Below, in pieces: positions 1 through 27,676 of a stretch of DNA of 27,676 nt. The translations under genes and the position numbers were made by a program. The stretch's first letter is position 1; every line of letters starts with the position of its first letter. The DNA lies in IMG/VR virus record IMGVR_UViG_3300035179_000328, positions 1 to 27,676 of that record; one strand, written 5' to 3'. A model generated the notes under the pieces. That model made no database searches. It saw only the letters and a list, made by a program, of their open reading frames with translations, and was not told the DNA's origin. The DNA comes from a virus.

Positions 1-127
1 GCAACAGGGATTCCTCAGCCTAAACTTGTTGGTGCACAGGCTGGAGCGGTGACTGGCAGCGAAGTGAACATGCAAGACTATTACAAAGTAATTAGCAGGA
101 TTCAATCAAGCCTCGAAGACACAGTGC
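1..127. repeat. Terminal direct repeat, left copy
   Basis: Bases 1-127 are identical to 27550-27676. Both copies lie inside the portal gene, in the same reading frame, so joining the ends restores one open gene. A repeat of exactly 127 bases matches a common assembler k-mer size, which points to a closed circular contig rather than a biological terminal repeat. A real short direct terminal repeat cannot be excluded from sequence alone. Confidence 0.95.
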
Positions 128-570
128 GTTGGGTCGTTGACAAACTCGCAGATTCAGGACAGTTAACGCTTATTAAAACTGCTTCAGACAAAGATGGCAA
201 AATTAAACAATTGTTTCACAAGGTTTTTAGCGATTACCGACATAGAACAGCCAGAACGTATGTGATAAAATGGAATAGCGCGTTTGAGTTGAGCGAGTTA
301 GATGAGGCGCGACTGCACGATCTTGAAGCGGCGGCTAACCAAAAGAAACTGGATTATATGACTGCGGATGAAGTGAGGGCTGAAAACAACTTGGATCCGT
401 TGCCGAATGGTGAAGGCGCAGGCTTGAAAAAGGCAAATTTGAACCTGTTTGGTGAAGGACAGAAGGGCAATCCTGACTTGACCACTAACGATAAATTTTT
501 AGTGATTGACTTGAACAGGAAGAGCAAAAATGTTGAGGGCAATACAAGCAGTTCAAACGTTCAGGGATAG
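1..570 (+). CDS. Portal protein, C-terminal part (continues from 26602)
   Basis: This is the C-terminal 189 residues of the portal protein, whose N-terminal part begins at 26602; the open frame enters at base 1. The whole protein, read across the circular join, is about 505 aa, a normal size for a portal. The portal forms the dodecameric channel at one capsid vertex through which DNA enters and leaves. The stretch GIPQPKLVGAQAGAVTGS, followed by NMQDYYKVISRIQ, resembles the conserved core of DUF1073-type (phage portal 3) proteins, where a GIPQ motif precedes a long helix. Near residue 110 of this part, DYMTADEVRAENNLDPLPNG is the typical 'TpNEvR...GL.P...GG' portal tail. The end overlaps the next gene by 41 bp. 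Family assignment is from motif memory; the role is well supported by terminase upstream and head genes downstream. Confidence 0.88.
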   Translation, partial: ATGIPQPKLVGAQAGAVTGSEVNMQDYYKVISRIQSSLEDTVRWVVDKLADSGQLTLIKTASDKDGKIKQLFHKVFSDYRHRTARTYVIKWNSAFELSELDEARLHDLEAAANQKKLDYMTADEVRAENNLDPLPNGEGAGLKKANLNLFGEGQKGNPDLTTNDKFLVIDLNRKSKNVEGNTSSSNVQG

Positions 571-853
571 CCGAACCCGCATCTTCATGGAGACGCCGCT
601 GACGTTCTTCAGCGCTCTTGACGAATGGCTATACGTCGAAATAAGCGACAGCCGACTTTGCGAGACTTGCAGGGCAAACGCGGGGATGGAAAACGGCGTT
701 TACCAAGGAAACCGTCTGAGACAGTTTTTCCCAAGTCTTGAGATTCTAGACGAGAACACGATAATGGTTAATGAACATCCTAATTGTCGATGCGTCTTAG
801 TAAGGATTGCGAAGGCGGAGGAGCTGTTCAAAAAAATAGTGTTTGAAGAGTGA
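530..853 (+). CDS. Short gpF-like minor head protein
   Basis: A 107-aa protein beginning inside the 3' end of the portal gene. It contains SRLCETCRANAG and, about 30 residues later, NEHPNCRCVLV, the Cys/His signature that ends phage Mu gpF-type head morphogenesis proteins (C-x2-C ... HPNCRC). Such proteins sit next to the portal and help assemble the head or carry DNA-ejection functions. Usual gpF proteins are several hundred residues, so only the C-terminal module is present here; there is no room for more because the portal overlaps the start. The ATG at 530 is the first start in the open frame. A second small protein with the same HPNCxC ending occurs at 11225-11440. Confidence 0.7.
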   Translation: MLRAIQAVQTFRDSRTRIFMETPLTFFSALDEWLYVEISDSRLCETCRANAGMENGVYQGNRLRQFFPSLEILDENTIMVNEHPNCRCVLVRIAKAEELFKKIVFEE

Positions 854-861
854 CGTGAAAA

Positions 862-2199
862 ATGAGTGAAGAAGAAAACGTTGTGTATCCTGGGCATGGA
901 CACGGTTTAGACGCTGACACAGTTGACCGTATGCATGCTAAAGAAATTTTGATGGAAGCGCGAAAGTGGGGTGGCGGCGGTTCTGAGTTGCATCCTGCTT
1001 CTTGGACTTGCCTAGTTCAGAAACCTGATCCCGCAGTTGAATATTATGAGGCTTACAAGAACATTGGGACAAAATACACGATTCTGAAACGGTATGATTT
1101 GGCTTATGACGTGATTCAAGCGGCTTTGGATGGTTTGACGAGTGGGAGAACATGGAAAGAAAAAGTATTTTTTAAAGGTAATTTTAGTTTATCGAATACA
1201 GTTATTTTGCCCTCTTACACAATTCTTGATTTACGTGCTGCCGAGTTGACTCTTAGCAACAATATAAATAAAGATGCCATACAAATACACGGAGATTATA
1301 TTGGTATTTTAGGTGGAATAATTGATGGAAATAAAGCAAATAATACAGACGGAAACGGTATTGCAGATGATGGTGTTACTCCGATTTATCGGCCTAGACT
1401 TTTAGATGTTGAAGTAAGGAATTTTGCAAAGAATGGCATAAAACTTTACAAACCTTATGTTAGTTGGCTTGCACGAAATGAAATACATGATAATGCACTT
1501 AGCGGTATTTATATAGCTAACCATATAGACAGAGGTAAATCAATAATAAATGATATATACTACAATGGAAAAGATGGATTTGAAATTGCACAAGGTGGTG
1601 GAATCCAAGACATAGGGAGCGCAATACTTGCTAATAACCAAAATGGAATAAACTGGAATGTTCATCAATCTGCACTTATTGGAACAAGACTTCAGGATAA
1701 CAGTGCTTCTCCTGTGAATACATATAGCAATATTAAAATTAGCCAATATGAAAATCAATTGATAGGTGTTAGGTGTGTAACAGAGTATTTTCCTCCTTAT
1801 CCCAAGTATGACTATGAGGAAATGAATCCAACAGCACCGAACGTTTTGACTGGAGTTAATTTTATAGGAAGTAGATTAGGAATACTTACAAATAGTTATG
1901 AGTTTATTCGTAAAGGCAATAGAATGTTTAAGTATGATACAGTAGGTTTCACTCAAATTAAGTCTGTAAATGAAGGAGTTGCAATATTTAGCGGAGACGG
2001 GTCGACAGGAGTTTTTTCAATCTCCCACGGTTTAGTAGGAGTTCCAAATTATATAAGTGTTGAAGAGGGTAGTTCAGCCGCTGGAACAGCCGAAATATCA
2101 TACATCGAAAGAACTTCTAATACCACAAATGTTTGGTTCAAAACTGCTCCAGTAAGTGGCTCAAACAATGTTATATTATTTTGGAAGGCTGAAATGTAA
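862..2199 (+). CDS. Beta-helix tailspike/receptor-binding protein
   Basis: 445 aa. The N-terminus has PGHGHGLDADTVDRMHA, a motif common at the start of virus tail-fibre modules. Residues about 125-300 show the repeating G-x-x-I/L...N-x-x-G-I pattern of a right-handed parallel beta-helix (pectate-lyase-like fold): IGILGGIIDGNKANNTDGNG, VEVRNFAKNGIKLY, NEIHDNALSGIYIANH, AILANNQNGINW. The last 75 residues form a separate small beta domain ending TAPVSGSNNVILFWKAEM. Such spikes bind or cleave host surface glycans. It is unusual to find it between the minor head protein and the protease rather than with tail genes. From about 1160 to 1990 the DNA becomes clearly richer in A+T (many ATA, AAT and TTA codons) than both sides, suggesting an exchanged module. 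Start ATG follows GTGACGTGA. No catalytic residues were assigned, so enzyme activity is not claimed. Confidence 0.75.
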   Translation: MSEEENVVYPGHGHGLDADTVDRMHAKEILMEARKWGGGGSELHPASWTCLVQKPDPAVEYYEAYKNIGTKYTILKRYDLAYDVIQAALDGLTSGRTWKEKVFFKGNFSLSNTVILPSYTILDLRAAELTLSNNINKDAIQIHGDYIGILGGIIDGNKANNTDGNGIADDGVTPIYRPRLLDVEVRNFAKNGIKLYKPYVSWLARNEIHDNALSGIYIANHIDRGKSIINDIYYNGKDGFEIAQGGGIQDIGSAILANNQNGINWNVHQSALIGTRLQDNSASPVNTYSNIKISQYENQLIGVRCVTEYFPPYPKYDYEEMNPTAPNVLTGVNFIGSRLGILTNSYEFIRKGNRMFKYDTVGFTQIKSVNEGVAIFSGDGSTGVFSISHGLVGVPNYISVEEGSSAAGTAEISYIERTSNTTNVWFKTAPVSGSNNVILFWKAEM

Positions 2200-2316
2200 A
2201 TGAGTTATGTTCCAACTTTAAACAGTGCAGACGCAACAAACATAACGGTCACTTTCATAACTGCGCCGCCAAGCGGAACAAACAATGTAGTGTTAAGATG
2301 GAGTGCGGAAGTTTAA
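2200..2316 (+). CDS. 38-aa orphan copy of the tailspike C-terminal end
   Basis: A 38-residue ORF starting directly after the tailspike stop (TAAATG). Its ending, TAPPSGTNNVVLRWSAEV, is clearly homologous to the last residues of the tailspike, TAPVSGSNNVILFWKAEM, while the first half (SYVPTLNSADATNITVTF) matches the alternating pattern of its preceding strand. It looks like the final two beta strands of a second spike tip. It could be a translated remnant left after module exchange, or a donor for spike-tip swapping. No own ribosome binding site is visible, so translation would depend on coupling to the gene before. Whether it is expressed is unknown. Confidence 0.55.
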   Translation: MSYVPTLNSADATNITVTFITAPPSGTNNVVLRWSAEV

Positions 2317-2332
2317 AAAGGAGAAAAACAAA

Positions 2333-2446
2333 ATGGGCTATTCAGACTATACCGACGTCGGCAAACTATTAAACCAAACATTCACAGCATCAACCAACCC
2401 CACAAACGACACCGTAACAGACTACATCAGCGACAGCGACAATTAA
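2333..2446 (+). CDS. 37-aa truncated connector-like protein
   Basis: ORF of 37 aa with a good ribosome binding site (AAAAGGAG, 11 bases before ATG). Its sequence, YSDYTDVGKLLNQTFTAST followed by NPTNDTVTDYISDSDN, resembles the N-terminus of short head-tail connector proteins, which begin with a Y-x-D/T-x-x-D-V segment, then T-F-x-x-S-T-x-P-T and a helix like V-x-x-I-x-x-A. The usual proteins continue for roughly another 60-100 residues; here a stop ends the gene in the middle of the first helix and the downstream frame does not continue the similarity. So it is either a decayed connector gene or a real mini-protein. The similarity is from pattern memory and is moderate. Confidence 0.5.
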   Translation: MGYSDYTDVGKLLNQTFTASTNPTNDTVTDYISDSDN

Positions 2447-2499
2447 ATTGTTTGGACAAACTTAAAGGTGAAATAAAAAAATTAAAGGTGAAACATAAA

Positions 2500-3546
2500 A
2501 TGTCAAAAACAGAAGCTGATAAAGTTGAGAAAAGAGGAAACCGCTGGTGCGTCGTACACTGCCACGGTGAACAGGCAGGCGAAATAATCAAATGTTTCGA
2601 CACTGAAGCTGAAGCATTAGCTATGCACCGCGCCATTGAAGCGGGCAAACACAGCGACACAAGAGATGACCCGCCGTTTGGCGACTACGAACACTTCGCT
2701 GATTGCGTAACTAAAAATTCGGGTAAAGGCGACCCTGCTGCTTACTGTGCAACAATTAAAAGGCAAATTTTAGGTGATATTGCACAGAGAAAAGTAGGCT
2801 TCGACAAGGCTCAACTAGACGACAAAATCTTGCTGGACGACAAAGACTTCTTAGTGATGCCCGCGGTGATAGCCAGCGAAATCGTGCATGAATATCCAGA
2901 GGGCATGGCGTATAAGCCCGGGGACGAACTGGAAAAAGCAGCGTGGACGGCTGAAGGCAGATGGGTAAAAATCCTATCGCACCCAGACAGCGCCTTATTA
3001 CAGAGAGTAACTGACATCTATGGCAAAATAGAAAACGTCAAATTCGCTAAAGACCTCTTAGAACCCAAAACTAAACGTCCAATGCGAAGAGGCATAAAAG
3101 CAGATATTAAATGGTTTAAAAACCGAGTGCCAGAAGACGTGATCACTAAAATTCGAGAAGGCACACTGCGAGACGTAAGCATAGGCTTCACCTACGAAGA
3201 AGACAAGACACCTGGAGAATGGAACGGCCAAAAATATGATTATGTGCAACGCAACATTTTCATTGACCACGTGGCTGCGCCAATAGAGGCGGGACGTTGC
3301 CCCGGGCCAGTCTGCGGAATCGCCGTTGACAGCGTAATTCAGAACGATAAGGAATGTCCCGTTTGCATTAGTATGAGGCAAGTGGGCTACACGGTTGCTG
3401 GATCTCGCTTGTACAAGCATTATGGTCCTGACGTGTTGGAAGTGATTGAAGGGCATCCTCTACTACAAATCAAACAAGACGACGAAGACTTAATAACTAA
3501 AAGTAGGCGAATCTTCAAAGAACTAAATGAAAGGTTACAAACGTAA
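2500..3546 (+). CDS. Putative prohead protease (DUF2213-type)
   Basis: About 348 aa. The start is set at ATG 2500, preceded at 2484-2491 by TAAAGGTG-like ribosome binding sequence; a TTG at 2452 in the same frame is less likely. The N-terminal 60 residues (NRWCVVHCHGEQAGE, then EAEALAMHRAIEAG) form a small Cys/His-containing module seen at the front of archaeal virus head genes, followed by FADCVTKNSGKGDPAAYC. The body fits DUF2213: residues around SIGFTYEE and FIDHVAAPIEAGRC match the conserved 'VSiGy ... DHvA.v..GR' pattern. In related prohead proteases the Ser and His of these two motifs are the catalytic pair; applying that here is inference. The position just upstream of scaffold, decoration and major capsid genes fits a capsid-maturation protease. 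A C-terminal extension with CPVC may be a separate domain. Confidence 0.7.
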   Translation: MSKTEADKVEKRGNRWCVVHCHGEQAGEIIKCFDTEAEALAMHRAIEAGKHSDTRDDPPFGDYEHFADCVTKNSGKGDPAAYCATIKRQILGDIAQRKVGFDKAQLDDKILLDDKDFLVMPAVIASEIVHEYPEGMAYKPGDELEKAAWTAEGRWVKILSHPDSALLQRVTDIYGKIENVKFAKDLLEPKTKRPMRRGIKADIKWFKNRVPEDVITKIREGTLRDVSIGFTYEEDKTPGEWNGQKYDYVQRNIFIDHVAAPIEAGRCPGPVCGIAVDSVIQNDKECPVCISMRQVGYTVAGSRLYKHYGPDVLEVIEGHPLLQIKQDDEDLITKSRRIFKELNERLQT

Positions 3547-3554
3547 CAGATATT

Positions 3555-3620
3555 CCACAAAATGATGTGGTACAGAACGTGAGTTCTGTCTAATCTAAAT
3601 TCTTCTCGTACAAGGCGAGA
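3555..3620 (+). promoter_or_regulatory. Three tandem RNA hairpins ahead of the scaffold gene
   Basis: The 110-bp gap between protease and scaffold genes holds three consecutive perfect hairpins on the + strand: CCACA/TGTGG (3555-3559 with 3566-3570), ACAGAAC/GTTCTGT closed by a GTGA (GNRA-type) tetraloop (3572-3578 with 3583-3589), and TCTCG/CGAGA (3604-3608 with 3616-3620). No T-run follows, so this is not an ordinary terminator. An mRNA stabiliser or processing site that raises capsid-gene output is a plausible role. Confidence 0.5.
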
Positions 3621-3656
3621 CTAAACAAACTGCCACAAAAAGGAAAGTGAAACAAA

Positions 3657-4142
3657 ACGTCAACAAACAATGAAAAGGCAAAAGCAGATTTTATACAAGC
3701 ATGCCTAAAAGACCATGACCAAGCATTATGCGAAAAAATGTGGAATGATTCAGTGGCTAAAACCGATGTTACAAAAGACCGTGACTTCGCAGAAGTTGTT
3801 CAAGAAAACGAAAAACTCAAAGTCAGGGTTGAACGCCTAGAAGCACAGCTTCGCCAAGACAACACGTTGCTACAGCGGGTTAATGACATGAAGAAAGCCG
3901 AGGACGACGCAAACAAAGAAAGACTGATTATTGACATCATGAATAACAGTCAATACACCAAAGACACTTTAATCTCTAAAACTTATGGCGATTTAAAAAC
4001 GATTGCTGACGCGTTGGAACACACTGAAAAACATTTTGCAAGCGTAGCCTCTGACTCTGAACAAATACGGCAGGCAAGACAGCCTAAACTCACTGTGGGC
4101 GAATGGGACAGCGAAAAGAAACAGTGGAAGGGAGGCAAATAG
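3657..4142 (+). CDS. Scaffold-like protein, apparent ACG start
   Basis: The first ATG in frame is at 3738 (134 aa), but the frame is open back to 3654 and the segment between reads like protein (STNNEKAKADFIQACLKDHD, then QALCEKMWND). A strong ribosome site, AAGGAAAGTGAAACAAA, sits immediately before an ACG at 3657, exactly where the other genes of this virus have ATG (compare GGTGAAACATAAA-ATG at 2500 and GAGGTGAAACACAAAC-ATG at 5551). The full product would be 161 aa. The middle, VQENEKLKVRVERLEAQLRQ, is coiled coil; the rest is charged and helical, ending LTVGEWDSEKKQWKGGK. Between protease and capsid genes, this is the expected place for an assembly scaffold. An ACG start or a single base change from ATG are both possible; initiation at 3738 remains an alternative. 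Confidence 0.65.
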   Translation, partial: TSTNNEKAKADFIQACLKDHDQALCEKMWNDSVAKTDVTKDRDFAEVVQENEKLKVRVERLEAQLRQDNTLLQRVNDMKKAEDDANKERLIIDIMNNSQYTKDTLISKTYGDLKTIADALEHTEKHFASVASDSEQIRQARQPKLTVGEWDSEKKQWKGGK

Positions 4143-4145
4143 TAA

Positions 4146-4598
4146 ATGACAACTCAAAGAGCAATGGTTAAACCCGTAAACGCAATAGTGCTTGATTCTC
4201 AAAACATGCATATTCAAACCATGAACATCGAAACAGCCACCAACATGTATGCTGGACGCTTAGTAAAAAGAGGCACAGGCGACCATGACATCATAGTGAA
4301 CACTGCCGCAGGCGCAGCCGTCGGTTGGCTAGGCTATGAACAAACAACCAAAAAACATAGACCCGCAACCGTAGACACCATCTACGCAGTCACCGCACAA
4401 GCAGCAATGTTATGGGGTCCTGGCATGATTATCCTCGGCACATTGGATACTGCAGCAACAGCCACAAAAGGAACACGATTAAAGGCTGGAGCAAACGGAA
4501 CATTGACAGGCGGCACAGTGGGCACAGACGAAATAGTAGCCATCGCTGAAGAAACAGGCACAAGCGGTTCAGATTGTCTAGTGAGGAGTCTGATCTAA
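4146..4598 (+). CDS. Putative capsid decoration protein
   Basis: 150 aa, Ala/Thr/Gly-rich and without long helices, consistent with a beta-rich small capsid protein. Segments such as GRLVKRGTGDHDI, AAGAAVGWLGYEQ and PGMIILGTLDTAATATKGTR, then VGTDEIVAIAEETG, follow the order seen in capsid stabilising or head-fibre proteins of the DUF2190 kind (a list of near-repeated beta motifs around a 'G-x-x-V ... A-x-x-G' core). It lies directly before the major capsid gene, 1 base from its start, the usual place for a decoration protein. The assignment rests on position and composition; no catalytic motif is present or expected. Confidence 0.6.
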   Translation: MTTQRAMVKPVNAIVLDSQNMHIQTMNIETATNMYAGRLVKRGTGDHDIIVNTAAGAAVGWLGYEQTTKKHRPATVDTIYAVTAQAAMLWGPGMIILGTLDTAATATKGTRLKAGANGTLTGGTVGTDEIVAIAEETGTSGSDCLVRSLI

Positions 4599-4599
4599 A

Positions 4600-5472
4600 A
4601 TGAACACTTTAAGATACGTTGGACACGACGAACCACTCACCACAGAGCAAGGACAATACATCATGGACAGAGTTGTCTACGCAGCACGCAGAGAACTTGT
4701 CGGCAGAAAATTGATGCCCATCCGCAAAATAGACGCTGGCGCACAAGTATTTGGGTATGACACTTTGACGGAAGCGGCAAACGCAGCGATAGACGTGGGT
4801 TGGCCCGGTAGAGAAACGCTTGACATCGTTAATCTTGCAAGAAGCACTGTTGCTATTCCCACAGTCCATAAAGAGTTCCAGATTAACAAACTTGACTTGG
4901 CAGCTAGTCGCATGAGTGGCACACCATTAAACACGACAACTGCTGAAAGTGCAGGCTACAAAGTGGGTTTAGAAGAGGATACGTTGCTAATTCTTGGCTA
5001 TTCGGCTGATGGCACAACCTATGACATAAACGGCTTATACAACTCTGCAAACAACACTAAAGCCGCCGCTGGCGATTGGGGAACAGAAGCCAACATTTCT
5101 ACAGACATAAACGGCGCAATCGCTTTACTGATGGAAGACAACATTTTTCCACCCTACAATCTTCTTCTAAATCCCACCCAATACAACGAGGCAGCAGACT
5201 TCATCGCAAACACTGCCGTGCCATATTTAACATGGATTAAAGAGCGCATTCAAGGCGAAATATACCCGTCAGCCACACTTACAGCGGGCACGGGCATGAT
5301 GACCAAGGCTAACCCCGTAGGCATGTTCGAGTTTGTCGTCGCAGAAGATTTGACGGTTGAAACGCAAGTGCTCAGCAAGAAAGAGGGCGAAAGCCTCTTC
5401 GGCAGAGTTTACGTGCGTGGATTGCCAGTCGTCTACGAGACAAATGCAATCTGCAAATTAACAGGTATATAG
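4600..5472 (+). CDS. Major capsid protein, encapsulin-like HK97 fold
   Basis: 290 aa. The N-terminus, YVGHDEPLTTEQGQYIMDRV, then YAARRELVGRKLMPI, strongly recalls encapsulin/linocin-type HK97-fold shell proteins, which begin with 'aPLt.eqw..id..v...a...l.gRkf...'. Downstream, VAIPTVHKEFQINKLDLAAS followed by VGLEEDTLLILGYSADGTTY and a GLYN segment matches their 'E.DlrdLd ... A..ED..i..G....gi.Gl' region, and YNLLLNPTQYNEA matches the 'y.Lvl.p..y..l' core strand. There is no long N-terminal delta domain, in keeping with a separate scaffold gene upstream. It forms the icosahedral shell. A T-rich terminator-like run follows it, as expected for a highly expressed gene at the end of a transcript. 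Confidence 0.82.
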   Translation: MNTLRYVGHDEPLTTEQGQYIMDRVVYAARRELVGRKLMPIRKIDAGAQVFGYDTLTEAANAAIDVGWPGRETLDIVNLARSTVAIPTVHKEFQINKLDLAASRMSGTPLNTTTAESAGYKVGLEEDTLLILGYSADGTTYDINGLYNSANNTKAAAGDWGTEANISTDINGAIALLMEDNIFPPYNLLLNPTQYNEAADFIANTAVPYLTWIKERIQGEIYPSATLTAGTGMMTKANPVGMFEFVVAEDLTVETQVLSKKEGESLFGRVYVRGLPVVYETNAICKLTGI

Positions 5473-5489
5473 GCACATTACTGTGGGTA

Positions 5490-5515
5490 CACCTGTTTTT
5501 TCCCCTTTTTTTTTA
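5490..5515 (+). terminator. T-tract terminator after the capsid gene
   Basis: After the major capsid stop, ACCTG is followed by six T, four C and nine T (5495-5513). Archaeal transcription ends at such U-tracts. A weak stem CAGGT/ACCTG (5462-5466 with 5490-5494) precedes it. It may be partial, reducing rather than stopping expression of downstream neck and tail genes. Confidence 0.55.
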
Positions 5516-5550
5516 GTTTCGACAACGCATGTTGGAGGTGAAACACAAAC

Positions 5551-5796
5551 ATGTCAAGTAAACCACGAAAAATAGTTAGAAAAATTGAATCAGACGAAAC
5601 AAAGCCGCTGGAACCATCCCATACTGAGACTGCAATAGTGGAAGAACCAAAACCAGTATCCAACACTGTCAAAGTCAAAGTTTTAACTGGCACAGTAAGT
5701 TGGGAAGGCACCCATTTTCAGAAAGGCGAAATTTTTGTAGTAAGCAGGGAAAAACTTGCGAAGTTTGACCTTCACGACATCCAAATTCTTGAATAA
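5551..5796 (+). CDS. Small structural protein with SH3-like C-terminus
   Basis: 81 aa with a strong ribosome binding site (GGAGGTGA, 5533-5540). The first 45 residues are charged, Pro/Glu-rich and probably disordered. The remainder (VKVKVLTGTVSWEGTHFQKG, then EIFVVSREKLAKFDLHDIQI) matches a small beta-barrel pattern frequent in viral capsid-associated proteins, where 'v.g.v...G..y..Gd.f.v....a..l' repeats. Location right after the capsid gene suggests a capsid-bound accessory or neck protein. No enzyme signature is present. Confidence 0.7.
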   Translation: MSSKPRKIVRKIESDETKPLEPSHTETAIVEEPKPVSNTVKVKVLTGTVSWEGTHFQKGEIFVVSREKLAKFDLHDIQILE

Positions 5797-6187
5797 ACTG
5801 CTGCGTCCTCTCTGGTGCGCTGGTAAACTTGGCAACTGTCCAAAAGGGCTTAAACGGTTCAGATTCACATGTTTATACTGTCGATACCGCAAAATATTTT
5901 ATGGTAAATGGAGTAAGCCGCCTTATTGGATAACCTACAATTACAAATCGAATATCTCAACAGTTCTCACCCGCACAATCATGATAGACGGCGTAAAATA
6001 TGAACTTGCAAGCGGCAGACTTTTCAAACGGACAGTTTCCCCTTTCTGCATGATTGACCCAAGAGGGCACTTCACAATGATTCGTTCCTCTTTAATCATG
6101 GTAATTGACAAAATCATGTGTTTAATAGGTTATAGGAAGCCTTTTCCAGAGTTCTGCGAGTTCCTCGCAAATTACCCAACATGGTGA
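5789..6187 (+). CDS. Unrecognised protein, Cys-rich N-terminus
   Basis: This frame stays open for about 130-143 codons and fills the gap between two clear genes, ending at a TGA that overlaps the ribosome site of the gene at 6194. The start is uncertain: TTG at 5789 overlapping the previous stop is chosen, TTG 5756 is possible, and the clearest ATG (5982, IDGVKYELASG) would give 68 aa. The N-terminal part has cysteines at WCAGKLGNC and TCLYCRY. Another frame over 5831-5940 also reads protein-like (ATVQKGLNGSDSHVYTVDTA then KYFMVNG), which raises the possibility of a frameshift or of two short genes. I do not recognise a family. Confidence 0.45.
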   Translation: MNKLLRPLWCAGKLGNCPKGLKRFRFTCLYCRYRKIFYGKWSKPPYWITYNYKSNISTVLTRTIMIDGVKYELASGRLFKRTVSPFCMIDPRGHFTMIRSSLIMVIDKIMCLIGYRKPFPEFCEFLANYPTW

Positions 6188-6193
6188 ATGTGA

Positions 6194-6550
6194 ATGGCAA
6201 CCGCAATAAAAAACATTCTGGAAGTAATAGCTAAAATACGAGAGGGCAATCTAAACCAGCTTGCCGCTTTAATGGATCAGCTTACTACTTTGCCCAGTTT
6301 GCTGGATGCGCTTGAAACGGAAGTGAACTTGAAAACTTCAGTTGATCTTCTTCAGGAACAAGTGGATAAACTGGAAAAAACTGTTAGTCAGTCGCAACGA
6401 GAATTGGCGAATAGAATGATGTTGGTGGAAGATTCGCTTAAGAAACAGACTGACCAGCTTTTTCGGAGCGATGAAGAGCATAAACAGATGGTTGAACACG
6501 TTCACAGTGTTTTAGGTCAACTTGAAGAATATTTGAGGAGACACACGTGA
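6194..6550 (+). CDS. Coiled-coil structural protein
   Basis: 118 aa, nearly all helical with heptad spacing of Leu and Val (LLDALETEVNLKTSVDLLQE, then QVDKLEKTVSQSQRELANRM). The start ATG follows GGTGAATGTGA. Its stop overlaps the GTG start of the fibre gene at 6547 by four bases (GTGA), so the two are translationally coupled. It probably trimerises as the stalk or chaperone of that fibre; this is inference from heptads and coupling. Confidence 0.7.
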   Translation: MATAIKNILEVIAKIREGNLNQLAALMDQLTTLPSLLDALETEVNLKTSVDLLQEQVDKLEKTVSQSQRELANRMMLVEDSLKKQTDQLFRSDEEHKQMVEHVHSVLGQLEEYLRRHT

Positions 6551-7869
6551 CAGTGGGCATTAAACACGCGAAGACCGCGCCTGCAGATGATGGTTCTGCC
6601 CAAGTGAACGCGGCAGAATGGAACAGTGACCATGTGATTCCTAATCCTCTTTCTCCGCCAGTTGATGGAGCTTTTCTCGGTGAAACAGGATTGCAGTGGG
6701 ATGGAAGCAAACTAATTAATGTGCCATCAAACCATGATATGCCTGCAACTTGGACTAGTGGAAATTACAGTGCGAAAATTGATAAAGACGCAGTGAATGA
6801 CTATGTAATGTATGAACTTCGCCGAAAAAGAATAAGCACCCCACCAAATGAAGATGCATTGCAGATTTTGTTGTGGGGTGACGATTGGGCTGAACTAAGT
6901 TTCTTTAAAGATGGCGATTATTATTTTGGTTTGGGATTGGAGCCGGCAACAGTCGGTGGCGGAACAATCAAATACGCTCGAATCTGGTCTGGCATATTTA
7001 ATGTTGCATCAGGTACTCCAGATTCACCCGTCGTAGGCGATTTATGCATTGCCCCCACAGAACATCTTGTTGTATATGACGGTGAAGTTTGGCGTTCCTT
7101 TGCTTTCGGCACAATCGACGCTAACGCTCATGTGAGCAGGCATAAAAGCGGTGGCGCAGATGCTCTTGTTGCTGGTGATATTGACACTCTTGCAGGCTTT
7201 ACTTTAGCGTCGCATCAGGCGAGACATATACCCGCTGGAGCCGACGCTTTGCCTTGGGGAACAGGCGGTGGACTTGACTGTGACAAACTTGACGGTTCTC
7301 ACTTGACTGATATTCCAATTGACATAGTTGATAAACTGAAGACTGGACGATGGTTCCTCAGTCTCTTAAGCGTTCAAAGAACAAGCACCAGCCAATTCTT
7401 TCCAGGCGCTTTACGTGTTCAAGTGGTGCCTTTTCCAGTTCATCGAACAATGACGTTTACCCAAATTGGCGTATATCTTACTGGAAACAGTGGTGTAGTT
7501 CGCCTTGGATTATACAATGACACTGGTGACATTTATCCAAATGTTCTTCTTGAAACATCTGGAGATATAGATGGCAGTGTTGCTGGGGCGATAAGTTACA
7601 CTTTTCCTTCTCCTCGGCAATTAACAAAAGGATTATATTGGCTTGCCATACAAACTTCAATTAATGGTTCTGTTCCCTGTGTTTATTTGGATTGGGCGAG
7701 GCTCTGCGGTTTTGCCACACCACCAACCGTAGGTATTTCTGGAGACGGAAGTTACTATGTTGATTTTAGTCCAACAGTGATGGGGCTTCCAAATCCGTTT
7801 AACTCTGGTGCTGCGCTTGGAAACGGTGTGGGTCCTGCTCTTTGTCTATACTTAAGTTCAATACCGTAG
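6547..7869 (+). CDS. Tail/neck fibre protein with HxxRHxxGGADAL repeats
   Basis: 440 aa, GTG start coupled to the coiled-coil gene. The N-terminus (GIKHAKTAPADDGSAQVNAA, then EWNSDHV) is a virion-attachment type segment, followed by the fibre motif LQWDGSKLINVPS. Residues 100-190 contain LCIAPTEHLVVYDGEVWRSF, typical of fibre shaft-to-tip 'g.l.i......l...dG..W' modules. Two copies of an H-x-x-R-H-x-x-G-x-A-D-A-L motif sit at about 195-207 and 223-235, and DKLDGSHLTDIP is another tail-fibre signature. The C-terminal 170 residues are a beta-sandwich-like tip (TMTFTQIGVYLTGNSGVVRL). It likely recognises a host surface component. Family names are not assigned. Confidence 0.7.
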   Translation: MTVGIKHAKTAPADDGSAQVNAAEWNSDHVIPNPLSPPVDGAFLGETGLQWDGSKLINVPSNHDMPATWTSGNYSAKIDKDAVNDYVMYELRRKRISTPPNEDALQILLWGDDWAELSFFKDGDYYFGLGLEPATVGGGTIKYARIWSGIFNVASGTPDSPVVGDLCIAPTEHLVVYDGEVWRSFAFGTIDANAHVSRHKSGGADALVAGDIDTLAGFTLASHQARHIPAGADALPWGTGGGLDCDKLDGSHLTDIPIDIVDKLKTGRWFLSLLSVQRTSTSQFFPGALRVQVVPFPVHRTMTFTQIGVYLTGNSGVVRLGLYNDTGDIYPNVLLETSGDIDGSVAGAISYTFPSPRQLTKGLYWLAIQTSINGSVPCVYLDWARLCGFATPPTVGISGDGSYYVDFSPTVMGLPNPFNSGAALGNGVGPALCLYLSSIP

Positions 7870-7878
7870 GAGTTAGCC

Positions 7879-8025
7879 TTGTCAACTTTTAACTCTCAAA
7901 CCTTCAATTCAGAAACGTTTAACATGCCTAAAATAACAGGCGGCAGACATTATTATTATGATCGTAAACAAAAGAAAGACGAGTTGTTCAGCATGATCCA
8001 AGAATTGTTGAAGGAGATAACTTAA
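7879..8025 (+). CDS. 48-aa structural miniprotein, TTG start
   Basis: A TTG start with ribosome site AGGAG at 7868-7872 opens a 48-aa frame that ends directly before the ATG at 8026 (TAAATG). The N-terminus has two near-identical units, FNSQTFNSETFN, followed by a basic segment and a helix (DELFSMIQELLKEI). Short F-N-x-x-T-F-N proteins are often found among viral fibre or neck genes and may serve as an adaptor peptide. Coding is supported by spacing and by the in-frame link to the next gene. Confidence 0.6.
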   Translation: MSTFNSQTFNSETFNMPKITGGRHYYYDRKQKKDELFSMIQELLKEIT

Positions 8026-8427
8026 ATGACTACTATAGCGAGTATTGCACAGAGAATCTTAGACGAAAACGGCTACAGCCTAACTGACTTCACAGGCTTA
8101 ACACTCACGATTCTCGAATACAAAATTGATGATGCAATAGACTACGTGAATGCAGAAGCGGGAACAACGATCGCCGCCTTAACTGGCACAGCTGAAACTA
8201 AAAGCTTCGTTTACACGGCTCCAGAAAACTTGGCTGTGAAAGGCTTAGTCAACTTAATGTTGAAAGCATATAAAGAGAAGGGGCAGCAGGTTGGAATCCA
8301 AAGCATGAGCCTATCCTATTTAGAGAGTAATCCTGATTTTGCTTTGAGCATGCAGGTTTTGAAGGATATGATTGAACGGTTGAAGAAGCCGCCGATTATC
8401 ATTGAGAATGAGCCGGTACCAGAATAA
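8026..8427 (+). CDS. Head-tail connector (adaptor) candidate
   Basis: 133 aa, mostly helical. The pattern IAQRILDENGYSLTDFT, then LEYKIDDAIDYVNAEAGTTI and a later helix LAVKGLVNLMLKAYKEKG resembles gp6/gp15-type connector proteins, which have an N-terminal helix pair ('...I.dAi.yvn..tg..i') and a domain that sits beneath the portal. It starts one base after the preceding miniprotein. Position ahead of head-closure and tail genes supports the call. An alternative is a general neck protein of the same fold. Confidence 0.62.
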   Translation: MTTIASIAQRILDENGYSLTDFTGLTLTILEYKIDDAIDYVNAEAGTTIAALTGTAETKSFVYTAPENLAVKGLVNLMLKAYKEKGQQVGIQSMSLSYLESNPDFALSMQVLKDMIERLKKPPIIIENEPVPE

Positions 8428-8440
8428 AAGGTGATTGAAC

Positions 8441-8470
8441 ATGCCTCAATATAGTGATGGAAAAATCTAA
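8441..8470 (+). CDS. 9-codon mini-ORF with good ribosome site
   Basis: ATG at 8441 is preceded by AAAGGTGATTGAAC and encodes MPQYSDGKI before a stop; the next ribosome site, AGAGGAG, follows at once. It may be a leader peptide, a degraded gene start or a chance ORF. Its YSD echo of the truncated connector start at 2333 (MGYSDYTDV) is suggestive only. Confidence 0.25.
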   Translation: MPQYSDGKI

Positions 8471-8485
8471 AGAGGAGACTGAAAA

Positions 8486-8857
8486 ATGGGTGTGTTATGG
8501 GATCAAATTGTAAAGGTTTTTCAAACTTACAAGGGCGGGAGCCTCGACGTAACAAGACGTGTTTTATCACTAGGCGCAAGAGACGGTGTAACTGGTTGGT
8601 GCGCTAAATCTTTCGCTGAATCAACAATTAAAATGTGTATTATCCCTAAAGGCGCATCAACGTTAGCTTTAGCTTGTGGCACGTATGTTCGCTTAGATGC
8701 TATTGGCTTAACTGACTCAGCATTTCAAGAAGGTGACGAAGTAAAAACGGTTAGAAATATTTATTATGAGGTTAAAACCATCCGAGAACATGGTGTTACT
8801 CCAGACATCATAGAATATTACGAGTGCGACTTAGTTAAGTTGCCTTTATACGTATGA
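8486..8857 (+). CDS. Head-closure/completion protein candidate
   Basis: 123 aa with ribosome site AAGAGGAG. Composition and predicted strands (IPKGASTLALACGTYVRLDA, then EVKTVRNIYYEVKTIREHGV) indicate a small beta-barrel with a long hairpin, the general design of head-completion or stopper proteins that close the portal and dock the tail. The ending (DIIEYYECDLVKLPLYV) has the 'yecdLv..p' feel of neck proteins that follow connectors. No sequence family is recognised with certainty; the role is inferred from order and size. Confidence 0.5.
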   Translation: MGVLWDQIVKVFQTYKGGSLDVTRRVLSLGARDGVTGWCAKSFAESTIKMCIIPKGASTLALACGTYVRLDAIGLTDSAFQEGDEVKTVRNIYYEVKTIREHGVTPDIIEYYECDLVKLPLYV

Positions 8858-8868
8858 AGTGAACAAAA

Positions 8869-9516
8869 ATGAGCATAAACATAGACAAAGCCTTGTGGAA
8901 AACTGCAATAGGCGAAAATACTTGGCCGTTAAATGTGTCACCATTAAACACATGGGTTGTTCATACTGGTAAAGGTGCGCCTGTTTCAAGATGGTGGCCT
9001 ACATCCACATATTTTGAAATGGCAACTTACCAAGGGGTTGCTAATGACAACGAATGCCAATACTATTGTTTATCAGAAAAATTCTTTAACTTTGGAACAT
9101 ACCAGGCAGTAGCCATCATCTCAGACATGGAAATAAGCAGATGGGCTTATCCATTAATGTTTGAAACAGCACTTGGCGGGTCCGCCATCACATCACCCCC
9201 AGGCGCAACAGAGAAGGCCGGACACATCCTATTCCAGGCAAAAGACGATCTCATAACCCAAGTTTTAACAGGCTATGACGGCTACGGGGAAGCTGCAATT
9301 TTTACGGGTTGGACTACAAGTAACCAAACAACTCTGAAGTTTGTGTGGGCTACTGGTTCAGTGAATTACTACGTTAATGGAGCATTGAAAGTCACACACA
9401 CCACTTATGTCCCTCAAGACCCTTTACCATATACTCTGGAAATTTGGCAAAATCTTAAAGCAACTGAATATACAAATCCAGTTAGAATGTTTGTTAAAAA
9501 CTTCGCGGAGTTATAG
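8869..9516 (+). CDS. Concanavalin-like lectin domain protein
   Basis: 215 aa, predicted all-beta. The C-terminal half has the hallmark of ConA-like lectin/glucanase sandwiches: TLKFVWATGSVNYYVNGALK, then VTHTTYVPQDPLPYTLEIWQ, the 'f.w..g.v.fYvNG..v......P..p..l.i..' core found in LamG and GH16-type folds. Earlier strands (SEKFFNFGTYQAVAIISDME) fit the same sandwich. No acidic catalytic triad (ExDxxE) is visible, so it is more likely a glycan-binding virion protein than an enzyme. It sits between neck genes, which suggests a collar or head-surface adhesin. Confidence 0.7.
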   Translation: MSINIDKALWKTAIGENTWPLNVSPLNTWVVHTGKGAPVSRWWPTSTYFEMATYQGVANDNECQYYCLSEKFFNFGTYQAVAIISDMEISRWAYPLMFETALGGSAITSPPGATEKAGHILFQAKDDLITQVLTGYDGYGEAAIFTGWTTSNQTTLKFVWATGSVNYYVNGALKVTHTTYVPQDPLPYTLEIWQNLKATEYTNPVRMFVKNFAEL

Positions 9517-9518
9517 AC

Positions 9519-9908
9519 ATGCAAATCAAAATCTTAAAGACAACTTTGACGGGAACGAAAGGCGTTAATCTGCAACCAGCAATATGCGAGAACTTGCCAC
9601 AGGGAGTAGATGCAGTAGTCTTAGAATACGGAGAGAACTACGCCATAGTTAAACTCGCATGGTCTATTCATCCTTTAGCCAAGAATCCTGACGACAAAGC
9701 AGTTAAACAATTATTAAAGCATCCCTCAATCCTTGAAGAACTCGCCACACATCCAGAATCAGAGAAATGCATTATGACACATTCTATTCATACTTCCCGT
9801 GTTAAAGAGCAACCAGATAAAACCATACTTCATGAAGGTAAGAAAGGCTCATTCATTCGGAAAATACAAGGTAAACATGGAGAAGAATATGTGATTGACG
9901 AAGGCTGA
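9519..9908 (+). CDS. Unrecognised virion-region protein
   Basis: 129 aa, starting two bases after the lectin gene. The first half is beta-rich (GVDAVVLEYGENYAIVKLAW), the second helical then charged (KAVKQLLKHPSILEELATHP). No signal peptide, membrane segment or motif is visible. Co-transcription in the neck/tail block argues for a structural or assembly role. I do not recognise the family. Confidence 0.6.
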   Translation: MQIKILKTTLTGTKGVNLQPAICENLPQGVDAVVLEYGENYAIVKLAWSIHPLAKNPDDKAVKQLLKHPSILEELATHPESEKCIMTHSIHTSRVKEQPDKTILHEGKKGSFIRKIQGKHGEEYVIDEG

Positions 9909-9913
9909 ACTAA

Positions 9914-10546
9914 ATGGGAAAAGTTTGGCTTGACACTTCCGAGGTTGGCGCGTTTGAACCTCAATACATAGGCGCAACAGGCATTATTTTCCTTGAAGGC
10001 ATTAATATCGGTAGCTTCGCACCCTTAACTGCTACAGGAAACGTTTACCTTGATGCTATTGATGTGGGTGATTATACAACACTTCTAGCACCGCCACCGC
10101 CAGCGTCAGAAGCTGAAGATGCACGGTATCGAACACGCGTCTACTTGAACACTTATTTAGATGCGCCAAGTTTAACGAAAGATGATGGTGCCACACTCGC
10201 ATCCTATGTTGTCATCTACGCTAACCCAAATTACCCTTTGAAAAGAGAATTTATTGACAAAACTGTGGACTTAGTGTTTTGCGTAGGCACACCTGACAGC
10301 ACAGCACTGCCCATTGGAGTAGGCTATGAGGAAAACGTGCCAATCACGGTTTGGTGTATTGACAAGACGGGGATTACTGGAACTAAACTTCGTTGGAAAG
10401 CAGAAGCGGAACTTAGACGTGTGACTGAAACTTATCCGATTGGCTCGTTGAGAACTCTTAACCGCTTAACAGATAATGAAAAGAATTTGGGAAGCACAGT
10501 TCTTTACTCAGTTGAGTATGTCTTAAGATACAAGAGGTATGCTTAA
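9914..10546 (+). CDS. Tail terminator candidate with triple N-terminal repeat
   Basis: 210 aa in two parts. Residues 1-57 hold three copies of a roughly 20-residue unit: VWLDTSEVGAFEPQYIGATG, IIFLEGINIGSFAPLTATG and NVYLDAIDVGDYTTL. A Pro-rich linker (APPPPASEAEDA) leads to a 135-residue alpha/beta domain (RTRVYLNTYLDAPSLTKDDG, ENVPITVWCIDKTGITGTKL, WKAEAELRRVTETYP) whose order of strands, central basic helix and final strand (YSVEYVLRYKRYA) fits tail-terminator/completion proteins capping the tail tube. The repeat part probably mediates attachment of another virion protein. Assignment rests on size, fold pattern and position before the tube gene. Confidence 0.52.
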   Translation: MGKVWLDTSEVGAFEPQYIGATGIIFLEGINIGSFAPLTATGNVYLDAIDVGDYTTLLAPPPPASEAEDARYRTRVYLNTYLDAPSLTKDDGATLASYVVIYANPNYPLKREFIDKTVDLVFCVGTPDSTALPIGVGYEENVPITVWCIDKTGITGTKLRWKAEAELRRVTETYPIGSLRTLNRLTDNEKNLGSTVLYSVEYVLRYKRYA

Positions 10547-10740
10547 TGCAAAAAATAGTTAGAGACGGCAAAACCATAATGGTTTTTGACAACATAGACG
10601 AAATGAAATGGCACTTTCACAGTAGATTATGCAGAAACTCAGCAGATAATTTAGCTCTTTTAATGGTTGACATTCAAGACGTGGCTACAGCAAACAAGTA
10701 TCTGAAAACTTTTAATGAACCGTATGAGGTGAAAGTGTGA
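10546..10740 (+). CDS. 64-aa unrecognised tail-region protein
   Basis: Starts with TAATG overlap to the gene before and overlaps the GTG start of the next gene by four bases. The sequence (VRDGKTIMVFDNIDEMKWHF, then DNLALLMVDIQDVATANKYL) predicts a small alpha/beta domain with no cysteine pair or membrane segment. Tight coupling on both sides supports a real gene, probably of tail assembly. Confidence 0.65.
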   Translation: MQKIVRDGKTIMVFDNIDEMKWHFHSRLCRNSADNLALLMVDIQDVATANKYLKTFNEPYEVKV

Positions 10741-11225
10741 GTTTAACAGAGGTTAAAACGGATAAGGTTCCGGGCCGCATTTCAAACGTGCATATTGGCT
10801 ATGATAGCACGCATGGAGTCAACATTAGCAAGGGCATCCTCAGTTTTGAATATAGGCGAATTCATGATGCTACACGAAATAAACCGCCTACTGCTGCAAC
10901 ATCAGCAACTATTAATTTGCAGCAACCTAGCTTTTTCGAGTGGAAATTACGGTTCTTAAGCGATTGTAGAATTGCCTTTTTTGTGACTGACGTTCAAGTG
11001 GCAGCGGGCAACCAATACGCTTTAGTTGACAATGGCTTTAGTAATAAGATTGAATATTTCAAAGTTATCATGGCTATTGAAGATGGTTTTGGAACGCCTA
11101 AAACTCGGACTTACACCATAACAAACGGTTACTGTCTAAGAAACAACGCTGTCATAGGCGAGGACCGAGACGCGGTTTATGAGTATGAAGGCGAAGCAGA
11201 ATACATCAGTTACAGTGATGCTTAA
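10737..11225 (+). CDS. Major tail tube protein candidate
   Basis: 162 aa with GTG start and GAGGTGAAA ribosome site. It is beta-rich with one central helix-poor loop region; segments VHIGYDSTHGVNISKGILSF, SATINLQQPSFFEWKLRFLS, then GTPKTRTYTITNGYCLRNNA and EYEGEAEYISYSDA follow the typical tube-protein course: early strand with G, a mid region, and a final 'y.i.ng......' pair followed by 'y.f.ae.i.y.da'. Placed between terminator and tape-measure candidates, it is the best tube protein in the genome, and no other gene of suitable size fits. Its presence supports a siphovirus-like rather than tailless particle. Confidence 0.6.
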   Translation: MSLTEVKTDKVPGRISNVHIGYDSTHGVNISKGILSFEYRRIHDATRNKPPTAATSATINLQQPSFFEWKLRFLSDCRIAFFVTDVQVAAGNQYALVDNGFSNKIEYFKVIMAIEDGFGTPKTRTYTITNGYCLRNNAVIGEDRDAVYEYEGEAEYISYSDA

Positions 11226-11440
11226 TGAGTGAAACCCTAATCGTAGGCATAACCTACATTGTCACGTGGATTGCACAGCTGGGGGCATGTGCGAAATGTT
11301 CTGTGTTGAATGGTAAACAATGGACTATTAACGATTTAGATGAAGCATTATTGATTAAAGAGTTTTCTAGTCATCCAAACTGTAAATGTGAACTTGACAT
11401 TCAAATAGAAGTTGATCCTACGGAGTTGCAGGTATGGTAA
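11225..11440 (+). CDS. Small HPNCKC protein of the tail region
   Basis: 71 aa, TAATG overlap with the tube gene. It contains GACAKCSVLNGKQWTINDLD and SSHPNCKCELDI, that is C-x2-C then HPNCxC, the same arrangement as the gpF-like head protein at 530-853. In gpF proteins this probably forms a metal or disulphide-stabilised knuckle. Here it takes the slot between tube and tape measure where tail-assembly chaperones usually lie, but the sequence is not chaperone-like. Its function is not known. Confidence 0.65.
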   Translation: MSETLIVGITYIVTWIAQLGACAKCSVLNGKQWTINDLDEALLIKEFSSHPNCKCELDIQIEVDPTELQVW

Positions 11441-11760
11441 CTCTAGCTGAAGCTAAAATGCAAATTGAAGATTTAAAAACTCAGGTTTCAAGTGTTCAAA
11501 TGAGTTACCATGAACTTCGACAAGTTGAAGTTTCTCTTATACGAATTGGCTTTGCACTAGAAAAAATGACGGGTTCAAAAGAGCTTAACAAAGTCATAAG
11601 CGAATTTAACAGGGTAATCTGGACTATTAGAATGACGCAAATTGCCATAAACGCTTTTGAAGCAGCATCTGGCCCGGTTGGATGGCTTTTTCTTGCAGCC
11701 ACTACTTTAGGGTTGGGCGCAATGGCGTATGATCTCTTTGACACGAGCAGAGGAACATAA
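11434..11760 (+). CDS. Very short tape-measure-like protein
   Basis: 108 aa. The first 80 residues are helical with heptads (KMQIEDLKTQVSSVQMSYHE), followed by AINAFEAASGPVGWLFLAAT and TLGLGAMAYDLFDTSRGT, a hydrophobic 'a..aa.GP.Gwl.la......' segment that is characteristic of the membrane-active end of tape-measure proteins. Ordinary tape measures have 500-2000 residues because length sets tail length; at about 0.15 nm per residue this one would span only about 16 nm. It precedes the tail hub, the expected order. Alternative: a separate holin-like membrane protein, but gene order favours a tape measure. Confidence 0.55.
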   Translation: MVTLAEAKMQIEDLKTQVSSVQMSYHELRQVEVSLIRIGFALEKMTGSKELNKVISEFNRVIWTIRMTQIAINAFEAASGPVGWLFLAATTLGLGAMAYDLFDTSRGT

Positions 11761-11762
11761 AA

Positions 11763-13553
11763 ATGGTAACATACATGGCTCTTCCGCAAGCGCAATTAAC
11801 TATTGGAGGCACAATCTACAACATTCTAGTTTCTGCTGATGTGACTAGAAATGAAAACGGTTTTGATGTGGCCACAATAATCGTTAATAATGAGTTAAGC
11901 CAAAATTATCCGGCGAACATTGACGCGGGCAAAACTATACTGCTCAAAGTTAAAGACTCTTCAGATGGTTCATGGACTACGCTTTTTAATGGTTTAATCC
12001 GTTTTTGTCTTCCAAACATTATAGGTCAAGAGCCAGGGGAAACTTTAACGCTTAAATGTGATGGCACAGGGTATGGATTAACGGAAACAAGTTGTAATCA
12101 AGAGTATGGAACGGAAAGTCGCAACTCATCTTATGGGACACGGATTACGGATATTTTGACGGATGCCACTATAGGAATAATTCCGAAATATGTGAATGGG
12201 ATTCTCGGTTCTGGAAGCAGTGGCTACACTTATGACTATTCAAAAGTTGAAAGTATAGAGGGACCAATCAATTTTGTTTGCAGCCCATACCAACCATGTG
12301 ACAAACTGATTAATGATTTATGCGATTTAGTCACGGCAATAGGTGCGGGAACTACACCTGGACCTCACTGGATTGTTGACACAAGCGGCAATTTCAGAAT
12401 GAAGTTAATTGGGGCTACTCAAGTGGGGTGGACTCTCTATTATGGTGACAGCCAAGCAAACGCGACTTTAGCGCAAGGCGTAGATTTTGATTCTTTCAAT
12501 TTTGAACATCAAGATTCAGAGGCAAACTACATTTTGTATTATGGCACTTTACGCAAGCCCGCACGTGATTATTGGACTGAAGGCAAAGCTTCATCATGGG
12601 GCAAAACAGACGCTTACATAACATTGTCTGATGAAACTATAATCGTTAAAGTCGGCACTTACAGTTTGAAAGTTATTTCTACGCAGGCGCCTCGATATTG
12701 TTGGTGGCCCAGCGGACAAAATGCAGCTTGGAATTTCACTAAGATAGGATCAGCCAAGAACCCGCCAACCTTCGTTTTTGATTATAACTGCGCAAATCCT
12801 GATGCGAACTATATTCAATTATGCACTGATAGCAACAACTATTTTTATCATCTTGTAGGTGACGGATCAACAGTTATCACGGATTGGCAAATCATTAGAA
12901 AGGTTGTTGGGCCTTACTATTGTGAAGGCGCATGGAATGACAACTTAAAAGACTGGAGCAAATACGGTTCGCCGAGTTGGAGTAACATAAACTATGTGGG
13001 CATGCGAATCGTAGGCTCGACAGCTACTTATTGGGATGACATGCATTTTGAAGGTTTAATTTGCCGCGCAGCCAAAGACTCCACACTTATCGTAGCCGAC
13101 AAACTGAAACTTAGAACTATTGTGGATCAAGTGGGTAAAGATGACGTTATGACATTGGCTGATACGGGAACTATGGCGCGTCTTTGTGCTTCAGAACTGT
13201 TTTCAGCAAGAACAAAACCGTTAATCGCACAGATCACAACACCCATGATTAAAGATTTGTTGCCCGGTCAATACCTTCACATCCACGCTAAAACTAAGAG
13301 TGACGCTTCATTCAACATAGACAAGGACATGCGAGTAACCAATCTGAGACATCACATTGACTCTAAAATATTAACAACCACAACAAGCCTAACAGATGAT
13401 TTAACAAATAGTAGTGCGCGATCATCATACAAAAATTATAACACAGTAGCGAGTGCAATAAGGCCCGAATATCAAGATAGAAGTGCTACAAGCATAAAAG
13501 CGGGAGTCGTAGATATTGATGTGCCAATTTTAGAGGTTGATTACCCATCATAG
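11763..13553 (+). CDS. Tail hub (baseplate) protein with inserted beta-sandwich
   Basis: 596 aa. The N-terminal 260 residues (LTIGGTIYNILVSADVTRNE, VDSGKT-like AGKTILLKVKD, LFNGLIRFC, GETLTLKCDGTGYGLTETSC) have the order of gp27/gpD-type tail-hub proteins, where a beta-barrel passes into a 'l.a.d....l' second barrel. Residues about 270-432 (WTEGKASSWGKTDAYITLSD, then VGTYSLKVISTQAPRYCWWP) look like an inserted carbohydrate-binding-type sandwich, as in other archaeal virus hubs. The hub resumes at LRTIVDQVGKDDVMTLADTG and ends with the typical LPGQYLHI ... VTNLRHHIDSKILTTTTSLT. It would cap the distal tube and anchor receptor-binding parts. GAGGAAC precedes the start. Confidence 0.7.
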   Translation: MVTYMALPQAQLTIGGTIYNILVSADVTRNENGFDVATIIVNNELSQNYPANIDAGKTILLKVKDSSDGSWTTLFNGLIRFCLPNIIGQEPGETLTLKCDGTGYGLTETSCNQEYGTESRNSSYGTRITDILTDATIGIIPKYVNGILGSGSSGYTYDYSKVESIEGPINFVCSPYQPCDKLINDLCDLVTAIGAGTTPGPHWIVDTSGNFRMKLIGATQVGWTLYYGDSQANATLAQGVDFDSFNFEHQDSEANYILYYGTLRKPARDYWTEGKASSWGKTDAYITLSDETIIVKVGTYSLKVISTQAPRYCWWPSGQNAAWNFTKIGSAKNPPTFVFDYNCANPDANYIQLCTDSNNYFYHLVGDGSTVITDWQIIRKVVGPYYCEGAWNDNLKDWSKYGSPSWSNINYVGMRIVGSTATYWDDMHFEGLICRAAKDSTLIVADKLKLRTIVDQVGKDDVMTLADTGTMARLCASELFSARTKPLIAQITTPMIKDLLPGQYLHIHAKTKSDASFNIDKDMRVTNLRHHIDSKILTTTTSLTDDLTNSSARSSYKNYNTVASAIRPEYQDRSATSIKAGVVDIDVPILEVDYPS

Positions 13554-13561
13554 GCATAGGC

Positions 13562-13642
13562 GTGTTTCTCATTGTTTTTGCTGTTTGCTTTGGCATTATT
13601 TTTGTTGCGATCTGTCTTGATGAAGCCTTACATAAAAAGTGA
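13562..13642 (+). CDS. Possible single-span membrane miniprotein
   Basis: A GTG-started frame of 26 aa follows the hub stop: about 19 uninterrupted hydrophobic residues (VFLIVFAVCFGIIFVAICL) then DEALHKK. The frame is open upstream to 13541, so a non-standard start a few codons earlier is possible. The shape is that of a tiny membrane peptide such as a pinholin-type or accessory protein, and it is the last gene of the late operon. No clear ribosome site is seen; coding is uncertain. Confidence 0.4.
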   Translation: MFLIVFAVCFGIIFVAICLDEALHKK

Positions 13643-13680
13643 GTGGTTAGGCTAGGCTTTTCTGTGCAGAAACATCCGCT

Positions 13681-13712
13681 GTTTTGTTTTGCTGTTTTTA
13701 GGCACTTTTTTC
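13681..13712 (+). terminator. T-rich end of the late operon
   Basis: Repeated T runs (GTTTTGTTTTGCTGTTTTTAGGCACTTTTTT type pattern) occur where the + strand late genes meet the - strand early genes. This is the expected place for archaeal U-tract termination and it overlaps the last codons of the convergent early gene ending at 13698. Confidence 0.55.
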
Positions 13713-13976
13713 CGATTCCAGCGAAGACTCTCTACCAAACCATTTTTGGTACCATCCTATTAATTCGAGAACTTGATGCGCTAAACTGTCATAATGATGT
13801 TGGTACTGAATAAAATTCCATTGTCTAGGTTCTTGAAATTCAAAGTGTACTAAGGGAAAAGCGGTTTTAGCCTCATCTACAATTTGTTTCACATCAGAAA
13901 TCCAAACTCTTCCAATTTGTGGTGACTCTACTTTTTCGATTAATCGTTTTTTGAAAAGACCTTCTTCTTCAACCAT
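13698..13976 (-). CDS. Unrecognised early protein, last gene of operon
   Basis: 92 aa from ATG 13976, which lies four bases after AGAGGTGA; a GTG three bases earlier is less well spaced. The sequence is helical with aromatic residues (VWISDVKQIVDEAKTAFPLV, then QHHYDSLAHQVLELIGWYQK). No motif is recognised. It is the promoter-distal gene of the early operon. Confidence 0.65.
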   Translation of the reverse strand: MVEEEGLFKKRLIEKVESPQIGRVWISDVKQIVDEAKTAFPLVHFEFQEPRQWNFIQYQHHYDSLAHQVLELIGWYQKWFGRESSLESEKSA

Positions 13977-14004
13977 CACATCACCTCTTTTAATTTTCTA
14001 ATTA

Positions 14005-14220
14005 TTAGGTTTTCACCCAGAAACTTCTTCCAACCCAGTAACCACGACAAAGTTGAACACTTAAGTCTACTCGCTGTGCTTTGCCCATCCGCTTCAAAAT
14101 TGCCAAAACAAACGCGACCTTACGTCTTTCCATATTCAATTGTTCTGCTAGGTCTTTGCTGCTTTGAGGGTTCCAAGTTAAACTGTTGTAAACTCGTTCT
14201 ATCATATTATCGTCAATCAA
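14005..14220 (-). CDS. Winged-helix-like DNA-binding protein
   Basis: 71 aa. The pattern IERVYNSLTWNPQSSKDLAE, then QLNMERRKVAFVLAILKRMG, KAQRVDL and GYWVGRSFWV matches a small winged helix: helix 1, 'sskdLAeqL' helix 2, 'errkVafvLaiLkrmG' recognition helix and a wing with aromatic residues. Likely a viral transcription regulator. TTG start at 14220 lies seven bases after GGTGA and overlaps the stop of the gene before; ATG 14205 is the alternative. Confidence 0.7.
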   Translation of the reverse strand: MIDDNMIERVYNSLTWNPQSSKDLAEQLNMERRKVAFVLAILKRMGKAQRVDLSVQLCRGYWVGRSFWVKT

Positions 14221-14390
14221 TATGTTTTCACCTTTTCAAGTTTATACAACGCCAAAACCTTCTCCAACTCCCGAATTGATTTGCCAGATCGCAGAACGTA
14301 ATGGTTTAGGCAATCGCAAATCCGTTGCGCAGCCTCTTCGGACATGGGTATGGCGTTCCATAAGGTTTTGAAAGCAATAAAATCATTCAT
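14217..14390 (-). CDS. 57-aa unrecognised early protein
   Basis: Reads MNDFIAFKTLWNAIPMSEEA then AQRICDCLNHYVLRSGKSIR and ELEKVLALYKLEKVKTY, a compact helical protein. Its start shares ATGA with the stop of the upstream gene and its stop overlaps the next TTG start, so it is translationally coupled on both sides. No motif is recognised; coding is well supported by this packing. Confidence 0.65.
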   Translation of the reverse strand: MNDFIAFKTLWNAIPMSEEAAQRICDCLNHYVLRSGKSIRELEKVLALYKLEKVKTY

Positions 14391-14530
14391 TTTTTGGCAC
14401 TTCCATGTTTTATGCCATGCTTCAAAGCTTCTTTGTATAGGAATTCTTCTCTTTGTGTCGGTTCAACTCCACATTTCAGCATTAAGGCACGAATAAACTC
14501 CCAATGAGCATTTACATCTTGTTCATTCAT
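14387..14530 (-). CDS. 47-aa unrecognised early protein
   Basis: Reads MNEQDVNAHWEFIRALMLKC then GVEPTQREEFLYKEALKHGI and KHGSAKK. Helical, basic at the end. It begins with MNE/MND like its neighbour at 14217-14390, and both ends overlap adjacent genes by four bases (ATGA). Function not known. Confidence 0.65.
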   Translation of the reverse strand: MNEQDVNAHWEFIRALMLKCGVEPTQREEFLYKEALKHGIKHGSAKK

Positions 14531-14829
14531 TTTTGTGCGCTTCCTCTTTCTGGAAAAGCATCATACCTTTTGATTCTGCGATTGTTATTGCTGACGCGCA
14601 AACTCGCTACCAAATCACCCGTGTCCACGATAGCCCGTGCATGTTGCATTCGACTGAACCATGCGCCTACTGTTCTGCTGTGCGGTTCCGAAAGAAGCCT
14701 CACTAAGCCTAAGCGGTACAGGTCGTCTGCCGTGAAATAGCGTCTACCTTCCAAGTTTAAGTAAGCTTTTAGTCGTGTGAGAATGTCATGGTCTAAGCGT
14801 GTTGGTTTTAAACAAATTTGCTCAGTCAA
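14527..14829 (-). CDS. Putative DNA-binding early protein
   Basis: 100 aa, TTG start four bases downstream of the CysH-like gene's stop. RLDHDILTRLKAYLNLEGRR, then YFTADDLYRLGLVRLLSEPH SRTV GAWFSRM resembles a helix-rich fold with a possible helix-turn-helix (TADDLYRLGLVRLLSE) and a basic C-terminus (NNNRRIKRYD). The segment 'l...gawFsrmqha' recalls small archaeal viral helicase/primase-associated domains, but this is weak. Unrecognised otherwise. Confidence 0.6.
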   Translation of the reverse strand: MTEQICLKPTRLDHDILTRLKAYLNLEGRRYFTADDLYRLGLVRLLSEPHSRTVGAWFSRMQHARAIVDTGDLVASLRVSNNNRRIKRYDAFPERGSAQK

Positions 14830-14832
14830 TTC

Positions 14833-15699
14833 TTAAACACCAACCTCTTCGATGTTTTGAACACATTTATCGACAAGTTCATTTTCTAGCTGAATAAAAT
14901 CGTCAAGTAATGGAACTTTGCGAAGTTTTTGGACATAACGATACATTTTCAAGTTTGTGTTAGATAGTTGTTTTTCCCAATGTAAGAACCCTGTGCAGGG
15001 CATGCACCCAGACCGCTCAACCTTTTTGTAAATCTCATTGATTGGAAGATTATTTTCCTCTAAGTATTCTCGAACCTGCTTGTGTGACCAAAAACCAATT
15101 GGATGGTAACGCCATAAACTTCCCCATTTTTGAGTGTGGTAATATTGACCTCGTTGAGCAAGCGTAAACATCCGCAAACGAGATTCAGAACAACGAAGCC
15201 CTGTTAAAGTTGCTTCAATTTCAAATTCTTTGCATGCTTCTTTGAATGGTAATTCCTTAAGGAAAACACAACATTCTGGTTTATGAAACATTTTCTTTCC
15301 TTTAAACCTATATGCTTCTCGTAGAAGTGGAAAGCCATATTCTTTCACGCATTGCCAGAAATTCTTTTTGGGTTTCGTTTCAATTAAGTTAAGATTCCAT
15401 TCTTTTTTGAGAAGGTTTCGGTAAGCATAAGTTTCAGGATACTCCACACCCGTATTATTGAAAACAACCTTGATGTTTGGATTAACTTGTAAAGCCATGT
15501 ATAGAACCACAACGCTACAACTTCCAAAACTGCAACTAACAGCAATCTTATCGCCATGTTTTTCAATTGCTTCTTCCACTAATAGTTCTGGTTCTTTAAT
15601 TTCGGTTGGGCAGTTCCGCATTGCGTAGGTTATCCTAGCTCTTTCAATTTTTGGAGAAAGCCCTATTTTCGGTGAAGCCTTTTCTGAAAAGGGTTCCAT
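14833..15699 (-). CDS. PAPS/APS reductase-like (CysH family) protein
   Basis: About 288 aa from ATG 15699 (TAATG coupling to a mini-ORF; ATG 15720 is the alternative, numbering below uses it). It has the CysH PP-loop VSCSFGSCSVVVL (61-73), NTGVEYPET (89-97), TGLRCSESRLR (173-183), a CC pair (150-151) and SGCMPC (237-242). The CC ... CxxC set is the [4Fe-4S] signature of APS/PAPS reductases, which reduce activated sulphate to sulphite. However, the C-terminal catalytic Cys motif (ECGLH-like) is not seen, and the tail is KCVQNIEEVGV. So a sulphur-transfer or nucleotide-binding role other than sulphate reduction is quite possible; archaeal and bacterial viruses often carry such genes. It is by far the largest metabolic-type protein of the early operon. 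Confidence 0.82.
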   Translation of the reverse strand: MEPFSEKASPKIGLSPKIERARITYAMRNCPTEIKEPELLVEEAIEKHGDKIAVSCSFGSCSVVVLYMALQVNPNIKVVFNNTGVEYPETYAYRNLLKKEWNLNLIETKPKKNFWQCVKEYGFPLLREAYRFKGKKMFHKPECCVFLKELPFKEACKEFEIEATLTGLRCSESRLRMFTLAQRGQYYHTQKWGSLWRYHPIGFWSHKQVREYLEENNLPINEIYKKVERSGCMPCTGFLHWEKQLSNTNLKMYRYVQKLRKVPLLDDFIQLENELVDKCVQNIEEVGV

Positions 15700-15764
15700 T
15701 ATCTTCCTGTCCCCACGCATTTTCGCTTTGCTTGTCGTTCCAAAAACTTCGTATGCTTCCTCAC
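15699..15764 (-). CDS. 21-aa basic mini-ORF coupled to the CysH-like gene
   Basis: GTG 15764 follows GGGAGTGA and encodes MRKHTKFLERQAKRKCVGTG R; its TAA shares a base with ATG 15699 of the CysH-like gene. It may be a leader that couples translation, or simply the 5' leader of that gene. Strong ribosome site and TAATG junction are the only support. Confidence 0.35.
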   Translation of the reverse strand: MRKHTKFLERQAKRKCVGTGR

Positions 15765-15768
15765 ACTT

Positions 15769-15915
15769 TCACTCCCTTATTTTTAGTTTGATTCGCTTTA
15801 ATTTCCAAGTCTTATCAGAATGGCATGGACAAGTGCATTTACCCAATATTTTTTCCAAGTTAAACTTTGGATCATGATGAACAACACATCCAACGCAACA
15901 TTCAATTTCTGTCAT
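15769..15915 (-). CDS. 48-aa Cys/His zinc-binding miniprotein
   Basis: Start set at ATG 15915 because GGAAGTGAAGGT lies immediately upstream and this avoids overlap with the next gene; a longer form from 15954 is possible. It has ECCVGCVVHHD and KCTCPCHSDK, i.e. C-C-x2-C ... C-x-C-x-C-H, a likely zinc-binding pair. The C-terminus is very basic (TWKLKRIKLKIRE), which suggests nucleic-acid binding. One of a series of Cys-rich small proteins in this operon. Confidence 0.65.
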   Translation of the reverse strand: MTEIECCVGCVVHHDPKFNLEKILGKCTCPCHSDKTWKLKRIKLKIRE

Positions 15916-15919
15916 ACCT

Positions 15920-16153
15920 TCACTTCCTTCTTTTCCAAACGATGTACCTTTCATCTAAAAACAGGTCTAACATCCAATTTTCCGTCCATTCTCTTGACCT
16001 CTCACACGTAGCGCATGGTGTTCCACATGACGCTCCCACGTTAAAGCATCCTTTACAAAGAGGGATGGGGTCATCGATTTCCTGTAGATAGTATTTTCCT
16101 TTAATTTTTCGGAGGATTTTCTGAATATCTGGCAACAAGCAAGGTTCACTCAT
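15920..16153 (-). CDS. Zinc-finger-like early protein
   Basis: 77 aa. Four cysteines in CKGCFNVGASCGTPCATC (pattern C-x2-C...C-x3-C-x2-C) indicate one or two zinc sites; the C-terminus is basic and aromatic (RYIVWKRRK). The N-terminal third is a helix (LLPDIQKILRKIKGKYYL). Its ATG overlaps the previous gene by four bases (ATGA). Possible nucleic-acid or protein-interaction adaptor. Confidence 0.68.
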   Translation of the reverse strand: MSEPCLLPDIQKILRKIKGKYYLQEIDDPIPLCKGCFNVGASCGTPCATCERSREWTENWMLDLFLDERYIVWKRRK

Positions 16154-16380
16154 GGTTTCGCCTTCCCCTCTTTCAACTCGTAGAAAGGCTTCTCAACATG
16201 CACATAATCTTCAAAATGCCCATCCAACTGTTCCTGCAAATCTTGAATCATCTTCTCTTGTAGGACTATGATTTTGCATAACACCGTAATTTTACTGTCA
16301 TAATCGTTTTTTGCCAAGTTATTCATGCTCGCAAGTAGGCATGCGATTTTGCTTTCACACTCTTCACCCATTTTTATCAT
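16150..16380 (-). CDS. Coiled-coil early protein
   Basis: 76 aa, all helical, with heptads through KITVLCKIIVLQEKMIQDLQ EQLDG. Start and stop both overlap neighbours by four bases (ATGA). It probably dimerises. No family recognised. Confidence 0.65.
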   Translation of the reverse strand: MIKMGEECESKIACLLASMNNLAKNDYDSKITVLCKIIVLQEKMIQDLQEQLDGHFEDYVHVEKPFYELKEGKAKP

Positions 16381-16586
16381 CTCACCATTTCATGTTTAAT
16401 TCTCAAAGCCAAATCATCATGCTTCCGTTTTTGCTTAACAAATTCTCGCCACGCAATTAGACATTCCGTTTTGAACAAATTTCCAATTTGATACATTGCG
16501 TCATCCCCACTTATTTTGTCCACTATGGGATTGTTCCATTCTACCCAAATCTTCACCAATTTTGCAATCCGATCTTCATCACTCAT
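16377..16586 (-). CDS. Unrecognised helical early protein
   Basis: 69 aa: DRIAKLVKIWVEWNNPIVDK, then DAMYQIGNLFKTECLIAWRE and FVKQKRKHDDLALRIKHEMV. Helical and basic at the end, with Trp at three sites. Coupled by ATGA overlap to the next gene and preceded by AAAGGAGGGA. No motif recognised. Confidence 0.65.
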   Translation of the reverse strand: MSDEDRIAKLVKIWVEWNNPIVDKISGDDAMYQIGNLFKTECLIAWREFVKQKRKHDDLALRIKHEMVR

Positions 16587-16587
16587 T

Positions 16588-16770
16588 TTATCCCTCCTTT
16601 ATTGGCTCAAATTTTTCACATTTAACAGCAAAAAACTCAGGATACAATTCGCTATCTCGGAAAACATTCTGTGGACAACTATGTGTGTTTTGGGCAAAGT
16701 CTTTATGGAGTAACATGCAGTTCCAGCATCGGAGTTGCCAAACATGAACCATTTTAGGAGTATCCTGCAT
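16588..16770 (-). CDS. Cys/His-rich early miniprotein
   Basis: 60 aa. WQLRCWNCMLLHKDFAQNTH SCPQNVF and AVKCEKFEPIKEG show C-x2-C, H, C and C, a plausible single zinc site. It resembles small archaeal-virus proteins with 'RCwnC.l.H......CP...vFrD...yPef..vkC' layout. TAATG joins it to the gene upstream. Function not known. Confidence 0.65.
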   Translation of the reverse strand: MQDTPKMVHVWQLRCWNCMLLHKDFAQNTHSCPQNVFRDSELYPEFFAVKCEKFEPIKEG

Positions 16771-16979
16771 TATTTAACCACCTGACTGAAAGCTTGTCGA
16801 ATACCACTTAACGCATCTAAAACTGCAATGATGTCTCTCTGCGGAAGTTTAGTTTTCTTCTGAATCCACAATACTAAAATGTCCCGTGGCAAACCTTTAA
16901 CTTTCAATTCTTCCATAGCTTCTGCAATACGTCTTACTTGAAAAACTAATTCATCTCCTACTGTGGTTGGTTTACTCAA
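16770..16979 (-). CDS. Unrecognised early protein, HTH-like
   Basis: 69 aa. ELVFQVRRIAEAMEELKVKG, then LPRDILVLWIQKKTKLPQRD and IIAVLDALSGIRQAF form four short helices; the third and fourth (ILVLWIQKKTKLPQRDIIAVLDAL) could be a helix-turn-helix. Ribosome site AGGAGGAGGTG precedes the ATG, among the strongest in this operon. Confidence 0.62.
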   Translation of the reverse strand: MSKPTTVGDELVFQVRRIAEAMEELKVKGLPRDILVLWIQKKTKLPQRDIIAVLDALSGIRQAFSQVVK

Positions 16980-16980
16980 T

Positions 16981-17259
16981 CTAAAACACCTCCTCCTCCA
17001 ACAACTTTTCCTCTATAGAAACACGGTCTGTCAGAACCATTTTGAAGAGTTTTCCTCTTCTTTTTTGTGCGTCGACATAGTTTACAAAAGCTCGTGCCTT
17101 AGCATATTTTTTACGGAGACTATACAGCAAATTATATGCAGTTTTTCTACTCATACCAATTTTGTCAGCAGCTTCTACGATGGAAACAGAATCTATCATG
17201 GCAATTAACAGTTTCTTCTGTGGGTTTGAAAGGACACGAATTACTGTTTTTTCATTCAT
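16981..17259 (-). CDS. Helix-turn-helix regulator
   Basis: 92 aa from ATG 17259, which has GGAG nine bases upstream; ATG 17274 would overlap the gene before by 23 bases. SIVEAADKIGMSRKTAYNLL, then YSLRKKYAKAR is a clear helix-turn-helix resembling the region-4/LuxR-like type, preceded by a helix (NPQKKLLIAMIDSV) and followed by basic residues (DAQKRRGKLFKMVLTDR). Likely a viral transcription factor of the early-to-late switch; that timing is inference. Confidence 0.75.
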   Translation of the reverse strand: MNEKTVIRVLSNPQKKLLIAMIDSVSIVEAADKIGMSRKTAYNLLYSLRKKYAKARAFVNYVDAQKRRGKLFKMVLTDRVSIEEKLLEEEVF

Positions 17260-17407
17260 ATTTGGTTTCTCCATTCTTTATACTTACGATTTCATAACGG
17301 AAGATTCTCCATAGATTGTTGAATATGGGTAAATTCCGACAGAAACAATGAACATGCTCCCCATAACTACTATGGTTTACTCTAGCTGTTTTGTTTAAAG
17401 AAAGCAT
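17252..17407 (-). CDS. 51-aa unrecognised early protein
   Basis: Fills the gap between the HTH gene and the ParB-like gene. It starts with TAATG overlap to the upstream stop and ends with an 8-base overlap into the next gene. Sequence: MLSLNKTARVNHSSYGEHVH then CFCRNLPIFNNLWRIFRYEI and VSIKNGETKYE, with a C-x-C and two His that may bind metal. Coding is supported by packing only. Confidence 0.5.
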   Translation of the reverse strand: MLSLNKTARVNHSSYGEHVHCFCRNLPIFNNLWRIFRYEIVSIKNGETKYE

Positions 17408-18651
17408 TACCACCTTAAAAACTCCTTTATGGTTTCTTTTGCCCTCTGCCGTTCCTCAGCACTATCGTTTTTGTATTGAACCACGCAGATTTCAAAGTCA
17501 TACAACTTTTCTAGGGTTGACCGCAGAAACTCGTCTCTCTCGTCTCCCTCTTCATGTGTTGCCACGTTGTCAATGTAGATGGCTACGGTTCTGTCTTTAA
17601 GTTTTAATATTGCGTCTGGAACTGTTTTTTGAATACAAAATTCTTGGTCAGTTTCTAACGGTAAACCTTCAGCTTGCAATTGTTGAATTACTTCTAGTTC
17701 AAACTTGCTCTTCTGCGGATGCATCTGGGCAACACGAAAATCAGCTTTTTCTTTAGGTTTGAATGTGGGTTCCGCTTCCAGTTTATGCGGTGTTAACGGC
17801 TTGTCTTTTCCTGCACATTTTCGGCAAACCAGTTGATTGTCTATGAAACTCATTTTGTCTCGTTCTTCTTTACCTCCGCATTTTTCGCATTCTCGCAATC
17901 CAAGCAAGTATGTTTTGTAGATTTGCCCTGAATTTCTTTTTGGAATTATGGTTTCTTGAGTCTTAAGAGGGGTTTCCAAGGCTGGAAACTCTTTCTTTTC
18001 TTCCCATCCTTTCTTTTGTGCTTCACTTAATGCCTTATCTTTTTTTTCTGGAGGCATATAATTATAGATTGTGCTTTTACTAATTCCCGTGATCTCCACT
18101 ATCTGATCCACAGTTAAACCCGAGCCAATCAACAATCCAATGTCGTTTTTCATCTCTTCACTTGAATAGTGTCTGCGACAAAAGTTCACGGTCATTCGAG
18201 CTAATGCCCGGTCCACAGGCGTTTTAATCTGGTCATTTTTAACTGTCCAAGCCTTTGGGTTAATTTTTAGTCTGTGAAAACCGTCAATAGTTATGCCCTC
18301 TGCATCTTGTAAGCATGGCACGAGCTGTCCAAGTTTTCCATGTAGGCTTTTGCTGAGAGCATATTCGCCTTGTTCCTCAACTTTAACTTCGGTAGGTGTC
18401 GAAGCTTCGACAGATGTTTCCTTTTGTTGTTTGGGCAAGGTGAAGATGGCAAACTTTGTAGTTTCATCCTTCCTATAACTTCCGCCCTTAGCCATTATTG
18501 CCCGCAAGATTTTGCCGAAAGTAGGCCCATCTAAATATCTAAAAGCCTTAATCACATATTCCCCGTTTTCTTCGGTAAAGGTGAACATTTCAGGAATCTG
18601 TTTTTCTGGAAAACCAACAACGTCTTTAAGTAAATTATATGCTTCATTCAT
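17407..18651 (-). CDS. ParB-like/HTH/zinc-ribbon/PD-(D/E)XK fusion protein
   Basis: 414 aa, the largest early protein. Domains: unknown N-terminal 75 residues; ParB/sulfiredoxin-like box at 107-133 (KLGQLVPCLQDAEG, IDGFHRLKINPKAW); HTH at about 178-199 (GLTVDQIVEITGISKSTIYN); zinc ribbon at 255-279 (CEKCGG ... CRKC); and a C-terminal domain at about 305-414 with KSKFELEV, VPDAILKLKDRTVAIYIDN and DERDEFLRSTLEKL. The last fits a PD-(D/E)XK/VSR-like nuclease related to DUF559, with E319, D346 and D361 as candidate metal ligands; the usual Lys is unclear. ParB-fold proteins use CTP or cut DNA and recognise sites, so this may be a replication, partition or host-DNA-targeting protein. GGTGA precedes the start. 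Domain calls are by motif; activity is inference. Confidence 0.72.
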   Translation of the reverse strand: MNEAYNLLKDVVGFPEKQIPEMFTFTEENGEYVIKAFRYLDGPTFGKILRAIMAKGGSYRKDETTKFAIFTLPKQQKETSVEASTPTEVKVEEQGEYALSKSLHGKLGQLVPCLQDAEGITIDGFHRLKINPKAWTVKNDQIKTPVDRALARMTVNFCRRHYSSEEMKNDIGLLIGSGLTVDQIVEITGISKSTIYNYMPPEKKDKALSEAQKKGWEEKKEFPALETPLKTQETIIPKRNSGQIYKTYLLGLRECEKCGGKEERDKMSFIDNQLVCRKCAGKDKPLTPHKLEAEPTFKPKEKADFRVAQMHPQKSKFELEVIQQLQAEGLPLETDQEFCIQKTVPDAILKLKDRTVAIYIDNVATHEEGDERDEFLRSTLEKLYDFEICVVQYKNDSAEERQRAKETIKEFLRW

Positions 18652-18657
18652 TTTTTT

Positions 18658-18774
18658 TCACCATGTTTTGACTTTAAAATAACATCCGCAATGGTTACAA
18701 AAATAATAGGTTTCTGAACTTGTTGTTGCAGGCAAAAAAGTCACATCTGAACTCCCGCATTCTGGGCATTTCAT
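18658..18774 (-). CDS. 38-aa zinc ribbon protein
   Basis: MKCPECGSSDVTFLPATTSS then ETYYFCNHCGCYFKVKTW: two C-x2-C knuckles 22 residues apart, a complete zinc ribbon of the kind seen in TFIIS/TFB-type domains. It overlaps the upstream gene (ATGA) and its stop includes the GGTGA ribosome site of the next gene. Probably binds nucleic acid or the host transcription apparatus; that is inference. Confidence 0.75.
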   Translation of the reverse strand: MKCPECGSSDVTFLPATTSSETYYFCNHCGCYFKVKTW

Positions 18775-18992
18775 TTTTTCTTTCCCCAAATTTGATAGAA
18801 GATTTCCGCTTGAAAATACGGGTTCTGCTCTTTACCTGCAGCCTTCAACAACCATTTTTCCCTAGCCCGGTTCGGATAGCCGGGGCAACTGATTTGCCTA
18901 TGAATGTCGGCTAGGGCAATGGTTCGCTTGTAAAAGTTGCAGTAGCGAGTTTGCCTATTGAAGTGGGTTCTACATAAAACACAATGCACCAT
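18771..18992 (-). CDS. Cys-rich early protein
   Basis: 73 aa, ribosome site AAAGGAG. VHCVLCRTHFNRQTRYCNFY gives C-x2-C...C, with a further C in RQISCPGYPNRAREKW, probably a zinc-stabilised N-terminus. The second half is helical (KWLLKAAGKEQNPYFQAEIF). Coupled to the neighbour by ATGA. Not otherwise recognised. Confidence 0.65.
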   Translation of the reverse strand: MVHCVLCRTHFNRQTRYCNFYKRTIALADIHRQISCPGYPNRAREKWLLKAAGKEQNPYFQAEIFYQIWGKKK

Positions 18993-19087
18993 TAAAGAGT
19001 CTCCTTTTTTTTGAATCTGCTATCACATTCCCCATATCTTTCGCATTCAGGGGTGCATCTGTGGCACTCTGGTTCAAGTTTAGCCAA
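18992..19087 (-). CDS. 31-aa Cys-rich miniprotein, TTG start
   Basis: TTG 19087 after GAGGAGG encodes MAKLEPECHRCTPECERYGE then CDSRFKKKETL. Spacing C-x2-C-x3-C-x5-C fits a single zinc knuckle. Stop overlaps the next ATG (TAATG). Short, but Cys pattern and ribosome site make it credible. Confidence 0.55.
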   Translation of the reverse strand: MAKLEPECHRCTPECERYGECDSRFKKKETL

Positions 19088-19092
19088 AACTC

Positions 19093-19266
19093 TTAAGCCT
19101 CCTCTTTCGGTTCAAACAAAAGTTTTCCAATGTAAATTGGCTTATCAGTCGGATACTTTTTCTTCCAATCCTTAGCTTCTTTTCGTGCTTCTTTTAGAGT
19201 TTCAAACCAAATAACGGGTTCAATCTGTCCATCTTCTTTGATGGCAAACACAAAATATTTTTCCAT
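19093..19266 (-). CDS. 57-aa unrecognised early protein
   Basis: Reads MEKYFVFAIKEDGQIEPVIW then FETLKEARKEAKDWKKKYPT and DKPIYIGKLLFEPKEEA: strand, helix, strand, a small alpha/beta domain. Ribosome site GGAGAGG lies before ATG. Its last codons contain the GAGGAGG site of the next gene. Confidence 0.65.
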   Translation of the reverse strand: MEKYFVFAIKEDGQIEPVIWFETLKEARKEAKDWKKKYPTDKPIYIGKLLFEPKEEA

Positions 19267-19267
19267 T

Positions 19268-19408
19268 CTAAATCCTCTCCTTTTCCTTTATTTTCTCTTT
19301 CATGAAACTTCTGAAAGCTTGACTTGCAGTTTCAAACTCGCCGTCAATGGCTTCCAAAAACTTGTTCCACAGTTCTTCTGAAACTTGGAATCCTACTCGT
19401 TTAACCAA
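19268..19408 (-). CDS. Ribbon-helix-helix regulator, 46 aa
   Basis: TTG 19408 after GGAGGAGAG. The sequence KRVGFQVSEELWNKFLEAID, then GEFETASQAFRSFMKEKIKE is a good ribbon-helix-helix: an N-terminal strand (RVGFQV), first helix (SEELWNKFLEAI), turn and second helix (TASQAFRSFMKEKI). Such proteins bind operators as dimers and are the commonest regulators of archaeal viruses. Confidence 0.68.
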   Translation of the reverse strand: MVKRVGFQVSEELWNKFLEAIDGEFETASQAFRSFMKEKIKEKERI

Positions 19409-19414
19409 TTTTTG

Positions 19415-19657
19415 TCAACTCTCCTCCGCTTCATAGATGACTAAGCCTTCATTCGGTTCAAGACTGTAGGTTAAGAATGGATATTTTTGGAATAGTTCAA
19501 CGAGTTTTTGGAGTTGCCAATCAAAAATGGTTTCTTGAATTGTCAGTGTAAAATCGCTTTTGCATTCTTCAATAAGCAATTTTTCTACGCCACAATCTTG
19601 GAATAAGGCTTTAACGATGTCATCTACAATATCTATTTTAAACTTTTTTTCTTTCAT
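19415..19657 (-). CDS. Unrecognised early protein
   Basis: 80 aa with ribosome site AAAGGAGGAAT. KIDIVDDIVKALFQDCGVEK, then LLIEECKSDFTLTIQETIFD and LQKLVELFQKYPFLTYSLEP suggest two strands and two helices of a small alpha/beta domain. No motif recognised. Confidence 0.65.
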   Translation of the reverse strand: MKEKKFKIDIVDDIVKALFQDCGVEKLLIEECKSDFTLTIQETIFDWQLQKLVELFQKYPFLTYSLEPNEGLVIYEAEES

Positions 19658-19676
19658 ATTTTTAATTCCTCCTTTT

Positions 19677-19796
19677 TCATTTTCTCACTTCCAAATCATC
19701 CAATGCTTCGAAATATCCACATTCTGGGCAAACATCACAGTCGCTTGGAACTTGGGCTTCGCAGTTTGGACAAACCCAACAAGAATCTTCACTCAC
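19677..19796 (-). CDS. 39-aa zinc ribbon protein, GTG start
   Basis: GTG 19796 directly follows the upstream stop; AAGGGGGTTT provides the ribosome site. MSEDSCWVCPNCEAQVPSDC then DVCPECGYFEALDDLEVRK shows two C-x2-C pairs (CPNC and CPEC) plus flanking Cys residues, a rubredoxin-like/zinc ribbon knuckle. Likely a protein- or nucleic-acid-interaction module. Confidence 0.7.
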   Translation of the reverse strand: MSEDSCWVCPNCEAQVPSDCDVCPECGYFEALDDLEVRK

Positions 19797-20069
19797 TCAG
19801 GAAACCCCCTTGTTTTGTATGATTTTGACTGTGCCAGCGAACTCGTCAACCTCGATAACGTCAACTTTGAACCCCATGGCTTTCACGTAATTGGCAAACG
19901 CCTCGCTTACTACACCGTGAAACTTTGCTAACCGTGAACCACTGAAATAGCAGATTTCCCACTCGCTTTTCTCGGCATTAACCACACGATAGAAAACCGT
20001 GCCTAATTCGCATGTTGCTTTTCTAAATAGGTTCTCATCCTTTGTGTCTAAAAACAACTGAAACTTCAT
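19797..20069 (-). CDS. Unrecognised early protein
   Basis: 90 aa. MKFQLFLDTKDENLFRKATC, then VFYRVVNAEKSEWEICYFSG SRLAKFHGVV and FKVDVIEVDEFAGTVKIIQN indicate an alpha/beta fold with a final beta hairpin. Coupled by ATGA to the gene upstream. No family recognised. Confidence 0.65.
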   Translation of the reverse strand: MKFQLFLDTKDENLFRKATCELGTVFYRVVNAEKSEWEICYFSGSRLAKFHGVVSEAFANYVKAMGFKVDVIEVDEFAGTVKIIQNKGVS

Positions 20070-20377
20070 TGCACAAACTTCCTCATATCGTCGTTTTTTT
20101 CATTAATCATAAAGTAAATTTTGTTTAGTAGTGGAAGCATATCCCTAAGTTCTTCTTCGGAAGGACAGAACCAACATCCAAACCGCCATAAGCATGGTAA
20201 CCGCAGAAACCAAATTAAGCCGCAACTCATGTTTTCACATCCTTCTTTCTCATCCTTCTTTCTCAAAAACTCTAAAGCTAGTTCAGCGAGAGTTACACTC
20301 AAACTGCTTAGTCCTTTTTTCTTTTGAGCCTCAAGGATTAATTGATATGTTGCCTCACTAACTTCGATTTTAGTCAT
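20066..20377 (-). CDS. Ribbon-helix-helix-like protein with Cys/Trp-rich insert
   Basis: 103 aa. The N-terminal 43 residues (TKIEVSEATYQLILEAQKKK, then GLSSLSVTLAELALEFLRKK) fit a ribbon-helix-helix. The middle, ENMSCGLIWFLRLPCLWRFG CWFCPSEEEL, is unusual: Trp/Cys-rich and hydrophobic, possibly a short membrane-inserted or metal-binding hairpin. The end is helical. Could be a membrane-tethered regulator; uncertain. Confidence 0.6.
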   Translation of the reverse strand: MTKIEVSEATYQLILEAQKKKGLSSLSVTLAELALEFLRKKDEKEGCENMSCGLIWFLRLPCLWRFGCWFCPSEEELRDMLPLLNKIYFMINEKNDDMRKFVQ

Positions 20378-20390
20378 GGTTTCATCTTCC

Positions 20391-20639
20391 TCAGAATGGT
20401 TCTTTTACGTTACAACCTTGATGTTGTTTAGTAAGACATATTCGTCTCTGATTTCTCAAAGCGGCTTGAACTGTTTGCCATGAATGATAAAGCGGTAAAT
20501 TTTTGTTGAGACTATTCCTACAAGTTGGACACAATTCAACGAATTTTTGTCTTTTACTTCTTTTTTTTTGTTGAGAATTAGGCGTATTGTCTATCTTACG
20601 AATAGAATCTATCTTGCTGGACGTAATGTTAGCTTTCAT
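20391..20639 (-). CDS. First gene of early operon; CxxC protein
   Basis: 83 aa from ATG 20639, about 15 bases downstream of the start point expected from the TATA box; an upstream TTG at 20660 would fall at or before that point. LCPTCRNSLNKNLPLYHSWQ then TVQAALRNQRRICLTKQHQG CN shows C-x2-C...C...C, a likely zinc site, behind a basic Ser/Lys/Gln-rich head (SQQKKRSKRQKF). As the most promoter-proximal gene it is probably the earliest and most abundant product; a host-takeover role is a guess. Confidence 0.65.
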   Translation of the reverse strand: MKANITSSKIDSIRKIDNTPNSQQKKRSKRQKFVELCPTCRNSLNKNLPLYHSWQTVQAALRNQRRICLTKQHQGCNVKEPF

Positions 20640-20677
20640 GTTCCACAACCGCTTACACAACAGTTACACATACTTCA

Positions 20678-20690
20678 CATATAAACTTTT
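20678..20690 (-). promoter_or_regulatory. Early promoter: BRE + TATA box
   Basis: On the - strand AAAAGTTTATATG reads as a purine-rich BRE followed by an archaeal TATA box (TTTATATG, 20685-20678). A start point about 25 bases downstream falls near 20655, giving a short leader to ATG 20639. Confidence 0.7.
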
Positions 20691-20704
20691 CCTAAAAGAA
20701 AAGT
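20685..20704. repeat. Inverted repeat over the early promoter (possible operator)
   Basis: ACTTTTC (20685-20691) and GAAAAGT (20698-20704) form a perfect 7-bp inverted repeat with a six-base spacer, overlapping the BRE side of the early TATA box. Binding of a dimeric regulator (several RHH/HTH proteins are encoded) would block TFB/TBP and repress the operon. Confidence 0.55.
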
Positions 20705-20811
20705 GTTAAGGGCAAACTTTATTAAGACTTAATACATAATCCATAAATTAGCAACTTCTAAAAATTCAAATCTCGCCCTTCAAGAAAAAACTTGATTGAG
20801 TGAAAGATAGT

Positions 20812-21045
20812 ATGTCACACCGTCGAAGCCCCCAAGCAATATTGAAACAAGCCGTAAGACACTATATTTTCACAACTAGTTTTCAAGACCCCATTTTAGC
20901 CGAATCCGTGTGCAGAGTAAACCGGCAAGACTTGCTGGCTTATGCTTCAACCATCAGTATGGAAGTAACGGTGAGCGATGTGCCAGACGTTGAGAAAGGC
21001 TTAATTTTAAGTGATAGTCGTGGGAGAGGAATATTTCAAAAGTGA
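20812..21045 (+). CDS. Unrecognised protein opening the GTPase cassette
   Basis: 77 aa from ATG 20812 with GAGTGA upstream; GTG 20800 in frame is an alternative. HRRSPQAILKQAVRHYIFTT, then SVCRVNRQDLLAYASTISME VTVSDVPDV suggests an N-terminal basic helix and a small alpha/beta domain. No motif recognised. First gene of the rightward cassette. Confidence 0.6.
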   Translation: MSHRRSPQAILKQAVRHYIFTTSFQDPILAESVCRVNRQDLLAYASTISMEVTVSDVPDVEKGLILSDSRGRGIFQK

Positions 21046-21054
21046 GGATGACAC

Positions 21055-21153
21055 ATGTCAGAAGCACAATTTTTTGAAATAGTAACATGTACCGTTTTCA
21101 TATTAGCTGCATTTGTAATATTACAAGATATGTGGAAATCAAAGAAAAAATGA
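21055..21153 (+). CDS. 32-aa single-span membrane protein
   Basis: ATG 21055 after GTGAGGATGA encodes MSEAQFFEIVTCTVFILAAF then VILQDMWKSKKK: a single hydrophobic helix (about residues 8-24) and a positively charged end, expected to stay in the cytoplasm. Fits a small membrane accessory of the following cassette. Confidence 0.6.
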   Translation: MSEAQFFEIVTCTVFILAAFVILQDMWKSKKK

Positions 21154-21177
21154 AAGTTTGGAGGTGAACCGAAAAAA

Positions 21178-21597
21178 ATGAGGAAACTCGCATGGTTCAT
21201 AATCATCCTAGCAATCTTAACACCGACAATAATTGCTTGTGGCCTAGCCATTCCCACATTCGGAGAAAACCTGCACTACTTATTTGTTAAAGTGTTAGGC
21301 GAAGGCACAGCAAACTTGCTCTTAGGCGCAATCACTGGCCTATTCTTGTGGGGAACAGTAAATGGTTTGCAAGCAGCAGCCGTGTTTGTAGGCTTGCTCA
21401 TAACCGGCGGCGTCATTTGGGTATGCATCAAAAAGTTTCTGTGGGATCGTAGACCACGCCTAATGAAAACTGCTGAACAAAAAATTTATCAGCACACGCC
21501 AATAGCGGCATTGCCGCAAGTTACGGCTGAACCGGTTCCACAGGCGATAACTAAACCAGAACTGGAAGCAAAGAAAGAGGAAGCCACAGCATCATGA
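21178..21597 (+). CDS. Multi-span membrane protein of the cassette
   Basis: 139 aa, ribosome site GGAGGTGA. Three hydrophobic helices: about 5-25 (LAWFIIILAILTPTIIACGL), 45-62 (NLLLGAITGLFLWGTV) and 66-86 (AAAVFVGLLITGGVIWVCI). The C-terminal 50 residues are soluble, Pro/Glu/Lys-rich and probably cytoplasmic. Overlaps the GTPase start by four bases (ATGA), so the two are likely made in fixed ratio and may interact, the tail being a possible docking site. Confidence 0.72.
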   Translation: MRKLAWFIIILAILTPTIIACGLAIPTFGENLHYLFVKVLGEGTANLLLGAITGLFLWGTVNGLQAAAVFVGLLITGGVIWVCIKKFLWDRRPRLMKTAEQKIYQHTPIAALPQVTAEPVPQAITKPELEAKKEEATAS

Positions 21598-22565
21598 GTT
21601 TGTTCGACAAAATTAAAGGTTTAAACGTTTTCAAAAAGTCAGCCCAGCCCATAATGCCCACGCAACTTTACGCTTACAAAACACGCTTTGCAATGCTGGG
21701 ACCAACAGGTTCAGGCAAAACAACAATAAGTGCAATGGAGGTTCTAGCCGCCCAAACATTAAGTGCTGACAATCCATCTTTCCGTTGTCGTGTTTTAGAA
21801 GGCACAAGCAGCGTCTTAGATGCAGTAAGCAGTTTGAGACAAGGACATTTTCCAGAAAAAACAACTGCGCACACAAGGTACGCTGCAGAATCAGGCTTGC
21901 TACTCAGGGATAAAGCGTTTTTTGGCGAGAAAAAGATTCAAGTGCCAATGGTTGACATTGCCGGTGAAGACATAGACTTGATGATTGCCCACTACAGTAA
22001 ATCTACGCCAAACGTTGCGCCAGTCGCATACAGTCTTGCTCAAAACTTGATTAACTATGTGAAAGAAAGTGACGGCTACATTTTATGTGTTGACAGTAGT
22101 AAGGCTTTGGGCGTGAAAGGCTATAATATGCCAACTGACGAAGTGCGAGAGGATCCAGACAATTATTTGCATAGGCTTCTAAGCGAAATCTTCATTTATA
22201 AGGAGCAGAGCCGGGGCAAACCGATTAAGGGAATAGCTGTCGTGATAACCAAGTGGGATACAATAAGCAATTACGCTAGTAGCTGGGGCATGGACGTTTA
22301 CGATCCGTCAGGTCAGGGTCTTAAAGAGTTTATGGACGTGTGTTTTCCAAGCACCAGCATGATCCTGAAAGATTATGGCTTCGGGTTTGGAGCTAACATC
22401 CAAATTTTTCCAAGCTACATTGATGTTGAACGCAACAGTGATGGCATGCCGAAAAGGTGGCAGGATGGAAAAGAACGAATTGTGGTTAAAGAACGTAGAA
22501 TGCCAAGTTGCGACTTGCAAACCTACATTAATTTGATTCAGTTCCTCTTAACTTTCGCAACGTGA
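21594..22565 (+). CDS. TRAFAC-type P-loop GTPase
   Basis: 323 aa. Walker A/G1 GPTGSGKTT (36-44); G3 DIAGED (121-126, DxxG); G4 TKWD (219-222, in the place of NKxD) after the strand IKGIAVVI. GYILCVDSSKAL (161-172) is the usual strand between G3 and G4. This set makes it a GTPase rather than an ATPase; the TKxD-type G4 and the long G1-G3 insertion, with RQGHFPEKTTAHTRYAAESG as candidate switch I, resemble the MglA/dynamin-like and 'double-GTPase' branches of TRAFAC proteins that work with membrane partners. Neighbours are five membrane or secreted proteins, with overlaps at both ends. GTP-driven membrane remodelling, envelope signalling or superinfection control are the main options; which one is inference. 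Confidence 0.78.
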   Translation: MSLFDKIKGLNVFKKSAQPIMPTQLYAYKTRFAMLGPTGSGKTTISAMEVLAAQTLSADNPSFRCRVLEGTSSVLDAVSSLRQGHFPEKTTAHTRYAAESGLLLRDKAFFGEKKIQVPMVDIAGEDIDLMIAHYSKSTPNVAPVAYSLAQNLINYVKESDGYILCVDSSKALGVKGYNMPTDEVREDPDNYLHRLLSEIFIYKEQSRGKPIKGIAVVITKWDTISNYASSWGMDVYDPSGQGLKEFMDVCFPSTSMILKDYGFGFGANIQIFPSYIDVERNSDGMPKRWQDGKERIVVKERRMPSCDLQTYINLIQFLLTFAT

Positions 22566-22939
22566 TTATTGTGGATTGTGAACAGTTTATAGCTTCACTT
22601 TCCGAGATATTGGCAACATCACCAAACATTGAAAAAATCTTAACGCTTGAAGAACTCGAATTCCTCATTCACCTGGGCAACGGCGCCAAAGAATCTCAAT
22701 GCCTACGCACAATAATCAACGACCACTATGGCGCAGTAAGTTATATAGAACCAATCCATGACGAATATAACCGTAAAGGCGTTTGGAACCACACCATCAT
22801 CATAAACTTAAAAGACTATTTCAACTCAACAGCACCGATTAAACTCTTTTCAAATCATTTCCTGACTTATCAGGATACTCCGCCTAAAAAATTGTCTCAA
22901 CTGAGGATAGAAGAAAATGTTTCCACAGCAACCACGTAA
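22562..22939 (+). CDS. Soluble partner of the GTPase cassette
   Basis: 125 aa, GTG start overlapping the GTPase stop by four bases. DCEQFIASLSEILATSPNIE, then KILTLEELEFLIHLGNGAKE and VWNHTIIINLKDYFN predict an N-terminal helical part and a C-terminal strand pair. No signal peptide or membrane segment. Its stop overlaps the next gene by 23 bases. Coupling suggests a GTPase regulator or adaptor, but the sequence is not recognised. Confidence 0.65.
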   Translation: MIIVDCEQFIASLSEILATSPNIEKILTLEELEFLIHLGNGAKESQCLRTIINDHYGAVSYIEPIHDEYNRKGVWNHTIIINLKDYFNSTAPIKLFSNHFLTYQDTPPKKLSQLRIEENVSTATT

Positions 22940-23468
22940 AATTAGTTTTTGGACACTTGCATTCATAGGCGTCCTCATCGGCTTAGGACTGTTCAGCTTA
23001 TGGTATTTTCACGTTGAACCAGTTTACACCTTAACAAACCCAATTGTTGAAGGCGCCTGGGGCATAGGGCAAACGTGGATTCCGCAAATTCAAACTTTCT
23101 TGAGTCAACTTAGCACACAGACAATCGCAACTGTAGGCGTGGTCGGTGGAACAGCAGTTGTCACTAAACTTTGGAAAAGCCATGTGGACAATCAAAAGGC
23201 ACAGTTGGAAGCTCAGGCACAGCAAGCCGTAAATGACAATATAAACATGGCTAAATCCTACACGGACTTGGAAACCAAATATAATGTTCTTCAGGAACAA
23301 GTGAAAAACACGGAAACATCAGACTCTAAAGATTTGCTTGATGAAGCTCAAAAATTAGTTGAACAAACCACGGCGGAAAACACGAAATTGAAAACGCAAG
23401 TTCAAACATTACAAGACATGTTGATGTTGAAAGACACGAAAACCATAGAAAAAATAGTCGTGAAATAG
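22917..23468 (+). CDS. Membrane-anchored coiled-coil protein
   Basis: 183 aa. Two hydrophobic helices, about 11-30 (FWTLAFIGVLIGLGLFSLWY) and 66-85 (QTIATVGVVGGTAVVTKLW), enclose a short external loop with aromatic residues; then about 95 residues of coiled coil (DNQKAQLEAQAQQAVNDNIN, NVLQEQVKNTET, TAENTKLKTQVQTLQDMLML). This is the design of a membrane-anchored stalk or scaffold. With the GTPase it could form a ring or tether at the membrane. Confidence 0.7.
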   Translation: MFPQQPRKISFWTLAFIGVLIGLGLFSLWYFHVEPVYTLTNPIVEGAWGIGQTWIPQIQTFLSQLSTQTIATVGVVGGTAVVTKLWKSHVDNQKAQLEAQAQQAVNDNINMAKSYTDLETKYNVLQEQVKNTETSDSKDLLDEAQKLVEQTTAENTKLKTQVQTLQDMLMLKDTKTIEKIVVK

Positions 23469-23469
23469 A

Positions 23470-23754
23470 ATGGGTGCTCAAGACCGTGGAACATGGATTG
23501 AACTTCCATTCTGGCGACAAATGAAATATTACCTTTTATGCGTGTTAATCGGCATCATAATCGGCATCATAATTTTGGCTATTGGTGTGTACACGCCAGC
23601 CTACCAAATCGCTGGCGCAAGAGCTCTTAATTTTCTAATCGTAAATTGGTGGGTGACACCATCAACAATACTCATACTCTCAACAATCGTTTACGCCAGG
23701 TATAAAATGAACCACAAGAAAAAGACGGTTTTGGAGGTGAAACAGAACAAATGA
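23470..23754 (+). CDS. Two-span membrane protein
   Basis: 94 aa with hydrophobic helices at about 20-42 (YYLLCVLIGIIIGIIILAIG) and 57-76 (LIVNWWVTPSTILILSTIVY), an amphipathic N-terminus and a basic tail (RYKMNHKKKTVLEVKQNK). Overlaps the next gene by four bases; the ribosome site GGAGGTGA of that gene lies in its last codons. Size and topology are holin-like, so it is one of the candidates for a membrane-permeabilising role. Confidence 0.68.
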   Translation: MGAQDRGTWIELPFWRQMKYYLLCVLIGIIIGIIILAIGVYTPAYQIAGARALNFLIVNWWVTPSTILILSTIVYARYKMNHKKKTVLEVKQNK

Positions 23755-24155
23755 ACATTAAGGCCATAGCGTCAATCCTAATCATAGCCCTATTAACTTT
23801 CACAACTCTAGTTTATGCTGTGCCTTGGATTTTAAGCATCTTCACACATGGCACGATAAAATCGGCATATGAATTAACAGCGACTCCATCAAGTATTGAC
23901 TGGGGCAACGTCACTTTAAACACGCCCTTTAGTCGGCTAGTCGACATTACAAATGTTGGAACCATAAACATCACAAAACTAACCATGACATACAATAACT
24001 CTTCACCAAACCTAATGGCTTACACATTAACGTGGAACTGCACAGACATTGCTTTGCCAGTCGACGACTATGTCACCGCAAATTTTACCTTAACCATCAT
24101 CACAGCGGAAGCAGGGCCATTCAGTTTTGACATTTGGATAGGCGACAATGTTTGA
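23751..24155 (+). CDS. Secreted/anchored Ig-like beta protein
   Basis: 134 aa. N-terminal signal or anchor helix (IKAIASILIIALLTFTTLVY) followed by VPWIL, then an all-beta domain: SSIDWGNVTLNTPFSRLVDI, TNVGTINITKLTMTYNN, LTWNCTDIALPVDDY, TANFTLTIITAEAGPFSFDI. The order matches an Ig-like sandwich of the 'N.G....v.l......' type frequent in archaeal surface proteins. Several N-x-S/T sites could be glycosylated. It would face the cell surface. Confidence 0.7.
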   Translation: MNIKAIASILIIALLTFTTLVYAVPWILSIFTHGTIKSAYELTATPSSIDWGNVTLNTPFSRLVDITNVGTINITKLTMTYNNSSPNLMAYTLTWNCTDIALPVDDYVTANFTLTIITAEAGPFSFDIWIGDNV

Positions 24156-24478
24156 CAACAGACAACTGGATTAATGAAGAGCGCATATTCAACCACAAAT
24201 GCAGGCTAGTCTACGAAGCCTACTTAGAAATGGTTTACCCCGGCTGGATAGACCATTATTCAGACGGCATAGTTGACGCACTCTTAACCCACTGGAAAAC
24301 AGACAAGCAAGATCGGATTCACGCTCAAACAGTAGCGACAAAATGGCTCATTCCAACCCTGAACAGAATCAAGCCGACACCCGCTTGGATATTTTATGGA
24401 GCTCCAACCAGCACCGTGCAATGTCCACACTGCGGAAAAACGATGACCGTGCCCCAAAACTGGAAAGGAATGATATAG
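24152..24478 (+). CDS. Unrecognised protein with terminal CxxC
   Basis: 108 aa from TTG 24152, sharing TTGA with the preceding stop; an earlier TTG at 24134 would overlap by 22 bases. NEERIFNHKCRLVYEAYLEM, then YPGWIDHYSDGIVDALLTHW and NRIKPTPAWIFYGAPTSTVQ CPHCGKTM show a helical body and a single C-x2-C at the end, a half zinc site that could pair in a dimer. Last gene of the cassette. Confidence 0.62.
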   Translation: MTTDNWINEERIFNHKCRLVYEAYLEMVYPGWIDHYSDGIVDALLTHWKTDKQDRIHAQTVATKWLIPTLNRIKPTPAWIFYGAPTSTVQCPHCGKTMTVPQNWKGMI

Positions 24479-24486
24479 CCTCGAAA

Positions 24487-24705
24487 CAGACTCTATCCTA
24501 AGGAGTCGCACCACGGCTCAGAATTTTAGTGTCTCGGTTTGGCAGTTATCCATAAAACTGTCTGCAGATAGAGTTTGCGAGACTGCGTAAACGTTGAATC
24601 CTAACCCGTCCAAACCGCTTCTGGAACAGTCCATTCTCCTTTCATGTTAGACGGTTCAACGGCGCAAAACTTCAACTGACAGCTGTCAGTTACTTTCGTA
24701 AGAAA
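24487..24705 (+). ncRNA. Candidate structured RNA with pseudoknot
   Basis: 220 bases without a convincing gene. Helices: A, CAGACTCTATC 24487-24497 with GATAGAGTTTG 24567-24577 (11 bp, one G-U); B, GTCTCG 24531-24536 with CGAGAC 24578-24583; C, TGCG/CGTTGAA/CCGTC (24584-24587, 24592-24598, 24606-24610) with GACGG/TTCAACG/CGCA (24650-24654, 24655-24661, 24663-24666). Local hairpins lie at 24503-24519 and 24541-24562 inside helix A, a 9-bp palindrome at 24674-24691, and TTTC-GTAA-GAAA at 24694-24705. The 3' strands of A and B and the 5' strand of C are exactly contiguous, and B crosses A, giving a pseudoknot. The strand is assumed from the flanking genes. It does not match the HDV-like or group I layouts I know. 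A packaging RNA, ribozyme or regulatory RNA are the options; it could also be a DNA-level packaging site. Confidence 0.55.
24674..24691. repeat. 18-bp perfect palindrome upstream of terminase
   Basis: AACTGACAG followed by CTGTCAGTT is fully symmetric. Placed about 310 bp before the small terminase gene, it could be a dimeric protein site (for example for packaging) or a hairpin ending the structured RNA. Confidence 0.6.
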
Positions 24706-24716
24706 CAAGATAATAG

Positions 24717-24746
24717 GTGTCCCCTAAATGTCCCCAACCACACAAA
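24717..24746 (+). repeat. Duplicated leader/start, copy 1 (copy 2 at 24989-25018)
   Basis: GTGTCC-CC-TAAATGTC-CCC-AACCACACAAA here matches GTGTCC-TT-TAAATGTC-TTT-AACTACGCAAA at 24989-25018, the start of the small terminase gene. All differences are transitions and the spacing from GTGTCC to ATG is the same (11 bases). The two copies lie before two consecutive genes. Confidence 0.7.
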
Positions 24747-24757
24747 AAGTGAAATGA
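24728..24757 (+). CDS. 9-codon relic of the TerS start
   Basis: Encodes MSPTTQKVK, parallel to the TerS start MSLTTQTLK, then stops with TGA that overlaps the next ATG (ATGA). It could couple translation of the following ParB-like gene or be a remnant of a duplicated gene start. Confidence 0.4.
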   Translation: MSPTTQKVK

Positions 24758-24951
24758 TTTTGAAAGAAACTCTGTTAGACAATCTTAAGAAATCAGCGGA
24801 AGACATAGGACAACTATATCCTGTCTTAGTCGATGCGGACACTGGTGAAGTTTTAGATGGTAAAACACGTTTAAAAGCTGACCCGAATTGGCGAAAAGAA
24901 ACAGTGAAAGTTGAAGATCCAATTAAGAAATTAAAAATTAAACCTTTATAA
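24754..24951 (+). CDS. Stand-alone ParB-like box protein
   Basis: 65 aa. IGQLYPVLVDADTGEVLDGK, then TRLKADPNW matches residues 107-135 of the 414-aa early protein (LGQLVPCLQDAEG-ITIDGFHRLKINPKAW) at G-Q-L, P, L, D-A, D-G, R-L-K and P-x-W. This is the ParB/sulfiredoxin-like core, but the rest of the domain (further helices, HTH) is missing. Ends with basic PIKKLKIKPL. It sits directly before terminase small subunit; a DNA-site adaptor for packaging or an antagonist of the larger paralogue are possibilities. Confidence 0.65.
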   Translation: MILKETLLDNLKKSAEDIGQLYPVLVDADTGEVLDGKTRLKADPNWRKETVKVEDPIKKLKIKPL

Positions 24952-24953
24952 AA
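24945..24953 (+). promoter_or_regulatory. Possible late promoter (TATA box) before TerS
   Basis: TTTATAAAA at the end of the ParB-like gene, preceded by AAATTAAACC, fits an archaeal TATA box. A start near 24975 would give a short leader to the TerS ATG at 25000. Confidence 0.45.
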
Positions 24954-24999
24954 TTACCAATTTTAACAATGAAACCACACGGGGATAAGTGTCCTTTAA

Positions 25000-25359
25000 A
25001 TGTCTTTAACTACGCAAACTCTTAAACGATTGCCATACATTCAGCAAGGCTTGCATGAAGGCTTAAACCGACAACAAATTGGACAAGCCTGTGGAGTAAC
25101 AGAGAAAACCATAGACCGAGACATGAACGCTTGGGTAGAATCAGGCTTATTTGAAATCTGGATAAAAAAAGAATTCGTAGAAACCTATCCCGACATTAAA
25201 CGGGAAGACAAGGTTTTAGCGTTTCAAGAAATCGCCAAACTTGTGGGCAAAATGTTAACTCGTAAGATTGAACGGAAAGAACAAATTGACATTCGCCAAA
25301 TCATAGTTAAAATGTGGAAGCCACCTTTAGAAGAGAACCAGATTGAGCCAACAACTTGA
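25000..25359 (+). CDS. Terminase small subunit candidate
   Basis: 119 aa. The N-terminal half carries a clear helix-turn-helix (GLHEGLNRQQIGQACGVTEK, then TIDRDMNAWVESGLFEIW), as in DNA-recognising small terminases; the C-terminal half is helical (EIAKLVGKMLTRKIERKEQI) for oligomer formation. It overlaps the large subunit by 17 bases. Small terminases choose the packaging site and regulate the motor. A plain transcription regulator is the alternative, but position decides. Confidence 0.72.
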   Translation: MSLTTQTLKRLPYIQQGLHEGLNRQQIGQACGVTEKTIDRDMNAWVESGLFEIWIKKEFVETYPDIKREDKVLAFQEIAKLVGKMLTRKIERKEQIDIRQIIVKMWKPPLEENQIEPTT

Positions 25360-26590
25360 AGTAATCTTCCGCTACATTCCCCACTCTAAACAAGAAGGCT
25401 TCCATAATGACCGTTACAAAATTCGTTATAGGGCTGTCTTCGCAGGAACAGGCAGCGGCAAAACATTATGCGGAGTATTTGAAACATTAAGCATGTTGCT
25501 AGAGAATCCAAGGGCAGTCGCTTACATTTTTGAACCCACATACAAAATGGTCACCCGCATATTGTTACCCACACTCGAAAGCCATTTGCTCTTAGGCAAA
25601 CCCATAGAGTCAAACCCAACCGTTCAGGCTTTTAGACGCGGAGACAACTGCATAGAATTCCGAGACGGACAAACATTATGGTTCGGTTCATTAGAAGAGC
25701 CTGAAATGGCTGAAGGACCAAACATAGACATAATTCACGTTGACGAAGCACAATACATCAGACGATTCAGCGAAAGTTGGGATGTTATACTCCGCAGGTT
25801 AAGGGGAAGCGGAAGAACTAGCCACGACATTTCCTGTGCCCTAGTAACCACAACGCCGCCAGCCCTCTTGCCGGGTGATAGGCTATATGAATTCTTTGAA
25901 AACCCAGAAACACGGAATCCACTGAGCAAAGTTTACCGTTGGAGCCTCTACGATAATCCCCATGTTTCAGAGCAGTATAAAACCGAAATTACAGCCTCAC
26001 ATCATGGAAGCCTCGCCAAACGGTTCATAGAGGGCTTATTTGCACCTGCGGGTACAGGAAGCTTCGACTTTGACAGTACAATTCATGAAGTGAAAGAAAT
26101 TGAAAAAACAAAAATCAGAACAGTCATCTACGCAGTGGACTTCGGATGGACTAATCCTTCCGCCATTGTGGCAGTTGGATTCGACAACGATGACCGTGCA
26201 TATATCATGGATGAATTTTACCAGAACAGAGTGCAACCCGAAGTACTCATTAGCGAATGCAAACTCATGGTGGAGCAGTGGGGAAAAGGATCAATATATT
26301 GCGACAGAAGCGAACCGCAACTAATTGACGCATTCCGCAAGGCCGGGTTAGACGCTAAAGCAGATGCAAGCAAAAGAGATGATGGCATTCACGAGTTAGG
26401 CGGCAGATTTAAAGTTCAAGAAGATGGTAAACCTCGAATATTTGTGCAGCGTACATGTGTTAGTTGGATTCATGAGGTTATGGTTTATGATGCGGAAGTG
26501 AAAGAGAACGATCACGCAATGGATGCTACACGTTATGCTTTAATGGGTCATAAACATCCTACAAGTAACATAAGTTTCCTATTTGGATAA
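25343..26590 (+). CDS. Terminase large subunit
   Basis: 415 aa, TTG start inside TerS. Walker A GTGSGKT (35-41), Walker B IDIIHVDEA (128-136) and the coupling motif VTTTPP (168-173) form the packaging ATPase; the nuclease has YAVDFGWTNPSA with D266, YCDRSEPQLIDAF with D321, and DHAMDATRYAL with D394, the three acids of the RNase H-like fold. It drives DNA into the prohead and cuts at the end of packaging. All key residues are present. Followed by the portal gene 11 bases downstream. Confidence 0.93.
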   Translation: MSQQLEVIFRYIPHSKQEGFHNDRYKIRYRAVFAGTGSGKTLCGVFETLSMLLENPRAVAYIFEPTYKMVTRILLPTLESHLLLGKPIESNPTVQAFRRGDNCIEFRDGQTLWFGSLEEPEMAEGPNIDIIHVDEAQYIRRFSESWDVILRRLRGSGRTSHDISCALVTTTPPALLPGDRLYEFFENPETRNPLSKVYRWSLYDNPHVSEQYKTEITASHHGSLAKRFIEGLFAPAGTGSFDFDSTIHEVKEIEKTKIRTVIYAVDFGWTNPSAIVAVGFDNDDRAYIMDEFYQNRVQPEVLISECKLMVEQWGKGSIYCDRSEPQLIDAFRKAGLDAKADASKRDDGIHELGGRFKVQEDGKPRIFVQRTCVSWIHEVMVYDAEVKENDHAMDATRYALMGHKHPTSNISFLFG

Positions 26591-26601
26591 AGTGAGTAAA
26601 T

Positions 26602-27676
26602 ATGCCGAATCCTAAAGGCTTACGATACACAAAGGACGGAGGCTTAATCATTCACCCAGACGTTGCCCTAGACACTACTGAGGGCAGCAGCATAAAAATC
26701 CCGCAGGTAGACACGGCTTTAGGCGCAGGCTTCGGCGACACCATAGCCGACGCGGATCGAGCCTTCGCAGCCACACGCGAACCCGTAGCCCACTTCTTAA
26801 CTTACGGCGTAGCCGCCGACATAACTGACAAATGGTTCAAAATAGACGACCCCGACACTGAAGAAGCAGACCCCGCACTTGACAGAACAGTGCAAGACGC
26901 TTTGTCACAGCTCAAATTTAAAACTCGTCTCACGGAAGCGTTAGAACAGGAACGCATCTACGGCTGGAGCCTAATAGTTGCTGGCTTCGACGACGTGCAA
27001 GACATCAACAAACTAAGCACTCCACTTAAGCCGGGAAGCCAGCTAAAGCAACTTGCTGTTTATCCAAGCACAAAAGACGGCTACAAAACCAAACAAGTCG
27101 AAGTAGACCGGAAAGACATGGACCCGTCTAGCGCAAGGTTCGGGGAACCATTAATCTATAAATTGTACAAGGGCGAAGGCGCATATCTACATGTTCATTA
27201 CACACGTGTATGCAGAGTTCAGACACGAAGCGACGCTTCATCTGTACTAGACCCAGTTTGGGATGACTTGAACTGTGGACGCAACATAAGATGGGGCGCT
27301 GCACAGTGGATGTACCGCAACGGCGGAGGCTTCCCAGTTGTAGAGTTTCCAGCAGGCACAACCGTGGACAAACTTGAAGAGTGGTCGGCAAGTGGCGCAT
27401 TCGCAGACTTGATGAGTCGCACCTATATTTGCATAGCCCAAAACAGCGCAACAGAAAACAATGGCATGAAATTTCATTTTGAAGGTGCACAGGGCAGAGC
27501 ACTTGACCCCACAGCCTTCTTTAAAACGAACATTGAACAAGTAAGCGTGGCAACAGGGATTCCTCAGCCTAAACTTGTTGGTGCACAGGCTGGAGCGGTG
27601 ACTGGCAGCGAAGTGAACATGCAAGACTATTACAAAGTAATTAGCAGGATTCAATCAAGCCTCGAAGACACAGTGC
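26602..27676 (+). CDS. Portal protein, N-terminal part (continues at base 1)
   Basis: ATG 26602 with GTGAG upstream opens a frame that runs off the window end and resumes at base 1 in the same frame after removing the 127-base overlap, giving about 505 aa. Features of DUF1073-type portals: ERIYGWSLIVAGFDDVQDIN (the 'yG.s.i.l' core), then HVHYTRVCRVQTRSDASSVL (the 'h.sRvl.f' segment), and FKTNIEQVSVATGIPQPKL. An Asp/Glu-rich stretch, DDPDTEEADPALD, lies near residue 85. Upstream terminase and downstream head genes support the role. Confidence 0.9.
   Translation, partial: MPNPKGLRYTKDGGLIIHPDVALDTTEGSSIKIPQVDTALGAGFGDTIADADRAFAATREPVAHFLTYGVAADITDKWFKIDDPDTEEADPALDRTVQDALSQLKFKTRLTEALEQERIYGWSLIVAGFDDVQDINKLSTPLKPGSQLKQLAVYPSTKDGYKTKQVEVDRKDMDPSSARFGEPLIYKLYKGEGAYLHVHYTRVCRVQTRSDASSVLDPVWDDLNCGRNIRWGAAQWMYRNGGGFPVVEFPAGTTVDKLEEWSASGAFADLMSRTYICIAQNSATENNGMKFHFEGAQGRALDPTAFFKTNIEQVSVATGIPQPKLVGAQAGAVTGSEVNMQDYYKVISRIQSSLEDTV
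27550..27676. repeat. Terminal direct repeat, right copy
   Basis: Identical to bases 1-127. Removing one copy yields a circular sequence of 27,549 bp with the portal gene intact. Confidence 0.95.

Follow-up and report, generated by a model that had tools for sequence, protein, structure and literature searches.

We asked what is encoded in the block directly ahead of the terminase genes of a viral genome from IMG/VR (record IMGVR_UViG_3300035179_000328; all 27,676 nucleotides were analyzed and are hereafter called the window). An earlier note, made from the sequence alone, had described the block at 24487-24705 as one structured RNA in which three helices, A, B, and C, use adjoining strands. 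Instead, we found the block to be a composite of several parts (Table 1): A and B lie on an indel of which the nearest relative, L083, has no copy, C belongs to a conserved element, and the perfect palindrome and GNRA-closed hairpin of the second half, both present as described, form a separate motif. Beyond 24670, the aligned window and L083 sequences part ways again. Folded whole, the 219-nt block gave a z score of -2.17, with 4 of 200 shuffles folding equally well. The statement that no gene fits the block holds for open reading frames (ORFs) of at least 60 amino acids, except that a minus-strand ORF (24284-24514) enters its 5′ edge.

Table 1. Features of the block and the terminase locus, with related sites in other records (window coordinates unless a record is named)
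Feature	Position	Strand	Evidence or remark
Insert with helices A and B	24479-24583 (105 bp)	+	Alignment with L083; no database copy
Helix A	24487-24497 with 24567-24577	+	11 standard pairs including one G-U; no homologue
Helix B, crossing A	24531-24536 with 24578-24583	+	6 standard pairs; no homologue
Conserved hairpin element (holds helix C)	24584-24670	+	19 full-length members; covariation; covariance model R1, 81.1 bits in window
Basal helix GCGU/GCGC	24585-24588 with 24662-24665; AAA bulge 24589-24591	+	Nearly invariant in all members
Upper stem of helix C	24592-24600 with 24653-24661	+	Compensatory changes in all 9 pairs (19-sequence alignment)
Loop, pyrimidine-rich	24601-24652	+	Pyrimidine 0.63 versus 0.48 genome-wide
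Near-invariant 3′ edge GGCGCAAAA	24661-24669	+	AUG 1-4 nt beyond in 12 of 19 members, not in window
18-bp perfect palindrome AACTGACAGCTGTCAGTT, separate motif	24674-24691		32-bp match upstream of terS in L443/L345
GUAA-tetraloop mini-hairpin	24694-24705	+	Part of same 32-bp motif; partly kept in L443
terS, terminase small subunit, HTH type	25000-25359	+	Position; homology to TerS of relatives
terL, terminase large subunit	25343-26590	+	PF03237, E = 6e-15; phrog_2, E = 1.4e-38
TGTCC-N(4-6)-AAATGTCC sites	24988-25002; L003 4661; L008 1190; L404; L430 3597; L431 3389; L325		
Stretches without plus-strand ORFs in element-lacking relatives	L484 2402-3138; L456 1788-2104; L485 3144-3484; L494 2356-2609		

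Helices A and B, B crossing A, are exact at the positions first reported. L083 was found through the gene at 24134-24478 (85% nucleotide identity). There, the helix-C region starts directly at the stop codon of the homologue of this gene, leaving a clean gap for 24479-24583, and matches the window at 87.5% identity over 88 columns. Since L083 is entirely without 24479-24583, A and B represent an indel of the window virus. Alignments placed neither helix in L083 or in any other member of the element, database searches returned no copy of the insert elsewhere, and a nucleotide search of phages and plasmids with the block gave nothing credible. The contiguity of the strands, thought unlikely by chance in the earlier note, turned out not to be exceptional: a 6-bp helix adjacent to, and crossing, an 11-bp helix arose in 10 of 1,000 dinucleotide shuffles, and the same type of arrangement occurred in 5 of 243 (plus strand) and 12 of 243 (minus strand) stretches of equal size from the same genome. 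Given such pseudoknots in 1% of shuffles and 2 to 5% of other genome stretches, the A/B pseudoknot is probably due to chance; the insert probably lies outside the conserved RNA. A single pseudoknotted RNA made of A, B, and C is therefore hardly credible; their strands do adjoin with no spare bases, but A and B are missing from every other member, including L083, where the preceding gene and following element are 85 to 87% identical. The insert carries one open frame of 38 codons, which runs to a TAA inside the element (GCG-TAA). We rejected it as a remnant of an upstream gene, since the frame has no ATG, GTG, or TTG start and no homologue.

What stands of the proposed structured RNA is the element that holds helix C. 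Pattern scans of IMG/VR from its shared edges, GCGTAAAC and GGCGCAAAAC, together with covariance models, recovered 19 full-length members (window, L083, L406, L325, L405, L006, L005, L004, L286, L315, L363, L404, L345/L443, L427, L492, L429, L442, L431/L432, and L430). Outside these 19, L487 has a 5′-truncated copy, and L449 and L003 have divergent, weak copies upstream of terL. The sequence GACGCAAAACAATG in L448/L452/L455 was considered as an element edge and rejected, as no matching hairpin was found. From a structure-blind MAFFT alignment, RNAalifold predicted the same hairpin, in which 6 pairs were compensated. Among 13 sequences in structure-blind alignment, 95.8% of cells were paired, compared with 86.1% in shuffles and only 26 to 49% when partners were slid by 1 to 3 columns; covariation was 0.363, versus 0.202 in shuffles, with 6 pairs changed on both sides. 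In the alignment of all 19 sequences, double changes reached 9 of 9 upper-stem pairs (41 cells versus 12.6 in shuffles), although this alignment, unlike the first, was built to fit the model and is biased toward it; in all these counts the member sequences are related, so that cells and members are not independent events. Cells that departed from Watson-Crick pairing comprised 20 G-U, 3 A-C, and 6 others, and such an excess of G-U over A-C indicates folding of plus-strand RNA rather than a duplex DNA dyad or a fold of the other strand. Judged by comparison of sequences, helix C is far above chance and the element is a conserved structured RNA, its compensatory changes exceeding the controls. 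The covariance check suggested in the earlier note was thus passed by helix C, while A and B had no homologue to compare; a conserved protein frame, which the note had named as counterevidence, was not found through the helix-C element, where several members have stops in all frames.

Helix C had been described as 16 bp long. It is present but interrupted, consisting of 4 bp, a 3-nt AAA bulge, 9 bp, and further pairs. Across members, the element is 74 to 89 nt long, and its edges, GCGUAAAC and GGCGCAAAA, are nearly invariant. Since the basal helix hardly varies, covariation cannot be tested on its pairs. Upper-stem sequences vary widely (CGUUGAA/UUCAACG, CACUGAG/CUCAGUG, CGUCUUCGG/CCGAAGACG, CGUCGACAC/GUGUCGGCG, and others), and single-base indels distinguish the window element from that of L083. 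The hairpin does not resemble an intrinsic terminator, as no U-run follows it; AAA(A/C) comes next in all members.

Each of 13 element-bearing records searched whole contained one confident copy (two further weak matches, with E values of 0.14 and 0.8, were discounted), as did each of three more records in a second batch. In every member whose record shows the terminase region, the element has coding-strand orientation and precedes terS-terL; for the L405 copy, only upstream genes are seen. Likewise, every terminase-anchored covariance model match above 24 bits was in the coding orientation and preceded terL, across three TerL types. At least three TerL types follow the element (that of the window, a 480-amino-acid type as in L325, and a 435-amino-acid type as in L315), at 0.4 to 2.8 kb from element to terL, and the genes on both sides vary among members. 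L363 and L404 have identical elements (74 of 74 positions) but different flanks, and BLASTP detected no similarity between their TerS proteins. L083 and L406 have elements one base apart and different TerS N termini, and the TerS of L443 is unrelated. No match to the element was obtained anywhere in the records of L484 and L485, whose TerL proteins are 77 to 78% identical to that of L315, or in those of several L325-type viruses. When element-bearing and element-lacking viruses were compared, none of the genes shared with the window proved to be an exclusive partner; a small gene at 21178-21597 came closest, being present in 10 of 12 viruses with the element and 3 of 8 without. Upstream of terS, element-lacking relatives have long, stably folding stretches without plus-strand ORFs, in which other structured elements may sit.

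Structure, strand, a single confident copy per record, a fixed place ahead of terS-terL-portal, and independence of terminase type are shown for the element. We propose, with a probability of about one half, that 24584-24670 would act in cis, as an RNA between cistrons of the late operon, to control expression across a gene-block border. We rank a cis-acting mRNA element first because the hairpin shows RNA-type pairing and persists where TerS and TerL have been replaced. In the polycistronic mRNA, it would present a foot rich in GC and bulged by AAA, a 9-bp stem that varies in sequence but is always complementary, and a loop rich in pyrimidines, acting in cis between the small genes that precede the terminase and the packaging and morphogenesis genes. 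A protein or a terminating ribosome may recognize the invariant GCGUAAAC/GGCGCAAAA foot, such that translation would be gated or coupled, or a point of mRNA processing marked, at this border. Gating, coupling, or processing would be most natural given a layout of stop, hairpin, and start: the UAA of the upstream frame (GCG-UAA) falls at element positions 5 to 7, inside the foot, in about half of the members, and the next AUG often lies 1 to 4 nt past the 3′ foot. Several element-bearing viruses, among them that of the window, lack an AUG in the next 10 nt or so, which means that a role at the start codon is not universal, and given the insert before its foot, coupling may be lost in the window virus. 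Further considerations speak against a cis-acting border element. Short gene spacing, normal in viruses, could explain the positions of the stop and AUG codons, and a generic coupling device is not expected to occur only once per genome.

The earlier note had also raised a packaging role, as an RNA or as a DNA packaging site. We consider it unlikely that the element is a DNA pac or cos site or an RNA used by the terminase motor. The phi29-type prohead RNA (pRNA) is a virus-encoded structured RNA near packaging genes, and the element is similar in these respects; it differs in being a single hairpin of 75 to 90 nt between genes, without an Rfam match and kept regardless of terminase type. With pac and cos sites upstream of terS it shares position and single copy number, and its distance to terL stays within the range given above despite differing genes between. 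However, a duplex DNA site would not be expected to show conserved RNA pairing with G-U on one strand. Furthermore, a pac or cos site should be inherited together with the TerS that recognizes it, whereas identical or nearly identical elements stand beside unrelated TerS N termini, which argues against recognition by TerS. Persistence of the element across replacements of both TerS and TerL weakens packaging RNA and packaging site alike, as does its absence from L484 and L485 despite their related TerL. The same holds for psiM2-type viruses: L315-type TerL and that of psiM2 (a Methanothermobacter virus) share 49% identity, but a covariance model search of the terminase regions of psiM2, psiM100, and PhiF3 found no element. 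We also looked for contig ends at the element, as a cos site would give, and rejected this possibility: no shared end position was seen, the starts of L406, L429, and L487 all being different.

HK022 put and Bacillus EAR are cis-acting antitermination RNA hairpins of long operons and are indifferent to gene identity. A comparable leader, acting on elongating RNA polymerase for the long morphogenetic operon, would suit a single-copy hairpin fixed at the head of the packaging and structural block regardless of which genes follow. We regard this as distinctly unlikely, since the block is embedded in a series of genes on one strand, with no mapped promoter directly before it, and a limited literature search found no antitermination RNA in archaeal viruses; we also know of no put- or EAR-like RNA in them. 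The element differs from put and EAR in having no sequence relation that we could find, an archaeal-type setting, and a putative role. Processing of the intercistronic region into a small RNA that acts in trans is improbable: the compact, strongly structured fold and the irrelevance of flanking genes would fit, but the element tightly adjoins the flanking ORFs and neither a promoter nor a terminator is evident. A recombination or mobile site, or an origin hairpin on single-stranded DNA, appears very improbable. The element persists while genes to either side of it are swapped, and like integron attC it is an imperfect inverted repeat with a conserved foot, a variable paired stem, and unpaired bases on one arm; however, attC sites occur in arrays, each after a cassette gene, whereas each record has a single confident copy of the element, invariably at one and the same border in the genome, and alignment revealed no GTTRRRY core at its foot.

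The palindrome that follows the element is the only one of such length in the window (0.11 expected). Together with the GUAA hairpin it forms a 32-bp motif (24671-24702) with a 94% match at L443 2924-2955, upstream of terS and about 960 nt after the L443 hairpin element; pattern searches of IMG/VR found no third copy. The motif could be a separate candidate protein-binding site. Further downstream, the start of terS is duplicated (24728-24757 and 25000-25029); the truncated copy, ATGTCCCCAACCACACAAAAAGTGAAATGA, preceded by GTGTCCCCTAA, is found 270 bp ahead of the authentic start, and a ParB-like 65-amino-acid ORF (24754-24951) is located between the two. In several of these viruses, a TGTCC-N(4-6)-AAATGTCC direct repeat spans a start codon, mostly that of terS. 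Elsewhere in the window, a PAPS reductase (CysH-like) gene is found at 14833-15720 (PF01507, E = 3.7e-32). Portal gene sequence occupies 1-570 and 26602-27675; with both ends within this gene, the record looks circularly permuted or cut in portal.

Orphan structured RNAs are already known as a kind. The earlier note could name no RNA family for the block, and Rfam 15 bore this out: the window and 12 member loci gave no matches at the gathering cutoff, and 24400-24800 gave none at E values up to 10. A limited literature search found no description of the element, and the main text of a paper on Bathyarchaeia viruses does not mention one (PMC10848311). The element represents a new RNA family of putative function. 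The tailed viruses that bear it are probably archaeal, since their named terminase relatives include haloarchaeal and methanogen viruses; bacterial phages were also among the terminase matches, and a TerL search of genome contigs for hosts returned distant bacterial matches only.

Conserved regulatory or packaging RNAs are hardly known in archaeal tailed viruses. It is possible, though doubtful, that the element is a terminase-independent hairpin needed once per genome for late expression or packaging in these viruses and read through its invariant AAA-bulged foot; if so, it would be the first such cis-acting or packaging RNA that we know of in archaeal viruses. Its precise anatomy, the covariance model, and a membership of at least 19 make the element testable by mutation and restoration of its stem. 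As a fixed border between freely exchanged gene blocks, it may also be useful for delimiting modules and start sites of these genomes.
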